Shown in pieces: positions 1-64,000 of a DNA stretch of 64,000 bases. Location of the stretch: positions 1 through 64,000 of the forward strand of contig JAKEEM010000033.1 in NCBI GenBank assembly GCA_022616535.1. The letters run 5' to 3'. Positions within the stretch are counted from its first letter, which is position 1; each line of letters starts with the position of its first letter. The notes under the pieces were generated by a model. The model was given only the letters and a program-made list of their open reading frames with translations, had not been told where the DNA came from and made no database searches. Made by a program: the position numbers and the translations under genes. This stretch comes from Chlorobiota bacterium (lineage in GTDB: Bacteria; Bacteroidota; Ignavibacteria; Tepidaquicellales; OLB5).

Positions 1-1557
1 AGACGCCATTTTTTCCTCATTATTTTTTTGCTCTGTAATATCAATCATAACACCCAGCACGTAGGATTTTCCGTCAGCCCTTTTTACTTTAAACATATGG
101 TCTTCAAGCCAGATGTAATTTCCTTTTTTTTTCTTTATTCTGAAAGTTTCTTTGTATGTTCCCTTTGAGCCCGATTTTCTCCAGTTGTCATAACCCTTTA
201 TAACTTTTTCTATATCGCTGGTATGGATTAAAGAATCGAATAGTTTTGAGTCTTTATAAAAGTCCTCCGCTGTGTAGCCGAGCATTTCGTATATATTGGG
301 CGAAATAAACTGTTTTTCGACGGCATTTTCATAGAAAACAACATTTGGGAGATTATTTAATACGGCAGTCAGTCTTGTCTGAGTTTCTTCAAGCTTTGCC
401 TCCGCTATTTTTTTGTCTGTTACATCAAGTATCTGAGCAATGAGCTGGTGCGGCTTGCCGGCCCTGTCTTTAAGTACCGTTACGTGTATTGAAACATAAA
501 CTATTTCGTTGTTCTTCGTGACGTATCTTTTTTCAAGTTCATAGGTATGCTCCCCTTTCTCAAGTGCAGAGTTAAGCAGGTCAAGATTCCCCGGCAGGTC
601 TTCGGAGTAGGTGATTTCCTTGAACGTCATTTTATAAAGCTCTTCTTTAGTATAGCCGACTATCTTGCAGTAAGCGCTGTTTACCTTAATAAACCTGCCG
701 TCAAGGGAGTTTAGCGACATTCCAATCGGGGTGCTTTCGAACATTATTTGCAGCTCTTCCTCGCTTTTCCTTAGCGCATCTTCAGCGTTTTTACTGGTGG
801 TTATATCGCGCCCGACGGCCTGGTATTCAACTATATTTCCCGAGTCATCAAAAATCGCGCTGTCTGTCCACCTTAACCATCGGATTACCCCGCTGGGCAT
901 AATTACACGGTGCGTAAATGTTCCAATCGGATTATCCTTATCAAGCTGCATAAAGAACTTTGAGAATCTTTCAAGGTCTTCAACGGGCATCTCGGGAATA
1001 TAAGTTTTACCGATAAGTTCTTCCTTTGTTTTACCGAAGAAATCACAATAAACATCATTTACGTATGTAAAGGTGCCGTCGGGTTTCCATCTTGTAATCA
1101 TTTCGGTCTGTTCTTCCACTAGCGCCTGGTATCTTTCCTTACTTGCCTTCAGTTCGTTTTCAATTTTCTTTCGCTCGGTAATATCTACCATTACCCCTTG
1201 CAGAGTTTTTGCCTCGCCGTCTTCGGTTATGACTGAAGTTATATCTTTAAACCATTTAACCGAGCCGTCTGAGGCAATCATTCTGTATTCGTATTCATGG
1301 TCATTTAGAACACTGGTCTGTATATTGCTGAATTCAAGAGCCCAGTCCTTATCTTCGGGGTGAAGATGGTTATACCAGAACCCCGCTTCGTGCCACATCT
1401 CAGGTGCATATCCCAAAATATTTTCCGCCTGGCGGCTTACGTAAATGAATCTCCGATTTGTGAGGTCATACTCGTAAGTAATTACGTTAAGCCCTTCAAT
1501 GAGCTTTCTAAATCGGTCTTCTTTTTGGTATGAAAATGTGGTTAAATCCTGTTCCAA
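1..1557 (-). CDS. Multi-PAS sensor protein, 3' end outside window
   Basis: The reverse strand is open from a TTG at 1557 to the left edge; an in-frame TAG lies about 36 bases upstream. The roughly 519 visible residues form four consecutive PAS/PAC units. Each ends in a PAC-type strand of the DITE/DITT/DVTD/DITE kind (for example VMVDITERKKIENEL and VMIDITEQKNNEEKM), and the first carries the PAS_3 hallmark HLHPEDKDW. No signal peptide or membrane segment is seen, so the sensor part looks cytoplasmic. The output domain (histidine kinase, GGDEF or other) is cut off, so the signalling class cannot be stated. The start is uncertain: TTG has only weak Shine-Dalgarno support and no ATG lies nearby. 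PAS repeats of this kind bind small ligands or mediate protein contacts; the ligand is unknown. Confidence 0.8.
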   Translation of the reverse strand, partial: MEQDLTTFSYQKEDRFRKLIEGLNVITYEYDLTNRRFIYVSRQAENILGYAPEMWHEAGFWYNHLHPEDKDWALEFSNIQTSVLNDHEYEYRMIASDGSVKWFKDITSVITEDGEAKTLQGVMVDITERKKIENELKASKERYQALVEEQTEMITRWKPDGTFTYVNDVYCDFFGKTKEELIGKTYIPEMPVEDLERFSKFFMQLDKDNPIGTFTHRVIMPSGVIRWLRWTDSAIFDDSGNIVEYQAVGRDITTSKNAEDALRKSEEELQIMFESTPIGMSLNSLDGRFIKVNSAYCKIVGYTKEELYKMTFKEITYSEDLPGNLDLLNSALEKGEHTYELEKRYVTKNNEIVYVSIHVTVLKDRAGKPHQLIAQILDVTDKKIAEAKLEETQTRLTAVLNNLPNVVFYENAVEKQFISPNIYEMLGYTAEDFYKDSKLFDSLIHTSDIEKVIKGYDNWRKSGSKGTYKETFRIKKKKGNYIWLEDHMFKVKRADGKSYVLGVMIDITEQKNNEEKMAS

Positions 1558-1783
1558 GCGTTGTGATTTTCTAAAAAATTGATATATAGCCAGCTAATTT
1601 ATAAATAAATAAGCTTATAAAAATTAACGTAAAGGCGTGATATATTGAAATTTATAATTATGTGGATATTTGAACAATGGTGTGATGAAAACCAGTTAAA
1701 CTGGGTAAAAAAGATGTATTTGGCTGTTATTAAAAATCCAGATTAGTTATTTTATTTATTAGCCTTAGAAGGGAGGCTCAAAC

Positions 1784-2644
1784 ATGAAAAAAAAATTAAT
1801 ACTTTTTTTTATTTCCTCAATGTTTGTTTCCAATATAAATTATTCGTGGGATTCAACTGCCGCAAAATTTTACCCGCTTGCAGTAGGTAATTCATGGTCG
1901 TATAAACATATAATATATAGTCCTCCATTAGGATGTCCGACTCCCACCAGTCAATACAACTTTATTGTAACTATAATAAGTGATACCGTTAGAAACGGAC
2001 ATAGGTATTTTAAGTTCAGTAATGGACGATTACTTAGAATTGACAGCACCACAATGAATGTTTACCAGTATAACGGGGTTTCGGAATGTAAAACAGACAG
2101 TTTACTCGCCAGAAAAAATGATTTAATATATAATACTTGTTTCTCTGGCCCTTATCCCATTTTTGATACGAGTCTAATTTTATTTGCTGGTCAAAACAGA
2201 CGGACAAAAACTATGGCCTTAATTGGTGGTTCAAGAACCTTAATGTATGAAATCGGTCTCTATAGAGACGGGTATTGCGAAATACAAACTGGTGCCATGG
2301 ACGAGCTTAACGGATGTATTATAAATGGCATTCAATATGGAGTGATGCTCGGTATTGGGCCAATAAGCGGTTCTGTGCCTGATAAGTTTAAGCTGTATCA
2401 GAATTATCCCAATCCGTTTAATCCCTCTACAAGCATAAAGTTTGATGTACCGAAGAAAACAAATCTTAAGCTGGTTATATATGATGTTCTGAGCAGGGAA
2501 ATTGAAACTCTCGTTGATGAACAACTGAATCCGGGTGAATATGAAGTCCGGTGGAACGCAGAAAATTATCCAAGCGGCATGTATTTCTATAGTATTGAAG
2601 CTGGAGATTTTTCTAAAACTGGAAAAATGGTTTTAATAAAATAG
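1784..2644 (+). CDS. Secreted protein with T9SS C-terminal sorting domain
   Basis: This is a 286-residue protein with an N-terminal signal peptide (about residues 1-21). Its mature part begins with YPLAVGNSWSYK, a phrase common at the start of secreted Ignavibacteria-type proteins. From about residue 203 it has a type IX sorting domain: YQNYPNPFNPSTSIKF, then a GEYEVRW strand and a terminal GKMVLIK. Family knowledge predicts export by Sec, passage through T9SS and release or anchoring at the surface. The central 180 residues are not recognised; they hold several Cys residues that could form disulfides. A good GGAGG ribosome site precedes the ATG. The gene converges on the tonB-like gene, with nine bases between the stops. 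Function of the passenger is unknown. Confidence 0.88.
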   Translation: MKKKLILFFISSMFVSNINYSWDSTAAKFYPLAVGNSWSYKHIIYSPPLGCPTPTSQYNFIVTIISDTVRNGHRYFKFSNGRLLRIDSTTMNVYQYNGVSECKTDSLLARKNDLIYNTCFSGPYPIFDTSLILFAGQNRRTKTMALIGGSRTLMYEIGLYRDGYCEIQTGAMDELNGCIINGIQYGVMLGIGPISGSVPDKFKLYQNYPNPFNPSTSIKFDVPKKTNLKLVIYDVLSREIETLVDEQLNPGEYEVRWNAENYPSGMYFYSIEAGDFSKTGKMVLIK

Positions 2645-2653
2645 CGGGTACTA

Positions 2654-3436
2654 TTACTTCAGCTTGAAGCTAAAGGGAACCGTTACCCAAACCTTAACAG
2701 GCTTGTTGTTCTGTAAGCCGGGGGTGAATACCAGTTCCAATGCCTTATCTCTTACTTCATCATGAAAAATCTTATTCCCGCTTACAGCGCCGACTTTCAC
2801 AACGCTTCCGTCTGGTCCGACAAGCACTCTGACCGTGACCCTGCCCTCGAGTCCAATTTCAATTGCGCGCGGGGGATAGTTAACTTCAGACCTAATTTGA
2901 TGAAGATTTGTGCATTCAGGAGCTACTTCAACCTCAATAATATTATATATGTCTTTAACAGGTTCTTTGATTTCCTTATCTATTTTATCGCCCAATTTTG
3001 TGTCGATTTTAATATTTGTGTTATCGGCAAGCACTAGGCTGTCGCCTTCTCTTGAGGTTGATGTGTTAATTTCATTTAGCTCGTCTTGTGTTTTAAGCAC
3101 AACGTCATCAGCAACTTCTTTTTTTACCGGCTCTGGCTGAAGGGAAGCTAAATCCTTTACCTTGTTTGCAATTTCTTCCTTTATTGGGGGAATTTCTTTA
3201 TCATCAATGGGCGGGGGGGTTTCATCAAACTCTACAATAATCACGGGGTCCCTGCCTTTTGGAATATCCTTTGCCTTGGCTTCATTAAAATATGTAATTA
3301 GCATATAGGCGGCTATCAAAGCAAGATGAAAAGTAACGGCAATTATAAATCCCTTTAGCGTAAAGCCCTGGTAGAGCTTTTTTAGCTCGGCTGCTCCGTA
3401 TTTATCGTTATTTATAAGTATTATTTCGTCGAACAT
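2654..3436 (-). CDS. TonB family energy transducer
   Basis: This 260-residue protein has the classic TonB layout: a short cytoplasmic N terminus, one membrane anchor (about 28-50), a Pro/Glu/Lys-rich periplasmic linker (about 70-110) and a C-terminal TonB domain (about 183-260) with YPPRAIEIGLEGRVTVRV and a final VTVPFSFKLK. It would couple the ExbB/ExbD proton-motive complex to outer-membrane TonB-dependent receptors; one such receptor lies at 40248-42590. No exbB/exbD is adjacent. The ATG is preceded by AAAGGAGG, so the start is secure. Bacteroidota carry many TonB paralogues, so which receptor it serves is not known. Confidence 0.9.
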   Translation of the reverse strand: MFDEIILINNDKYGAAELKKLYQGFTLKGFIIAVTFHLALIAAYMLITYFNEAKAKDIPKGRDPVIIVEFDETPPPIDDKEIPPIKEEIANKVKDLASLQPEPVKKEVADDVVLKTQDELNEINTSTSREGDSLVLADNTNIKIDTKLGDKIDKEIKEPVKDIYNIIEVEVAPECTNLHQIRSEVNYPPRAIEIGLEGRVTVRVLVGPDGSVVKVGAVSGNKIFHDEVRDKALELVFTPGLQNNKPVKVWVTVPFSFKLK

Positions 3437-3496
3437 TTCGAGCCTCCTTTCTGCCTTTGCGGATTATACTATATATGTAGAATATTTGTTCCTTTC

Positions 3497-3531
3497 CTAA
3501 TTTTTAATTGTTCATTGCTAATTTTTAATTG
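3497..3531. repeat. Short direct repeat, AT-rich dispersed family
   Basis: Two exact copies of the 14-mer CTAATTTTTAATTG (3497-3510 and 3518-3531) lie 21 bases apart in the divergent spacer between the TonB gene and the next lipoprotein gene. They resemble in style the ATTGAAAATTGATAATTG-type repeats near 20435-20889 and 58759-58791. Role unknown. Confidence 0.6.
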
Positions 3532-3572
3532 AATGTATATTTTGCTGAAATCACTTAATTTTATATTATAAG

Positions 3573-4490
3573 ATGAGGAGTTTAATACTTTTTGGGTTTT
3601 GTATGTTCATTTTTTCCTGCGGCGCAAAAAAGGATGAGGTGAAAAATAACTCAAAAAACAAGGAAAAATCTACAGCTGAAACGAAGAAAACCGGCAGCAG
3701 CTCCGTAACATCGGCTTTGGACTGGTACGACATCTTAAGCGAAGACCCGAAAGTTATAGAATTGCCTGCTGATTTGACTGAGATTTCCGGCATTACTTTC
3801 ACAAATGATAACCGCCTTTTTGCCGTTGGTGATGAGGACGCCGACATTTTCGAAATAGACTACAACTCAGGCAGTGTTATCAAAAGATTTTCACTTGGCA
3901 GCATGCTTGTCATAGAAGGTGATTTTGAAGATATTTCCTTTGCTCGTGATAAATTTTATTTGCTTGAATCCAAAGGGAAGCTTTATGAATTCAGCGAAGG
4001 TTCAAACGGTTCATTTGTTGATTATAAAACATACAAAACATCGTTAACTTCAAAATATGATGTTGAGGGATTGTGCTATGACTCAGAAACAAACTCGCTG
4101 CTGCTTGCCTGCAAGGGATTCGGAGGCGATGGACTTGGAAAGGACAAAGCAGTCTACTCGTTTAGCTTAAATAATATGACTTTCGATGATAAACCCCGCT
4201 TTGTTATTCCCCAAAAGGAAATTAAAAATAATACAACCGAAGGAAAATTTAATCCGTCGGGAATTGCCCGCCAGCCTGAAACTGGAACGTTTTTTATAAT
4301 CGCTGCTCGCGGCAATACAATTGTTGAAATCTCAAAAGACGGTTCGATTTTGAATCAGAAAGATTTGCTGGAAAAAGTCCACAAGCAGGCGGAGGGAATT
4401 GCATTCAAAAGTGACGGAACACTTTTCATAAGCAATGAGGGCAGAGGCAAGAAACCAAAAATTGTAATTTACGATATGCTTAAGCACTGA
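3573..4490 (+). CDS. SdiA-regulated-like beta-propeller lipoprotein
   Basis: This 305-residue lipoprotein has a lipobox ending FIFSC (Cys16), so it should be lipidated in the envelope. The remainder, from about residue 50, reads as a beta-propeller: repeated units such as ISGITFTNDNRLFAVGDED, LEGLCYD-like strands and AEGIAFKSDGTLFISNEG. This pattern fits the SdiA-regulated family (PF06977), a periplasmic propeller of unknown biochemical role often compared with esterase-like phytase folds. No catalytic residues can be assigned. It is followed 37 bases later by the large kinase-like/Omp85 gene on the same strand and may be cotranscribed with it. The start ATG gives an ideal short lipoprotein signal. 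Confidence 0.78.
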   Translation: MRSLILFGFCMFIFSCGAKKDEVKNNSKNKEKSTAETKKTGSSSVTSALDWYDILSEDPKVIELPADLTEISGITFTNDNRLFAVGDEDADIFEIDYNSGSVIKRFSLGSMLVIEGDFEDISFARDKFYLLESKGKLYEFSEGSNGSFVDYKTYKTSLTSKYDVEGLCYDSETNSLLLACKGFGGDGLGKDKAVYSFSLNNMTFDDKPRFVIPQKEIKNNTTEGKFNPSGIARQPETGTFFIIAARGNTIVEISKDGSILNQKDLLEKVHKQAEGIAFKSDGTLFISNEGRGKKPKIVIYDMLKH

Positions 4491-4527
4491 GCATAAACCT
4501 GAGCGAGCGAAGGGCTAAAATATTTAT

Positions 4528-7215
4528 ATGACAGTAATCATAAAATCAAGAAAATTGTTGGTCGGGTTTTTTATTTCTGCCCTGTTGTTGTCACAAGCAA
4601 CATTCTCTCAAACTAACCTATCCTGGTTCTCTGAATTCAAAACCGTTGTTCCCGGTAAGCATTATGATGCGGGCTGGTTTCATGAGCTTTTTTTCGGAGC
4701 TCACTGGCGCGACGTTTGGACGACCCCCGTTAAAGTCGGCGTTATCGACTTGAACACTTACGGGGAGGGATTAACACCGAAGAAAAAGGGCGGCGGTTTG
4801 CAGACCAAATCATTAAAGTTCAAAGGAGGCGACGGAAAAGAGTATAAATTCCGCTCTCTAGATAAAGACCCCAAAAAAACGCTGCCGGTTGAATTGCAGG
4901 AATCGATTGCAAAAGATATTGTGCAGGACCAGATTTGCTCATCCAATCCTTATGCGGGATTTGTTGTTAACCCGATTCTTGATGCTGTTGGAGTCTACTA
5001 CTCAGATTACACAATTGTGCTTTTGCCCGATGACCCGAAGCTCGAGGAATATCAAAAGGAGTTTGGTGGTTTGCTCGGAATAATGGAAATCGTGCCCGAA
5101 GAGGAGCAGTTTGAGGGCTCGGATAAAGTTATCGGCTCAATCAAGCTGCTTGACCGCTTAAATAAGGAGTTCGATGAGTTTGTTGACGGCGAAGCATTCC
5201 TTAAAGCGCGCCTTATGGATGTTTTTCTGGGGGACTGGGACCGCCATAAGGATCAGTGGAAATGGATTAGATACGAGAGCGGCAATAAAAAGATTTACAA
5301 ACCTTTCCCTATGGATAGAGACCAGGCATTTGCAAAGTTTGACGGCATTATTCCGTGGTTTGCAGAAAAAAACCTCCCCCAGCTTAACAACTTCGGAGAG
5401 AACTACCCGAATATGCGCTATATGACGTGGAGCGGAAGGTATCTTGACCAGCGCTTCCTTGCATTTTTGACTAAAAGCCGCTGGGACGAGGTGACTGGGG
5501 AAGTCCTGAGCAAACTAACAAATGATGTTATTGAAAATGCAGTGAAACAGCTTCTACCTGAGGTTTACAATAAGGCAAAAGATGAATTACTTGAAAAGCT
5601 CAAGTCACGCCGTGACCAATTGAAGGAAGCGTCAAACGAATATTATGAGCTTGTCAACTCAATTGTAGATATTTACACAACAGATAAAGATGATTACGCG
5701 AGGATTGGATTTAATCCGATTACAGGAATTGATTTACCAAAGAAAGATAAGGAAAGGGGATACACCGTTATAAATATATTCAAGCGCGATGAAGATGCAG
5801 GCGAAAAAAAGAGCGATGTCTTAAGACAAAGAATGTTCTATAATGACGAAACTGATGAAATAAGAATCTACCTGCAGGGAGGAGATGATTTGGTTACATT
5901 AGGGGGAGATGCGGATAACGCGCCCAAAATTAGAATCATCGGCGGTGACGGCAAGGATGAGGTTTTAAACCATACTGGCGAAACTGTTTTATTTTATGAT
6001 GACGGAAAAAAATCTAAAATGAAGGGAAATGTAAGTCATGATGACGAGAGATACAGCTTAGCGTATGAAAAGCAGTTAAAGGAGTTTAAGCAAAAAAAAG
6101 ATAAATTAAGCAAGGAAGAAAAAGACAATTATGAGGATTTAATCGGCAATCTAAGGTATGACGTTCCTCCTCCACCGGATAAATTTCATTTTACATTTTT
6201 CTACCCTATTTTTTACTATAATCCCGATATTGGTCCTTTTTTCGGGGGAAATTTAAGTTACACTAAGTTTGGGTTCAGAATGAATCCATACCTTTATAAG
6301 TTAAGTTTCACGGCGGGCTACGCTCCGGAGAAAAAAGACTTAACCGGACTTGTTGTTGATTTAAATTTCGATTTCCTTGGAATTATAAAACACTCGGCAG
6401 TGAATTTCCACTTTCGTAAATCAGGCATCGAGGTAAATAACTATTTCGGACAGGGGAATAATACACGCTTTTCAAAAAAAATGGAAGACGCAGATTATTA
6501 CAAAGTTACCCATGAGGAATATTCCTTTGCTCCGGTTATAACTTTTCCGCGTGATGAGAAATTGAAATTTAATTTAGGAGCACTATATAAGAACTTTGAG
6601 TTGAAAGATAATGATACCATTAATATTACAACATATTTTACAGATAGCAGAATTAACCTGATCGGTGCAACAGGCGGAGCTGAGCTTGACAAACGCGACC
6701 ATCCGACGGCGCCATACACGGGATATTATTTCAGCTTAAAAGGCAGCTACTTTCCAGAAGTATTTGATGACATGTATAATTTCGGCAGAATTGTTGGTGA
6801 TGTAAGGGGATACATAGGGCATAAGCAAAATATCTCTCTGGCTTTGCGTTTGAGAGGGGAAAAAATATTCGGCGATTATCCATTTTTTGAGTCTGCTTTT
6901 CTGGGCGGGGCGCGGTATCTGCGCGGATTCCCGAGCGAACGCTTTGCCGGCGACGGCTCACTTGCAGCAATGAGTGAGCTTAGACTGAAGCTGTTTAAAA
7001 TGAATTTCCTGTTTCCGGAAACTATAGGCTTGTTCGGTTTTGCGGAGTCAGGCAGGGTGTTTCTTGAGGGCGAGGAATCAAACCTGTGGCACTCTTCATA
7101 CGGCGGTGGACTCTATATACATTTCATTAACCGTGATATGACTTTCAAATTCACTTACGCCCGCTCAAAGGAAAAAGATTTTGCATTCTATTTTGGAACA
7201 GGATTTGGGTTTTAG
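4528..7215 (+). CDS. Kinase-like periplasmic domain fused to Omp85/BamA-type barrel
   Basis: This is an 895-residue protein with a signal peptide (about 1-28). Residues about 85-290 contain a glycine-rich segment with GKEYKFRSLDKDP, then LGDWDRHKDQWKW, then PFPMDRDQAF. The order nucleotide-loop Lys, D-x-x-R-H catalytic loop and D-x-D-x-A-F metal site is that of the Fam20/HipA/CotH atypical kinase superfamily. A charged stretch (about 370-540) follows, then a long beta-barrel (about 550-895) with LGGARYLRGFPSERF, a strong Omp85/surface-antigen phrase, ending in FYFGTGFGF with the terminal Phe needed for outer-membrane insertion. Known Bacteroidota relatives carry a metallophosphatase in front of such a barrel; none is seen here. 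Kinase activity in an ATP-poor periplasm is an inference and may not occur. It converges on the PAP2 gene with a 4-base overlap. Confidence 0.72.
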   Translation: MTVIIKSRKLLVGFFISALLLSQATFSQTNLSWFSEFKTVVPGKHYDAGWFHELFFGAHWRDVWTTPVKVGVIDLNTYGEGLTPKKKGGGLQTKSLKFKGGDGKEYKFRSLDKDPKKTLPVELQESIAKDIVQDQICSSNPYAGFVVNPILDAVGVYYSDYTIVLLPDDPKLEEYQKEFGGLLGIMEIVPEEEQFEGSDKVIGSIKLLDRLNKEFDEFVDGEAFLKARLMDVFLGDWDRHKDQWKWIRYESGNKKIYKPFPMDRDQAFAKFDGIIPWFAEKNLPQLNNFGENYPNMRYMTWSGRYLDQRFLAFLTKSRWDEVTGEVLSKLTNDVIENAVKQLLPEVYNKAKDELLEKLKSRRDQLKEASNEYYELVNSIVDIYTTDKDDYARIGFNPITGIDLPKKDKERGYTVINIFKRDEDAGEKKSDVLRQRMFYNDETDEIRIYLQGGDDLVTLGGDADNAPKIRIIGGDGKDEVLNHTGETVLFYDDGKKSKMKGNVSHDDERYSLAYEKQLKEFKQKKDKLSKEEKDNYEDLIGNLRYDVPPPPDKFHFTFFYPIFYYNPDIGPFFGGNLSYTKFGFRMNPYLYKLSFTAGYAPEKKDLTGLVVDLNFDFLGIIKHSAVNFHFRKSGIEVNNYFGQGNNTRFSKKMEDADYYKVTHEEYSFAPVITFPRDEKLKFNLGALYKNFELKDNDTINITTYFTDSRINLIGATGGAELDKRDHPTAPYTGYYFSLKGSYFPEVFDDMYNFGRIVGDVRGYIGHKQNISLALRLRGEKIFGDYPFFESAFLGGARYLRGFPSERFAGDGSLAAMSELRLKLFKMNFLFPETIGLFGFAESGRVFLEGEESNLWHSSYGGGLYIHFINRDMTFKFTYARSKEKDFAFYFGTGFGF

Positions 7216-8072
7216 AATAAATAGACTGCATTAATACCGTTTATCGAAGGATATAAAGAAAAACCCCCTCCTTTTTTCTTTAATTTCTGTTTTTCATTCT
7301 GCTCTCTTTCACGCTCGCGGTTTAAAACGAATTTTGCGGAGCCGTAGCCCAGAGCAGTGCCGAATATAACGTCGCTGAGCCAGTGCTTGTCATTATACAG
7401 CCTTGCATAAGCGGTTAAGCCGGCAAAGCCGTATAAAACAACTCTCGCCCACCAAGTATCTATTTGCTCGGCAAGAATGGTAGAAGTTGCAACTGCGACT
7501 ACAATATGTCCCGACGGGAACGATTGCGTATCGCCTGCTGTATTAAGCCAAGAAAATTCATATTGATTCTTTTCCGAAGTAAACGGTCTGTGTCTTCCAA
7601 ATAGATATCGCAAACCGATTGTTAAAGTACCAGAATATGCAAGTGCTTGGGCTAGCATTCTGCCTGTTTTGCGGATTTCGCTCTCACGCGTTGCAAGTCC
7701 GATTGCATACAGCACTCCGCTGAAAATGCTCGGATACTGGACAAAACCGTAAGCTGTCGGCGCGTCCCAGAAATCGTGATTGTATGTTTCAAATCCGCGC
7801 CTTGATACAGCATTACGAAAATCCTTATCAACTGTTGAAGAAAGCACCGTTCCCGCTATAACTGATGATGAAATAATGAGGTCTTTGGTATCCATGCGAA
7901 ATGGACAGGTTAAGTATGCACCCCAGTCAACGGCAAAGTATTTGAGGTCACTGCCTAAATCCTGCCAAATGGTGGTTTTCGGCTTGATTTTCTTAAGAGC
8001 TATGGTTGAATCTGAATGTAAGGAAGAGTTAAAAGCAAAAATTACAACAATAAGCAGAATTTTTTTCATCAA
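7212..8072 (-). CDS. PAP2-family lipid phosphatase
   Basis: The 286-residue protein starts with a signal or anchor (about 1-18) and has several hydrophobic helices. The three PAP2 motifs are present in order: the RHRPF element of motif 1, FPSGH in motif 2 and RLYNDKHWLSD in motif 3, giving the catalytic His pair and Asp. Members dephosphorylate lipid or isoprenoid phosphates (phosphatidic acid, undecaprenyl pyrophosphate, lipid A) on the outer face of the inner membrane or in the periplasm. The substrate cannot be told from sequence. The last 40 residues are a basic Glu/Lys-rich tail. It converges on the kinase-like/Omp85 gene with overlapping stop codons. Confidence 0.9.
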   Translation of the reverse strand: MMKKILLIVVIFAFNSSLHSDSTIALKKIKPKTTIWQDLGSDLKYFAVDWGAYLTCPFRMDTKDLIISSSVIAGTVLSSTVDKDFRNAVSRRGFETYNHDFWDAPTAYGFVQYPSIFSGVLYAIGLATRESEIRKTGRMLAQALAYSGTLTIGLRYLFGRHRPFTSEKNQYEFSWLNTAGDTQSFPSGHIVVAVATSTILAEQIDTWWARVVLYGFAGLTAYARLYNDKHWLSDVIFGTALGYGSAKFVLNREREREQNEKQKLKKKGGGFSLYPSINGINAVYLF

Positions 8073-8167
8073 ATTAAATGAATGATTAATGTCAGAATTT
8101 TTTCATAAATTAATGTCTTTAAATAACATAGACAAGTCTACACTCAAGTAGAAATTAAAGAATACAA

Positions 8168-9220
8168 ATGGCAATAAAGGCAAGCACAATAGCCAAGCTG
8201 AAATCTGTTTTTGGAATTACCGTTTTCGGAATGATAGTAGGACCGCTTTTTGTATGTATTGCATTCGGTTTTGAAATTGAAAGAGCCTTGAAGGGGTTCA
8301 TAGCGGGTTTTTTGATAACTTTCCTCGGGGGAGTGTTTGAGAAAATTATTTATCCAATTAAAATAAAAAAACTAAGGTTTTCTGCGGTTTTATTAATCAG
8401 AACCCTTGTTTATATTTTTGTTATTTCTTTTTCCGTCATAATGGTTTGGGTTGTTCATGAAAGTATGATTAACACTAGGAGCCTGATAGCTACTTTACAA
8501 ACTGACGACTTCGCTCATTTTATTACTAGAGGCGATTTTCCGCTTATATTTTTATTTGCAATTACTATGAGCTTTCTTGTCAATTTCCTTGTCCAGTTAA
8601 ATGATTTGCTCGGCAGAGGAGTTTTGCTAAGCTACATTACGGGAAGATATCATAAACCTAAGATTGAAGAAAGATTTTTCATGTTTCTGGATTTGGAGTC
8701 ATCTACAACGATTGCCGAAACAATCGGTCCCGTGAAATACCATCAGTTTATGAATAGTTATTTTTATGATATTAACGAACCGATAATTGAATCCAAAGGA
8801 GAAATATATCAGTATGTAGGCGATGAAGTTGTAATCAGCTGGTCAAAAGCAAACGGAACAAAAAAATTGAACTGCATCGCATGCTACTTTAAAATTAAGG
8901 ACACAATAGAACAATTGCAGAAAAAGTATATTAAGGAATTCGGGCTGATACCGGGCTTTAAGGGGGGAGTGCATTTCGGAGAGGTTGTAATAGGCGAAGT
9001 GGGTAATTCAAGAAAAGAGATTGTTTTTCACGGTGATGTTATGAATACCGCCTCACGGATACAGGGACAGGCGAAAGCTTTAAACAAGCAGCTTTTAATT
9101 TCCGAAGATGCTTTGAAATGCTTAAACCTTGACTCGGAATTTACTGCGGAAAAAATAGGGAAGTTTAAGCTGAAGGGAAAAGAACAGGAAACAGAGATTT
9201 ATTCAGTAATTAAACATTGA
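8168..9220 (+). CDS. Membrane-anchored class III nucleotidyl cyclase
   Basis: This 350-residue protein has an N-terminal membrane half with about four helices (15-160) and a C-terminal class III adenylate/guanylate cyclase domain (about 172-345). The metal-binding Asp residues are present in FLDLESST and YVGDEVVISW, and the transition-state region reads FHGDVMNTASRIQ with the expected Asp, Asn and Arg. The base-recognition Lys found three residues before the GD pair in classical adenylate cyclases is Gln here (QYVGD), so the nucleotide made cannot be assumed to be cAMP. It converges on ppk1 with an 11-base overlap. An HD-membrane protein resembling cyclic-nucleotide-gated Pycsar effectors lies 3.7 kb away. 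Confidence 0.9.
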   Translation: MAIKASTIAKLKSVFGITVFGMIVGPLFVCIAFGFEIERALKGFIAGFLITFLGGVFEKIIYPIKIKKLRFSAVLLIRTLVYIFVISFSVIMVWVVHESMINTRSLIATLQTDDFAHFITRGDFPLIFLFAITMSFLVNFLVQLNDLLGRGVLLSYITGRYHKPKIEERFFMFLDLESSTTIAETIGPVKYHQFMNSYFYDINEPIIESKGEIYQYVGDEVVISWSKANGTKKLNCIACYFKIKDTIEQLQKKYIKEFGLIPGFKGGVHFGEVVIGEVGNSRKEIVFHGDVMNTASRIQGQAKALNKQLLISEDALKCLNLDSEFTAEKIGKFKLKGKEQETEIYSVIKH

Positions 9221-11279
9221 GACTTTTTAAGTAATCATACACATCGTCCTGGGAGCGGTGTCTTTCGCCTGATTCATCATGTCTGTATTCATTAGTCTGT
9301 TTTTCATCGATAATTCTTGCTTTAATGTTGTCCTGGAGTTTTATTTTCATTATATCATTCACCCGTTTTTTAAGTTCTTTATTATATATCGGAAATGCAA
9401 TTTCAATTCTCCTGCTTAAGTTCCTTTTCATCCAGTCAGCGGAGGAAAGAAATATCTTCTCGTTTCCATTATTGTGAAATATGTAGATTCTGTCGTGTTC
9501 AAGGAGTTTATCCACAATACTGATAGCGGAAATGTTATCGCTCATAAATGGAACGCCGGGCATCAGGCAGCAGAGACCCCGCACAATCATTGTGATTTTT
9601 ACACCTGCCTGGCTTGCCTCGTAAAGCTTTTTTATAATCCTTTCGTCCTCAATGCTGTTAACTTTAATTGTGATTGCTGCGGGAAGCCCTTTTTTGGCAT
9701 TTTCGATTTCGTTTTCTATCATCTTCTGGAACCCCTGCCTCATCCCGTATTGGGCAACAAGCAAGTGCTTGAAGATGTAACCCGTCTTTTGCCCTTCAAG
9801 GTATTCAAAAACGCGTTCAACTTCGTTAGTGAGCTTACCGTTGGTAGTGAAAAGACCATAATCGGTATAAAGCTTCGCCGTCTTCTCATTAAAATTGCCT
9901 GTGGAAAGATAAGCGTAATTCTTAAGCTTACCGTTCTCAAACCGGGTGATTAAAGCTGTCTTAGCGTGGACTTTTAGTCCAGGCAGGCTGTATAAGACTT
10001 TCACTCCGGCTTTTTGCATTTCTTCAGCACTTTTAATATTGATTTCCTCATCAAAGCGGGCTTTAATTTCCACAAATGCCGTAACGTCTTTTCCCCTGTG
10101 GGCGGCTTTAATAAGCGAGTTAACTATTTTTGAATCTCTGGCAACTCTGTATTGGGTAATTTTTATAGATTTTACATTGGGGTCTCTTGCCGCCTGCTCA
10201 ATGGCATTGGTTATGTAATCATATGTATGGTAAGGAAAGTAAAACAGAAAATCTTTTTGCTTTGCAGCATCAAAAAAATTATCGAATGAATCGAACTCCC
10301 TGCTTTTGAGCGGTTTTAATTCAGGATAATTTAATGATTTAATTCCCGGATTGGGAAAATTGAAGAAGTCGCTAAAGTTGTGATAACGCGCACCCGGAAA
10401 TAAATCTTCATCTGAGAGCAAAAGGGCTTCTTTGAGAAATTTTAAAAAACTCGAAGGCATTGCCTTATCATATAAAAACCTGCTCGGTGCCCCGCTTGAG
10501 CGTTTTGCCAGGCTTTTTTTTATCTTTTCAAGCAAGTTGCCTGCAAACTCATCTTCAATATAAAGCTCTGCATCACGCGTAAGCTTTATTGCGTAAGACT
10601 CATGTATGTTATATCCGTAAAATATCTGCGGCAAAAACAACCGGATAATGTCGTCAAGGAATATAATATAATTGCTGTTGCCAACCTTGGGAAGTAAAAT
10701 AAATCTATCTATATGGTTGGTGGGAATTTCCACAATTGCGTATTTGAATCTTTTTGCCTTATCCGTTTTGCTTTGCTTGCCGTTTTGTTTCGATGAGAGC
10801 TTTACGGCAAGGTACAATCTTTGATTACGCAGAAAGGGAGTAATTTTTTTCTTCACAATTATCATTGGCATAATGTGCGGGACAACCTGAACGTTGAATA
10901 TCTCGGTAACATATTCCCTTTGCACCTCGTTTAGCTGTGTGTGGTCGATTAAATAAATATCGTTTTTAATCAGCTCGGGCTTAATCTGCTCCGTATAAAT
11001 GCTGCCGTATTCTTCCTGAAGCTTTACAACTGTTTTATGAATTTTATCTATAAGCTTTGCAACATCAAACTTTAGTTCTTTTTGGGTCTTCTTCTTAAGG
11101 ACTAAAAGACTTCTTAAAGATGCGATGCGAACACGGAAAAACTCGTCAAGGTTGGAGGAAAAAATTGCAAGGAACTTAATTCTTTCATACAGCGGGACGC
11201 TAGGGTCTTTTGCCTCCTGCAGGACACGGTGGTTGAACGACAGCCAGCTTAGCTCTCTGTTGAAAAATTTAAATTCCAT
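9210..11279 (-). CDS. ppk1: Polyphosphate kinase 1
   Basis: This 689-residue protein, from ATG 11279, makes inorganic polyphosphate reversibly from ATP. It begins FFNRELSWLSFNHRVLQEA, the signature of the PPK1 N domain. The autophosphorylated His lies in LKVHAKTALITR, followed by STGNFNEKTAKLYTDYGL, and the second active-site His is in LLEHDRIYIF. Length matches the family. A TTG 14 codons upstream is in frame, but the ATG gives the standard start and is preceded by AAGGAT. Its start overlaps the end of the sixA-like gene by 11 bases, so the two are translationally coupled and probably one operon. The last 30 residues are a charged tail (DESGERHRSQDD) past the usual end. Confidence 0.97.
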   Translation of the reverse strand: MEFKFFNRELSWLSFNHRVLQEAKDPSVPLYERIKFLAIFSSNLDEFFRVRIASLRSLLVLKKKTQKELKFDVAKLIDKIHKTVVKLQEEYGSIYTEQIKPELIKNDIYLIDHTQLNEVQREYVTEIFNVQVVPHIMPMIIVKKKITPFLRNQRLYLAVKLSSKQNGKQSKTDKAKRFKYAIVEIPTNHIDRFILLPKVGNSNYIIFLDDIIRLFLPQIFYGYNIHESYAIKLTRDAELYIEDEFAGNLLEKIKKSLAKRSSGAPSRFLYDKAMPSSFLKFLKEALLLSDEDLFPGARYHNFSDFFNFPNPGIKSLNYPELKPLKSREFDSFDNFFDAAKQKDFLFYFPYHTYDYITNAIEQAARDPNVKSIKITQYRVARDSKIVNSLIKAAHRGKDVTAFVEIKARFDEEINIKSAEEMQKAGVKVLYSLPGLKVHAKTALITRFENGKLKNYAYLSTGNFNEKTAKLYTDYGLFTTNGKLTNEVERVFEYLEGQKTGYIFKHLLVAQYGMRQGFQKMIENEIENAKKGLPAAITIKVNSIEDERIIKKLYEASQAGVKITMIVRGLCCLMPGVPFMSDNISAISIVDKLLEHDRIYIFHNNGNEKIFLSSADWMKRNLSRRIEIAFPIYNKELKKRVNDIMKIKLQDNIKARIIDEKQTNEYRHDESGERHRSQDDVYDYLKSLNV

Positions 11280-11790
11280 CTGGATCCTTTTTTGAATCCT
11301 TATGCTTTTTGGGATATTCAAAGTAAATCATCTTACCCTTGTTTTTTTCTATATCTTTCCATGAATCGATTTTAAAATCTATTCTTACTATTCCGCAGGT
11401 TGGTATATTATCTATTGAAGAATCAGAAATGTAGTTTGCAAAATAAGTTATGCCGTAGTTGTGTGCAATAAGCATCAGCTTGCTTGCTTTATCTGGAGTA
11501 TCCTTTATTACGGAAAAAAATTCCTCCGTGTCGGCCATATAAAGAGTTTCGTCCTTTACAATCTTTTTAACAGGATAGCCGATTTCCTTTGCAATTCTTT
11601 TAGCAGTCCCAAATGCCCTTTTTGCGGAGCTTGAAACCATCAAATCTGGTGACTCGTCTTTTTTTCTGAGAAGCCTGCCCATTTTAGGTGCGTCGGATTT
11701 GCCTCTCTTATTCAGGGGGCGTTCGATGTCCGAAAGCTCGGGGTAATTCCAGCTGGATTTTGCATGTCTTACAAGATATAATGTGCGCAT
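11269..11790 (-). CDS. SixA-like histidine phosphatase
   Basis: This 173-residue protein from ATG 11790 starts MRTLYLVRHAKSSW, the phosphohistidine loop (RHA/G) of the histidine phosphatase superfamily. The second catalytic His is in MLIAHNYGI. Small size and the absence of the sugar-phosphate mutase insertions place it with SixA, which dephosphorylates phosphohistidine proteins. A TTG four codons upstream is in frame but less likely. It overlaps and precedes ppk1; pairing of a small RHG phosphatase with ppk1 is seen in other bacteria and suggests a link to phosphate metabolism, though the target is unknown. The C-terminal 15 residues are a Lys/Asp-rich tail lying over the ppk1 start. Confidence 0.88.
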   Translation of the reverse strand: MRTLYLVRHAKSSWNYPELSDIERPLNKRGKSDAPKMGRLLRKKDESPDLMVSSSAKRAFGTAKRIAKEIGYPVKKIVKDETLYMADTEEFFSVIKDTPDKASKLMLIAHNYGITYFANYISDSSIDNIPTCGIVRIDFKIDSWKDIEKNKGKMIYFEYPKKHKDSKKDPDGI

Positions 11791-11867
11791 TGAGAACAAC
11801 AAAAATAATTAATTAATACGTTAATAACACTGATTTTATGAACACATTTAAGTAAATTTGTGTTAAG

Positions 11868-12884
11868 ATGCCTTCAGAATTGTTAAGAAAATTCCGCACT
11901 CCGTTTACGCTCCTTTTTGCCGTTTTAATTATAGGAACCGCCGGCTACTGGTACATTGGAGAGGGGAATTACTCGGTTATGGACTGCCTTTATATGACCG
12001 TTATTACAATACTTACGATAGGTTACGGCGAAATTATCGACCTGACCAACAATGCATCAGGAAGGTTTTTCACTATTTTAATTGCTTTTACTGGTATCGG
12101 AACTGCAACATATATTATTTCGACATTTACCGCTTTAATAGTTGAAGGGCACCTGAAAGAAACTTTTAAGAAAAGAAAAATGGAAAAAAGTATTAAGAAA
12201 CTTGAAAATCATTACATCATTTGCGGAGCAGGCAGGGTGGGCTCCGTGATTTTAAACGAGCTTCATTCAACAAGCAGACATTGCGTTATTATTGACCGTG
12301 ATGAAGAGATAATACAAATAATCAGCGAAAAACATCCGGAGGTAATTTCTATTGTTGGAGATGCGGATTTGGAAGAGGTTCTGGAAAAAGCCGGTATACG
12401 CTCAGCTAAGGGGATTTTTGCAGCCACCGGGGATGATAACCAAAATCTGGTTATAAGCCTGACTGCCAAGTTTATAAATCCTAATATCAGGGTTGTTGCA
12501 AGATGCCTTGAGGCGGTCAATTACAATAAAATGAAAAAAGCCGGAGCTGACTCAGTGATTTCCGAAAACTTTATTGCGGGAATGAGAATGGCTTCGGAGA
12601 TGATTAGACCGACCGTAGTCAGCTTCCTTGATAAAATGCTCACTGAAAAGGATAAGAATCTGCGCGTTGAGGAAGTAAATATCCACAGCAGGCACTCAGG
12701 GAAGAAAATTCTTGAGCTTGAGCTTGATAATTTTCCCAACACACTGCTTTTAGCAGTTGTATCAGGTGACCAGTGGGTTTATAATCCCAATGATGAACAC
12801 GTTATAGGGGATAACAGTAAAATTGTCGTTATTACAAATCCGGAAGAAAGATTAAAGTTAAAAACCCACCTTCACGGTGATTAG
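11868..12884 (+). CDS. Two-TM potassium channel with RCK (TrkA) domains
   Basis: This 338-residue protein has membrane helix 1 at about 13-31, the selectivity filter TIGYGE at 50-55 and helix 2 at about 66-92. A cytoplasmic RCK/TrkA-N Rossmann domain follows with YIICGAGRVGSVIL (GxGxxG at 120-125) and the acidic IIDRDEE turn, then a TrkA-C domain (about 250-338). The layout is that of MthK/GsuK-like channels, gated by ligand binding to the RCK ring. A Bacteroidota-like promoter element TAAATTTG (11853-11860) sits only seven bases before the ATG, which would make the transcript almost leaderless. Its stop overlaps the HD gene on the other strand by four bases. Confidence 0.92.
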   Translation: MPSELLRKFRTPFTLLFAVLIIGTAGYWYIGEGNYSVMDCLYMTVITILTIGYGEIIDLTNNASGRFFTILIAFTGIGTATYIISTFTALIVEGHLKETFKKRKMEKSIKKLENHYIICGAGRVGSVILNELHSTSRHCVIIDRDEEIIQIISEKHPEVISIVGDADLEEVLEKAGIRSAKGIFAATGDDNQNLVISLTAKFINPNIRVVARCLEAVNYNKMKKAGADSVISENFIAGMRMASEMIRPTVVSFLDKMLTEKDKNLRVEEVNIHSRHSGKKILELELDNFPNTLLLAVVSGDQWVYNPNDEHVIGDNSKIVVITNPEERLKLKTHLHGD

Positions 12885-14191
12885 TTGAAAAGCTCTATGT
12901 TCGGCGGCGGCTGTTGAGGATTTGTTACTATTGCAATTGTATATGCTAAAACAGCAATAATCAACCCGTACATAAAAATATTATAGCAGATTCTAAGATA
13001 TTTGTATTTTCTGCCCAGCACCTGTCCAAGGAAATAAAAATCCTTGACCATGCTTTTGTACAAGTAATCTTTGTCCTGCATCATTTCGCCCATTCCCCAC
13101 TGAAAATCTTCCAAAGGCATATTGAAAAAATTTCCGAAGAAAAGGAGGTTTGTTTTCCTTTGCTTAATATCCTCCTGTGTAAACCTGCCTGATGTAATTT
13201 TAGGTGTAGTTACAAATACGGCGAAAATAATACAGGTAAGGCACACACCCATTAGAATAAAAGTAGGTATAGTCAAATGCGGATATTCTACTAGTTTTCT
13301 TAGAAGAGTGGTTACAACAATGCCTATTAGCAGAGTATTTATGCTAATCATTATGTTTGCCTTGCTGTCTGCCATAGCGCTGAATTCAACATGCGTGCGA
13401 ACTGTGTTGCGGAACATCGTTTCGATTCCCCGCTCTGCAACTTTTGCTGATTCTTTTTTAAACGCAATTTTATCCTTCTCAACCTGAAGCTTCTCGTCGC
13501 TTTTTCGCAGTGCGATTTTTTCCTTCTCAACTGCAAGCTTTTCCTTTTCAAACTCCTGCTTTTCCCTTCTCTTTTTTTCGGCTTCTATCTGCTCCTGTTT
13601 TCTTTTAAACGTTTTTTGTGCTGTTAAAAGATTTACCGCCTGCTGGGGCTCAAATTTCTTTCTTGCATAGGGAGTGAAAAACTTATGCGAAGACAGGAGC
13701 TCCACGCTTATTTTATGCCACTCTGCATCGTTTACTGTCTTTATGTTAAGGTTTTCCCATTCTGATTTCAGCAAATCCGAGTAATCAAAGAAATCCTCGC
13801 TGCCTAAATGTACCAGGTCCGCATCACAAATAACCTGCTCCGTTAAATTCTTCGGGTTTTGCGGCACCTTCGTTGCTTCAATACAGCCAAGCACCTTCTG
13901 GATTTTTTCGGGCGGGTAGTTATTTTTTTTCAGAAAGTTCTCCCCAATTTCTTTGCTTAAATCCTCATGTCCTTTGTATGCTTTTACATATCCGGCATCA
14001 TGAAACCATCCGGCTAGTGTTACAATTTCAATTTCATCATCGCTTAATCCTGATTTCTTCCCGATTTTTTTTGCGTGCTTTATTACATCAATTGTGTGAG
14101 CAAAGTTATGGTAGATAAGCTTGTTTGAGAGTTTTTCCCTGAATAAATCGCTTACATAACTTTCCGCTTTTTTAATGATTTCAGATGCCAT
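12881..14191 (-). CDS. HD domain - coiled coil - PycTM-like membrane protein
   Basis: This is a 436-residue protein. The N-terminal HD phosphohydrolase domain (about 5-170) has H28/H32 in YHNFAHT, the HD pair at 64-65 in WFHDAGY and a later VICDADLVHLG. A long, highly charged coiled coil spans about 190-262 (EKEKLAVEKEKIALRK). From about 265 the sequence reads HVEFSAMADSKANIMISIN, then two hydrophobic helices (about 283-335) and a third near the C terminus (about 403-427). This tail matches the DUF5706/PycTM effector family as I know it. HD domains cleave cyclic or other nucleotides and PycTM tails are thought to disrupt membranes, so nucleotide-controlled membrane action is plausible. The HD fusion is common outside defence loci too. 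No cyclase is directly adjacent; the nearest is at 8168-9220. Confidence 0.8.
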   Translation of the reverse strand: MASEIIKKAESYVSDLFREKLSNKLIYHNFAHTIDVIKHAKKIGKKSGLSDDEIEIVTLAGWFHDAGYVKAYKGHEDLSKEIGENFLKKNNYPPEKIQKVLGCIEATKVPQNPKNLTEQVICDADLVHLGSEDFFDYSDLLKSEWENLNIKTVNDAEWHKISVELLSSHKFFTPYARKKFEPQQAVNLLTAQKTFKRKQEQIEAEKKRREKQEFEKEKLAVEKEKIALRKSDEKLQVEKDKIAFKKESAKVAERGIETMFRNTVRTHVEFSAMADSKANIMISINTLLIGIVVTTLLRKLVEYPHLTIPTFILMGVCLTCIIFAVFVTTPKITSGRFTQEDIKQRKTNLLFFGNFFNMPLEDFQWGMGEMMQDKDYLYKSMVKDFYFLGQVLGRKYKYLRICYNIFMYGLIIAVLAYTIAIVTNPQQPPPNIELFN

Positions 14192-14218
14192 ATTGCTTAT
14201 ACAGTTCCTTTAAAATAA

Positions 14219-15973
14219 TTAGCTTAATTGTGATTCTATCCATTCATCAATTTTCTTTTCAAGCAGCGGCAGGGGAATAGCTCCGTTTTTAAGCACATTA
14301 TCGTGAAAAGCCCTTACGTCAAACTTTGAGCCAAGCTTCTCTTGGGCTTTCCTGCGAAGCTCCTTAATTTTCATTTCACCGATTTTATACGCAAGCGCCT
14401 GGCCTGACCACGAGATATACCTGTCAATTTCCGACTTAATGTCATGGTCTGATGTAGGAGTATGCGTCCTCATAAAATCGTATGCCTGCTCGCGTGTCCA
14501 TCTCTTTTCGTGAATGCCAGTATCAACAACCAGACGGCATGCGCGCCACATCTCGAATGTCAGTGCGCCGTATTTTTGATATAAATCCTCGTACATCCCG
14601 GTTTCATAACCAAGACTTTCCGAGTAAAGCCCCCACCCCTCTACAAATGCAGTTACTCCTAACTCTCGCCTGAACTTCGGCAGGTTTTTCAGCTCCTGCG
14701 CAATTGCAATCTGTAAATGATGTCCGGGAACTGCTTCATGAAGCGCAAGCGCCGTCATTGTATATTTTGGGCGTGAAGGCAAATCATATGTATTAACATA
14801 AAAATATCCGGGTCTTGACCGGTCCTCGGGTGCACTGTAATAATACGCGGCGGGAGCCGAAGCAGAGCGGAATTCCTCAATTTCTTTTAAATCATACTTT
14901 GCTTCAGGCAGTCGTCCGAATAATTCAGGAATCTTTGTATCCATCACCTTCAATATATCCCTGAATCCGTTCATCAGGTCTTCCTTGTTTGTATAATAAA
15001 ACTGCGGGTCGGTTTTCAAAAACCGGTTGAACTCATCCAGAGTTCCGTTAAACCCTATCTGGTCTTTTAACTTTTCCATCTCCTTCTGTATCCGCTCTAC
15101 TTCCTTTAGCCCTATGTTGTGGACTTCATCTGCCGTTAAGTCAAGGGTTGTGTAATTTTTTACCGCAAAGCGGTACCTTTCCTGCCCGTTAGGCAGCGAC
15201 CATATTCCCGCTTCCTTCCTGCAGTTGGGCAGATATTCATTTTTAACAAACTTGTGAAGTTTTTTGTATCCCGGATTTATAACTGTTTCTATAATTTCCT
15301 TAAGTTCTTTTGAAACTTTTTCTTTTTCCTCAGGAGAAAGTTTGTTTTCTTTGCTCAAAGTTGAGTAAAAAACCGATTTTTCAGTCTCAACGTTCATTAC
15401 TTTTTCCATCTGCGGGAGTGTCTGCTCCATTATAAATACCGGAGACATGTAGCCCTCGTTCATACCTTTTTTCATATTTGCAATTTCATTATCAACTTTT
15501 TTCCCGAATCCTCTTAGTCTTTTAAAATATTTCTGATACTCTTCATTTGTTGATACGGGCTGGTAGTGCACAATCTGGGGAAACCCGATATGCAGACCCC
15601 ATTGCTGCCCCATAGGCATGTAGTGCCAGTTGAACTTTTCCCCCTCTAAACTTTGCTCAATTGATGATTTGAATAAATTATAATTAAGCTTGTTATCTTC
15701 TGTAAGGGAGCCGTAGTCTAATGCAAGCAAATCCTTTAAAAACGCCCGCGTTGAATCGTAGTCCCTTTTAACTGCATCTTCGGAATTATCCGAAAGCATA
15801 TCGTCATATCTGTGGTCGCCTTCATATGTTGCTCCTTCGGGGTAGGTGCGGAGATTATACTCATCGTATCTTTTAAAAAGCTGCATTAACTCATCGTTTG
15901 AATCTGCGGTTTTCGGCATAAATGAAAATCCAAAAATAAAATAACTGAGGGCTAAGATGGAAAAGTATTTCAT
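14219..15973 (-). CDS. DUF885 family zinc peptidase-like exported protein
   Basis: This 584-residue protein has a signal peptide (about 1-22, ending before SNDE). The DUF885 core carries ALHEAVPGHHLQIAIAQE near residue 410, an HExxxGHH zinc motif, with a downstream Glu in FVEGWGLYSE, and the typical SWSGQALAYKIGEMKI near the end. DUF885 proteins are M32-like metallopeptidases of poorly known substrate; members in this group are periplasmic or lipoprotein forms. Here no lipobox Cys is evident. Its ATG overlaps the stop of the AI-2E exporter gene as ATGA, so translation is coupled and the pair is an operon. Confidence 0.87.
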   Translation of the reverse strand: MKYFSILALSYFIFGFSFMPKTADSNDELMQLFKRYDEYNLRTYPEGATYEGDHRYDDMLSDNSEDAVKRDYDSTRAFLKDLLALDYGSLTEDNKLNYNLFKSSIEQSLEGEKFNWHYMPMGQQWGLHIGFPQIVHYQPVSTNEEYQKYFKRLRGFGKKVDNEIANMKKGMNEGYMSPVFIMEQTLPQMEKVMNVETEKSVFYSTLSKENKLSPEEKEKVSKELKEIIETVINPGYKKLHKFVKNEYLPNCRKEAGIWSLPNGQERYRFAVKNYTTLDLTADEVHNIGLKEVERIQKEMEKLKDQIGFNGTLDEFNRFLKTDPQFYYTNKEDLMNGFRDILKVMDTKIPELFGRLPEAKYDLKEIEEFRSASAPAAYYYSAPEDRSRPGYFYVNTYDLPSRPKYTMTALALHEAVPGHHLQIAIAQELKNLPKFRRELGVTAFVEGWGLYSESLGYETGMYEDLYQKYGALTFEMWRACRLVVDTGIHEKRWTREQAYDFMRTHTPTSDHDIKSEIDRYISWSGQALAYKIGEMKIKELRRKAQEKLGSKFDVRAFHDNVLKNGAIPLPLLEKKIDEWIESQLS

Positions 15974-17085
15974 TGTATTTTTTTTCTTTTAATTATTGCT
16001 TTAACTCTCGTTCTTATATATGATTCGCTTTTTACTGTTTGCGTTTTATTGTAGCTCATTAATACTGCTATGGACCTCGTTCCTTCGAATTTGCTTAGAA
16101 CGATCTTAAGCATGCTCATAATCGGAACTGATAAAATCATTCCGATTATACCCCATACGTATCCCCAGAATATTAATGAAAAAAGCAGGAGGAGGGGACT
16201 TAAATCAAGCTGGTCTCCAAGATACTTCGGCTCTAAGATATTGCCTATTACATTCTGAACAACAATCAAAAGGACAATGATAATTATTGGTGTAATAATG
16301 TTATCGAATTGAAGTATTGCTATCAGCGCCGGAAGTATTGTTGAAATAAGCGAACCGATATTAGGGATATAATGGCTGAAAAAACATAAAAATGCCCAGA
16401 CTAAATAGAAATCGACACCGAATGCCCATAAGATAAATCCGAAAACAATTCCCTGTAAAAGATTTACCAGAGTTTTACCCACTATGTATTTTTTAACGTC
16501 AGTAAATATTTCGCCTGTTATCTCTTCAATTTTATTTGCACGCTCTTGGGTGTATGCCTTTTTTATTCTAACCCGGATGCTCCCCATTTCGGTAAGAAGA
16601 AAAACAAGGTAAATGAGTATAAGTATGAAGTCACCGAATATTCCGACAACGCTTGAGAATATCCCGGTTAGAGCGGCAGTTAAAGAGCCCTGCATTAAAA
16701 GGTTTTTTATCTGCAGCGATTGGTTTAAATGCTGTATTTCCGTATCCGAAAGCTGCAGAAGCTGAAACAATGAAGTTACAATTTCCCTGACCTTTGCCTC
16801 ATACTTAGGGAATCCTGCTGTAAAGGAATTAACGCTTGTGATTATGAAAATGCTTGCTATGTTTGAAACGATTATAATTATTAAAAGTATAACTATTATG
16901 GCAAGCGCTGAGGGAATTTTCTTTTCCTTCAGGAAAATGTAAAGCGGCTCGAAAATAAAAGTTAAAATAAGTGCTATGAAAAAGGGGATTAAAATCGATT
17001 TAAGCTCCCGTAAAACAATAAACGATACTACAACAATCAGCATTGCCGCCAAAACGGTTACGATTTTATTGTTTTTATCGGTCAT
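15970..17085 (-). CDS. AI-2E family (PerM-like) membrane transporter
   Basis: This 371-residue polytopic membrane protein has paired N-terminal helices (about 8-75), a soluble segment (about 85-135) and a helical C-terminal half with the hallmark SHYIPNIGSLISTILPALIA and VQNVIGNILEPKYLG, which identify the AI-2E/PerM (TqsA, YdiK, YtvI) superfamily. Roles in the family range from quorum-signal export to Na+/H+ exchange; the substrate here is not predictable. The C-terminal tail is basic (RTRVKAIIKRKK). It is translationally coupled to the DUF885 gene (4-base overlap). Confidence 0.9.
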   Translation of the reverse strand: MTDKNNKIVTVLAAMLIVVVSFIVLRELKSILIPFFIALILTFIFEPLYIFLKEKKIPSALAIIVILLIIIIVSNIASIFIITSVNSFTAGFPKYEAKVREIVTSLFQLLQLSDTEIQHLNQSLQIKNLLMQGSLTAALTGIFSSVVGIFGDFILILIYLVFLLTEMGSIRVRIKKAYTQERANKIEEITGEIFTDVKKYIVGKTLVNLLQGIVFGFILWAFGVDFYLVWAFLCFFSHYIPNIGSLISTILPALIAILQFDNIITPIIIIVLLIVVQNVIGNILEPKYLGDQLDLSPLLLLFSLIFWGYVWGIIGMILSVPIMSMLKIVLSKFEGTRSIAVLMSYNKTQTVKSESYIRTRVKAIIKRKKIQ

Positions 17086-17158
17086 TGAATATGCAATTTT
17101 TTATTTTCCTCTGAAACTTTCAAGTCTTAAAGCCTGCCTGCTTGACGTAGTGCGGCAG

Positions 17159-18625
17159 CTATTCTTTAAGAAAAACCTTTATGTCGAATGTTTCCCAGGT
17201 AGTCTGATCGGCTGTAAGGTAATCGATAAATTTTCGGGAGGATTTGAATTCGTCTCCCTCTTTTCTGTATTTATAATACATTGGTGAGCTGTAACAGTTG
17301 TTGACGGTATCTTTGTATTCTTTAACCAGCTTTATATTTGGTATTGAATTAATTTCATCAAGCGTAACATTTTCATTAACGAAGGGTGAACCTTCAAGAT
17401 AGCTGCACCAAACAATCAGCGATTTGTTGTATTTTTCAACGTTGGTTTGATTTAAAATTTTAAATCTCTCGCCGCCGGTTTGTGGTTCATCTGTTGCATT
17501 TGCAAGCTGGTGCATATTGGAAAGAAGCTTGTGTTCAGGATAATTTTTTGAAGCAAGCTCTGTTATGTCATCGGATACCTTTTCAATCGCAAATTTATTG
17601 TGATATGGTGTGGCATATGGACCAAGCGCAAACATTGCAAGCAGAATTATGGTCATAAGCGTGTTCCGGAATGCATTATTCTTAATCGTGCCAAAAAGAT
17701 AGCTTATACCTGAAGCGGAAACTATTCCGAACATCGGACCCACTACTGCAATGTAGCGAAGCTGGCCGATACTGCAGGTCAGGTTAAGTTCTTTCATCGC
17801 AAACAGTGTTTGTATAAATATTCCCGTAAATACAATAATCAAAACGAGCGCATAATCTTTTAACTGCTTTTTGAAAGCAAGTATTACAGTTCCTGTTATA
17901 AAGAAAATTGCCTGCAAAAACCCGTAAATCTTTGGGGAATGGAGCAGGTAGTAATACCAGTCAACACCCGTATCAATTTTCGGCAGGCGTGAATGCAATG
18001 TCATATCATAAAAAAACTGAATGGGATTCAAGGTAATAAATGTTGAATAAAGATACCAGAGTAAAGGACCAACAAGTACGTATGGCAGAATTTTCCACTT
18101 CTTTTGGTAAGCATAGATTAATACAAACAATCCCGCGACGTAGTAGTATTCCGTTCTGAAAAGAAAGACAAGTGAAGCTGTTACAAGAACCCACTCAGTT
18201 TTTTCCTTTAGATATAAGTAATATGCCAGAACAATTAAAAAACCTGCAGGAACCTCGGCAAGAGACGTATACGACACGTTAAATAATACCGGCTGAAAGC
18301 CAATTATCGGAATAACCCATTCAGCATAACGAACATTTTTGTGCCTTAGGATTTTGTATGCAAAGTAAATCGTGATGATGAACAGAATAGCCGACGCTAT
18401 CTGAACTCCCTTTAAGCCGAACTGCGCAGGAAGCGCAAAAAGCAAAACCCTCCCCATCCTGTGCCACGCGCCTGTGCTTTGTCCGATTTGCTCGATAAAA
18501 TGCCTGTTGAAGTTGTAATGGCTTGAATCATCGATAAAATAAAACCCGTCAGAGTTAGCTATCCAAACCGCCTGAACAACAACAAGCAGGCTCCAGAAAA
18601 AATATGTCCTTACTTTGGTTTCCAA
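17159..18625 (-). CDS. Polytopic membrane protein, GT-C glycosyltransferase-like
   Basis: This 488-residue protein has about ten hydrophobic helices in residues 8-350 and a soluble C-terminal domain (about 350-488). The first external loop carries FYFIDDSSHYNFNRH, an acidic pair where GT-C glycosyltransferases (ArnT, PMT, PIG-M types) hold their catalytic Asp. RTEYYY in the middle is similar to Arg-containing loops of these enzymes. This suggests transfer of sugar from a lipid-linked donor, but no specific family can be named. The start codon is TTG (18625); no ATG or GTG lies nearby. No SD is obvious. Confidence 0.65.
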   Translation of the reverse strand: METKVRTYFFWSLLVVVQAVWIANSDGFYFIDDSSHYNFNRHFIEQIGQSTGAWHRMGRVLLFALPAQFGLKGVQIASAILFIITIYFAYKILRHKNVRYAEWVIPIIGFQPVLFNVSYTSLAEVPAGFLIVLAYYLYLKEKTEWVLVTASLVFLFRTEYYYVAGLFVLIYAYQKKWKILPYVLVGPLLWYLYSTFITLNPIQFFYDMTLHSRLPKIDTGVDWYYYLLHSPKIYGFLQAIFFITGTVILAFKKQLKDYALVLIIVFTGIFIQTLFAMKELNLTCSIGQLRYIAVVGPMFGIVSASGISYLFGTIKNNAFRNTLMTIILLAMFALGPYATPYHNKFAIEKVSDDITELASKNYPEHKLLSNMHQLANATDEPQTGGERFKILNQTNVEKYNKSLIVWCSYLEGSPFVNENVTLDEINSIPNIKLVKEYKDTVNNCYSSPMYYKYRKEGDEFKSSRKFIDYLTADQTTWETFDIKVFLKE

Positions 18626-18762
18626 ATTTAGTTTTGTAAATTTAAAAATACTTTTATGTTAATCAGTTAACAAGGAATAAAAATGTTAATTAATTATAAG
18701 CTTTAACATATTATTTTAAATTGATAATTTTGTAGGTTTAGTTAAATATACTCTAAATTATA

Positions 18763-20322
18763 ATGAAAAAGGAAGACATAGAGTTCATTAAAAAAATCAA
18801 ATCTAGTTGCTTAAATAACGCAAAGAATTTTATAGATGCTTCGTTAAAATTGGATGACCATCCCAATATCCAATTTCATTTGGCAATTTTAGCACTTGAA
18901 GAAATTGGAAAAGTTAAAATTTACCAAATCCAAATTATAAATAAAACTTATGGTGGGGTAAGTAATATAGGTGATAGCATTGATGACCACAGTCGGAAGT
19001 TGTTTTCTGCCTTAATTGATATAAATGGACTTGAAAAAATAATGGATAATTGGAAATTAATACCAAACATGAAAAATATTGTAAGTGTCATTCATAATAA
19101 AAGGTTAAAGTGCCTTTATGTTGAGCCTGAAAATGATAAATTACCTATGGATGTTGTAACAAAAGAGGAAGCAAAGAACATGATAGAACTCGCCAAATTT
19201 ATGATTAAGAAAGAGGAACTACTTGAATTTAATGAAGATGAAGGTATCGATATTGATTTAAATTGGTTTTTAGATTCAAAAGAAAATACAGAAAAAAGTC
19301 GATTTATTTTCAGCAAAGTTGCAGTAAAAAAAATATCTGAGTTTGAAAATGTAAGAGAATGGATAAGGTGGTTACGAATGGAATTTGAAAAAGAAGAAAT
19401 AGAGTTGAAAAAGCTCACCGAAAGAGAAATGGGTGTAAAAAAAATAAACCTGAAAGATGCTAAAAATGAAAAATGGAAGATTAAAGTAAAAATATTTTCT
19501 TATTCACATTCTATAAGACAAAAAGTAATTAATGCTTGGAATAAAAAAGATTCCCTTATAAAGTTATATTCTACAAAAAATAACAATGAATTTATTTTTG
19601 AGTTAGTTGCACCTCTCACAATCCATGCAATGGCTCTTTTCGATTACACTTTAAACTATACAAAATTTTTTTTACTTTCCTTAAATATCGGGACCTTGGG
19701 GTACTTTTGGTATTATTTACCACATCTTACTAAAAGATTTTATGAAGAAATTATTGATATTGAGAACAAAAAAAAGATTATTATTGAAAAAACAGAAATA
19801 CCCTATATAAAAATGTTTAATAAAGGTGCTTTAGATAATGAAGATTTAGTGAATCACCAAAAAGTTTTTGTTTACCTATCTAGTTTGCTAGAAAATGGGC
19901 GGTTAAATTTTTTGGAGAAGTATTTTATGGGATTGGTATTGATTTCGAAGATAGACTTACTTTTCAGGGTGGAAACAGAGGCTTTTTACTATTTTTATAA
20001 TTCTCTTAAGGAATGTTTTTTGTTTAATAATGACTGGGACGGTAAGGCATCATTAAAAGAAGCCATTAAATCAGTATTTTATAACCCTGATAAGGAAAAT
20101 TCAGATAAAGTTATCTCTGAGTTTTCAAATGTTATAGAAATTGGAGGAAGGATTGATAAAAAGGAGATTACTTTTCAGGAGATAAACAAGGAAATTAATT
20201 TAGAAACAGTTTTTTTAATGAAGGCTTGTATTGATATGTATTTAATCATGAAGTCTTATAAATATATTATAGAAAAATTTAACAATTTGCAAAAAACAGA
20301 AACAACTGGAAATGGGACTTGA
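18763..20322 (+). CDS. AbiV-like abortive infection family protein
   Basis: This 519-residue protein is very rich in Lys, Ile, Asn and Glu and is coded by DNA clearly more AT-rich than its neighbours. The N terminus reads KIKSSCLNNAKNFIDASLKL, then FHLAILALEEIGKVKIYQI and DDHSRKLFSALIDI, the helix-AlEEiGK-helix pattern of the AbiV family (PF18728). AbiV of Lactococcus blocks phage translation by binding a phage protein. The remaining 350 residues are unrecognised; one hydrophobic stretch near 290-325 could be membrane-associated. It is a single gene with no visible partner. Its end lies 38 bases from the 3' end of tRNA-Thr, a common integration target, and base use and position suggest horizontal acquisition. 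Promoter-like TAATTTTG lies at 18725-18732. Confidence 0.72.
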   Translation: MKKEDIEFIKKIKSSCLNNAKNFIDASLKLDDHPNIQFHLAILALEEIGKVKIYQIQIINKTYGGVSNIGDSIDDHSRKLFSALIDINGLEKIMDNWKLIPNMKNIVSVIHNKRLKCLYVEPENDKLPMDVVTKEEAKNMIELAKFMIKKEELLEFNEDEGIDIDLNWFLDSKENTEKSRFIFSKVAVKKISEFENVREWIRWLRMEFEKEEIELKKLTEREMGVKKINLKDAKNEKWKIKVKIFSYSHSIRQKVINAWNKKDSLIKLYSTKNNNEFIFELVAPLTIHAMALFDYTLNYTKFFLLSLNIGTLGYFWYYLPHLTKRFYEEIIDIENKKKIIIEKTEIPYIKMFNKGALDNEDLVNHQKVFVYLSSLLENGRLNFLEKYFMGLVLISKIDLLFRVETEAFYYFYNSLKECFLFNNDWDGKASLKEAIKSVFYNPDKENSDKVISEFSNVIEIGGRIDKKEITFQEINKEINLETVFLMKACIDMYLIMKSYKYIIEKFNNLQKTETTGNGT

Positions 20323-20341
20323 ATCCCGATTTAAAATCGGG
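20306..20341 (-). repeat. tRNA 3'-end-like fragment with perfect palindrome
   Basis: GGACTTGAA at 20315-20323, preceded nine bases upstream by CTGG at 20306, repeats the same two words with the same offset in the tRNA-Thr gene (20371-20379 and 20362). Immediately after it lies a 17-base palindrome with 8-base arms (CCCGATTT/AAATCGGG, 20325-20341). The fragment contains the last codons and stop of the AbiV-like gene. It may be a scar of integration at the tRNA or a chance match; the palindrome may also act downstream of the tRNA transcript. Confidence 0.4.
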
Positions 20342-20359
20342 GCGAACCACCCAATTGTG

Positions 20360-20432
20360 AGCTGGTGACCGGACTTGAACCGGTAACCTGCGCATTACGA
20401 ATGCGCTGCTCTACCAATTGAGCTACACCAGC
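20360..20432 (-). tRNA. tRNA-Thr (anticodon CGT)
   Basis: This is a complete 73-base cloverleaf on the reverse strand. The acceptor stem is GCTGGTG paired with CACCAGC, discriminator T. The D arm has GCTC/GAGC, the anticodon stem GCGCA/TGCGC with loop TTCGTAA (anticodon CGT, reading ACG), and the T arm ACCGG-TTCAAGT-CCGGT. CCA is not encoded. Confidence 0.97.
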
Positions 20433-20434
20433 AA

Positions 20435-20889
20435 TTCAATTATCAATTAACAATTATCAATGTTCAATTAAAAAGCTTCAATTATCAATTGATTTTTTTG
20501 AAGAGGAAATAATTTTTCCGGTCAATTTTATTAATTCTTCGCAATCGTTGAGCAAAGATCCCGCAGACCTGCTTTCAATAAAACTGCTATCCTTTAACAG
20601 TCTAATCCAGTAATGGCATTCCCTCGCTTCTTTGTAAGCAATTGCAATTTTATTTATAAAATCTTTTTTGGATTGTCCTCCAACTGCCTCCTCAATATTT
20701 GCTCCTATTGATGTTCCGCATCTCAAAACCTGTTTAGAAAGAACGAATTCATTTTTTTCATCCATAAGGTGCTTATATAGCTTAATTATTCTTAAAGAAA
20801 AATTGTAACTTTTATCTTTTACAATATTTTCCTTCAATATTTTTAAGCTGTATTTAGTTTTTATTGAACATTGAAAATTGATAATTGAA
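20435..20889. repeat. 14-mer repeats framing the four-helix protein gene
   Basis: TTCAATTATCAATT occurs at 20435-20448 and 20477-20490 on the plus strand and as its reverse complement at 20876-20889. The gene 20478-20837 lies between them, and its last codons (S-I-D-N-stop) are made by the 20477 copy. The right copy stops exactly before the ahcY stop codon. Related 12-mers recur at 58780-58791. This looks like an inverted-repeat frame around a single small gene. Confidence 0.65.
20478..20837 (-). CDS. Four-helix bundle protein (23S rRNA IVS / S23 type)
   Basis: This 119-residue all-helical protein has the family phrases RIIKLYKHL, LRCGTSIGANIEEAVGGQSKKDF and AYKEARECHYWIRLL, which identify the S23/IVP four-helix bundle family (TIGR02436). 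Relatives are encoded in 23S rRNA intervening sequences and as scattered singletons; the diversity-generating retroelement protein bAvd shares this fold. Here it stands alone between tRNA-Thr and ahcY, with short inverted repeats on both sides, and no reverse transcriptase or rRNA gene is near. The basic surface suggests nucleic-acid binding; its cellular role is unknown. Confidence 0.9.
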   Translation of the reverse strand: MKENIVKDKSYNFSLRIIKLYKHLMDEKNEFVLSKQVLRCGTSIGANIEEAVGGQSKKDFINKIAIAYKEARECHYWIRLLKDSSFIESRSAGSLLNDCEELIKLTGKIISSSKKSIDN

Positions 20890-20891
20890 CA

Positions 20892-22217
20892 TTAATACCT
20901 GTACCAATCGGGTTTAAATGGACCGTCAACTTCAACACCGATGTATTTTGCTTGCTCCGGAGTTAATTTTTCCAGCTTTGCCCCTATTTTAGAAAGGTGA
21001 AGTCTCGCTACTTTTTCATCCAGATGCTTAGGCAGAACATAGACCTTGTTTTCGTAATTAACGTGGTTATGCCACAGCTCAATCTGTGCCAGCACCTGGT
21101 TGGTAAACGAGTTCGACATTACAAACGAAGGATGGCCCATTGCGCATCCGAGGTTTACTAAACGTCCTTCAGCAAGAACGATAATGTCCTTGCCGTCGAT
21201 TTTATATAAATCAACCTGCGGCTTAATCGTTTCCTTTGTTTTGCCGTAGTTTTGGTTCAGCCAAGCCATATCGATTTCCGTATCGAAGTGCCCGATGTTG
21301 CACACAATTGCCTTATCCTTCATTGCCTTAAAATGCCTGTCGGTAATGATTTTCATATTGCCGGTTGCTGTAACCAGAATATCAGCAATCTTCGATGCTT
21401 CATCCATTGTTGTAACCTGGTACCCGTCCATTGCCGCCTGAAGCGCGCAAATGGGGTCAACTTCGGTTACCGTAACTCTTGCTCCTGCGCCCCGCAATGA
21501 CTGGCATGAGCCTTTGCCCACATCACCATAGCCGGCAACCACTGCAACTTTGCCCGCCATCATTATATCAGTAGCGCGTCTGATTGCATCGACTAAGGAT
21601 TCCTTACATCCGTATTTGTTATCGAATTTTGATTTAGTTACCGAGTCATTAACATTAATGCATGGCAGCGGCAGCGAGCCGTTTTTCATCCTGTCATACA
21701 AGCGGTGAACGCCTGTTGTGGTTTCCTCTGAAATTCCCTTAATGCCTGCAATCAGTTCAGGGTAATTATCAAGCACCATATTTGTTAAGTCACCTCCGTC
21801 ATCAAGAATCATATTGAGCGGCTTATCGAATGAGCCGAAGAACAATGTCTGCTCAATGCACCAGTTGAATTCTTCCTCGTTCATTCCTTTCCATGCAAAG
21901 ACGGAAATTCCAGCTTTTGCAATTGCAGAGGCGGCGTGGTCCTGTGTAGAGAAAATATTGCAGGATGACCAGCGGACTTCAGCGCCTAAATTGATTAATG
22001 TTTCAATAAGCACTGCGGTTTGAATAGTCATATGCAGGCAGCCCGCTATCCTTGCTCCTTTTAAGGGCTTGGAGTTTTTGAACTCCTCGCGTATGGCCAT
22101 TAAGCCTGGCATTTCGGCTTCAGCCAGGCGGATTTCCTTTCTGCCCCAATCTGCCAGTGATAAGTCCTTTACTTTAAATTTTTCGAGCTTTAAATCTTTT
22201 TCTAATGTTTTAGGCAT
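20892..22217 (-). CDS. ahcY: Adenosylhomocysteinase
   Basis: This 441-residue enzyme splits S-adenosylhomocysteine into adenosine and homocysteine with bound NAD+, recycling the by-product of methylation. Motifs seen are [14 protein letters not shown] at the N terminus, the NAD-binding [18 protein letters not shown] and the C-terminal KPDWYRY that reaches into the neighbouring subunit. Length and ends match the family. It is followed upstream on the same strand by the macro-domain and aspS genes (36 and 18 base gaps), so the three may be cotranscribed. No SAH riboswitch can be made out in the short leader. Confidence 0.97.
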
Positions 22218-22253
22218 TTTTGAATTTATGTTTATAGTTTATATAATTATAAT

Positions 22254-22811
22254 TTATTTCTTTTTAAAATGCTTTTCCACTTCTTTTGCAAAATTATTAA
22301 ACGCTTCGTCATCATACAAGCACAAAACCACCTTTTCTACAGTTGTTTCCGATTTTTCCTTCTTTTTTGTGTTAAAATAATCAATAATTGCATTCACTAT
22401 TACCTTTGAGCTCTCCGCAATCGGATAGCCGAAAATCCCAGAGCTGATTGCGGGAAATGCAACCGACTTTAGCTTTTTCTTTTCAGCAATTTCAAGGGCT
22501 GAGCGCACGGCTGATGAGAGCTTTTCTTCCTCGCCCGATTTCCCGTCTTTATAACGGGGACCGACTGCGTGTATAACGTGCTTTGCCTTTAAGCTGCCGC
22601 CTGATGTGATAACAGCGCTGCCTGTGGGGACGTTTCCTATTTTTTTGGATTCCTGCTGGATTATCATCCCTCCGCGCCTTACAATAGCCGCAGCTAAACC
22701 GCCTCCGTGTATTAAATAATTATTTGCGGGGTTTACGATTGCCTCCGTATCAAGCATTGTAATATCGCCCTTTGTAACTTCTATTTCTGTGCTGCCGATT
22801 TTGTTTGCCAA
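22254..22811 (-). CDS. Macro domain protein (ADP-ribose binding/deacetylase type)
   Basis: This 185-residue protein is a single macro domain. It shows VNPANNYLIHGGGLAAAI (the Asn-Ala-Asn and Gly-rich loop that binds the distal ribose), then VIHAVGPRYKDG and AFPAISSGIFGYP (phosphate loop). This is the MacroD/YmdB-like pattern, with activity on O-acetyl-ADP-ribose or mono-ADP-ribosylated protein likely but not proven. The start codon is TTG (22811); there is no ATG before residue 19. A Lys/Glu-rich C-terminal tail extends past the fold. It lies between aspS and ahcY in a same-strand run. Confidence 0.9.
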   Translation of the reverse strand: MANKIGSTEIEVTKGDITMLDTEAIVNPANNYLIHGGGLAAAIVRRGGMIIQQESKKIGNVPTGSAVITSGGSLKAKHVIHAVGPRYKDGKSGEEEKLSSAVRSALEIAEKKKLKSVAFPAISSGIFGYPIAESSKVIVNAIIDYFNTKKKEKSETTVEKVVLCLYDDEAFNNFAKEVEKHFKKK

Positions 22812-22829
22812 TTTTGTTTTCTATTTTCT

Positions 22830-24602
22830 TTAAGTAATCTTTAGTCCCAGTTCTTTTAACTGCTTTTCGTCAACGGGACTTGGAGAGCCATCCATCGGAC
22901 TCACCGCGCTTGTTGTTTTTGGAAACGCAATTGTTTCGCGGATATCCCTTGTGCCGCAGAGAGTCGCGATAATTCTATCGAAACCGAATGCAAATCCCCC
23001 GTGCGGAGGTGCGCCGTACGTAAATGCTTCAAGCAAAAACCCGAACTTCTGCTTAGCTTCCTCATCCGTTAAGCCGATTACGTTAAAAACTTTTTTCTGT
23101 ATATCCGGGCGGTGTATTCTGATTGAGCCGCTGCCGAACTCGCTTCCGTTACAGACCATATCATAGCAATCTGCTCTTATGCTCAGAATATCATCTTTGT
23201 TTTTGCTTTCGAGATTTTTCAAATACTGTTCCTTCGGCATTGTGAATGCGTGATGATTTGCAACAAAGCATTTTTCTTCTTCATTATAGCTAAACAGAGG
23301 GAAGTCATTAACCCATAAAAATTCATCTTTGGATTCATCGAATAAATTAAACATTTCCGCAAGCTTTAAGCGGAGTGAACCGAGTGAACTTAAAACTTTT
23401 GCCTTCTCACCCGAAAGGATAAACAATGTATCTCCCGCTTGAGAGTTGAAATCATTTTTTATCTTATTTTGAATCTCTTCACTCAAAAATTTCAGCATCG
23501 GTGAAGATGCAGTGTCGTCCGCATTGTATTTAATGTAACCAAGTCCCCCGAAGCCAAGTTGCTTAACATACTCGGTAAGCGAGTCGATGATTTTTCTTGT
23601 TACATCAACACTACTTAGCTTAATTCCTGCCGCAATTCCCCCCGAGTTAATTGCATCCGTAAAAACCTTAAACTCACTACCTTTAACACTACCGGTAATG
23701 TTTACGATTTTAAGCCAGCCCTTAATTCTCAAATCCGGTTTATCTGTTCCGTATGTTTCCATAGCTTCGTCATAGCTCATCACTGGCAAGGGGAGCTTAA
23801 GCCCAACTCCTTTAGCCTCTTTCCAAATGTCGTAAATCACTCCTTCACACATACGGAACACATCAGCTTCTGTTACAAAGCTCATTTCAAGGTCGATTTG
23901 CGTGAACTCCGGCTGACGGTCGGCGCGCAGGTCTTCATCGCGGAAGCATTTGCAAATCTGTACGTAGCGGTCAAGCCCCGCAACCATCAGTATCTGCTTG
24001 TAAGTCTGCGGCGATTGCGGCAATGCATAGAACTCTCCTTTATGTATTCGCGAAGGAACGAGGTAATCTCGGGCACCTTCAGGCGTGGATTTCATTAGTA
24101 TCGGTGTTTCGACCTCAACAAAGCCGTGCCGCTCAAAGTAGCGGTGAACAATCCCGTAAACTCGGCTCCTCATCTCAAGATTGGAGGCAATTTTCCGCCT
24201 TCTTAAATCAAGGTAGCGGTATTTGAACCGCAGCTCCTCCGATGCCTTTACTTCTTCCTCGACAACGAAGGGAGTAACTTCAGAAGTGTTTAAAATCTCA
24301 ATCTTATCAGCCAAAACCTCTATTTCACCGGTTTTCATTTTTGGATTTGACGAAGTTCTTCTCTGCACCTTGCCTGAAGCGGATATAACGTACTCAAGTC
24401 CAAGTGATTTAGCAGAATCGTAAACCCCTTTATTTTCACTGTTCACTGTAATCTGAGTAACACCGTACCTATCGCGTAAGTTTATAAAAATTACGCCTCC
24501 AAGGTCGCGTTTATCTGCAACCCATCCGTTTAAGGCAACGGTTTTTCCAACATCGGAAAGCGAAAGCTCGCCGCAGGTATTGGTTCGCTGTGTAAATTGC
24601 AT
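22830..24602 (-). CDS. aspS: Aspartate--tRNA ligase
   Basis: This 590-residue class II aminoacyl-tRNA synthetase charges tRNA-Asp. It has the N-terminal OB-fold anticodon domain (about 1-110) with GWVADKRDLGGVIFINLRD, then motif 2 as FRDEDLRADRQPEFTQ and motif 3 as FGFDRIIATLCG. The inserted GAD domain (about 290-410) marks the bacterial type. ATG 24602 gives the standard start. Whether it is discriminating or also charges tRNA-Asn cannot be decided here, as gatCAB and asnS are not in the window. Confidence 0.97.
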   Translation of the reverse strand: MQFTQRTNTCGELSLSDVGKTVALNGWVADKRDLGGVIFINLRDRYGVTQITVNSENKGVYDSAKSLGLEYVISASGKVQRRTSSNPKMKTGEIEVLADKIEILNTSEVTPFVVEEEVKASEELRFKYRYLDLRRRKIASNLEMRSRVYGIVHRYFERHGFVEVETPILMKSTPEGARDYLVPSRIHKGEFYALPQSPQTYKQILMVAGLDRYVQICKCFRDEDLRADRQPEFTQIDLEMSFVTEADVFRMCEGVIYDIWKEAKGVGLKLPLPVMSYDEAMETYGTDKPDLRIKGWLKIVNITGSVKGSEFKVFTDAINSGGIAAGIKLSSVDVTRKIIDSLTEYVKQLGFGGLGYIKYNADDTASSPMLKFLSEEIQNKIKNDFNSQAGDTLFILSGEKAKVLSSLGSLRLKLAEMFNLFDESKDEFLWVNDFPLFSYNEEEKCFVANHHAFTMPKEQYLKNLESKNKDDILSIRADCYDMVCNGSEFGSGSIRIHRPDIQKKVFNVIGLTDEEAKQKFGFLLEAFTYGAPPHGGFAFGFDRIIATLCGTRDIRETIAFPKTTSAVSPMDGSPSPVDEKQLKELGLKIT

Positions 24603-24813
24603 AGAAATGCAAATTTATGCAAAAAAAGGCAAAGATTAAATGCTAAAACAGTTGTTAAAGCAGTTTTGGCTGAATTAATTGTTTTAATTGAAAACATATT
24701 ATAATATGATTACATAACTCAATTTTTAATCTTTCAGCTCATCATCCTTAACGCATTGAATAAGCAATCAATTAACTCTATATTTGCTTAATTTTCAGCA
24801 AATTATTTACTTA

Positions 24814-25812
24814 ATGTCCGCTAATATAACCGTTCAACGACTCCAAACAATATTCAAAAAGTCAAAAGGTAAAAAAATCGCAGTTATTGGCGATGTGATG
24901 CTTGATAAATACGTTTACGGCGATATATCGCGCATCTCACCCGAAGCACCCGTGCCTGTTGTTGAAGTCAAGAAAACTGATTACAAGCTCGGAGGCGCTG
25001 CTAATGTTGCCAATAATATCAAAGCGCTTGAAGCCGAGCCCGTTTTAATCGGCGTAATCGGAAATGACTATGACTCAGACCATTACCTTGAAGTGATGAA
25101 AAACCAGAAGCTTTCAACCTCAGGGATTTTTAAGGACAAGTCAAGGCCTACCACATCCAAGACACGGGTAATTTCTCATTCACAGCATGTGCTGAGGGTT
25201 GACCATGAGGCAAAGGAAGATATTTCTGACACGATCACAGGCAAAGTGCTGGATTTCATTAAGAGTAACATAAAAAACTTTGAGTCTGTTATAATGCAGG
25301 ATTACAACAAAGGTGTGCTGAGGAAGGAAGTCATAGCCGGAGTAATTGAAATGTGTAAAAAATCCGGCAAGCATGTTTATGTTGACCCGAAGTTTCATAA
25401 TTTTTTTGAATACAAAGACATAACTCTTTTCAAGCCCAACAGGAAGGAAGTAGGCGATGTGCTTGGAATAGTAATCGACGGCGAAGCTTCAGCCGAAGAA
25501 GCAGGAAGAAAATTAATGGACAGTCTGAACTGCAAATACCTTGTTTTAACGCGAGGTGAAAAAGGGATGAAGTTTTTTACTAAGGCAAAGGGGTTTCCAA
25601 TAGGGATGAATATTCATACACGCGCAAGAAAGGTTGCGGATGTCTCAGGCGCAGGCGATACCGTTATTTCGACAATTGCTGTTATGCTTGCAGGCGGGGC
25701 GGATATTGTGGATTCTGTTATGTTTGCTAACCGCGCGGCGGGTATTGTCTGCGAGGAAGTTGGAATTATCCCGATTTACAAAAAAGCGTTGCTGGATTCG
25801 TTTAAGAGTTAG
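24814..25812 (+). CDS. rfaE1: Heptose-7-phosphate kinase (HldE N-domain type)
   Basis: This 332-residue PfkB/ribokinase-fold protein phosphorylates D-glycero-beta-D-manno-heptose 7-phosphate at C1 in ADP-heptose synthesis for LPS core. Motifs seen are VIGDVMLDKYVYGDISRISPE at the start, YKLGGAANVANNIKAL and the C-terminal ATP/anion-hole DVSGAGDTVIS with the catalytic Asp. An in-frame TTG ten codons upstream exists; ATG 24814 gives the expected N terminus. The adenylyltransferase step is a separate gene 43 bases downstream, so HldE is split here. The spacer between them contains AGTTAATAGT repeats. Confidence 0.93.
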   Translation: MSANITVQRLQTIFKKSKGKKIAVIGDVMLDKYVYGDISRISPEAPVPVVEVKKTDYKLGGAANVANNIKALEAEPVLIGVIGNDYDSDHYLEVMKNQKLSTSGIFKDKSRPTTSKTRVISHSQHVLRVDHEAKEDISDTITGKVLDFIKSNIKNFESVIMQDYNKGVLRKEVIAGVIEMCKKSGKHVYVDPKFHNFFEYKDITLFKPNRKEVGDVLGIVIDGEASAEEAGRKLMDSLNCKYLVLTRGEKGMKFFTKAKGFPIGMNIHTRARKVADVSGAGDTVISTIAVMLAGGADIVDSVMFANRAAGIVCEEVGIIPIYKKALLDSFKS

Positions 25813-25855
25813 CAGTTAATAGTCGGTAGTTAATAGTTAATAGTGGCAATTCTAA

Positions 25856-26335
25856 ATGGATAAAATATTTAATGCTGATGATGAGCTGGGTTTTATAAAT
25901 GAGTTAAAAGCTCAGGGCAAAAAAATTGTTTTTACCAACGGCGTATTCGATATAATTCACCGCGGGCATGTTGAGTATTTAGCCGAAGCGAAATCGCTTG
26001 GCGACGTTTTGATAGTGGGGTTGAACTCTGACAGCTCCGTTAAGCAGATTAAAGACGATAAAAGGCCTGTTGTGGGGCAGGAAAACCGGGCTTTTGTTCT
26101 TTCGAACCTTAGACCAGTGGATTATGTTGTAATATTCAATGAAGACAACCCGCTGAATCTGATTAAAACTATTGTTCCAGGTGTACTTGTAAAGGGATCG
26201 GACTGGGATGAAGATAAAATTATCGGAGCTGATTTTGTGAAATCAAATGGCGGGGTTGTAAAACGAATTAAGTTTGTCGAAAACAGCTCGTCAACGAATA
26301 TTATAGAGAGAATTGTAGAGCTTTACTGCAAATAA
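25856..26335 (+). CDS. rfaE2: Heptose-1-phosphate adenylyltransferase (HldE C-domain type)
   Basis: This 159-residue cytidylyltransferase-fold enzyme contains FTNGVFDIIHRGHVEYL, with the HxGH motif that binds ATP, and VKGSDWDEDKIIGADF plus a SSTNIIERI end that match RfaE2. It transfers AMP to heptose 1-phosphate to give ADP-heptose. It follows the kinase gene and precedes tamB by only three bases, forming an outer-membrane biogenesis run. Confidence 0.95.
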   Translation: MDKIFNADDELGFINELKAQGKKIVFTNGVFDIIHRGHVEYLAEAKSLGDVLIVGLNSDSSVKQIKDDKRPVVGQENRAFVLSNLRPVDYVVIFNEDNPLNLIKTIVPGVLVKGSDWDEDKIIGADFVKSNGGVVKRIKFVENSSSTNIIERIVELYCK

Positions 26336-26338
26336 TTT

Positions 26339-29300
26339 TTGGCAACATCAAATAGCAAAATAGAACCCTCAAAACCAAAGAAAAAAAGAAATTTACTTTC
26401 TTTAACGGTACTTGTATTTACAATTTTGCTTTTTTCGCTCACGCTTCTTGTTTCCATTACGCAAACATCGGTGTTCAGAAACTTGCTTAAGGGCTACCTT
26501 GTGGATACAATTAACGAAGATTTCAATACAAAGGAGTCACAGCTCACCATCGGTGAGATTGAGGGGAATTTCTTCAGCGAAATTATTGTGAAAGACGCCG
26601 TTGTGAAAGTCCAAAACGATGAGATGATTAAGCTTGAGAGGGTGAAGATTAATTACGGCATTTTCGGGCTGCTTGATAAAAATGTTGAGCTCACCGATGC
26701 TGTCATTGTAAATCCCGCCATAAATTTTGTAAGGATAAAAAACAATAAGGGTGATTCCGTTTGGAATTTTGCTTACCTGTTTTCTTCAGAGGATACGACT
26801 AAAGATACCTCCGAGTTTGAATGGAAAATCAACGTTAAAAGACTCAGGATTGAAAACCTGAATTTTGTGATGCTCGGCGCAAAACCGCAGGAGCTTCCCG
26901 TTTCTGCATTCAGCATTCTGCCTGAGGAGAGCATAACAACCGAGAATTTAAAAATCAGCTCGTTTAATCTTGAAACTTCCGCTCAATATGATAAAAACGC
27001 TGTGCAGCTTTGGATTAGACATCTTGGCTTTAACTCAAACTTCGGGTTTAATTTAAACGGGCTCTCGGGAGATTTTTATATTTCAAAGTCACGCGCAGAA
27101 ATTAACAAGCTTAACATCGAAACCCGCAAAAGCTGGGTGCAGATGGATTACGTGTTTATAGATAAGTTGGACTTGATGAACGTGGAGGGGCTGCCATCAT
27201 TTAAAGGAAAGGATTTACGACTGAGTCTGGTGGGCAAAAATTTTAATTTCGACGATTTAAAGTCATTTCTGCCTGTAGTTACGTTTCTTGACGGCGATTT
27301 ATTTTTTGAGCTCAAGGCAAAAGGGAAGTTTGATGACATTATTGTGGAAAAATGCCGGCTTAAGACTCGCAATACCGATATGGGTTTCAGCGGGAGAATG
27401 GTTAACCTTGTTGAGCCCGAAAAGCTTTGGTTTGATGTTAAATCGAGTGAGTTCAAAATTGACCCCGAGGATACAAAAATATACACTCCCGGGCTCCCCA
27501 TTCCCGATTATACCCACGTCGGTGTTGTTACGGGCCATGTTACCTATAGGGGCGAGCCGCTTGATTTTGAATCGACATTCGATGTTCAATCCTCTGTTGG
27601 AAATGCAAAAGGATTTTTTAACCTCAATTTAAATACTTCAAATTACAGATACACTGCTCAGGTTGAAACATCAGGACTTAATATCGGAAAGCTTCTTAAA
27701 GACCAATCTCTTGAAAGCAATATCAATGGCATGGTTGAAGCAGACGGCAGCGGATTCGATTTGGCTAATGTCAGCACAACCATTAAATATGAAATAACCG
27801 ATACAAAGCTCTTTGAGCAAAAAATCGATAAATCGGCCGGTGTTTTAAATCTGAAAGGGTATAATATCGAAGCAGATGTTGCTTATGCGTCCGGGAGCCT
27901 TGAAGCAGGTGTTAAAGGAAACATCAATGTAAGGGATTTTAATAATCCCGTTTACAGCTTAAAAGGGCAGGTGAGAAATCTCGATATTTCCGACTTTACC
28001 AAAGATGCCGTTGATAAAAGCAGTCTCACCTTTGCATTTGACTTAAACGGAAAAGGAATAACCCCTGAAGGGCTGGAAGGCAATTACAACATAAGCCTTG
28101 CAAATTCGTTTTACGGCAAGCTTGAGTTCCCCGCAACCCCGATAGATTTAAGAATTTCGACAAGCGGGTCTAATGATTATATCACATTCACTTCAAATTT
28201 GTTCGATTTCAATGCAAGGGGTAGCTTTAATATTGTGCAAATTGGTGATGTAGTAATGAGCAATATTACGATGCTACAAAATGAAATAAGCAAAAAGTTT
28301 AATCTCGATACTTTACTCCCCGTTCAGCCAGTACAGGTTGTAAGCTCAAACATGGATTTTACCTATGAGTTCAAAACCAAGGACTCCGATGCAATCACTA
28401 AAATGTTTTTCCTTAACGATTTAAAGTTTGCGGGAGATGTTAAGGGGTATATAAAAAATTCACCTACCAGCTTTGACGGCAAAAGCGAAGTTACAATTAA
28501 TAATTTTTCCTACGGTGATACTGTTTTTGTCTTAAAAAATGCGCGGGCGGAGTTTATTCAAAACAATGACTACAGAGTCTATAAAAACTCTCCGAAAGGT
28601 GATTTCGGCTCATTTAACTCCGTAATTGATTTTAAAGCGGGCAAACTTGGATTAAATTCTAATATTTATGATAATGTGGCCGCGAGATTAGACCTTGCTG
28701 ATGCTAACCAATCATTTAGAGTGAATGCAAGGCAGGATACAACCCTAAATGCAAGCTTATCCGGTGTAATTGATTTATCAAAGGACACGGTAGGACTTGA
28801 TATAAATACACTTGAGGTTTCATACCACCGGTTTAATATAAAAAACCCTGAGATGATTCAAATTACATATGACCCTTCACGCAACGAGCGGACTTTCGAT
28901 TTCAATAAATTCTCGCTTTCAAGCAGTATAGTTAATGTTGATTTATCGGGACGGTTTTCATTAAGCGGGGGAAACGATTTTGAAGCCGATTTCTCGAGTA
29001 TTGATTTGCCAAGCGCATTACAGTATGCTTATAATCCGAAGTCTGTTTATGCGGAAAAAGAATCCGAAAAATTTAAAACTCCATTAAAGGGTAAGATAAG
29101 AAGAATTTCGTTTTATGTGAAAGGAATGATCGATGACCCTTTATTAAGCTTTGAAATGAATACCGGTGTTATCCGCTATGATAATATCAGAGTAGGCACT
29201 ATTGATGCATTCATTGATTACGAAAAACAAAATCTTGCAGCAGATGTCCTTGTCCGCAATGCCGGCAGCGAGGGAATACTCCGCTTAACGGGCAATATTC

Positions 29301-30895
29301 CGTTCAGCAATCCACTGAAAACCCCTGACAGCCTTGAATATGCCGCCATGCTTCAAAAACCGCTTGATTTAAAGCTAAGTGCTTCTGATTTCCAGATAAA
29401 CCTTTTCTCAAAGCTCATTCCGAATTTCAGCGATATAAGGGGATTCTTGAACGGTGAGATTACTGCAACGGGTACAATCGATGAGCCGGTTTTTGCGGGC
29501 AATGCAACTATAGAAAAGGGGAGGTTTTTCTTCTCTTGGAACGGATTGTATTACAGGTTTGAATCAAGCTTCAGAACGGATAAATCGGATTTAGTTGTTG
29601 AGCGCTTTTCTGTATATAACGATAGAGACAGGGCTCGCCATATTGATATTTGGGGAAGGGTTAATTTCGCAGGGCTAAGCATTAATGATATTGACCTATA
29701 TACTTCCGGCGATATGTATTTCCTTGACGGCTCCTCTATCCAAAACCGCTTCGGCTTCTATGGTGAAATGCTTGCCGGCATTGGCGACCCGCCGATAAGA
29801 ATAAAAGGAAACTTAACCAATTTGCTTGTTTCAGGGCAGCTTAAAATTAAAAGCGCAAGGTTATACTTTCCTGCGATTTCAAGCATGGCTTACGATATTT
29901 ACGCTGATGATTTTACATACAAAATTTTAACAGATGGCTCAGGCGATAAATATCTTGATACGATAATTACTGTGAGTCCGGAAGAGCTTCAGACATTAGA
30001 CCCGTTTTTGAGATATAACCATATTCTTGAGCGGCGCGAGACCTCGGTTGCAGATTATATTACTTACAACCTCGACATAGTTCTTGAAAAAAATATTTAC
30101 GTGAATATGAATATGAACAGTTTAACCAGAGAAGAATTAAATGCCGAATTTCAGGGCAGCCTTAGACTTGACAATAAAACTTCAGATAAGCGCTTTCAGC
30201 TTTTCGGCAGGATGGATATTGTAGGTGATTCTTATTACAGGTTCTATAAAAACTTCCGCATTAACAACAGCTTTTTGAATTTTAACGGCGATTATAACGA
30301 CCCTGATTTAAAGATAAACGCTGAATATAAAAATATACGGACCACTAACACGGGACCGGAAATAATGTATGTTATTCTGGAAATAAAAGGAACAAGATAT
30401 AAGCCCGAGCTAACCCTGAAGCTCAGAGATGAAAACGGGGGTATTCAAGACAGTCCGCAGGCTCAATCAGATGCGATTTCATATTTGCTGTTCGGTGCGC
30501 CGATGAATTCATCCGACCTTGGCAGAACCGCTATCGGAAGTCTGGGAAGAGACCTCGGGTCAGGTCTTGCCTCAACGTTGCTTTACGAAGCACTGCGCAA
30601 TATTGCACCTTTCATCCTCAACACCGAAGTCATCTACACCGGCGGGGATTTAAGCGGTACGGATATCAGAATAACTTCTGCATTCGGCGATGCAATTGTC
30701 CGCTTCGGTGGAAAGATACTTTCCAACATTAACAACCTTGAGGTAAGTGTTGAGTATCCGCTCAATAAAATGTTTAATCTTAACGTTTCCAACAATCTGC
30801 TGATTGAGATTTCCCGTGTTTATTCAAACTCGCTGTTTAACTTTAACCAGGGATTTGAAACTAGAGCGGGATTAACATATAAAATCCGCTATTAA
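26339..30895 (+). CDS. TamB-like (AsmA/DUF490) inter-membrane lipid transport protein
   Basis: This is a 1518-residue protein with a short Lys-rich cytoplasmic start and one membrane anchor (about 20-41), then some 1100 residues of repetitive beta-strand sequence, as expected for the hydrophobic groove (taco) fold of the AsmA/TamB family. The C-terminal DUF490/TamB domain (about 1150-1518) includes GEITATGTIDEPVFAGNATI and AISYLLFGAPMN, ending in YKIRY. Family knowledge: it bridges inner and outer membrane and moves phospholipid; older literature links it to autotransporter assembly. The start codon is TTG, three bases after the rfaE2 stop, so the two are coupled. Its end adjoins the rnr reading frame. 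Confidence 0.92.
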   Translation: MATSNSKIEPSKPKKKRNLLSLTVLVFTILLFSLTLLVSITQTSVFRNLLKGYLVDTINEDFNTKESQLTIGEIEGNFFSEIIVKDAVVKVQNDEMIKLERVKINYGIFGLLDKNVELTDAVIVNPAINFVRIKNNKGDSVWNFAYLFSSEDTTKDTSEFEWKINVKRLRIENLNFVMLGAKPQELPVSAFSILPEESITTENLKISSFNLETSAQYDKNAVQLWIRHLGFNSNFGFNLNGLSGDFYISKSRAEINKLNIETRKSWVQMDYVFIDKLDLMNVEGLPSFKGKDLRLSLVGKNFNFDDLKSFLPVVTFLDGDLFFELKAKGKFDDIIVEKCRLKTRNTDMGFSGRMVNLVEPEKLWFDVKSSEFKIDPEDTKIYTPGLPIPDYTHVGVVTGHVTYRGEPLDFESTFDVQSSVGNAKGFFNLNLNTSNYRYTAQVETSGLNIGKLLKDQSLESNINGMVEADGSGFDLANVSTTIKYEITDTKLFEQKIDKSAGVLNLKGYNIEADVAYASGSLEAGVKGNINVRDFNNPVYSLKGQVRNLDISDFTKDAVDKSSLTFAFDLNGKGITPEGLEGNYNISLANSFYGKLEFPATPIDLRISTSGSNDYITFTSNLFDFNARGSFNIVQIGDVVMSNITMLQNEISKKFNLDTLLPVQPVQVVSSNMDFTYEFKTKDSDAITKMFFLNDLKFAGDVKGYIKNSPTSFDGKSEVTINNFSYGDTVFVLKNARAEFIQNNDYRVYKNSPKGDFGSFNSVIDFKAGKLGLNSNIYDNVAARLDLADANQSFRVNARQDTTLNASLSGVIDLSKDTVGLDINTLEVSYHRFNIKNPEMIQITYDPSRNERTFDFNKFSLSSSIVNVDLSGRFSLSGGNDFEADFSSIDLPSALQYAYNPKSVYAEKESEKFKTPLKGKIRRISFYVKGMIDDPLLSFEMNTGVIRYDNIRVGTIDAFIDYEKQNLAADVLVRNAGSEGILRLTGNIPFSNPLKTPDSLEYAAMLQKPLDLKLSASDFQINLFSKLIPNFSDIRGFLNGEITATGTIDEPVFAGNATIEKGRFFFSWNGLYYRFESSFRTDKSDLVVERFSVYNDRDRARHIDIWGRVNFAGLSINDIDLYTSGDMYFLDGSSIQNRFGFYGEMLAGIGDPPIRIKGNLTNLLVSGQLKIKSARLYFPAISSMAYDIYADDFTYKILTDGSGDKYLDTIITVSPEELQTLDPFLRYNHILERRETSVADYITYNLDIVLEKNIYVNMNMNSLTREELNAEFQGSLRLDNKTSDKRFQLFGRMDIVGDSYYRFYKNFRINNSFLNFNGDYNDPDLKINAEYKNIRTTNTGPEIMYVILEIKGTRYKPELTLKLRDENGGIQDSPQAQSDAISYLLFGAPMNSSDLGRTAIGSLGRDLGSGLASTLLYEALRNIAPFILNTEVIYTGGDLSGTDIRITSAFGDAIVRFGGKILSNINNLEVSVEYPLNKMFNLNVSNNLLIEISRVYSNSLFNFNQGFETRAGLTYKIRY

Positions 30896-31086
30896 TTTTT
30901 TTTGAAAATAATTTTAAAAATACAAGACTGCCAAAGAAAAACCAAAAAGATTTAAAAAACCCAAAAGATTTAAAAGAGCAAATAACTAACCTTTTCAAAC
31001 AGGCACCGGCGATTTCCATAAAATTCAACCTGCTTTTTAAAAAGCTTAAGCTCGGCAACTCCGAAAAAGCACGCCTGCGCGACGTA

Positions 31087-33072
31087 ATGCGTGAGCTTGT
31101 TTCCGAAGGAACTCTGGCTAAGAACGGAAAATACTATGAGTTTAATAAGCGTAGCATCTTTTACGAAGCTAAAATCATTCTTGATGAAAATAACGAATAC
31201 GCCACAGAAATTAAAACAGAGTACGGAGTGGAAGTCCTGCCCGTCAGAAAGCGGAATTTGCAGACGGCTTTGCTCGGCGATATCGTACAGGTATCAATTA
31301 TTGAATATGCCCACCGTGATGAAAGAGAGGCGATAGTTGAAAATATTATTAAGCGTGCTAGACACACAATTGTCGGCAAGCTTGAGTTCAGCTCAAAAGG
31401 GAAGGATTACGCATTCGTTATTCCGGATGATAAGAAATTTCGAAAAGATATCTTCATTCCTAAAAATTCATTAAAAAACGCTTCAAACGGAGACAAAGTT
31501 GTTTGCGAGATTGTTAACTGGGAGTATCAGGATTTATCACCCGAAGGAAAGATTGTTCAGGTACTGGGCAAAGCAGGAGATGTGAAAACTGAATTCAAAG
31601 CGTTGATTAAAAAATACGGGCTCACTAAAACGTTTCCCAAATCCGTCAGGGATGAGATTAAAAAAATGGAATCTGCAGGAAAATTCCAGACTTCAAGCCA
31701 GGAGCTGAAAGGCAGGCGCGATTTGCGCGATGAAATCGTCTTTACAATCGACCCCGTTGATGCTAAAGACTTTGATGACGCTGTTTCGATTGAAATTCTA
31801 GATAACGGAAATTATATGCTCGGAGTCCATATTGCGGACGTGAGCCATTATATTAGCGAGGGCTCCGCACTTGATGAAGAAGCACTCGCGCGGGGAACAA
31901 GCGTTTACCTTATGAATGATGTTGTCCCGATGCTGCCTGAGAAACTATCCAATGACGTTTGCTCATTGAAGGAAGGAGTTGACCGCCTTACTTTTTCCGT
32001 ATTTATTGAAATTGATAAAAAAGGAAACATCACTGATTTTGAGCTTACAAAGTCAATTATCGCGAGCGCCAAAAGATTCACTTACCAGGAAGCGCAGGAA
32101 ATACTTGACACTCAGGAGGGGCTGTATCTTGAGGAGCTGAACAAGATGAATGAGCTGCATAAAATTATTTATAACAAAAGAATCGAGGAAGGGAGCCTTG
32201 ATTTTGAATCGACCGAAATAACTGCCGAAATCGATTCAGACGGGCTTTTGAAAAACATTAAGCCCAAAATCCGGCTTGAATCGATGCGGCTGATTGAGGA
32301 CTTTATGCTTATGGCTAATGAGTGCGTCACGTTATTCATCGAAAGGCAGAAGAACAAGCCGCCGTTTATTTACAGAATCCACGATATACCCGATAAAAAA
32401 CGAATCAAGGAGCTAGCACAGTTCGTCAGGCAGTTCGGTATTTCGCTGAATCCGGGCAGCAAAGAATCAATACAGAATATGCTGAGGCAGATTCGCGGAA
32501 GACCGGAGGAATATTTGATTAACGACATCACAATCCGCTCGATGGCAAAAGCAATTTATTCGGAGGAGAATATAGGGCATTACGGGCTTGGATTCCAGCA
32601 CTACACCCACTTCACATCGCCAATCAGGCGTTACCCCGATTTGGTTGTTCACAGGATACTTTATGAAGCCCTAAACGGGATAAACCAGAAGCGGATCCAG
32701 CATTACAGGAAAACCTTGCCGGAGGTATGCAAGCAATCGACTGATATGGAAATTAACGCTGTCCAGGCAGAGCGCGAGGCAATTAAAATCCTCCAATGCC
32801 AGTATATGGAAAAACACGTCGGTGATGAGTTTTGGGGGATTGTTTCGGGTATTTCCGAATACGGTATTTATGTGGAGATTGCCGAAAGTATGATTGAAGG
32901 CATGGTGCGCCTTCGTGACTTAAACGACGACTACTACATACTCGATGAGCGTAATTTCCAGATTGTAGGCAGGCACCGGAAACGTAAGTTCAGAATCGGC
33001 GACAGGGTAAAGGTGAAAGTCTACAAAGTTAACACAGAAAACAGATGGATTGATTTGGTTATTGTGAGGTGA
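31087..33072 (+). CDS. rnr: Ribonuclease R (start uncertain, likely further upstream)
   Basis: From ATG 31087 there are 661 residues: cold-shock-like domains, the RNB catalytic domain with TIDPVDAKDFDDAVSIE (catalytic Asp cluster) and YTHFTSPIRRYPDLVVHR, and a C-terminal S1 domain (about 575-661). It degrades structured RNA 3' to 5'. The frame stays open upstream into the tamB end, and the extra codons encode KFNLLFKKLKLGNSEKARL, the first half of the winged-helix domain that starts RNase R proteins. No ATG, GTG or TTG lies in frame in that extension; ATT at 30895 and CTG at 30928 are the only near-candidates. The ATG start would cut the winged helix in half, so the given start is minimal. 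Confidence 0.93.
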   Translation: MRELVSEGTLAKNGKYYEFNKRSIFYEAKIILDENNEYATEIKTEYGVEVLPVRKRNLQTALLGDIVQVSIIEYAHRDEREAIVENIIKRARHTIVGKLEFSSKGKDYAFVIPDDKKFRKDIFIPKNSLKNASNGDKVVCEIVNWEYQDLSPEGKIVQVLGKAGDVKTEFKALIKKYGLTKTFPKSVRDEIKKMESAGKFQTSSQELKGRRDLRDEIVFTIDPVDAKDFDDAVSIEILDNGNYMLGVHIADVSHYISEGSALDEEALARGTSVYLMNDVVPMLPEKLSNDVCSLKEGVDRLTFSVFIEIDKKGNITDFELTKSIIASAKRFTYQEAQEILDTQEGLYLEELNKMNELHKIIYNKRIEEGSLDFESTEITAEIDSDGLLKNIKPKIRLESMRLIEDFMLMANECVTLFIERQKNKPPFIYRIHDIPDKKRIKELAQFVRQFGISLNPGSKESIQNMLRQIRGRPEEYLINDITIRSMAKAIYSEENIGHYGLGFQHYTHFTSPIRRYPDLVVHRILYEALNGINQKRIQHYRKTLPEVCKQSTDMEINAVQAEREAIKILQCQYMEKHVGDEFWGIVSGISEYGIYVEIAESMIEGMVRLRDLNDDYYILDERNFQIVGRHRKRKFRIGDRVKVKVYKVNTENRWIDLVIVR

Positions 33073-33078
33073 TACTTT

Positions 33079-33181
33079 GTCATGCCGAGAAATCGGATAT
33101 CCAGAATGAGCGAAACCACTGCAGGGCTTTACCCTTGTGATGTGAGCCCTCAATCTGGATTCCCGCCTAAGCGGGAATGAC
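33079..33181. repeat. MITE/REP-like inverted-repeat element
   Basis: The spacer between rnr and priA (convergent) is filled by a 103-base element with complementary ends (GTCAT...ATGAC), inner complementary words ATCCAGA/TCTGGAT and a perfect hairpin ATTCCCGC-CTAA-GCGGGAAT at its right end. It resembles the GTCATTCCCGC-type palindromic units scattered in many bacterial genomes. It could also act as a bidirectional terminator. Confidence 0.65.
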
Positions 33182-33185
33182 ACTT

Positions 33186-35711
33186 TTAATAAAAACTCAG
33201 CGGGTCAACATCAATACTAACGAATTCACCGGATTTAAATTTTAACTTTCCTGACTTCGGCTCCAGAAATTTTTCAAGCTCCTTTAGCATTGTTTCAGTT
33301 ACACCGGCTGACTCACCCGAAGACTTTAAGCTTTTTACGATTATGTGAAAGCGGTATTTGTTTTTAACCTTGTAAATCAAAGCAGGCGCCGGCTTCATTA
33401 TTTCAACTCCGGCATTACCGTTTAATGAAAGCAAATGAATTTTCATAAATAAGTAAATCTTTGATGCAATCGTGTTAGCCCTCGTCTGGTTATTTGATTT
33501 AACTTCAATCAAGCTCATTCTTGAAAACGGGGGATAGTTAAACGTTCGCCTGTGGTTGATTTCCTTTTCAAAAAACCCGCTGTAATTGTGATTTTCGACA
33601 TAGGGAAAAATAAAATTATCGGTGTGCATAGTCTGAATTACAACTTTACCGTAATCGGTTGTCCTTCCTGAGCGGCCTGAAACCTGGCTTAGTAGCTGGA
33701 ACGTCCTTTCGTTGGAGCGGAAATCGGGATTCAGCAGCCCAACGTCGGCGGAGACTACTCCCACAAGCGAGACGCTTGGGAAATCAAGCCCCTTTGAAAT
33801 CATCTGCGTGCCGATTAAAATATCGAACTCCCTTTCGTGAAAGCTTTTGAGTATTTTCCTGTGCGCATCTTTGCGTTTTACCGTGTCCGCATCCATTCGC
33901 TTGATTTTTGCTTTCGGAAAAAGCCGCGCAATTTCCTCTTCCACTTTCTCCGTCCCTGTTCCCTTAAGCATTAGGTTTTCGCTTCCGCATTTTTCGCACT
34001 TCTCCACTAGCTTTTCAACACTTCCGCAATAGTGGCAGCGCAGGTGATTTTTGAGCTTGTGGTAAATCATAGTAATGTCGCAATTCTTGCACATCTTAAC
34101 ATACCCGCAGTTCTGGCATTCCTGGTAAGCCGAATATCCACGCCTGTTCTGAAGCAAAATTATACTCTGCTTATTTTTTAATGCCGAATCTATGTATGAA
34201 ATCAGCTTGCTTGACAAAAATCGTATGTCCGCTGATTCCCATTTCTGAAATTTGCTCGGCTGCTTAAATTCCTCAAGCATGCTAACAATTTCGACATTCG
34301 GCGGTTTTGTCTTAAGTGCCCTGTGGGGAAGCTCAAGCAGTGTGTATTTGCGCGCTTTGTAATTGTAAAAGCTTTCAAGTGATGGTGTGGCAGAGCCAAG
34401 CACAACAACTGCGTTATTTGATTTTGCCCTTACTATTGCCGAGTCCCTTGCGTTGTATTTCGGATTTTTCTCCGTTTGCTTGTATGAATGGTCATGCTCT
34501 TCATCGATAATGATAATTCCGATATTACTTAACGGAGCAAATAAAGCCGAGCGCGCGCCGATTACAATTTTTATTTCACCGGATTTAATCCTCTGGTACA
34601 CATCAAATCTCTGCCCTTCCGATAAGCGGCTGTGAATTACACCGATAATGTTTCCGAAGTATGTTCTGAACCTGTGTATAAGCTGGGGAGTGAGCGAAAT
34701 CTCCGGCACAAGCACTATCGAAGTTTTGTTTTGCTTCAGCACATTTTGAATCGCCTCAATATAAACCTGCGTCTTCCCGCTGCCGGTTACCCCAAATAGT
34801 AGGAATGTTATAAATTCATTTTTATCAGCAGCCGAATTAATTTCGCTTAAAACTGTTTTTTGCTCTTGATTTAACTCAACAACTTTCGCTTCCTCGCTGA
34901 ACTCGTGTTCTACATCTCTGGTAACCTGTTTTTTGGCCAGCGATACAATCTCTTTTTTTGCAAGTGAGTTTAACGAATAAGAAGTTGCGCCTGTTGCCTT
35001 CAGCAGTTCAGATGAGCTTATTTCCGAAACATTTTTGTTTACAAGGTAGCGCAGCATCTTGGTCTGGCAGGATGATTTGATGTTGTTTTCTTTCATGAAA
35101 ATATTGAGCATTGAGTTTGTGTAATCGGCAAATTCTTCACCAAGCTCAAAAACAACATACTTTTCATACTTCGGCTTTATTTTTTCTTTTGATGTAACGT
35201 GCTGTTGTGTTAAAATTCCCTTATTAAGCAATGACTGCACCGCGCTTCTGGAGCTTTTTGATTTTAAGCGGTGCTCGATTTGCTTTATCGTGAGCGGTTT
35301 TGATTTCAGTAACTCAATTACTGCCTTTTGATGTTCGGTCAGTCCGTTTGTTGTAATTTCGGTATTAAAACTGAATAAGATTTTTGATTCAACCAAAATT
35401 CCTTTGGGAACAGCCGAAAAAATAACCTCACCAATCGGACAAATGTAGTATTTTGCAATCCACCTGCAGAAGCTAATCATCTCTTCGGAAATTATCGGCT
35501 GCGCGTCCAGTACTTCTATAACGGGTTTTAGCTTTTTATAAGCGGATTTTTCCGGAAGCTCAATGACCACCCCTGTTGTGTTTCTTTTTCCGAAGGGAAC
35601 AAGCACACGCGAACCAATATGGACTTCTTCGGGAAGCGATTTGGGAATTAAATAGGTGAATAGTGAATCGATTGGCAGGTTAAAGGCAATATTTGCGAGG
35701 TTTTTTTTCAT
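33186..35711 (-). CDS. priA: Primosomal protein N' (PriA helicase)
   Basis: This 841-residue replication-restart helicase reloads DnaB at stalled forks. It has an N-terminal DNA-binding domain that begins with NIAFNLPIDSLFTYLIP, then helicase motif I LFGVTGSGKTQVY, motif II DEEH and motif VI QVSGRSGR. The zinc module has eight Cys in CQNCGYVKMCKNC and CHYCG...CEKCG, as required. The inserted winged-helix region (about 120-250) is longer than in E. coli, as is usual in Bacteroidota. It lies downstream of trxB on the same strand. Confidence 0.96.
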   Translation of the reverse strand: MKKNLANIAFNLPIDSLFTYLIPKSLPEEVHIGSRVLVPFGKRNTTGVVIELPEKSAYKKLKPVIEVLDAQPIISEEMISFCRWIAKYYICPIGEVIFSAVPKGILVESKILFSFNTEITTNGLTEHQKAVIELLKSKPLTIKQIEHRLKSKSSRSAVQSLLNKGILTQQHVTSKEKIKPKYEKYVVFELGEEFADYTNSMLNIFMKENNIKSSCQTKMLRYLVNKNVSEISSSELLKATGATSYSLNSLAKKEIVSLAKKQVTRDVEHEFSEEAKVVELNQEQKTVLSEINSAADKNEFITFLLFGVTGSGKTQVYIEAIQNVLKQNKTSIVLVPEISLTPQLIHRFRTYFGNIIGVIHSRLSEGQRFDVYQRIKSGEIKIVIGARSALFAPLSNIGIIIIDEEHDHSYKQTEKNPKYNARDSAIVRAKSNNAVVVLGSATPSLESFYNYKARKYTLLELPHRALKTKPPNVEIVSMLEEFKQPSKFQKWESADIRFLSSKLISYIDSALKNKQSIILLQNRRGYSAYQECQNCGYVKMCKNCDITMIYHKLKNHLRCHYCGSVEKLVEKCEKCGSENLMLKGTGTEKVEEEIARLFPKAKIKRMDADTVKRKDAHRKILKSFHEREFDILIGTQMISKGLDFPSVSLVGVVSADVGLLNPDFRSNERTFQLLSQVSGRSGRTTDYGKVVIQTMHTDNFIFPYVENHNYSGFFEKEINHRRTFNYPPFSRMSLIEVKSNNQTRANTIASKIYLFMKIHLLSLNGNAGVEIMKPAPALIYKVKNKYRFHIIVKSLKSSGESAGVTETMLKELEKFLEPKSGKLKFKSGEFVSIDVDPLSFY

Positions 35712-35722
35712 AAAATAATATA

Positions 35723-35766
35723 AGGACAGAACAATCCGCCTAAGGCGGACAAGTTGTTCTGTCCCT
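35723..35766. repeat. Long nested inverted repeat between trxB and priA
   Basis: Outer arms GGACAGAACAA (35724-35734) and TTGTTCTGTCC (35754-35764) are perfectly complementary, and inner arms TCCGCC/GGCGGA (35735-35740, 35744-35749) continue the stem around a TAA loop, with a four-base bulge (CAAG). It is a compact repeat-like hairpin that could attenuate read-through from trxB into priA or be a non-autonomous mobile unit. Confidence 0.7.
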
Positions 35767-35795
35767 ACAATTTACAAAAATATTAACAAAATTAA

Positions 35796-36746
35796 TTAAT
35801 CGTGGAGTGATTCTAAATATCTTTCGGCATCGATTGCAGCCATGCATCCTGTTCCTGCAGCCGTAACTGCTTGTCTGTATACGTGGTCCTGTGCATCGCC
35901 GCATGCAAATACGCCGGGAATGTTTGTGTATGTATTTACTTTATTTGTTTTTATATAGCCTGTATCTTCAAGCTCAATTTGTCCTTTAAATATATCGGTA
36001 TTAGGCTTGTGCCCGATGCCAAGAAAAATTCCCTCGACCTCATGAATGACCGTCTCGCCTGTTTTTACATTTTTAAGCTTAGCGCCTGTGACTTTCCTTT
36101 TGCCGTTTTCGTTAACGCCAAGGACTTCCTCAAGCACGGTGTTAGTCATAAATTTAATCTTGGGATTTTTCTGCGCCCTTTCAAGCATAATCTTCGATGC
36201 TCGGAACTCATCCCGCCTGTGAACGATTACAACTTCTTTGCCGAATTTTGTTAAATAGTTTGCCTCCTCCATTGCAGTATCACCCCCGCCGATTACAATA
36301 ATCCTTTGGTCTTTAAAGAAGAACCCGTCGCATGTTGCGCAGGCGGAAACACCGAATCCCATAAATTCGGATTCAGAAGGTAAACCCAGTAATTTTGCAG
36401 ATGCTCCCGTTGCTATAATTACAGTCTTAGCTAAATATTCCTTCCCGTCAGTATAAACCTTAAACGGCTGTGATGAGAAATCGACCTTATCCACAATATT
36501 AAACATGCACTCAGCACCAAACCTTTGCGCTTGCTTGCGCATTATATCCATAAGCTCGGGTCCCATTATACCGTGTTCAAATCCGGGGTAGTTTTCAACA
36601 TCTGTCGTTATGGTCAGCTGTCCTCCCGGCTGCAATCCTTCAAATACAATCGGCTTTAGATTGGCTCTGGCTGAGTATAGGGCGGCAGTTAGTCCCGCGG
36701 GACCCGAGCCGATTATAATCACATTATGCAAATTTTTATCGCTCAT
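35796..36746 (-). CDS. trxB: Thioredoxin-disulfide reductase
   Basis: This 316-residue FAD/NADPH enzyme reduces thioredoxin. It shows the FAD-binding VIIIGSGPAGLTAALYSARA, the redox pair in ACATCDGFF, the NADPH-binding VIGGGDTAMEEANYL and the closing FACGDAQDHVYRQAVTAAGTG. Length is standard. It is preceded by a TPR gene on the same strand (16-base gap), so the two are likely cotranscribed. Confidence 0.97.
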   Translation of the reverse strand: MSDKNLHNVIIIGSGPAGLTAALYSARANLKPIVFEGLQPGGQLTITTDVENYPGFEHGIMGPELMDIMRKQAQRFGAECMFNIVDKVDFSSQPFKVYTDGKEYLAKTVIIATGASAKLLGLPSESEFMGFGVSACATCDGFFFKDQRIIVIGGGDTAMEEANYLTKFGKEVVIVHRRDEFRASKIMLERAQKNPKIKFMTNTVLEEVLGVNENGKRKVTGAKLKNVKTGETVIHEVEGIFLGIGHKPNTDIFKGQIELEDTGYIKTNKVNTYTNIPGVFACGDAQDHVYRQAVTAAGTGCMAAIDAERYLESLHD

Positions 36747-36762
36747 TTATAGAATTAAATTA

Positions 36763-38421
36763 TTATTTATATTTTTCAATCTTCTTTTTTACCAGTTCAT
36801 TCTCCGGCTCTAACTGCAGAGCTTCGTTCCACTGTTTTAATGCTTTAACAATTTCACCGTCAGCTTCATAAATATCTCCAAGATGGTCTAAAAGTGTTGC
36901 GTTTTTCCCCTGCTTTATGGCTTTTTCAATGTACACCGCGGCGTTTTTGTAATCCTTTAATTTGTAGAGTATCCACCCGTATGTATCAAGGTATGATGCA
37001 TTGTTCGGCTCCTTATCGATTGTCTTTTTCGACATCTCGAGTGCTTCCTTCAATCTCTCATTGTTTTCTGCTAAATGGTAAGCGTAATTGTTCAGCAGCA
37101 AAATATTTTCCGGGTGATAGCTGAGCGCCTGCCTGTACAATCTGTCGCATTCAACATTCATTTTTAAATCATCGTAAACAAGTCCAAGATTTGAAAGCGC
37201 GTTTAGGTCCGAGGGTGAAATCTCGACCGCTTTTTCAAGATATGGAAGCGCCTCGCGGTTTTGAGAGAGTCTGTAATATGTGTTACCGGTTAAGTAATTT
37301 AAGCGGAAATCGCTTGGAAATTTTTGAGCACCCTTTTTAAATATGTCGACTGCCGGCTGAAATTTGTTTTTTTCGTAATAATAAAAACCGACCTGCACAT
37401 ACAGCTCGGCTGAGGTATCCACCCTTGCTAAAAGCTCATTGAACTTCTGCTCCGACATCTCCCGGTTTTCTTTTGAGTCAATATATGCGAGATAATACTC
37501 AGGCATCCATTCATTCGGATAGGCCGTTTGCAGTGTCTGTAAAATTGATTTTGAAACGCTTAAAGCTTCCTTATCTTCCGATGACGCCTGGAAAAAAGCA
37601 ATTGCAACATCCATCTTTGTCATAAAATCCACGCTGTCCCTGTTAATCATTTTGCTGTACTTTTCAAACGCCTCGCTGTTTCGGTGCTGGCGGAAATAAA
37701 GCTTTATAACTTCTGTCTGAACGTCCCTGTTGTTAGGATTTGTGCTGAGAATTTCCTCGTAAATCCGTATTGCGTTGTCATAATCCGGTATTTTAACATA
37801 CGCTGCGGCGGCTGAGTATTTTAAGTTTATATCGGTTGGATTTAAAAGCAAAAGCTTTTCAACCGTTGCGGCAGTGTTTGCATAGTCATTGTATGATTCA
37901 TATATATCCGCCATTCTTAAAAGAACAGTTTCGTCATACTGGTAATTCTCAGTTATATTTTCATAATATTTAATTGCTTCTGAAGGCTGTTTAAGCGCCT
38001 CGTACATTCTGCCTATATTGTAAAGGAGATTTATGTCATCAGGGTTTTTCTGTATGACCTCCTTTAAATATTTTAATGCGTTATTGTAATCTCCCAAAAT
38101 TATGTATACATCTGAAAGATGTTCCTTGTACAAAATATTAGCAGGTGAAAGCTTTACCGCTTCAAGCACGTACTCAAGTGCCTTTTGGTGCTGAGTAACG
38201 TTGGAATACAGTTTCGACAGAGCATAATAAATACCCGGGGACTTCTCAATCCTTAGCGCGTCGTTATACTTGCTTATTGCCGCTAGGTAGTTATCCTTAA
38301 GCTCGAAAGTTTTCGCTTCGATAAAAAGCTCAAGGGCTTTTGGATTGGCTGGCTTATCCTGTGCCTGAATTAAGCAAAAAAATGCTGAAAATAATATAGA
38401 AAACGCAAAAAATCTTTTCAT
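36763..38421 (-). CDS. Exported tetratricopeptide repeat protein
   Basis: This 552-residue protein has a signal peptide (about 1-20, ending LIQAQ) followed by roughly 14 TPR units from about residue 24 to the C terminus. Typical helices are ALKYLKEVIQKNPDDINLLYNIG and AVEISPSDLNALSNLGLVYDD-like units, and the last, ALKQWNEALQLEPENEL, is close to BepA/YfgC-type repeats. It should be a periplasmic scaffold; no enzyme domain is present. A Bacteroidota-style promoter lies just upstream (38430-38461) and trxB follows, so both may be transcribed together. Confidence 0.88.
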   Translation of the reverse strand: MKRFFAFSILFSAFFCLIQAQDKPANPKALELFIEAKTFELKDNYLAAISKYNDALRIEKSPGIYYALSKLYSNVTQHQKALEYVLEAVKLSPANILYKEHLSDVYIILGDYNNALKYLKEVIQKNPDDINLLYNIGRMYEALKQPSEAIKYYENITENYQYDETVLLRMADIYESYNDYANTAATVEKLLLLNPTDINLKYSAAAAYVKIPDYDNAIRIYEEILSTNPNNRDVQTEVIKLYFRQHRNSEAFEKYSKMINRDSVDFMTKMDVAIAFFQASSEDKEALSVSKSILQTLQTAYPNEWMPEYYLAYIDSKENREMSEQKFNELLARVDTSAELYVQVGFYYYEKNKFQPAVDIFKKGAQKFPSDFRLNYLTGNTYYRLSQNREALPYLEKAVEISPSDLNALSNLGLVYDDLKMNVECDRLYRQALSYHPENILLLNNYAYHLAENNERLKEALEMSKKTIDKEPNNASYLDTYGWILYKLKDYKNAAVYIEKAIKQGKNATLLDHLGDIYEADGEIVKALKQWNEALQLEPENELVKKKIEKYK

Positions 38422-38429
38422 TAGAGCTA

Positions 38430-38461
38430 CAAATATACCCTTAGCCGTTTTGAATTACAAA
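38430..38461 (-). promoter_or_regulatory. Putative Bacteroidota-type promoter of the TPR-trxB unit
   Basis: On the reverse strand TTTG (38461-38458) is followed after 20 bases by TATATTTG (38437-38430), matching the -33 TTTG / -7 TAnnTTTG consensus and spacing known from Bacteroidota. It ends only eight bases before the ATG, implying a very short leader. Confidence 0.4.
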
Positions 38462-38615
38462 GTAAATAATCTGTCATTATACCAATAATTGACGTGTTTA
38501 AATTTTATAAATAAGTTAAATTAGCTATACAAATTATATAACGGTTTAAATAAAAATAAATTCCTTTAGGCTTGATTATGCTTTTAAAAAATTGAAAGAA
38601 AAAATATTTAGAAAA

Positions 38616-40157
38616 ATGAAAAAGAAATCTTTACTAAAATCAGCCTTCATCTTTTTAATATTTAATTGTGCTTTTTCATACGCATTGGATTTTCCATTTG
38701 TAATTAATAAAGCACCCGTATTGCCCGATGTGATGGGTTATGTTAATCAGGGCGCGCCTGCTTTTGGTGATATTGACGGAGACGGCGAGGGCGAAATTGT
38801 GGTCGGAACTGCATTGGGTTCATCGGTTGGAGCTATTTATGCGTTTGAAAAAAACGGCTCGAATGTTACCGGATTTCCTGTTACACACGGCTATACAACC
38901 AGAACGATAGTTTTGGGCGATATTGATAATAACGGAACAATGGAAATTATCACGAATAAAAGATTATCCAGCGCGGGGGAGGTTTATGTTTATAAAGGCG
39001 ACGGGACAGTTTACTCCGGCTGGCCAAAGAGCATTGATCACGTTCCCGCATCGAGCTGCGCGGTGGGAGATATAACCGGAGACGGACTTGCGGAAATCAT
39101 TGCTGAGTCTTACACAAGTCTTTATGCATGGGATAGAAACGGCAACCTGCTTTCGGGATTTCCTTTTGTCCAGCCGGCTAATGATGTTAATTCATATTCA
39201 GCACCGGTTTTAGTTGATTTAACGGGTGATAATATCCGGGAAATTGTTTGGGGCTCACATATACTTGGCGGCGGAGGAAATGTATATATTTTAAAAAATG
39301 ACGGTTCGATACTTTCAGGGTGGCCTAAGCCGGTAAACTGGTGGATTTACGGTCCGCCTTCGGTCGGTTTTATTAATAATGATAATGTGCTTGATATTGC
39401 TGTAGGTGACCAGGTGCTCAGCGCTTCGCCAGTCGATTACGTTTACGGCTGGATTAAAAACGGAACACCGCTTGCGGGATTTCCGATTGGCCCGATTAAC
39501 GCAGTTAACACGCAGATTCTGCTTGGCGATATTGATAACGACAATATGACAGAGTTGATTTTTGACGATAACACTTCAATTGGCGGCTTAGGAAAATATT
39601 TAGCATATAATCATGACGGCACTCCCGTAAACGGCTGGCCGATTACAACACAGGGAACCTCATTCTTTTATACACCTATGCTTTTTGATGTTAATCGAAA
39701 CGGAATACTTGATATTTCGGGCGGCTCTAATTTAACAACCTCAAGCAGCACAATTTACTTGTGGAATACCGGGATGAATTACAATCCCTCCCGAATTTAT
39801 GTCCGGATGTGGCAGTATAATCCAAGGCATAACGGAGTGTTTGGCGATACAAATATTGTTGTAAGCATAACTCGCATTTCATCAAATGTTCCCGAAGAAT
39901 TCAACCTGTACCAGAATTACCCTAATCCCTTTAACCCTTCGGCAAAAATTCGCTTCGATGTTCCAAACAATAGAAACGTAACTTTGAAAATTTACAATTC
40001 CCTTGGAAAGGAAGTTAATATTTTAATAAACCAGTCATTAAGTTCGGGAACTTATGAAACATTTTGGAATGCCCAAAATCAGCCGAGCGGCGTTTACTTC
40101 TATAAACTAACGGCAGGGGACTACTCAGTTACTAAGAAAATGATTCTGGTTAAATAA
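38616..40157 (+). CDS. FG-GAP/VCBS propeller protein with T9SS sorting domain
   Basis: This protein has 513 residues from ATG 38616 (a TTG eight codons upstream is in frame but would lengthen the signal peptide). The signal peptide ends near AFSYA. Residues about 30-410 form a propeller of FG-GAP/VCBS units: AFGDIDGDGEGEIVVGT, VLGDIDNNGTMEI, AVGDITGDGLAEI and LLGDIDNDNMTELI, each with an Asp-rich calcium loop. From about 430 it has a T9SS domain with YQNYPNPFNPSAKIRF, GTYETFWNA and a final KKMILVK. It is expected at the cell surface or secreted; integrin-like propellers often mediate adhesion. It is convergent with the TonB-dependent receptor gene, with a tandem repeat between. Confidence 0.88.
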   Translation: MKKKSLLKSAFIFLIFNCAFSYALDFPFVINKAPVLPDVMGYVNQGAPAFGDIDGDGEGEIVVGTALGSSVGAIYAFEKNGSNVTGFPVTHGYTTRTIVLGDIDNNGTMEIITNKRLSSAGEVYVYKGDGTVYSGWPKSIDHVPASSCAVGDITGDGLAEIIAESYTSLYAWDRNGNLLSGFPFVQPANDVNSYSAPVLVDLTGDNIREIVWGSHILGGGGNVYILKNDGSILSGWPKPVNWWIYGPPSVGFINNDNVLDIAVGDQVLSASPVDYVYGWIKNGTPLAGFPIGPINAVNTQILLGDIDNDNMTELIFDDNTSIGGLGKYLAYNHDGTPVNGWPITTQGTSFFYTPMLFDVNRNGILDISGGSNLTTSSSTIYLWNTGMNYNPSRIYVRMWQYNPRHNGVFGDTNIVVSITRISSNVPEEFNLYQNYPNPFNPSAKIRFDVPNNRNVTLKIYNSLGKEVNILINQSLSSGTYETFWNAQNQPSGVYFYKLTAGDYSVTKKMILVK

Positions 40158-40184
40158 AAGTACGGGCAAATCAACTGATTAACT

Positions 40185-40243
40185 AATTAACTGTTCAAGC
40201 AATTAACTGTTCAAGCAATTAACTGTTCAAGCAATTAACTGTT
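40185..40243. repeat. 16-bp tandem repeat
   Basis: The unit AATTAACTGTTCAAGC occurs three times exactly (40185-40200, 40201-40216, 40217-40232), followed by a partial copy up to about 40243. It fills the spacer between two convergent genes. Such perfect short tandems vary in copy number between strains. Confidence 0.9.
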
Positions 40244-40247
40244 TTAT

Positions 40248-42590
40248 TCAAAATTCAACTCTAAAACCTGAATTAAAGCTGCGGTTGGGTGCTTGGGTTC
40301 TTTCAAGCTCCTGGTAAAAGCTGTTTGTAAGATTGTTCACAGCGGCAAACAGGGTGACTTTCCCGAAAATTCTTTTACTCAGTTTCATATCGAGCTGGAA
40401 ATATTCATCCGGCTCCTCGAACTTGTAAAACAGCACCTCGTCCACTTTACTGACGTATTTTCCGTTAACATTAAAGTTAAAACCAAAATAGTTTAAATCC
40501 GCTGAGAAATTAATTATGTCGCTCGGTTTGTAGGGGAGAAAATCTTCTTTACGCGTTTTCGATAAATCTCTTGCGTCAATCAGGCTGTAATTGAAGCTGA
40601 AAGCATATCCGAACGGTTCCTTAAACAGATTCAGGCTCGATGAGTAGTCGATTAAAAACTCAATTCCTTTAATCTGCGCCTTTGCAATGTTCTGAACCTG
40701 GAACGGTCCGTTTATGTTTCCCCCAATGTTAACATACTGGATAAGGTTGTCATATTCATTAATGTAAGCAGAAATATCGAGGGTAAATCTTTTTTCGTAC
40801 TGTTTCCTAAAGCCGATTTCTGCCGAGAGCATTTCCTCGGGTTTAAGGTTTGGATTGAAGATGAAATCAAATCCTCCGAAGAGCTCTTTCTTAAAGTAAA
40901 GCTCCGCTATTGACGGAGCGCGAAATGCCCGTCCGATAAGTGCTCTGAATGATGTATTCTCAAGCAGAATGTTTCCGGAGTTCGGGGCATACAGAAATGC
41001 AAGCTTGGGACTCAGCTGGGTAAAGCGGCCTAAGCCGACGAATTTGTTGTAATCTATTCTAATGCCCGCTGTTGATGAAAGGATTGTATTTCCGGCTTTA
41101 TCCTTGACTATTTTATACTGGTTCTGAGCAAAGGCGGCAAAGTTATTTAGCTGCTGATTGCCGTATAATATTGATTCCGGATTTGAACGCACCACGTTCC
41201 ACTGAACGTCGATACCGGTGATAAGATAATTTCTTTTCGATATTTCATAATCAAGCTGCGAAATATTGCCGAAATTGTAAGACTTAATCGTTGTTTCAAG
41301 CGGCTCGCCCTGGGGTGCGTACTGCTGGGCAACAAAATTATTCGGGTTATAATATGAAAGACTGTTCAGCTTGTAAAAATAAAATCTTGAAGTGTATTTT
41401 GTGATTGCCGAAGGAAGCGCGGTATAAAATACATCTACACTTTGAGTCTCCTTCTTAATCCTGTCGCCAATATATCCCGGCGATGTTTTGAACGGCTCGG
41501 CAATTTTTCCCGGGTCTTTTCTCCAGTAATGCGGAAAAGCGCTGTTTGATTTTGTGTACTGAAGCGTTACTTCAAGGTCACGGTTCCTTAAGACATCATA
41601 CATCAGCTTGGCAATCCCGCTGTAAAACTCATAATCAGTCTGCTCGGCGTGCCCGTCATTTTGCTTGTAGCTTAAGTTAAACAGGTATGCAAGTTTTTTA
41701 TACGTATTGCTGTGTGAAATATCAGCCCCCTTGAACTGCAATAACTTGTCGGTAAACCTAAGGCTGTCGCTGAGTTTTTCATAAAAGCCGTAATTCAGAT
41801 TAAGCGATGTAAACGACCTGTAAGTCGGCTTTTTTGTTATGACATTTACAACTCCACCGATTGCGCTTGAGCCATAGAGCGATGAAAAGGCTCCCTTGAC
41901 AACTTCGGTTCTGTCGATAATTGAAATCGGAATAAGTGACCAGAGTGCACCTTTGGAGTCGCCCGTTAAGGATGGTCTTCCGTCAAGAAGAAGCAGAACT
42001 CTGTTTCCTATTCCGCCTCCTGCAACATCGGATGAGCCGCGAATTGAAAGACTCTGTACGTTGATTCCGCTTGTTTTAAATACAGTTACGCCTTGAACGT
42101 CGCTTAAAACTTCGTCGAATGTTAAGAGATTTTTATTTTGAATCTCATCAGAGCTAACAATTGAAATAGAGGAGGGAGTTTGTTTTAAGGTAAGCTCAGT
42201 CTTTGTTGCAGTAACGTTTATTTTTTCTATTTCTATATCAACAGGGCTGAGGAAAATATTTATTTCGGTTTTTTTCCCGTCAACAGTTATGCCCGATATG
42301 ATTTCCTTTTGGTATCCGAGGCGGGTTACGGTTATCTGGTAATTTCCCTCGGCAAGATTTTCAAATTTGTATTTCCCAAGCAGGTCTGACTGTGTTTTTG
42401 TCTGGAAATCATTTGAGATGTTTTCAAGAGTAATTTTTGCAAGGTTAATAACGCCGTCATTTCTCTGGTCAATCACAGTGCCCTCGACTGAACCCGTCTG
42501 AGCAAAAATTGCTGCCGGAAATAAAAGCATTAAGAGAACTTTTAGTAAAGTCCTCTTAAATGACTTTTTATCCGAGAACTTATTTCTCAA
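40248..42590 (-). CDS. TonB-dependent outer-membrane receptor
   Basis: This 780-residue protein has a signal peptide (about 1-30, ending IFAQ), an N-terminal carboxypeptidase-regulatory-like fold (about 32-115), a plug (about 125-245) with the TonB-box-like INVTATKT and the plug end GSSAIGGVVNVITKKP, and a 22-strand barrel ending SGFRVEF. It would import a large or scarce ligand using the TonB/ExbBD complex. The ligand is not given by sequence; the neighbouring lipoprotein and the heme-oxygenase-like ABM gene make heme or iron chelate a reasonable guess. The start codon is TTG at 42590, abutting the stop of the lipoprotein gene (TAA then TTG), so translation is coupled. Confidence 0.93.
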   Translation of the reverse strand: MRNKFSDKKSFKRTLLKVLLMLLFPAAIFAQTGSVEGTVIDQRNDGVINLAKITLENISNDFQTKTQSDLLGKYKFENLAEGNYQITVTRLGYQKEIISGITVDGKKTEINIFLSPVDIEIEKINVTATKTELTLKQTPSSISIVSSDEIQNKNLLTFDEVLSDVQGVTVFKTSGINVQSLSIRGSSDVAGGGIGNRVLLLLDGRPSLTGDSKGALWSLIPISIIDRTEVVKGAFSSLYGSSAIGGVVNVITKKPTYRSFTSLNLNYGFYEKLSDSLRFTDKLLQFKGADISHSNTYKKLAYLFNLSYKQNDGHAEQTDYEFYSGIAKLMYDVLRNRDLEVTLQYTKSNSAFPHYWRKDPGKIAEPFKTSPGYIGDRIKKETQSVDVFYTALPSAITKYTSRFYFYKLNSLSYYNPNNFVAQQYAPQGEPLETTIKSYNFGNISQLDYEISKRNYLITGIDVQWNVVRSNPESILYGNQQLNNFAAFAQNQYKIVKDKAGNTILSSTAGIRIDYNKFVGLGRFTQLSPKLAFLYAPNSGNILLENTSFRALIGRAFRAPSIAELYFKKELFGGFDFIFNPNLKPEEMLSAEIGFRKQYEKRFTLDISAYINEYDNLIQYVNIGGNINGPFQVQNIAKAQIKGIEFLIDYSSSLNLFKEPFGYAFSFNYSLIDARDLSKTRKEDFLPYKPSDIINFSADLNYFGFNFNVNGKYVSKVDEVLFYKFEEPDEYFQLDMKLSKRIFGKVTLFAAVNNLTNSFYQELERTQAPNRSFNSGFRVEF

Positions 42591-43094
42591 TTAAAAATTA
42601 ATCAAAGATTTGTTAGTGTCAATGTAACTGTAAAAGTTAATGCCTGTCACATTGCTCCCGCTGATTACAACAGAATCTGGCCTGCAGTTTGCAGGTGGTA
42701 CAAATCCGTTTGTATCGCATCCGTAAGAACCTAAAACATAATTTCCGCCGGGCGTATACGGTTCTATTGTCCACGCTGAAGCAAGAAAATAATATCCGTT
42801 AGAGAGGCCGCTTAAAGTATAGGAAGCTGTATATACATTTCCTACTTTAACAGGATTTAAAATGCTGAAAGAATTTGGTTGACCAGTAGGGAACCACGAA
42901 TTAAAGGCAGATATATTATAGCTCCCTCCTGAATCAACTTTCAGTGTGTCCGCAAAAGTTATTGTTCCGCTGATAGTGTATGTTGATGAACCTCCCGTAT
43001 TTGTCGTTGTATCCTCACTGCAGCTGTAAATAAATAATGTTATCAAAAGGGCGGCTGTAAAAAAAAGGGCGTTGGTTTTTAATGATTTTTTCAT
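42591..43094 (-). CDS. Lipoprotein paired with TonB-dependent receptor
   Basis: This protein has 167 residues from ATG 43094, which follows a good AAAGGAAGG site; a longer frame exists upstream. The lipobox ends FIYSC. The mature part, after a Thr/Ser/Gly linker, is one domain: YTISGTITFADT, then KVGNVYTASYTLSGLSNGYYF, LGSYGCDT, a second Cys in NCRPDS and INFYSYIDTNKSLINF at the end. The same series of motifs makes up the last 130 residues of the lipoprotein at 55057-56169, so it is a paralogous domain. It sits directly before the receptor and is coupled to it, as expected for a ligand-capturing surface lipoprotein. The family is not recognised. Confidence 0.82.
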   Translation of the reverse strand: MKKSLKTNALFFTAALLITLFIYSCSEDTTTNTGGSSTYTISGTITFADTLKVDSGGSYNISAFNSWFPTGQPNSFSILNPVKVGNVYTASYTLSGLSNGYYFLASAWTIEPYTPGGNYVLGSYGCDTNGFVPPANCRPDSVVISGSNVTGINFYSYIDTNKSLINF

Positions 43095-43143
43095 TTTTCC
43101 TTCCTTTAAGTTTTTAAAATTCATTTAATTTAATAAAGTGATA

Positions 43144-43151
43144 CAAAATTA
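43144..43151 (-). promoter_or_regulatory. Possible -7 element for lipoprotein-receptor operon
   Basis: The reverse strand carries TAATTTTG, a match to the Bacteroidota -7 consensus TAnnTTTG, 49 bases before the ATG at 43094. The -33 box is weak. AT-richness raises the chance of a random match. Confidence 0.3.
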
Positions 43152-43245
43152 TATACACAAATCACAATTTAATATGATTTATGTCATACCTGAAAAAGAT
43201 TTTACTCATATTTTTAAGTTGCATATTTTTTTATTATTTATAACT

Positions 43246-43371
43246 TTATTTAAGCGAAAAATAAGCAATAAGTGAAGGGACAACGAGCCATAATAAACCT
43301 TTTATGAAGAAAAACACAAATCCCCAAAATCCGATTTTTTTTAGCCAAATTTTAACTTTTATACTTCTCAT
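43246..43371 (-). CDS. 41-residue membrane peptide coupled to the ABM gene
   Basis: This is a short gene whose ATG overlaps the ABM stop as ATGA (43371-43368). It encodes a basic start (MRSIKVKIWLKKIG), one hydrophobic helix (about 14-38: FWGFVFFFIKGLLWLVVP) and ends YFSLK. The coupling, a positive-inside start and a clean stop argue for a real single-pass inner-membrane peptide. I recall similar tiny KIGFWGF-FFxIKGLLWL peptides in Bacteroidota, but no function is known to me. It could be a partner or regulator of the ABM protein. Confidence 0.68.
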   Translation of the reverse strand: MRSIKVKIWLKKIGFWGFVFFFIKGLLWLVVPSLIAYFSLK

Positions 43372-43700
43372 TTTGCAATTACTTCGTATGTTTTAAAACT
43401 TGATGACATTGGCGGCTCTTCGCCCCGCTGTTTTGCAAGCTTAATATCTTCAAAACCGCGCTGGTGTCCTTCGATAAATTCAGCCGATTTTGTCCAGTTT
43501 TTAAAGTGTTCTTCGCATTCCCAGTGGCTTACGATTAAGTAATTGTCTCCGTTTTCCCGAGGTTTTAATACCTCCATATATTTAAATCCCGGCATAAGGT
43601 CTATTGCATGCGCTCTTGTTGAAAACAGCTCTTCGAAACGCTCACTGTAGTGCGGTTTACAATTGATGTAGTTTATTGCTACAAAGTTTTTTCCGTTCAT
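43368..43700 (-). CDS. ABM-fold monooxygenase, heme-oxygenase-like
   Basis: The 110-residue protein from ATG 43700 (preceded by AAAGGAT) is a ferredoxin-like ABM domain. The strand phrase YLIVSHWECEEHFKNWTKSAEFIEGHQ resembles IsdG/HmoA/MhuD heme-degrading monooxygenases (SxWESxExFxxWxxSxEFxxxH), with a candidate heme-ligand His. Family members free iron from heme without a cofactor or act as quinol monooxygenases. Its place near a TonB receptor and its small lipoprotein supports heme use. It overlaps the 41-residue membrane peptide gene by four bases. Confidence 0.82.
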   Translation of the reverse strand: MNGKNFVAINYINCKPHYSERFEELFSTRAHAIDLMPGFKYMEVLKPRENGDNYLIVSHWECEEHFKNWTKSAEFIEGHQRGFEDIKLAKQRGEEPPMSSSFKTYEVIAK

Positions 43701-43791
43701 TTTATCCTTTATAATTTTAGAATTTACAAACATAAACATTAATATCGGACTAATCAAGTCCTATATTTAATGCTTGAATTTAAAATTTAAA

Positions 43792-43830
43792 GCAAAAAAG
43801 ACAGCCCCGGCGATTTCTCACCGGAGCTTT
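43792..43830 (-). terminator. Rho-independent terminator of the small-gene operon
   Basis: On the reverse strand AGCTCCGG (43828-43821) pairs with CCGGGGCT (43810-43803), with one G-U pair and a 10-base loop, followed by TGTCTTTTTT. It lies downstream of the 43871-44002 and 44026-44208 genes. A second palindrome, GCCCGTCC/GGACGGGC-like, lies at about 43848-43865. Confidence 0.8.
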
Positions 43831-43870
43831 ATCGGAGGAGGAAAATTGCCCGTCCGCAGACGGGCAGGGG

Positions 43871-44002
43871 TTAAAAGATTAGACTTATGAGGTTCTGAAG
43901 CGTGGATTTAATTGACCAGTAATATTGAACGTTGTAAAACAGTATATACGCGCCTACTAAAACTGCCTGAAACATCGATATTATAAAATTTATTGCTTTC
44001 AT
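43871..44002 (-). CDS. 43-residue membrane peptide, second gene of small operon
   Basis: ATG 44002 to TAA 43871 encodes a 43-residue peptide with a single hydrophobic helix (MKAINFIISMFQAVLVGAYI...) and an amphipathic end (STLQNLISLIF). It starts 23 bases after the stop of the 60-residue gene and is followed 40 bases later by a strong terminator, so the two small genes form an operon. No family is recognised. The operon promoter carries the same three-box operator as the outer-membrane protein gene at 47921. Confidence 0.62.
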   Translation of the reverse strand: MKAINFIISMFQAVLVGAYILFYNVQYYWSIKSTLQNLISLIF

Positions 44003-44025
44003 AGGTTTATTTTCTCTCGCTTTTG

Positions 44026-44208
44026 TTAATTATCTTTATTTGACTTGCTTTGATAGTTTCTCTCTACAAATCTTCTGTAAGCATTTTCATCATGTTTTTG
44101 GGTAAATTCACCGTTTCCGAAGAAAATCCAGAAAAATGCAATGTTTTCCATAATAAATTCTTCTCTTGTTTTGACCTTCAATTGTTTTGATTCGTTTAAC
44201 TGTTTCAT
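44026..44208 (-). CDS. 60-residue protein, first gene of small operon
   Basis: ATG 44208 is preceded by AAGGAAGG; the frame is open further upstream, but that extension lies over the promoter. The peptide begins MKQLNESKQLKVKTREEF, has a central hydrophobic patch (NIAFFWIFFGNGEF) and a polar, charged end (YRRFVERNYQSKSNKDN). No signal peptide and no known family are seen. The promoter (44250-44294) faces away from the STAND/BTAD regulator gene and has three phased GTAAG-type boxes, so control by that regulator is inferred. Confidence 0.65.
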   Translation of the reverse strand: MKQLNESKQLKVKTREEFIMENIAFFWIFFGNGEFTQKHDENAYRRFVERNYQSKSNKDN

Positions 44209-44249
44209 TTTGTTACCTTCCTTTTTTTTCTTACTTTCAATTTCTAATA

Positions 44250-44294
44250 CAAAAATATTTGCAATGCTTATCAAACTTCTTACAGAAAACTTAC
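44250..44294 (-). promoter_or_regulatory. Promoter with three phased GTAAG boxes (small operon)
   Basis: Reading the reverse strand, GTAAG at 44294-44290, GTAAG at 44283-44279 (11 bases on), ATAAG at 44271-44267 (12 bases on), then nine bases and TATTTTTG at 44257-44250, a -7-type TAnnTTTG element. The ATG follows 41 bases later. The same order and spacings occur at 47837-47881 in front of the outer-membrane protein gene. Direct repeats about one helical turn apart next to the promoter core are how SARP/BTAD regulators bind, and such a regulator gene lies between the two sites. Confidence 0.7.
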
Positions 44295-44450
44295 ATTAAA
44301 AAAGGGGGGTTTTTACTGGTTTTTTGCACTTTTTTGTCCTAATAGAGATATTCAAAATTTTCCGGCATTTTCCATCAGAAAATGGGGCTTTTAATGAATA
44401 GCACTGAATTATTTAAAAATCGGAGTTAAATTGCAGGATAAATTGCTGAA

Positions 44451-47400
44451 TTGTCAGAACCGATAATTAAATCCAGAATTGTACCTAAAAAGCTGTTTGA
44501 GAAAATTGTCTCAAGAAAGCAGCTTTTGAATAAAATTGAGCAAAGCTCTCTCAAAAACGTAATCCTTATAACGGGACCTGCGGGCTACGGCAAAACAACA
44601 CTGGTTCTTGATTACCTGAACAGTAAAGGGACCAATTTTTGCTGGTTATATTCCGGAGCCGATATTGGCAGCCTTTACAGCTTTATTAACTATATGATTC
44701 ATTCACTAAGAAACCTGAATTCGGAATTCGGAGGCAGCACCATTGCTCTTGCAAATTCCTTAAAAGAAGCCCAGACCGGCCCGGCGAATTTGCATGCTGC
44801 GGTGAATTCCTTAATGGGCACTTTTATTAATGAGTTTATGAATTCATTTGGTGATGAAATTTACTTTGTAATAGATGACCTTCATAATTTGTCCCATACC
44901 TCATGGCTCAACCCGGTATTCAATTATATGATTGAAAATTTCCCGCCTAATCTTCACCTGATTATAACAAGCCGCTCTGTTCCGGAATTTAACATTACAA
45001 AGCTTTCTGCAAAAAGAAACATTCTTCACATCGATGCCTCCGAGCTTCACTTTTCTTCCGAAGAAACCGAAAAGCTGCTTAAGGATATTTACTTGCTTCC
45101 GGTTAATTATGATGATGTAAAGCTGCTTGAAGAAAAAGTCGAAGGCTGGGTAACGGGTTTGCATCTGATACTTCAGGCGTACGGAAATGAATTTAAGAAA
45201 ATTGCATCCTCTGATAAGCTGGTCGATGAAAACATTTTCGGTTACTTTGCAGAAGACATTTTTAAGGAGCTGAACGATAATACAAAGAATTTTTTGATGT
45301 TTACGTCATTGCTTGACTGGTTTACTTCCGAGATGTGCAGTGAGATTTTTGGTTTCGCTGATAGCCGTAAAATTCTTGCGGAGCTTAAGACTAAAAATAT
45401 ATTTATTGAATCATCTCAGTTGGGGGAATCTGAATCATACAGCTACCATAACCTTTTCAGACAGTTTCTTCTTAAGAAGCTGAATGAAACCAAAGCACAG
45501 GATGAAATAAAAAAAATTGCGGGTAAAATTTACGCTTATTTCAAAAAAACAGGAGATACTAGCTCTGCGATTGAGTTTGCAATTTTCGGAGGGGAATATG
45601 TACAGGCAGCCGGACTAATTAAAAACTCCTTCGATGAGTTATTCCAGAGCGGAAGCTACGAAATTTTGTGGAAATGGCTCAGCTCAATACCGGATGAATT
45701 TGTCAGGTCAAACCTGAATCTCCTTTTTTTGAGAGGAAAGCTGCTAAAGTTTTACAAAGCTGAATTTACCGAGGCGAAAAAAGTTTTTGACGAAATACGC
45801 AATGATTTGAAAGAAAAAGATGAATTATCCGTCAGAGCAGCTATAGAGATATCGGAAATCCTGGTCCGCACCGGCGAACCCGAAAAAGCTATTGAAATGC
45901 TTGAAGCCCAGCAGGACACTATTAGCTCTGCTGAGTTGAAGGCCAAGAATATAATCTCTCTTGCAAAAGCCTACTACCGGCTCGGCTCCAAGCATTACCA
46001 CAACATTATAAAACTTCTTGACCAGTCAAGCACAATATGCGATGAAAATGACTTTAAAGAGCTTCAGACTGAAATTTATCAGCTATACGGGAAGATTTAC
46101 CATAACCGGGGAGATTTCATTAAATCGCTGCACTATTACGAAAATGTTATTAGGCTTGAACACAATGTTTACAGAAAGTATGAAATTATACTCGATACCG
46201 TTTTATTACTGTCCTGGTCAGGGCAATATCAAAAAGCTAAAGATTATTTAGATACTGCAAATGAAATTTACATAAGCTTCCCTGCAAACGCGTTCAAACG
46301 CGGATTGATGAGAGTTAGGGCCATGCTGAAGTTTGAGGTGGGGGATTATGAGTATTCAATTAAGGGGTTCGAGGAGCTTAACGAACATGATTTGCAGAAT
46401 AAAATAAAGGCATTCGGTATCTGGTATTATCTATTAATATGCGAATCATACATGTTTTTAGATGAATTCGAAAAAGCAAGAGAGTATCTTCAGCTTGCCA
46501 AATCATCGATTGATAAAAATGACGAGTATCAGGTGCTTGAATACGAAATTCATGAGGCGATTTTACTGAAATCGCGAAAAACCGACCCAAAAGTTGAAAA
46601 AGTGCTGAGTGAAGCACATAAGTATTTCGATTCACTTAACCTGATATACAGCAAAACACAGGTTGAATTCCATTTAGCCGATTATTACTATAAAAAGGGG
46701 AGTCCCCAAACTGCTTTAAAATACCTGCTGGACTCGCTTAACACTGCTGGAGAAAAACAATACAGCTCGTTTTTGTCGCAGCATTTTATCCAGTACAGGT
46801 ATTTATTTGATTTTGCCTCTGCCAACAATATACGCAGGGATTTTATCGAAAGTATTCATTCATCTTTAGTTGAAAGAGCCGGTATAGACTGGCTTTCCCC
46901 TAAATGCCTGAAAAGAATAAAACGTGATTCGACTAAGCTCTATGATATATCTCTTTCGACTTTCGGAGGAGCGGAAATATTTGTCCGCGGCAATCTGGTA
47001 ACGGATGATAAATGGATAAGGAAGAAAAGCAAGCTTTTGCTTATATATTTGCTCATAAACCAGAACATTAGGCTCTCTAAAGATAAAGTGCTCGGAATTT
47101 TTTTCGGCGAGCTGACTGCTGAGAGCGCTGAGAATATTTTTCATCAGGCAGTTACGAATATCAGAAATGCCGTAAAGCCCCAGGTATACTCACCCTCAGA
47201 TATTAAGCAGAATGGGAAACAGGCAAAAAAATCAAAAAAAGCATCTGAAGTAAACGCTGCGGTTGAAGTTTCTCCTTCATATATCATTTATGAAGACAAA
47301 ATCCTCAGAATTGCTCAGTCGGGTCATTACAAAATTGATACTATTGAGCTCGGCAGAATTCACGGCTTGATTAAATCGCCTGAAACTGAGGAGCATAATA

Positions 47401-47774
47401 AAGAAAAGCTTGCAATGGAGGCTTTTGAAATCTACAGGGGCGAGTTTTTACCGGGATTTTATGAGCCCTGGGTTGAGGAAACAAGGCTGACACTTGAAAA
47501 TAAATTTATCGATATCTGCGAGCACATTATTCCCTTTTTAATTAAAAACGCCAAATTCGAGGATGCAGTAAAATACTCCGAGAGGCTGATTGAAATCGAT
47601 AACCTCCACGAAGAAGCATATATTAATGCTATTCAGGCATATTCGATGTCAGGGAACCGCAATATGGCAAAGAAAAAGTTCAGCCAGCTGCTTAAAAATT
47701 ACGAGAAGGAGTTCGGCGAAAAACCCTCCGGCGAGGTTTTAAAAAGAGTTCAGGATATTTTAGTTGAAGAATAA
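44451..47774 (+). CDS. STAND ATPase - TPR - winged helix - BTAD transcriptional regulator
   Basis: This 1107-residue protein is built in the MalT/LAL manner but with a SARP-type output. Residues 1-330 are a STAND NTPase: Walker A GPAGYGKTT (42-50), Walker B VIDDLH (about 143) and the sensor LHLIITSRS. Residues about 350-820 are helical TPR-like repeats (GEPEKAIEMLEAQ, YYRLGSKHYHNII). About 830-915 fit an OmpR/SARP winged helix (IRLSKDKVLGIFF, ENIFHQAVTNIRNAV). The last 120 residues are a BTAD domain (YRGEFLPGFYEPWVEETRL). An inducer presumably binds the repeats and ATP drives oligomerisation. The start codon is TTG 44451. Promoters on both sides share an operator-like triple repeat, its likely targets. 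Confidence 0.88.
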   Translation: MSEPIIKSRIVPKKLFEKIVSRKQLLNKIEQSSLKNVILITGPAGYGKTTLVLDYLNSKGTNFCWLYSGADIGSLYSFINYMIHSLRNLNSEFGGSTIALANSLKEAQTGPANLHAAVNSLMGTFINEFMNSFGDEIYFVIDDLHNLSHTSWLNPVFNYMIENFPPNLHLIITSRSVPEFNITKLSAKRNILHIDASELHFSSEETEKLLKDIYLLPVNYDDVKLLEEKVEGWVTGLHLILQAYGNEFKKIASSDKLVDENIFGYFAEDIFKELNDNTKNFLMFTSLLDWFTSEMCSEIFGFADSRKILAELKTKNIFIESSQLGESESYSYHNLFRQFLLKKLNETKAQDEIKKIAGKIYAYFKKTGDTSSAIEFAIFGGEYVQAAGLIKNSFDELFQSGSYEILWKWLSSIPDEFVRSNLNLLFLRGKLLKFYKAEFTEAKKVFDEIRNDLKEKDELSVRAAIEISEILVRTGEPEKAIEMLEAQQDTISSAELKAKNIISLAKAYYRLGSKHYHNIIKLLDQSSTICDENDFKELQTEIYQLYGKIYHNRGDFIKSLHYYENVIRLEHNVYRKYEIILDTVLLLSWSGQYQKAKDYLDTANEIYISFPANAFKRGLMRVRAMLKFEVGDYEYSIKGFEELNEHDLQNKIKAFGIWYYLLICESYMFLDEFEKAREYLQLAKSSIDKNDEYQVLEYEIHEAILLKSRKTDPKVEKVLSEAHKYFDSLNLIYSKTQVEFHLADYYYKKGSPQTALKYLLDSLNTAGEKQYSSFLSQHFIQYRYLFDFASANNIRRDFIESIHSSLVERAGIDWLSPKCLKRIKRDSTKLYDISLSTFGGAEIFVRGNLVTDDKWIRKKSKLLLIYLLINQNIRLSKDKVLGIFFGELTAESAENIFHQAVTNIRNAVKPQVYSPSDIKQNGKQAKKSKKASEVNAAVEVSPSYIIYEDKILRIAQSGHYKIDTIELGRIHGLIKSPETEEHNKEKLAMEAFEIYRGEFLPGFYEPWVEETRLTLENKFIDICEHIIPFLIKNAKFEDAVKYSERLIEIDNLHEEAYINAIQAYSMSGNRNMAKKKFSQLLKNYEKEFGEKPSGEVLKRVQDILVEE

Positions 47775-47836
47775 TCATTTGTCCCCTTTTAATTATTAAA
47801 AATACCTTTTTTTTATTTTTTTTAAGCCTTTCTGCT

Positions 47837-47881
47837 GTAAGAAATGTGTAAGAATTCCCGTAAGTTACGCGGATATTTTTG
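47837..47881 (+). promoter_or_regulatory. Promoter with three phased GTAAG boxes (OMP gene)
   Basis: GTAAG at 47837-47841, 47848-47852 (11 bases on) and 47860-47864 (12 bases on) is followed after nine bases by TATTTTTG (47874-47881). The ATG of the outer-membrane protein lies 39 bases further. A fourth GTAAG (47886-47890) falls near the expected transcript start. The layout is identical to the promoter at 44250-44294 on the other side of the regulator gene. Confidence 0.72.
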
Positions 47882-47920
47882 TAATGTAAGTTAAAAACAC
47901 AAAAAAAAGAAAGGGAAAAA

Positions 47921-48739
47921 ATGAAAAGCTCACAAAACAAATCCGCTTTAGCATACAGAATTTTACTGGCAGTCACGGCTTTAAATCTGCTTTTCTGGTG
48001 GCCGTTTGAGACACTTTCACAAGAAGATAAGAACCTTGAAATCACATTGTATGATTTCGTAGAAGAAAACGGCGAGCAGGTGCTTCAGCCGTATGCCGAT
48101 GCCCTCAGCGGTAGTATGAACTCAGGCCTGTTCCACACTGCTAATGTTAAGAAGGGATTTACGATGTATATCGGCGTAAAAGCTATCGGAACATATATTA
48201 ATGCGGAAAATCAAAAAGTCTTTGATGCTAACAAAACTCTTGATATCGTTCCTCTTGCAGTTCCCCAGCTTCATCTAGGCTCGTTGTTCGGAACAGAAAT
48301 GACTGTCAGGGTACTCCCCCAAATTTCAATCGGCAATTACGGCTCTGTTGGGACGTGGGGAATTGGCATAAGGCATGAATTTACTAGTCATTTCAAAAAA
48401 TCTCCAATTGATGCCGCCGTTCAGCTGTCATTTAACAATTTGACAATTGCAAATTCGAAAGGGAAAGATATGGTCGAAGCCCGCTCTTTTGCCGTCAGTC
48501 TGCAGGTAAGCAAGCGGCTGAGTATGTTTACGTTTTATTCCGGTTTGCAGTATGAAAATACCGAAATTGATGCCGTAATTACAAAAGAAGCCTCTGTCCA
48601 GAAAATGAGCTATGAAAACTGTAACAAAGTAAGAGGCACAATCGGCTTAAATATTAAAATGGGTCCTCTTAACTTAAACTATGATTACAGTGTTGGAAGA
48701 ACGAATTCGATGAGTGCAGGATTTGGCTTTGCTTTTTAA
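47921..48739 (+). CDS. Outer-membrane beta-barrel protein (DUF6588-like)
   Basis: This 272-residue protein has a signal sequence (about 1-34, ending ETLSQE). The mature chain opens with LQPYADALSGSMNSGLFHTA, continues as alternating strands (FTMYIGVKAIGTY, LGSLFGTEMTVRVLPQISIG) and ends SAGFGFAF with the terminal Phe of outer-membrane barrels. The N-terminal phrase is like the DUF6588 family from Bacteroidota/Chlorobiota, of unknown function. The RBS AAAGGG is good. It lies 146 bases after the STAND/BTAD regulator, has its own operator-bearing promoter and ends at a strong terminator, so it is a single-gene transcript and a probable regulator target. Confidence 0.75.
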   Translation: MKSSQNKSALAYRILLAVTALNLLFWWPFETLSQEDKNLEITLYDFVEENGEQVLQPYADALSGSMNSGLFHTANVKKGFTMYIGVKAIGTYINAENQKVFDANKTLDIVPLAVPQLHLGSLFGTEMTVRVLPQISIGNYGSVGTWGIGIRHEFTSHFKKSPIDAAVQLSFNNLTIANSKGKDMVEARSFAVSLQVSKRLSMFTFYSGLQYENTEIDAVITKEASVQKMSYENCNKVRGTIGLNIKMGPLNLNYDYSVGRTNSMSAGFGFAF

Positions 48740-48754
48740 ACAGAAAAAATTAAG

Positions 48755-48786
48755 AAAAAGGCACGTTTAACCCTCCGTGCCTTTTT
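48755..48786 (+). terminator. Rho-independent terminator
   Basis: The arms AAAAAGGCACG (48755-48765) and CGTGCCTTTTT (48776-48786) are perfectly complementary around a 10-base loop, and the right arm supplies the T-run. It is symmetric enough to work on both strands. Confidence 0.9.
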
Positions 48787-48846
48787 AATTGATTTGAAAA
48801 CCAAAATTAATTTAGTTAAAATAAAGGAATTAAATTCCAATTGTTT

Positions 48847-50121
48847 ATGAAAAAGCTGATATCGGTTCTGTTTTTTTTATTTTGCCCGGTTTTGTACAGC
48901 CAGAACTGGGTAAATCATGTTTTGATTCCGCCTCCGCCGCCGTTGTTTTCTGCTCACGCTTATAATACGCAAATTGCATGGTTATCGGGAGCTAACAATA
49001 TTGTTCTTTACACTTCAGACGGGGGTACAAACTGGATTAGGAGAAATGTGCCCGTCGCGACCTCACAAATTTACGGAATTCATTCCATATCACCACAAAC
49101 TGCTTTATGCATTGCTAATCCCGGAGGTGGAATAGTTTTCAGAACTTCAAACTCAGGTGCTAATTGGCAGCCGGTATTAACCCGAATAAACGGCACACTA
49201 AACGATTTAGAATTTATTAATGCACTAACGGGTTACGTTTACGGCAACCCGGGCGGCTCAATGTGGTTTTTTGCCAGAACAACAAACGGCGGAATTTCGT
49301 TCGATACGACTGTCCCGCGTCCTAGTGCTCCGGCGAATATTTTAGGTTTTCCCAATGCAATGTATGCGCTTTTATCCGCCACTCCAAGGATTTGGTTCGG
49401 GACTAACCAGGGAATCGTCGTCTATTCAACAAACGGAGGGACAAGCTGGACTGCTTCAAATACTCCAGGCAACCAGCTGGTTCACACAGTTTTCTTTTTG
49501 GATGCACTGACAGGCTTTTGTGCGGGCAACCAGGCATTTAAAAGCACAGACGGGGGACGGACGTGGGGCATTCAGGGTTACCCGGGAACAGGAAATTTTT
49601 ATTCCGTCTCAGGCATTGCAGGGTATTTGTGGTATGCAAGAGGGAACCAAATTTATTATTCTATCAATCAGGGTTTGAGCTTTGTTTTACAGCATACTTC
49701 ACCATTAAGCGGCAGCTACAGACAGCTGAGCTTTTCCTACCAGGCAAACGATAACAGCTTATCCACCATCACCGGCTGGGGTGTTACCGAAGACGGTGTG
49801 GTTTCGGGTTACAATGATAATTCAATAGGCATTGAACCTATAAGCAGTGAAATCCCTCAAAGTTATAATTTATTGCAGAATTACCCCAATCCTTTTAATC
49901 CTTCAACCAAGATTAGATTTGATATTCCGCAAAATACTTTTGCAGAGCTGAGTGTATTCGATTTACGCGGTGTTCTTGTTGAAGAAATATTTTCTGGCTT
50001 GCTAAACGCGGGAAGCTACTCAGCTCGGTTTGACGGCTCACATTTATCAAGCGGCGTTTACTTTTATAAGCTCAAGGCAGGAGATTTCACAAGTACTATG
50101 AAGATGATTCTGATTAAATAA
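48847..50121 (+). CDS. BNR/YCF48-like propeller protein with T9SS sorting domain
   Basis: This protein has 424 residues from ATG 48847 (a TTG two codons upstream also fits). The signal peptide ends near LYSQ. The body (about 25-325) is a propeller with Asp-box/YCF48-like turns: YTSDGGTNWIRR, RTSNSGANWQP, YSTNGGTSWTA and KSTDGGRTWG. From about residue 345 it has a T9SS domain with LQNYPNPFNPSTKIRF and a closing MKMILIK. Such proteins are secreted or surface-bound; ligand unknown. The next gene starts three bases after the stop. Confidence 0.87.
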   Translation: MKKLISVLFFLFCPVLYSQNWVNHVLIPPPPPLFSAHAYNTQIAWLSGANNIVLYTSDGGTNWIRRNVPVATSQIYGIHSISPQTALCIANPGGGIVFRTSNSGANWQPVLTRINGTLNDLEFINALTGYVYGNPGGSMWFFARTTNGGISFDTTVPRPSAPANILGFPNAMYALLSATPRIWFGTNQGIVVYSTNGGTSWTASNTPGNQLVHTVFFLDALTGFCAGNQAFKSTDGGRTWGIQGYPGTGNFYSVSGIAGYLWYARGNQIYYSINQGLSFVLQHTSPLSGSYRQLSFSYQANDNSLSTITGWGVTEDGVVSGYNDNSIGIEPISSEIPQSYNLLQNYPNPFNPSTKIRFDIPQNTFAELSVFDLRGVLVEEIFSGLLNAGSYSARFDGSHLSSGVYFYKLKAGDFTSTMKMILIK

Positions 50122-50124
50122 TGC

Positions 50125-51885
50125 ATGCCGAAAAACAATAAAAAGCAGAAAACTCCCCATACAAAAAATCTAAGGCTGTTCGAGAATATTCTAATCAGTA
50201 TTTTTTTTCTGTTTGTATTTTTTTTTACCCTGATTAAAATCTCAGGTGATGATGATATTTTCTGGCATCTTGAAACGGGAAGATATATTGCGGAAAATAA
50301 AACTGTTCCGTCCAGCGATGTTTTCGGCTTTGCATCGTATGGTATGGAATGGATTCCGTTTGAATGGGGGTGGGATGTTATTTCATATTTACTTTTTTCA
50401 GTCTTCGGCTACAGTGGAATTTCTGTCTTAAGGATTTTGATATTTCTTGCAGTATTCTTTTTGTATTTCCGCCTGGTCAGCAGACTGAGGTTGAACGTTT
50501 TAATTGCTTCATTTTTGTTCATCCTTCTGCTCGTTGGAATGATGGACAGGCTTATTACGAAACCCCAGATAATTTCTTACCTGTTCTTTTCTGCGTTAAT
50601 TTATATTTTTATATCACTTCAAACTTTCAACAGGGAAAAAATTAACACTCTATATCTGCTCCCATTGATATTTTTAATATGGTGCAATATGCATATGGGA
50701 GTTCTTGCCGGAACCGGTATTTTTACTATTTTTGTGCTCTCGGAACTCGCAATTTATTTGAAGCCCGAAAATTTCCGTCCTTCAAGTAAGCCCCTGCCGA
50801 AAAATGATTTCACCAAGCTTGTTATAATTTATGTTTTATGCCTCATTGTTCTGTTAGCCAATCCGCACGGATTTAAAACTTATGTCTACGTTTATTCACA
50901 CCTGAATATGAAAATGCTCGAAGACGTTTTTGAATGGTATTCGCCTTTTAATAAGGCCTTTTCGGGCACGATTTATCAATACCTGTATTTTTTCTTTTTA
51001 GTAACGGCGCTAATTGTTATTTATTATTCTTGCAAAACAAAAAATTTGTTTATAGGACTCGCCTCGCTGGTCATTTTGGTATTTTCAGTAACCTCCAGCA
51101 GGTATACTATTGATTTTATGCTTATTATCAGCATTCTGGCAGTGATTTCCCTGAGCCGATTAATAAATCTATCAAGGCTTGAAAACTTCAGAACCTCTCA
51201 TTTAGTGCTCTCTGTTTTACTGCTTTTCTTTATTATCAGCATACCAAATAATAATCTTTACCGCTATATAAATTACCGGCGCTCATTTGGCTTCGGAATA
51301 AGCAGCAGTGATTATCCAGTAAAACTTTTTGATTTTATCGAAGCAAATAATATTCAAAACATCGGTTCCAGACCCTTCAACAGCTTCAATTCAGGGGGGT
51401 ATTTTATTTGGAAATTTAATGGCACCAGGAATTTTATCGACAGCAGAAACATAGATGATAAGATATATTACGACTACCAAGCAATAAATAATAAGCTTGC
51501 CGGATTTGAAAAAAAAATAGACGAGTTTGGATTTGATTATTTTATTTGGTTTTATCCGGGGCTTGTTAACAATTCCATTGAGCTTCAGACATCTGTAACT
51601 TCATACCTTATAAATAATTCCCAAAACTGGAAGCTCATATACTGGGATGACCAATCAATGCTTTTTGTAAGAAATGAAGATAAATTCAGGGATTTAATTT
51701 CAAGATATGAATACAGGTTTGTAAATCCATTATACTATATTTACCAGCGTGAGCCGCTGAAGAAAGCTCTTACTGAAAATAAAGATATTGTCATAAGGGA
51801 AATTCAAAGAAAATATAAAGATGAACCCGATGGAAGCTTTATAAACTCAATGGTTCATTCATTCAAAGTTACTGTGACCAGATAA
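50125..51885 (+). CDS. Polytopic membrane protein, GT-C-like
   Basis: This 586-residue protein has a basic start (KNNKKQKTPHTK), about ten membrane helices (24-395) and a soluble C-terminal part (about 400-586). After the first helix comes GDDDIFWHLETGRYI, an acidic loop that recurs in a widespread family of undefined GT-C-like membrane proteins in Bacteroidota and Acidobacteria. A GGYFIWKFNG-RNFIDSR segment follows the last helix, also typical of that family. Transfer of a sugar from a lipid carrier is an inference. It follows the propeller T9SS gene by three bases (same transcript), which would fit glycosylation of exported proteins. Confidence 0.65.
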   Translation: MPKNNKKQKTPHTKNLRLFENILISIFFLFVFFFTLIKISGDDDIFWHLETGRYIAENKTVPSSDVFGFASYGMEWIPFEWGWDVISYLLFSVFGYSGISVLRILIFLAVFFLYFRLVSRLRLNVLIASFLFILLLVGMMDRLITKPQIISYLFFSALIYIFISLQTFNREKINTLYLLPLIFLIWCNMHMGVLAGTGIFTIFVLSELAIYLKPENFRPSSKPLPKNDFTKLVIIYVLCLIVLLANPHGFKTYVYVYSHLNMKMLEDVFEWYSPFNKAFSGTIYQYLYFFFLVTALIVIYYSCKTKNLFIGLASLVILVFSVTSSRYTIDFMLIISILAVISLSRLINLSRLENFRTSHLVLSVLLLFFIISIPNNNLYRYINYRRSFGFGISSSDYPVKLFDFIEANNIQNIGSRPFNSFNSGGYFIWKFNGTRNFIDSRNIDDKIYYDYQAINNKLAGFEKKIDEFGFDYFIWFYPGLVNNSIELQTSVTSYLINNSQNWKLIYWDDQSMLFVRNEDKFRDLISRYEYRFVNPLYYIYQREPLKKALTENKDIVIREIQRKYKDEPDGSFINSMVHSFKVTVTR

Positions 51886-51887
51886 AA

Positions 51888-54833
51888 TCAATATCCGAAA
51901 ATTTCTTCCAGTGTTAAATATTTTACTGTTCCGTAATTTTCCAGCGCTTTGGTATCGAGTTTATTCTTATCACCAAGTACAAGGATTGTGTATTTTGAAT
52001 CTTTCACATGCTCCTTTTGGAATTTTTGTATATCGTCAAGAGTGAATGATTGTGCTCTTTCGTAAATATCTTTTCTTATATCGTAGTCAAGTCCCAGTTT
52101 TTGAGAAGAAAGCCAGCTTGATAAAATTCCTGCTTTTGTTATCCTTTCGGTGTTGATTTTCTGGAGCAAGTTATCCTTGGCTGAATTAAAAGTAACTTCC
52201 GAAGACGGCATATCGGTCAGCAAATCTGCAAGCCCTTTTAATGCCTCGGGCAGCTTATCTGCCTGCGTTCCAATATAAGCAATGTTGTAGTGTGAGCGCT
52301 CTTTTTTCTGGGGAGTTGTAAACGAAGAGAATGTTCCGTATGCAAGCGCTTTGGATTCCCTCAAATCCTGAAAAACAATTCCCGACATTCCGCCTCCGAA
52401 ATATTCATTATACAGCGTTACCAGCGGAGCGAGATTTTTGTTGTACGGTTCTTTTTTTGAAATCATTAAAATTTCCGCCTGAACCATATCAGTGTAATTT
52501 ACAACATATACGGTATTTTCGTTTGTCGGAAGCTCCTCATATTTCACTGCCTCCGGAGGGTTAATCAACCCCGCTGCCGATACGTTGTGATGCGCATTCA
52601 GCTTTGCTGATATTTCGTCATTCGATAGAGGGCCGTAGTATAATACTTTATGTTTGTATGAAGGAAGACTTTTTATTTTTGCAATAAGTTCAACGGAAGT
52701 TAGTGACTTCAGCTCTGATTCAGTTAAAATATCACTAAAGGGAGATCTTCCACCGTATTTTCCGTAGCTGAACATTGCATCCCACAGGATTTTTTCCTTG
52801 TTAAGCTTGTTATCAGCCCTCAGTTTCAAAATATCTAAGACAAGATTATCGAGTGCTTCTTTATTGGGCTGAACGTCGGCGATAACTTCTTCTAAAAGAG
52901 TTATTGCTTTATCGAAATTTTCATTTAGCCCGCTTAAGCTTATTGTGGTTTCTTCATCGCCTGATGAAATGCTGTAAGAACAGCCGAGCTTGTAAAACTC
53001 CTCCTTAAGTTCTGAAGGAGAGTATTTTGATGTGCCGAGATAGCCGAAATAAGAGGCGGCTATGGGAATTTTTTTATCGTGAAGTCCGCCGATATCAATT
53101 ACAAAGTTCAGGTTAAACAGCCCATTCTCTTCGTTTTTCCTGTAGTAAAGGGGAATATCATTTTTGATTTTGGCCTCGGTTAAATCCATTTTGTAATCAA
53201 TAAATACGGGCTTTATGTCTTCAACAGGAGTGCTGGCAATGTTCTCGAGGAAAGAAGTTTTATCTTCCCTGTTGACTTCAACGGGAGTAATCTGCGGCTT
53301 TTCAACCTTGCGGACGTTTTTATCTTCACCCGTTCTTTTATAAACAACTGCGTAGTTATTGCCGTAGTTTTTGTTTGCAAAGTCAACTATATCCTGCTTT
53401 GTGATTTTGGAAAGTCTCTCGATTCTGTTTACATGGTCTTCCCATGGTATATCTTTTATGAATGCATCAACAAGTAAATTTGCTCTTGAACGGTTGCTTT
53501 CCTGTTCTTTGATTTGTGACAGCTTCAAATCGCTGATTATTGCATCAAGCAGCCAGTCGGGAAATTCGCCCTTTTTAACTTTTTCAACCTGACCTAAAAG
53601 TAAATCTTTTACATCTTCAAGCTTTTGTCCTTCACGCGGATTGCCGTAAAGTATGTGGGTTGAATAATCCTTAAAGCCCATTACAAACGAACCGGAGCCG
53701 AGCACCTTCTGGCTTTGGTTTAAGTTGAGGTCCAAAAGTCCCGCAGCGCTGTTTGCCAAAATCATATCAATCGTAGTAACAATGTCGTTTTCTTTCGTGT
53801 TTGTTCCAGGGAAGCGGTATCCCATATAAAGAAACTCCGCATCCTGTCCGTAAACTTCCTCTGCGATGGCTTGTGTAATCGGTTTTTCTTTTGCCGGGAT
53901 ATATTCAGGAATTGGTTTTGGCTGCATATAACCGAAGTATTTATCAATCAGCTCAATCGTTTTATCAGGGTCTAAGTCGCCCGATAAACATACAGCCATG
54001 TTGTTTGGAACATAATGGGTGTTATAATAGTCAATTACTTTTTTAATTGAAGGGTTTTTTAAATGGTCAATTGTTCCGATTGTTGTCTGTGTTCCGTATT
54101 GGTGCGTAGGGTATAGGCTTAAGAATAAAGTTTCCCACGCCTTGCTACCATCGTCATCAAGTCCCGTATTTTTTTCTTCATACACAGCTTCAAGCTCTGT
54201 GTGAAACAAACGCATTACTGGATTTCTGAACCTTTCGGATTCAATCATCAGCCATTTTTCAAGCTGGTTTGAAGGAATATCGTTTGTGTATACAGTCTGC
54301 TCAACCCATGTGTAAGCATTGGTTCCCTTCGCCCCGATTATGTTCATCATTTTGTCATATTCGTTAGCAATGGCATATTTTGCTGCTATTCCAGAGATAC
54401 TGTCAATTTGCTTGTAAATTTCCTTTCGTTTTGTTTCATCCTTCGTTTTTCTGTAATCCTCGTATAGGTTTATAATTTTATCTATTAAGAGTTTTTCTTT
54501 TTCATAGTCCTTTGAGCCGAATTTGTCGGTCCCTTTAAAGAGCATATGCTCCAAATAATGCGCAAGTCCCGTGGCATCAGATGGGTCATTTTTGCTTCCG
54601 GCTTTAATTGGAATGTAGGTCTGAATCCTCGGTTCGTTTTTGTAAACAGTAAGATAAACCGTTAAACCGTTATCAAGTTTGTATATTCTCGTTTTCAGAG
54701 GGTCATTTTCAACGGTTGCATAAGTATATTTTCCTTCAGTGTGTGTTTTAACCTGCCCATTTATCGAGGCGGGGAAAAGCAGAAGAAAGCAGAAAAAATA
54801 AACTGCAAAAGAAAACTTAATTTTTGTTTTCAT
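51888..54833 (-). CDS. M16 family (insulinase/pitrilysin) zinc peptidase
   Basis: This 981-residue periplasmic protein has a signal peptide ending SINGQ. It is a tandem M16 protein: the N-terminal half has the inverted zinc motif HYLEH (about 91-95, in GLAHYLEHMLFKGT) and the third ligand Glu in ELEAVYEEKN. The C-terminal half (about 540-980) lacks the zinc motif and closes the chamber, with the family's YFGGGMSGIVFQDLRE. Members degrade peptides held inside a clamshell. Tandem forms of about 950 residues are common in Bacteroidota. It stands alone on the reverse strand; the 220 bases before it hold no convincing gene. Confidence 0.93.
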   Translation of the reverse strand: MKTKIKFSFAVYFFCFLLLFPASINGQVKTHTEGKYTYATVENDPLKTRIYKLDNGLTVYLTVYKNEPRIQTYIPIKAGSKNDPSDATGLAHYLEHMLFKGTDKFGSKDYEKEKLLIDKIINLYEDYRKTKDETKRKEIYKQIDSISGIAAKYAIANEYDKMMNIIGAKGTNAYTWVEQTVYTNDIPSNQLEKWLMIESERFRNPVMRLFHTELEAVYEEKNTGLDDDGSKAWETLFLSLYPTHQYGTQTTIGTIDHLKNPSIKKVIDYYNTHYVPNNMAVCLSGDLDPDKTIELIDKYFGYMQPKPIPEYIPAKEKPITQAIAEEVYGQDAEFLYMGYRFPGTNTKENDIVTTIDMILANSAAGLLDLNLNQSQKVLGSGSFVMGFKDYSTHILYGNPREGQKLEDVKDLLLGQVEKVKKGEFPDWLLDAIISDLKLSQIKEQESNRSRANLLVDAFIKDIPWEDHVNRIERLSKITKQDIVDFANKNYGNNYAVVYKRTGEDKNVRKVEKPQITPVEVNREDKTSFLENIASTPVEDIKPVFIDYKMDLTEAKIKNDIPLYYRKNEENGLFNLNFVIDIGGLHDKKIPIAASYFGYLGTSKYSPSELKEEFYKLGCSYSISSGDEETTISLSGLNENFDKAITLLEEVIADVQPNKEALDNLVLDILKLRADNKLNKEKILWDAMFSYGKYGGRSPFSDILTESELKSLTSVELIAKIKSLPSYKHKVLYYGPLSNDEISAKLNAHHNVSAAGLINPPEAVKYEELPTNENTVYVVNYTDMVQAEILMISKKEPYNKNLAPLVTLYNEYFGGGMSGIVFQDLRESKALAYGTFSSFTTPQKKERSHYNIAYIGTQADKLPEALKGLADLLTDMPSSEVTFNSAKDNLLQKINTERITKAGILSSWLSSQKLGLDYDIRKDIYERAQSFTLDDIQKFQKEHVKDSKYTILVLGDKNKLDTKALENYGTVKYLTLEEIFGY

Positions 54834-55056
54834 TATTATAAATATTTTATTTTAAAAGCTTTTTTAGGAGGGCTTTTATAATTATCTGCTAGTTGCAGTT
54901 TTATCTTCAAAAATAATCATTTACTTTATGTTTTTCCAGTATTGGTTTCAGGTATTCAAAAAGCTCCCGGTATTTCCTTGTTCGTGCCGTAATTTCCCGG
55001 AATGCCATTCGAAGTGTTTCAACTGTTTTTCACCAAAAAGTTCTTGCCTGACTCTT

Positions 55057-56169
55057 TTAAAATATCTTTTTTGTTGTATCAGCCCATGATAAAAAGTTTA
55101 TGTTTTCAACTCCAAAATTATTTGTAATTGTGACACCTGTTGGATTTAAAGGGCAGCTTGAAAACGGTATATGAACGGTGTCGCATCCGTAAATTCCAAG
55201 GTAGCTGTGGACCTCAACAAGCGGGGGAAAAGATATTGCAAGCGACGTAATATAATAGGTCCCGTTAAGTAAATTCCTGATTGTGTAATTTGCCCTGTAT
55301 ACGTTTCCTACCCGTTCAATAATCAATGAATCGTCACCCGCAGGAATATATACTATAGGCGGCCATTTGCCGTTTGAGGGAAAAGCCGCAACCATGTACT
55401 TATCCGGCAGAGGTAAAAAATTGGTGTCTACAAATGTGATTGTGCCGCTGATGGAGTTTGGTAAAGGACCGTCAATCGTTCTGAAATTAAAAACTGTTGA
55501 CCAGTTGCTCGTGCTTCCCCCGTTGGAATTTGATGCATTAACACGCCAGTAATATAGTGTGTTATTTATTAAAGTAAGAGGGGGACATTGAAGCTCCGAA
55601 ACTGGTATTAATGAGCTGTCAAGAACATTATATGAAAAATTTGAATTTACAGAAACCTGTATTCTGTAAGTTTCAGCCGTCGGAGAGTTCCCCCAGTCGA
55701 AAAGGGGAGTAAAAGACTGATTGGTTGAATTATTCAGAGGTGAAAGCAAAACAGGCGGGGGAGGCGGTGCAAGAATTATTTTAAATCTCCATGTTGCTGA
55801 CCAGTTTGATGTGCCTCCACCCTGAATATTTGCAATTACACGCCAGTAATAATAAACGTTCGTTGTTAATAACCCTCCGGGTACAGTTAATTGAATGCCG
55901 GAGATGTTATTTGTATCTTTTATCATGGTTCCTGCGAAATTTGCGTCAAGGGAAATCTGTACTCTGTAGGTTGAAGTATTAGGGAAGCTTTCCCAGCTTA
56001 ATGTTGGCGTAACCGGCTCTATTGTTGAGTTATCTGCCGGCGATAGCAATTGCGGCGCGTTTGGATTCTGGTTTGTATTAATGGGTGTTTCAACTGGCTG
56101 GTCATCTTTGCAGCCGGAAATTAAAGTTAATATTAATAAGGCGTTGATTAAATATTTATTTTTCATCAT
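55057..56169 (-). CDS. Lipoprotein with two FN3-like domains and shared C-terminal domain
   Basis: This 370-residue protein has a lipobox ending LISGC and then a linker. Two fibronectin type III-like domains follow (about 40-132 and 138-230), each starting P-x-L-L-S-P-x-x-N-S-T and ending NWS-x-x-W/F-x-F. The last 130 residues repeat the domain of the lipoprotein at 42591-43094: SISGTITFVDT, RVGNVYRANYTIRNLLNGTYY, LGIYGCDT, a second Cys and INFLSWADTTKKIF. Its start ATGATG lies inside the end of the mlaD-like gene (14-base overlap), so it belongs to the Mla operon and is translated with it. Function unknown; it may be an outer-membrane lipoprotein partner of the transport system. Confidence 0.82.
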   Translation of the reverse strand: MMKNKYLINALLILTLISGCKDDQPVETPINTNQNPNAPQLLSPADNSTIEPVTPTLSWESFPNTSTYRVQISLDANFAGTMIKDTNNISGIQLTVPGGLLTTNVYYYWRVIANIQGGGTSNWSATWRFKIILAPPPPPVLLSPLNNSTNQSFTPLFDWGNSPTAETYRIQVSVNSNFSYNVLDSSLIPVSELQCPPLTLINNTLYYWRVNASNSNGGSTSNWSTVFNFRTIDGPLPNSISGTITFVDTNFLPLPDKYMVAAFPSNGKWPPIVYIPAGDDSLIIERVGNVYRANYTIRNLLNGTYYITSLAISFPPLVEVHSYLGIYGCDTVHIPFSSCPLNPTGVTITNNFGVENINFLSWADTTKKIF

Positions 56170-57208
56170 TTAATTTTTGTTCGAGTTTAAGTTTTTCTTC
56201 TAAATCTTTTAGTTCTTTTTCTTTGTTAATTAGTTCCTGCTCTTTCAGCCTCAATTCAAGCGCCCTTTTGTCCAAATTCTTTTCCCATCCGGGTTTATCC
56301 CAGTAGCCGATGTCTTCAAAATAACCTTTGAATAAAAAATTGTGCTTTAGTGCTTCCATATTTTGAGCAAAGCTAAACGAACCACTCTCAAGATTTTTCG
56401 TAGTCATATTGGCATTTCTTATTACCGCTTTAAGGTTGTTTGCAAATATCGTATCGGTAAGCAAGGTTCCAACAATGCTTTCACTTGAATTCATTTTTCT
56501 TGTAACTTCGGCAATATCACCCGTAATGTTCCTTACCTGTTTTGTCAGCTGGTCTAAATCAACTGATACGTTATCAACAGTATTCGTAATTTTTCCGAAT
56601 ACCACGCTAAGCTCTCCGGAATATCCTGCGAGTGAACGGAATGTTGAATCTACACCTCTGTAAAGCGATTCATTATTAACGAGCTGGCCTATTGTTCCTT
56701 CGCCTCGGTTAATTCTTTCGGTAATTTCCGATAAATCTTTTGTAATATTTGATGCATTTTCGCTTGATTCCTTTAAGCTTGCAATTATTTCCTGAACATC
56801 CACAGGTTTTATCGAACCGATTAACTCATTATCTTCTACACCTGGCGCCTGCACACTTCCTGAAGTAATTTCTATTACTTTATTTCCTACAAGACCTTCG
56901 GAGCTGACGGTAGCTTTGGAATCCTTTTTAATATATTTCTGGACGCTTTTCTCAAGCGTCATAGTAACAAGAACTTTGTCGGTGCCCTGAATATCGATAG
57001 CATCTACCTTGCCAACGGAAATCCCGTTGAACCTGACCGCGCTCCCGTTTTTCAGCCCGCTTACTGTTTCAAACTCCGATTTCAGCTGAAAAGTCGGGGT
57101 AAAAAGATTTTCTTTGCTGCCTATTACAAATATTGCAATAGTAAACAGCAAAAACCCTGAAATAATGAACAGCGCAACTGCTATTTTTTTATTCTTATTC
57201 GGTTCCAT
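56156..57208 (-). CDS. mlaD: MlaD-like MCE domain protein
   Basis: This 350-residue protein has an N-terminal membrane anchor (about 9-28) and an MCE domain (about 38-118) with FETVSGLKNGSAVRFNGISVG, the family signature. A long helical region (about 130-300) follows and a C-terminal coiled coil (about 315-350, ELRLKEQELINKEKELKDLE). MCE rings carry lipids between membranes as the substrate-binding part of Mla-type ABC systems. It follows mlaE and mlaF in order. Confidence 0.93.
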   Translation of the reverse strand: MEPNKNKKIAVALFIISGFLLFTIAIFVIGSKENLFTPTFQLKSEFETVSGLKNGSAVRFNGISVGKVDAIDIQGTDKVLVTMTLEKSVQKYIKKDSKATVSSEGLVGNKVIEITSGSVQAPGVEDNELIGSIKPVDVQEIIASLKESSENASNITKDLSEITERINRGEGTIGQLVNNESLYRGVDSTFRSLAGYSGELSVVFGKITNTVDNVSVDLDQLTKQVRNITGDIAEVTRKMNSSESIVGTLLTDTIFANNLKAVIRNANMTTKNLESGSFSFAQNMEALKHNFLFKGYFEDIGYWDKPGWEKNLDKRALELRLKEQELINKEKELKDLEEKLKLEQKLNDEK

Positions 57209-57231
57209 TGCTTTTATAATTTTTAATATTG

Positions 57232-57972
57232 TTAGACTTCTTCAAAAAAGGAACGCACAAATTCATCTTCAGTTTTTTCTAGTTCACTGTAAGTTCCTGT
57301 TTTAATATAACTTCCGTCTTTTAAAACCGCAATCCTGTCAGATACTATCCTTGCGCAAATCATATCATGGGTAACAACAATGGATGAAACTTTGTATTTT
57401 TCCTGCATTCTTACAATTAAATGGCTGATTTCTCTTGTAGTTTCCGGGTCTAATCCCGTCGTCGGCTCATCCCAAAGCATAATTTCGGGATTTAAAATTA
57501 TTGTTCTTGCCACTCCGATTCTCTTTCGCATTCCCCCAGAAAGCTCTGACGGCATCTTATCGATTGCATCGATTAACCCCACATCATTTAAAACTTCCTC
57601 TACTCGATTATCAATTTCATCGCTGTTTAGTTTGGAGTTTCTTATAAGCGGGAATTCAAGATTCTGGCGAACACTCATTGAATCATACAATGCGCCGCTT
57701 TGGAAAACGAAGCCGATTTTTTTTCTTTTGTATTGCAGCTCCTCATAGGATAATTCGGAAATATTTCTTCCTAACACTTCTACGGTTCCCGAATCAGGCT
57801 TTATAAGTCCTACAATGCATTTCAGCATTACTGATTTTCCTGAGCCGGATTTCCCAAGAGTTACAAGAGTTTCTCCCAAACCCAGCTGTAAATTAATGTC
57901 TTTTAACACTTCAGCAGAGCCGAAAGATTTTTTTAAATTTTTTATATTTATTACTATCCCGTTTGTTTCCAA
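57232..57972 (-). CDS. mlaF: MlaF-like ABC transporter ATP-binding protein
   Basis: The 246-residue ABC ATPase has Walker A LGKSGSGKSVMLK, signature LSGGMRKRIGVARTI, Walker B IMLWDEPTTGLDP and the H-loop VVTHD. The GGMRKR form of the signature is characteristic of MlaF/Mkl. It powers phospholipid movement with MlaE and MlaD. The start codon is TTG, one base after the mlaE stop. Confidence 0.95.
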   Translation of the reverse strand: METNGIVINIKNLKKSFGSAEVLKDINLQLGLGETLVTLGKSGSGKSVMLKCIVGLIKPDSGTVEVLGRNISELSYEELQYKRKKIGFVFQSGALYDSMSVRQNLEFPLIRNSKLNSDEIDNRVEEVLNDVGLIDAIDKMPSELSGGMRKRIGVARTIILNPEIMLWDEPTTGLDPETTREISHLIVRMQEKYKVSSIVVTHDMICARIVSDRIAVLKDGSYIKTGTYSELEKTEDEFVRSFFEEV

Positions 57973-57973
57973 C

Positions 57974-58744
57974 TTAGAAAATGATATTCGTTATTTGAAC
58001 TGCAATCATATCCCAGACAATTACCATAAGCGACGATATAACAACCGATGTGTTTGCAGCAATTCCTACACTCTCGGTGCCTCTTGAGGCATTAAATCCT
58101 TTATAACAGCCCACAATGCCTATCGTGAATCCGAAAAAGAAAGTCTTTATTGTTGCAGGTATTACATCTTCATACGTAAGGGTATCAAAAATCTGCGAGA
58201 AAAAAAGGGTTAATGAAACATCGCCGATAATATTCAGAGCAAGATAACCGCCGAGCATGGCAATTGTATCAGCATAAATAATGAGCAGGGGTATCATTAA
58301 CGCTGCGGCAGTAACGCGAGTAACTGCAAGAAACTTGAACGGGTTGCAGGCGGAAACCTCCATCGCATCAATTTGCTCGGTAACCTTCATCGAGCCAAGC
58401 TCAGCGCCAATACCTGATCCGATTTTTCCGGCGCAGATTAAGCCTGTTATCACTGGACCGATTTCCCTTACAATTCCGATTGAAATCATTGCTGGAATTA
58501 ACGAAGTAGCCCCGAACGGCTCCAGTGTCGGTATCGCCTGTAGCGCAAGCACAAAACCGATTATAAATCCCGTTATGCTTACTAGCCCGAATGATTTATT
58601 GCCAATTTGGAAAAACTGCCTTAAAAGCTCCTTGACTTCATAAGGCGGCTTTAAGACTTCCCTGAAATATCTTACTGAGAAATTATACAACCCCCATATT
58701 TCAACCAGGATTTTATTCAGCGATTTCGGAAAATATTCTTCCAC
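57974..58744 (-). CDS. mlaE: MlaE-like ABC transporter permease
   Basis: This 256-residue membrane protein of the MlaE/Ttg2B family has the hallmark GREIGPVIT-like segment (IGIVREIGPVITGLICAGK), the coupling helix EQIDAMEVSACNPFKFLAV and a terminal GCYKGFNASRGTESVG. It forms the inner-membrane channel of the lipid transporter. The start codon is GTG 58744, just downstream of a small AT-rich repeat cluster. Confidence 0.95.
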   Translation of the reverse strand: MEEYFPKSLNKILVEIWGLYNFSVRYFREVLKPPYEVKELLRQFFQIGNKSFGLVSITGFIIGFVLALQAIPTLEPFGATSLIPAMISIGIVREIGPVITGLICAGKIGSGIGAELGSMKVTEQIDAMEVSACNPFKFLAVTRVTAAALMIPLLIIYADTIAMLGGYLALNIIGDVSLTLFFSQIFDTLTYEDVIPATIKTFFFGFTIGIVGCYKGFNASRGTESVGIAANTSVVISSLMVIVWDMIAVQITNIIF

Positions 58745-58758
58745 GGGTGCTATTTTTT

Positions 58759-58791
58759 AATTGAAAATTGTAAATTGAAAATTGATAATTG
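58759..58791. repeat. AT-rich direct repeats, dispersed family
   Basis: AATTGAAAATTG occurs at 58759-58770 and 58773-58784, running into AATTGATAATTG at 58780-58791. The same words occur around the four-helix protein gene (20863-20893). The cluster separates mlaE from the gene before it. Confidence 0.6.
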
Positions 58792-58794
58792 TTT

Positions 58795-59415
58795 TTAATA
58801 TCGTCTACTTATATTTACGTCAATAAACGGATTAGCTATGCCGAGAATAATACCAAATGAAAAATCGGTAATATCCGGTTTTTCGTTCTCAAGCATAAAA
58901 GTATGCCTCAGCTTTAGGTGAGGATAAAATAGCAATTTATGATTTCTTATGGAATACCCGTAGCTCAATTCGGGGAAAAAACCTTCACTTTTAAAATCGG
59001 TAAAGTAACCTGCTCCAATTGAGATAACTGATGTTCCTTGCAGCATGTGCGAGGGCTGGATACCGTTTTTTTGAAAAATATCGTATTTATAAGAGAATCT
59101 TAAGTGGTGCCTTATATTTCCACCGAAAATAAATGAGTATTCAAAAGTTGCTCTATGCTCTCCAAGTTTTCCGAAGCCAATTGAAAGCTCCTTTGTTATT
59201 CCAAGATAAATTTTCCTATCCTGGTAAGATACGATCGGATTTAACAAATAAACTGCGCTTAAGACGGCAATAGAAATCGGAAGGACTTTGCTTGATGTCT
59301 TAGTACTGTTTAAGAGCAATACTTCTTGTTTTAGCTTGAATTGGGATAAGGACTTGTTTGAAAAGGCAATGATCAAAGTAAGCAGAATTGCATATTGCCT
59401 TAAGGTCTTGAGCAT
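58795..59415 (-). CDS. Exported protein, probable outer-membrane barrel
   Basis: This 206-residue protein has a signal peptide (about 1-24, ending KSLSQ). The rest alternates polar and hydrophobic residues in strands (RKIYLGITKELSIGFGKLG, HHLRFSYKYDIF, HKLLFYPHLKLRHTFML), suggesting a small beta-barrel, although the end VNISRRY lacks the usual Phe. No family is recognised. Its ATG shares one base with the purL stop (TAATG), so it is coupled to purL, an odd partner for an envelope protein. Confidence 0.65.
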   Translation of the reverse strand: MLKTLRQYAILLTLIIAFSNKSLSQFKLKQEVLLLNSTKTSSKVLPISIAVLSAVYLLNPIVSYQDRKIYLGITKELSIGFGKLGEHRATFEYSFIFGGNIRHHLRFSYKYDIFQKNGIQPSHMLQGTSVISIGAGYFTDFKSEGFFPELSYGYSIRNHKLLFYPHLKLRHTFMLENEKPDITDFSFGIILGIANPFIDVNISRRY

Positions 59416-61766
59416 TAATTGGATTCCATAATTTTTATAATGGAATTATAATAAGCATCATTAGCTTTTTCAAGATTTATGTTTATATCTTCGTTAATTA
59501 TAATGGATTTTCCGCCTACCGTACCGATATTCGTGTATGTGATATTATTATTCACGCAAATTTGTTTCACTTTTTCCTCGTTTAACTTATTAAATGAAAT
59601 TATAACCATGCTTTGGGATTCATTAAATAACGTAAAATCTTTTCTAAAGCCGTATTTAATATAAACATCACACCCTATGTTAGAAGTTCTTTTCATAAGG
59701 CATGATTCAGCAATTGCTATAGCAAGCCCGCCGTCTGAAACATCATGTGCGGAATTTATTTGATTGTTTCGTATCAATTCCAAAATACAGGTTATAAGAT
59801 TTTTTTCAGCTTCGATGTTAATTTCGGGCGCGTCGCCGGAAACTTTGTTATGAACAACTTTGAGATATTCACTGCCACCCAAACCATCTAAGGCTTTGTT
59901 ATCATAAGTCCCCCTTTCTAAAGGGGGATAAAGGGGGATTCCGCTGATTAGTGCAATAATATCCCCTTCATTTTTAAAATGTGATGTCATAACATAATCG
60001 ATATTTTCAATTAGTCCAACCATACCGATTGTCGGCGTCGGGTAGACCGCATAATCAGGCGATTCATTGTAAAAGCTTACATTGCCACCTGTAACGGGAG
60101 TATTTAACACCCTGCAAGCATCCCCGATTCCTCTTATTGCTTTCTTAAACTGGTAATAGACTTCCGGCTTGTAGGGATTGCCGAAGTTCAGGCAGTTTGT
60201 AATTGCAAGGGGTTCCGCTCCCGTGCAGGCGACATTGCGCGCTGATTCGCAAACTGCAATCACACCGCCTTTGTAAGGATTGAGGTAAACATATCTTCCG
60301 TTGCAGTCGGTTTTCATTGCAAGCGCTTTGGTCGTTCCTTTGATTCTCATAACCGCAGCATCGCCCCCCGGCAGTACAATTGTATTTGTTCTTACTTGAG
60401 TGTCGTACTGCTCATACACCCAGTTTTTATTTGTTATATTGGGAGATGATAAAAGCTTTAACAGCACCTCATTATAATCCTTCGGCTCGGAGAGTGAACT
60501 GAAATCAAAATTCCTTAACTCTTTAAAATAGGCGGGCTCTTTTGATTCACGCTTATAAACAGGCGCATCACCGCCAAGCACAAGAGTTTTTGCAGGCACC
60601 TCTGCAACAGTTTTATTATTAAAAGATACTTTTACACTACTGCCGTTTGTAACCGTTCCGATTTGCACGCAATTCAAATCCCATTTTTCGAAAATTTCCT
60701 TTGCAATATTTTCTTTACCCTTTTGCACAATTACAAGCATCCTTTCCTGCGACTCCGAAAGCATTATTTCATAAGCTGACATATTTTCTTCTCTTACCGG
60801 CACAAAATCGAGATTTATATTCATTCCCGAATTTCCTTTTGCACTCATTTCAGTGGTTGAGCAGGTTATACCTGCCGCTCCCATATCCTGCATTCCGACC
60901 ACAACTCCTGATTTAATAAGCTCAAGCGATGCCTCAAGAAGAAGTTTTTCCGTAAACGGGTCGCCCACCTGAACTGATGGACGCTTTGCTTCGGACTTTT
61001 CGGAAATTTCCTCCGATGCAAAAGTAGCGCCGTGAATTCCGTCTCTGCCTGTAGATGAGCCGACTATAAAAACCGGGTTACCCTCCCCTTTTGCAATAGC
61101 TTTTGCGATTTCGTTATGCTTAACTATACCCACAGCCATTGCATTGACCAAAGGATTATCCCTGTAGCATTCATCGAAGTAAATTTCACCTGCAACGGTC
61201 GGCACACCGAAGCAGTTGCCGTAATCTCCAATGCCTTTTACAACATGCTTGAAAAGATATTTTGTTCTTGAGACCCCCCCGTCTGATAAATCAGACGTCC
61301 CCCCCTTACTAAGGGGGGGATTAGGGGGGGTGATTTCCCCAAATCTCAATGAATTTAATGCTGCGATGGGTCTTGCCCCCATAGTGAAAATATCGCGAAG
61401 TATTCCGCCGACACCCGTTGCTGCTCCTTGATACGGCTCGACCGCAGATGGGTGGTTGTGAGACTCGATTTTAAATGCAACGGCGAGTCCTTCGCCGATA
61501 TCGACGAGTCCCGCGTTTTCCTCGCCCGCGCTAACAAGCAGCCTGCCTCCTGAGCGGGGGAGTTTCTTTATTTCAAGAATTGAGTTTTTGTATGAGCAAT
61601 GCTCGCTCCACATAACGGAGTAAATACCAAGCTCGGTGTAAGAGGGTGTTCTTCCGAGAATCTCAAGTATCCTCTTATATTCTTCTTCAAGCAAGCCAAG
61701 TGATTTGGCAAGTGATAAATTTACTTCGGGTTCAGTGTTCACGGCTTTAGCAGCTAAATTTTCCAC
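59415..61766 (-). CDS. purL: Phosphoribosylformylglycinamidine synthase PurL, with two in-frame repeat inserts
   Basis: This 783-residue protein, the small (Bacillus-type) PurL, is the ATP-dependent ligase of purine synthesis step 4, needing PurS and PurQ. Seen are [44 protein letters not shown] and [13 protein letters not shown]. Two stretches do not belong to the family: about residues 144-164, where LRFGE and SRTKYL are split by a Pro/Gly/Ser-rich insert ([19 protein letters not shown]), and about 607-626 ([14 protein letters not shown]) before GLGGSEYLK. At DNA level both are palindromic CCCCC/GGGGG repeats. They keep the frame, so the enzyme is probably active. The start codon is GTG 61766, overlapped by the small upstream gene. 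Confidence 0.95.
59907..59940. repeat. Palindromic repeat inside purL (copy 1)
   Basis: Arms CCCCCTTT (59910-59917) and AAAGGGGG (59920-59927) are perfectly complementary, followed by a further AAAGGGGGA. The unit is translated in frame within purL and falls where other PurL proteins have a short loop. Confidence 0.85.
61271..61333. repeat. Palindromic repeat inside purL (copy 2, compound)
   Basis: Two adjacent palindromes: GTCTGAT-AA-ATCAGAC (61281-61296) and CCCCCCCTT-ACT-AAGGGGGGG (61299-61319), bounded by further C7 and G7 runs. The unit is translated in frame and inserts about 20 residues into purL. Confidence 0.87.
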
Positions 61767-61933
61767 GATTTTTTATTTCTCATTTTTGGGTTAGCTTCGA
61801 TTCCTATTTTTTGGAGTTCAACGAGAATCTTTATTTTCTCTTCAATTGGCAGCTTTGCTTTTTCCTTATGGTAAGATTTCTTTTCATTAAAAATTTTCTG
61901 TGCAATCTCTTTTGCTGTTGATTTTATTTTCAT
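61754..61933 (-). CDS. 59-residue protein coupled to nucleotidyltransferase gene
   Basis: The ATG overlaps the stop of the nucleotidyltransferase gene as ATGA, and the stop lies 13 bases inside purL. The product is basic and helical: [39 protein letters not shown] and an end KKSWKI. The middle phrase [15 protein letters not shown] recurs, as far as I know, in small proteins beside nucleotidyltransferase genes in several phyla. It is probably a partner of the enzyme; a toxin-antitoxin type arrangement is possible but unproven. Confidence 0.78.
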
Positions 61934-62427
61934 TTCTTAAGATTTTTGAATTTTTCCTTAAGTTTGTATTTTGAAAGAATGTTATCTAAATAGTTTAAAT
62001 CAAGCTCTGCTTCTTCCAGAAATCTTGTAATTCTTTCTCTGTCTTTAGCCCTGTATGTATCAAGCATTATAGCTATTTGATATTCAGGTTTTATAACGTA
62101 TGTAATTATGTCTTTGTATTTTTTTTCCTCTGAATTAATAACTGCATCTTTTATCAATTCATTATAAACAGGCAGAAACTGAACTGGTATTCCCTCTATT
62201 ATAACGTGCTCTTTCTCAGTTTTATAGCCCTTTTTTGATAACCAGCTATAAATTGGAGAAAGAGATATTAAAGATTTATCATCCTCTTCTAAAATAATCA
62301 TCACGTCCAAATCGTATGTTGTAATCGGCTCAATGTAGAATATTGAAGCAATCGCCCCTCCGATTGCATAATTTTTAATCAATCCCTCATTTTGAAGTTC
62401 ATTTATGACTTTTAAAGTGTTTTCCAT
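61930..62427 (-). CDS. Nucleotidyltransferase-fold protein (AbiEii/DUF6036-like)
   Basis: This 165-residue protein carries the polymerase-beta type signature: YAIGGAIASIFYIEP followed by TTYDLDVMIIL, where GG and the D-x-D pair bind nucleotide and metal, then a third acidic strand region (IEGIPVQFLPVYNELI). The helical end (RAKDRERITRFLEEAELDLNYL) matches the KxxDRxRI helix of these families. Relatives include AbiEii-type toxins and MNT-type antitoxins. It is coupled by a 4-base overlap to the 59-residue gene. Confidence 0.82.
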   Translation of the reverse strand: MENTLKVINELQNEGLIKNYAIGGAIASIFYIEPITTYDLDVMIILEEDDKSLISLSPIYSWLSKKGYKTEKEHVIIEGIPVQFLPVYNELIKDAVINSEEKKYKDIITYVIKPEYQIAIMLDTYRAKDRERITRFLEEAELDLNYLDNILSKYKLKEKFKNLKK

Positions 62428-62470
62428 TAAATTTTAGCGAGTTCTAAATTTACATCGGGTTCGTGCATTA

Positions 62471-62875
62471 TTACTTAACTATAATTGCTTTTTTTGTTGT
62501 AGTTTTGTTGTTAATAGTAGTTTCTATGCTATAAACACCAGATGGAAGATAATTAAGATTTTCCCACCAATAAAATTTGTAAGCGCCAGGTTTTATTTTA
62601 TGCCAGATGTATACAACTTTTGTATTTTGAAGAGCATCTTTTACTGCAATTGATAAACTGGATGTGTCCCATGCTGCTATCCTGACAGCATAAGTTTCCA
62701 TTGAGGGGCTGAATGGATTCGGCGGACTTTCTTGAGGAAAATAGTTTATTGAGTCGATATTATTAGTTAAAGTAATCAGTCCGACTTTTTCCGATGAAAA
62801 TATTACTGTATCAGGTTGAGAGAATAAACTTGTGATGATAATGGCTGTACTAATTAAAATTAATTTTATATTCAT
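62471..62875 (-). CDS. Small secreted protein, mostly a T9SS-like C-terminal domain
   Basis: This 134-residue protein has a signal peptide (about 1-19, ending LFSQ). After only about 30 residues it enters a degenerate type IX sorting domain: ESPPNPFSPSMETYAVRI, SLSIAVKDALQNTKVVYIW, LPSGVYSIE and a terminal TKKAIIVK. PPNPFSPS takes the place of YPNPFNPS. So it is a sorting domain with almost no passenger. Its start overlaps the stop of the EI24 gene (ATGA). Confidence 0.75.
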   Translation of the reverse strand: MNIKLILISTAIIITSLFSQPDTVIFSSEKVGLITLTNNIDSINYFPQESPPNPFSPSMETYAVRIAAWDTSSLSIAVKDALQNTKVVYIWHKIKPGAYKFYWWENLNYLPSGVYSIETTINNKTTTKKAIIVK

Positions 62876-63618
62876 GACTGTAAGTGATAATTTTTTTCGT
62901 AATACAAACTTGTTCCCGCAACGACTAATATTGGTTTCATAAATACGTTAACTATCGGCAGAAACATCAATAAGAACGCCGTGCAGCCGAATCCATAGGT
63001 AACAAGCTTGCCTGAGCGGGTAACCTTTAATTTTTCCTTAAACTTCATTTTTTTCCTTGTCATGGGGTAATCAAGAAAATCAAGAGCATTGTAGAAAAAT
63101 GAAAATATTGTCGCTATTACTGCCGAGAAAACATTGCCGACAAGAGGAACAAAATTCAAAAGGAAAATCAAAAAAAGTATGACAAGGTAAAACACAATTT
63201 TTTCCGCCTCTCCTTTTATGCTTACGTAAGCGTCTTCCCAAAAACCCGTTTTATGCTGGATTGTTCCTTTGGTTACAATTTCCTCAACCCGCTGGGAGAT
63301 TTCTTCGTTAAACGGAGCGGTTATGAGTCCCCCGAGCACCACAAACAGCAGGTAGCAGATAAACAGTAGCAGAACAAAACTTAAAACAAGCAGAACAACG
63401 TGCAAAGCTTCGAGCCAAAATCCGGCATCGGTCTGGTCAGCGCCAAGCCATTTCTCAATATTGTTAATTAGCCAGCTGTAGCTTAAAATAAAAATCCCTC
63501 CGTAGATAATAAGGTTTATCAGCATCGGAGTAATTGAATAAGCTAATAATTTCGGATGTGCAAAAAAGAACTTCAGACTTCTAAACGGGTATGTAAACCC
63601 AAGAAGGAAGTCATTCAT
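62872..63618 (-). CDS. EI24/CysZ-like membrane protein
   Basis: This 248-residue membrane protein starts FLLGFTYPFRSLKFFFAHPKL and has helices at about 30-52, 72-100, 135-180 and 215-238, with LVGNVFSAVIATIFSFFYNALDFLDYP, the conserved core of the EI24 family. CysZ members move sulfate; many Bacteroidota forms have no proven substrate. Overlaps of four bases with both neighbours place it inside a tight operon. Confidence 0.88.
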   Translation of the reverse strand: MNDFLLGFTYPFRSLKFFFAHPKLLAYSITPMLINLIIYGGIFILSYSWLINNIEKWLGADQTDAGFWLEALHVVLLVLSFVLLLFICYLLFVVLGGLITAPFNEEISQRVEEIVTKGTIQHKTGFWEDAYVSIKGEAEKIVFYLVILFLIFLLNFVPLVGNVFSAVIATIFSFFYNALDFLDYPMTRKKMKFKEKLKVTRSGKLVTYGFGCTAFLLMFLPIVNVFMKPILVVAGTSLYYEKNYHLQS

Positions 63619-64000
63619 TTTATTTTCTTCGGATTAAAATATTTTTTCAGCCATAAAATGTCAAACTTATCTTTAGGCCTTCCTGTATTTTTTTTATTCT
63701 TAAGTAAATCATCAAATGATATATATGGCTGATTTTTTAAACCGAACAAATACCCTTTTGATTTTTTTTTATATGCCTCATCAAAATCCAAACCTTCAAT
63801 TGATGTCATAAAATCAACTCTCATGGGAGGGTAACCTATTTGTATAACCATGTTTTTATTGACAAAATCGGATTCACTAATATCCAGGTCTCCGTAACCA
63901 AACTCACTTAAAGCTCCAATTATTTTTTTTGCATTTTCTTGGGTGGGCTTTACCCAAATATCAAGGTCTTCTGTAAGTTTGCCTCTTGAGTAGAAAATGA
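63615..64000 (-). CDS. Nucleotidyltransferase-like protein, 5' end outside window
   Basis: The reverse frame is open from the right edge to the TGA at 63615, giving 128 codons including the stop. It reads RGKLTEDLDIWVKPTQENA, VIQIGYPPMRVDFMTSIEGL and KNTGRPKDKFDILWL: the D-x-D strand, the D of the third catalytic strand and the GRPKDxxD helix of the DUF6036/AbiEii-like nucleotidyltransferase group. The N-terminal GG motif would lie beyond the edge. It overlaps the EI24 gene start by four bases. Confidence 0.85.
   Translation of the reverse strand, partial: IFYSRGKLTEDLDIWVKPTQENAKKIIGALSEFGYGDLDISESDFVNKNMVIQIGYPPMRVDFMTSIEGLDFDEAYKKKSKGYLFGLKNQPYISFDDLLKNKKNTGRPKDKFDILWLKKYFNPKKIK

Follow-up and report, generated by a model that had tools for sequence, protein, structure and literature searches.

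The DNA analyzed here, a stretch of 64,000 nucleotides from a Chlorobiota bacterium (the window), carries a regulator gene flanked by two outward-facing promoters with operators of the same triple-box design. We consider it very probable that a MalT-like sensor-activator with a SARP effector drives the two flanking promoters via these boxes and that its paralogues mostly read box words of their own. The reading rests on sequence evidence, namely, the conserved sites, which co-occur with regulator and targets, the class-specific words, which match the regulator phylogeny as well as the recognition helix, and the domain composition of the protein. Physical binding, activation as opposed to repression, oligomerization, control by ATP or a ligand, and the nature of the signal are inferred.

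A matched pair of operators

The two sites, each a triple-box operator with a predicted promoter that is conserved in orthologous loci, are located before a peptide operon (44250-44294, reverse strand; GTAAGTTTTCTGTAAGAAGTTTGATAAGCATTGCAAATATTTTTG) and before an outer-membrane-type gene (47837-47881, forward strand; GTAAGAAATGTGTAAGAATTCCCGTAAGTTACGCGGATATTTTTG). An earlier note on this DNA had reported them at the same coordinates, and its description of a matched design could be reproduced, with box starts 11 and 12 bases apart, nine further bases, and then TATTTTTGTA. In the peptide operon, the boxes GTAAG (44294-44290), GTAAG (44283-44279), and ATAAG (44271-44267) are followed by the -7 element TATTTTTG (44257-44250); in the outer-membrane-type gene, GTAAG occurs three times (47837-47841, 47848-47852, and 47860-47864) ahead of TATTTTTG (47874-47881). 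The distance from the first T of the -7 element to the ATG is 49 nt and 47 nt, respectively.

With up to three mismatches, the search pattern GTAAG-N6-GTAAG-N7-RTAAG-N9-TAnnTTTG matched the window only at these two sites, and dinucleotide shuffles gave no match (0/100). Genome-wide (2.89 Mb, 77 contigs), up to two mismatches yielded two matches, both beside the regulator gene, and up to three mismatches added a single match with three mismatches, while the backwards control returned 0; about 1e-5 exact matches per genome are expected from base composition. The matched operators are real and far beyond chance. The additional match in the own genome (C6:35784) was rejected as a chance hit with poor boxes on a contig without a found regulator gene, and the same holds for two matches with two mismatches in relatives (G003:C5 and G006:C80).

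TAnnTTTG is the -7 element of Bacteroidota promoters and was taken at positions -12 to -5 (PMC9723704), which places the starts of the CTGTAAG-type boxes at -51, -40, and -28. Within 120 bases upstream of 40 long open reading frames (ORFs) of the window, the element was counted 13 times in sense and 4 times in antisense orientation, and 22 copies were present in the 51.9 kb inside ORFs; judging from these counts, it is a plausible promoter element here. The promoter regions are AT-rich with runs of T, and the comparison of orthologous sites revealed no other conserved element in the upstream flank that could serve as a -33 box.

A MalT-type sensor with a SARP effector

The gene between the promoters (44451-47774, forward strand) encodes a protein of 1107 aa whose architecture is that of a MalT-type sensor combined with a SARP effector, in an order that is the reverse of AfsR. 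Pfam, profile search, and fold comparison agree on a STAND/MalT-type NTPase with a C-terminal SARP module and delimit, approximately, a MalT-like NTPase (residues 1-425), a TPR superhelix (340-830), a winged helix (832-962), and a BTAD domain (963-1105). The Pfam scan detected the NTPase, TPRs, and BTAD (1.6e-14 for the latter), and a profile of 27 family members matched MalT (8bob) over residues 10-425 (3.7e-61); the NCBIfam MalT model PRK04841 gave 6.5e-68, but only 229.6 bits against a cut-off of 537 bits. Foldseek matches of the AlphaFold model (pLDDT 85.6) included MalT (1e-15), the STAND protein 6MFV, EmbR (2FF4), and the SARP domain of AfsR on promoter DNA (8HVR; target TM 0.74). When only the C-terminal part was searched by sequence against the PDB, TPR proteins were the sole matches, and the AfsR match needs fold comparison. 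The predicted recognition helix of the winged helix corresponds in the model to residues 890-907 (47118-47171, forward strand; ENIFHQAVTNIR..).

The protein meets the criterion of a STAND NTPase, with invariant P-loop residues G45, G47, and K48 and a TPR superhelix in the model, that of MalT/LAL proteins for a MalT-type N-terminal NTPase plus TPR region, and that of SARP/BTAD proteins for an OmpR-type winged helix followed by a BTAD domain. The SARP promoter criterion, i.e., direct repeats about 11 or 22 bp apart with about 8 bp between the 3' repeat and the -10 element, is met approximately; the deviations are steps of 11 and 12 bp and nine bases to TAnnTTTG. Unmet are the N-terminal position of the SARP module in large SARPs of the AfsR type (the module resides at 832-1105 and the NTPase comes first), the C-terminal LuxR/GerE domain (no LuxR family in the Pfam scan; the C-terminus is wHTH-BTAD), and the N-terminal receiver domain of OmpR/PhoB response regulators (none by Pfam).

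Conservation of the locus

Among 58 related genomes, sites with at most one mismatch were found in G004, G006, G008, and G013, which represent another genus of the same family, and once in G028 from another family. The same-family sites flank orthologues of the regulator gene, and the pattern, as required by one of the two refutation tests that the earlier note had set, is restricted to regulator loci; in a scan of 391 genomes of the class, matches were concentrated in family f1 (backwards control 0 there) and remained at background elsewhere. The relatives with named records are all metagenome-assembled (for the genomes with these sites, Ignavibacteria bacterium; e.g., JAIOIK010000112.1, JAUQWQ010000065.1, JAUQWT010000098.1, and JACSRQ010000239.1), most genomes are drafts, and the genome counts are not corrected for shared ancestry.

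The earlier note had made its reading dependent on the conservation of boxes and spacing at orthologous loci, which keep both as well as all three output genes. G004, G008, and G013 have the same outward-facing pair of sites, about 3.6 kb apart, around a regulator orthologue with 47-51% identity, and in G006 one site was found beside the orthologue, the other flank being off the contig. The spacing of 11/12/9 is identical at the orthologous sites of these four genomes. Within each genome, the outer-membrane-gene and peptide promoters are 94% identical in the boxes and the -7 element and 42% identical in the remainder. The box unit GTAAG is slightly too short: the most constant unit of the orthologous sites is (C)TGTAAG in boxes 1 and 2 and NTAAG in box 3. 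In family f2 (G028, G018, and G033), an operator-bearing peptide gene is located 2.4 kb from the nearest STAND gene or is unlinked to it, and its neighbor encodes another conserved protein, of about 480 aa; these peptides are not clearly tied to a regulator.

Proposed output genes

The first peptide of the operon (60 aa; 44026-44208, reverse strand) has a C-terminal block, YRRFVERNYQSKSN, and is kept in 4/4 readable loci. Significant matches were obtained in only 5 of 59 genomes; it is present in four of the five family genomes with the regulator (the locus of G006 is cut), plus one weak match in G009. The second peptide (43 aa; 43871-44002, reverse strand) is hydrophobic (MKAINFIISMFQ..YILFYNVQYYWS) and is probably a membrane peptide. 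Its counterparts at orthologous loci are 77-81% identical, and a paralogue exists elsewhere in most family genomes; this second locus was checked for boxes and rejected as a target, having a different conserved promoter.

The gene on the other flank (47921-48739, forward strand) encodes a DUF6588 protein of 272 aa (Pfam, 6.6e-44). Its model comprises an N-terminal hydrophobic helix, about 12 beta strands, and a terminal Phe (pLDDT 55), and the protein may be of the outer-membrane barrel type, an assignment resting on DUF6588 and on a low-confidence barrel-like model that is too weak for a fold search. Orthologues at the other loci show 51-55% identity and occur in exactly those 5 of 15 family genomes that carry this regulator. 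The predicted regulon of the window regulator looks local: the proposal of a local regulon with two peptides and an outer-membrane protein as output agrees with the presence of sites only at the locus and with the conservation of the outputs, binding and activation being inferred.

Paralogous regulators and their box words

The proposal of a single local regulon fits the window regulator but falls short of the wider system: an operator version of its own is found for the majority of paralogues, and part of the targets are unlinked to a regulator. The own genome encodes three such proteins above the BTAD cut-off and its relatives several each. When the vicinity of regulator-type genes was searched for triple repeats of any word, not only GTAAG, ahead of TAnnTTTG, most paralogue clades proved to have a triple-repeat operator of their own, with other words at the same distance to TAnnTTTG, and the gene next to it encodes a secreted or surface protein. 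The class B operator (GGTATR/GGTAAG/GGTAAG at 12/12) precedes a leaderless protein of about 109 aa made up of a C-terminal domain of the T9SS type. A T9SS-type protein of about 560 aa and a lipoprotein of 172 aa follow the operators of class C (GATAAGG/GATAAGG/GTATGC at 12/11) and class D (GATAAGG/GATAAGG/GTAAG at 12/11), respectively. In class E, CTGTCAG occupies the position of box 3, a degenerate CTG box lies 11 bp upstream of it, and the gene behind encodes a Sec-type peptide (about 61-67 aa). In 15 genomes, the class E word together with the -7 element matched five times, in each case no more than about 0.8 kb downstream of a class E regulator, and the matches in G006 and G010 had not been used in making the pattern. 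No operator adjoins L057 or, in the own genome, L045, which are paralogues with the same fold; L045 has predicted unlinked targets. Two GTAAG copies upstream of L057 were not counted; they lie within the neighboring coding region and at the wrong distance to the -7 element.

In a tree calculated from alignment columns 1-900, which exclude most of the DNA-binding module, each operator class forms one group. For linked operators, such agreement between box words and regulator tree would arise by common descent alone, whether or not the protein binds; only unlinked targets escape this objection, since they are not explained by the common descent of one linked DNA stretch. Classes C and D are sister clades, and the 560-aa and 172-aa genes are present in 10 and 9 genomes with a regulator of the C/D clade and absent from the five family genomes without one. 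The former is located on a different contig from the regulator in G004, G011, and G013 and the latter in G010, G009, G007, G002, and G014. Every listed orthologue of these targets, linked or unlinked, has recognizable boxes, and the unlinked ones show boxes at 12/11 with 0-2 mismatches in 15 box positions, compared with 5-7 in unrelated secreted paralogues serving as controls (except for the G004:C160 gene of class F, itself a neighbor of a regulator). In the own genome, neither of the two C/D-type targets is linked to the C10 regulator, and the boxes of both are changed to GTCAG, GTCAS, and RTAAG at 11/11. The pattern GTCAS-N6-GTCAS-N6-RTAAG-N9-TAnnTTTG has exactly three matches there, all of them exact (control 0), and the third is a new promoter before a secreted protein of about 490 aa that was not used in making the pattern.

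The end residues of the recognition helix differ by operator class: TNIR is paired with CTGTAAG (class A), SKFR (SRFR in one case) with GGTAAG (class B), SN[IL]R with TGATAAGG (classes C and D), SSIR with TTGTCAGG (C10 regulator of the own genome), and YNIR, with HS for HQ, with CTGTCAG (class E). The C24 regulator of the own genome carries SKFR. The box word changes together with the helix residues, a correlation over few independent events and no proven code. We regard it as an evenly balanced question whether the paralogous MalT-SARP proteins of this Ignavibacteria family are insulated switches, with class-specific triple-box words set by two to three helix positions, class-specific exported targets, and words that change in concert at unlinked promoters. 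If true, the OmpR-type fold would have a natural code of DNA recognition that is readable from genomes.

Proposed mechanism and alternatives

In the proposed mechanism, the regulator, once turned on (probably by ligand plus ATP), would oligomerize on the three head-to-tail CTGTAAG-type boxes, which cover -51 to -22 upstream of the Bacteroidota-type TAnnTTTG element. The bound protein may replace the missing -33 contact and recruit RNA polymerase, as AfsR does, with AfsR-like activation by boxes 2 and 3 and a third protomer added by box 1. One regulator would accordingly serve two outward-facing promoters flanking its own gene, those of the two-peptide operon and the DUF6588 gene. It belongs to a paralogue family, most members of which would read a box word of their own at exported targets of their own, whether linked to them or not.

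A protein bound to the boxes, which overlap the -33 region, could obstruct the polymerase, and the regulator could thus be a repressor that is released by its ligand. We consider this unlikely. To our knowledge, the SARP and MalT proteins of known action are activators, the upstream flank offers no other conserved element usable as a -33 box, and boxes 2 and 3 lie at the positions of the two AfsR repeats (PMC10936776).

Alternatively, the boxes could be bound by an ordinary OmpR/PhoB-type response regulator, the STAND gene being only a neighbor or another target. OmpR/PhoB-family winged helices bind similar tandem direct repeats about 11 bp apart. The winged helix of SARPs is itself of the OmpR type (PMC10936776). 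In the family, however, the sites occur only at the loci of this gene in five genomes, the DUF6588 orthologue is absent from family genomes without the STAND gene, paralogues have different words at the same geometry that shift with the recognition helix, and the GTCAG sites of the own genome match the target set of a different paralogue; a response regulator is hence very unlikely. A chance or low-complexity artifact of AT-rich intergenic DNA, conceivable in promoter regions rich in AT and T runs, is refuted by the empty shuffles and backwards control and by the conservation of the sites across two genera, and merits virtually no credence.

Implications

SARP regulators are, as far as we know, known almost entirely from antibiotic clusters of Streptomyces, and our literature search found no paper on SARP operators in Bacteroidota or Ignavibacteria. 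In the present case, the sequence shows both sides: the regulators, whose domain order is reversed, and most of the operators of the family, with unlinked targets that were first predicted and then found. The matched changes in protein and DNA make the DNA specificity of an OmpR-type winged helix directly testable. In addition, orphan peptides and surface proteins that are conserved in uncultured bacteria can in several cases be assigned a control by sequence, though not yet a function.

Comparison with known systems

EmbR of Mycobacterium tuberculosis (2FF4) shares the wHTH-BTAD fold with the window regulator but has an FHA domain and no NTPase or TPR region. MalT of Escherichia coli (8BOB) has a homologous N-terminal NTPase module (about 415 residues), a TPR sensor, and a C-terminal DNA-binding module, which is, however, a LuxR/GerE helix-turn-helix instead of wHTH-BTAD. 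PimR and other SARP-LAL regulators resemble the present system in their triple heptamer operator and nucleotide-binding regulator half. PimR uses three CGGCAAG heptamers with 4-nt spacers cooperatively (PMC5930380), a word similar to CTGTAAG (class A) and NGGTAAG (class B), but its SARP module is N-terminal, its main operator does not overlap the -35 region, and pimM is its single target.

The large SARP AfsR of Streptomyces, studied at the afsS promoter (8HVR, 8K60), likewise combines an OmpR-type winged helix and BTAD with an NTPase and TPR part, the inhibition by which is relieved by ATP, and sigma region 4 rests on top of the two AfsR protomers and not in the groove of the -35 region (PMC10936776). 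The direct repeats are about one helical turn apart in both systems, beginning at -40 and -29 in AfsR (PMC10936776) and at -40 and -28 here, and the downstream repeat is 8 bp from the -10 element in AfsR and nine bases from TAnnTTTG here. The SARP module is N-terminal in AfsR and C-terminal in the window regulator, and two repeats at 11 bp are contrasted by three boxes at 11/12 bp with a Bacteroidota-type -7 element. Unlike AfsR, whose target belongs to an antibiotic cascade, the regulator described here has exported peptides and proteins as predicted targets.

In the window, the gene of the DUF6588 outer-membrane-type protein (OMP) is adjoined by a gene for a T9SS-type secreted protein (48841-50121), which may be part of the same functional unit, because a similar-looking gene occupies this place at the loci L047, L048, and L049. 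At locus L060 (G004:C160), a regulator paralogue of about 1,010 aa with a shortened C-terminus lies downstream of the gene for a 561-aa T9SS-type protein, whose promoter carries the boxes GTAAG, GTAAT, and ATAAG at steps of 12 and 12.

The 43- to 44-aa membrane peptides of the peptide 2 family have a second copy in nearly all genomes of the family, exemplified by L159 (G000:C9:42923-43048), with further loci L160 to L174. This copy usually adjoins a divergent gene of 756 to 770 aa, and its strongly conserved promoter is of a different type (GGTATTGAGA..AACTAACG..ACCCTAATTTTG).

The members of a family of Sec-type peptides of 57 to 68 aa, most of them with a DSTDGNGG- or SDGSGG-like tail, are candidate secreted signal or surface peptides; they are encoded behind class E operators and, in family f2, behind TAAG operators (L214 to L218; L073, L134, and L135). 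The operator-bearing peptide of the f2 genomes is adjoined by proteins of about 480 aa that are alike between loci (L073, 2374-3819; L134, 3803-5263).

The target paired with the class B regulators (L050 to L056 and L044) has about 109 aa and no leader, and is made up of a T9SS type-A-like C-terminal sorting domain, which is unusual in the absence of a signal peptide.
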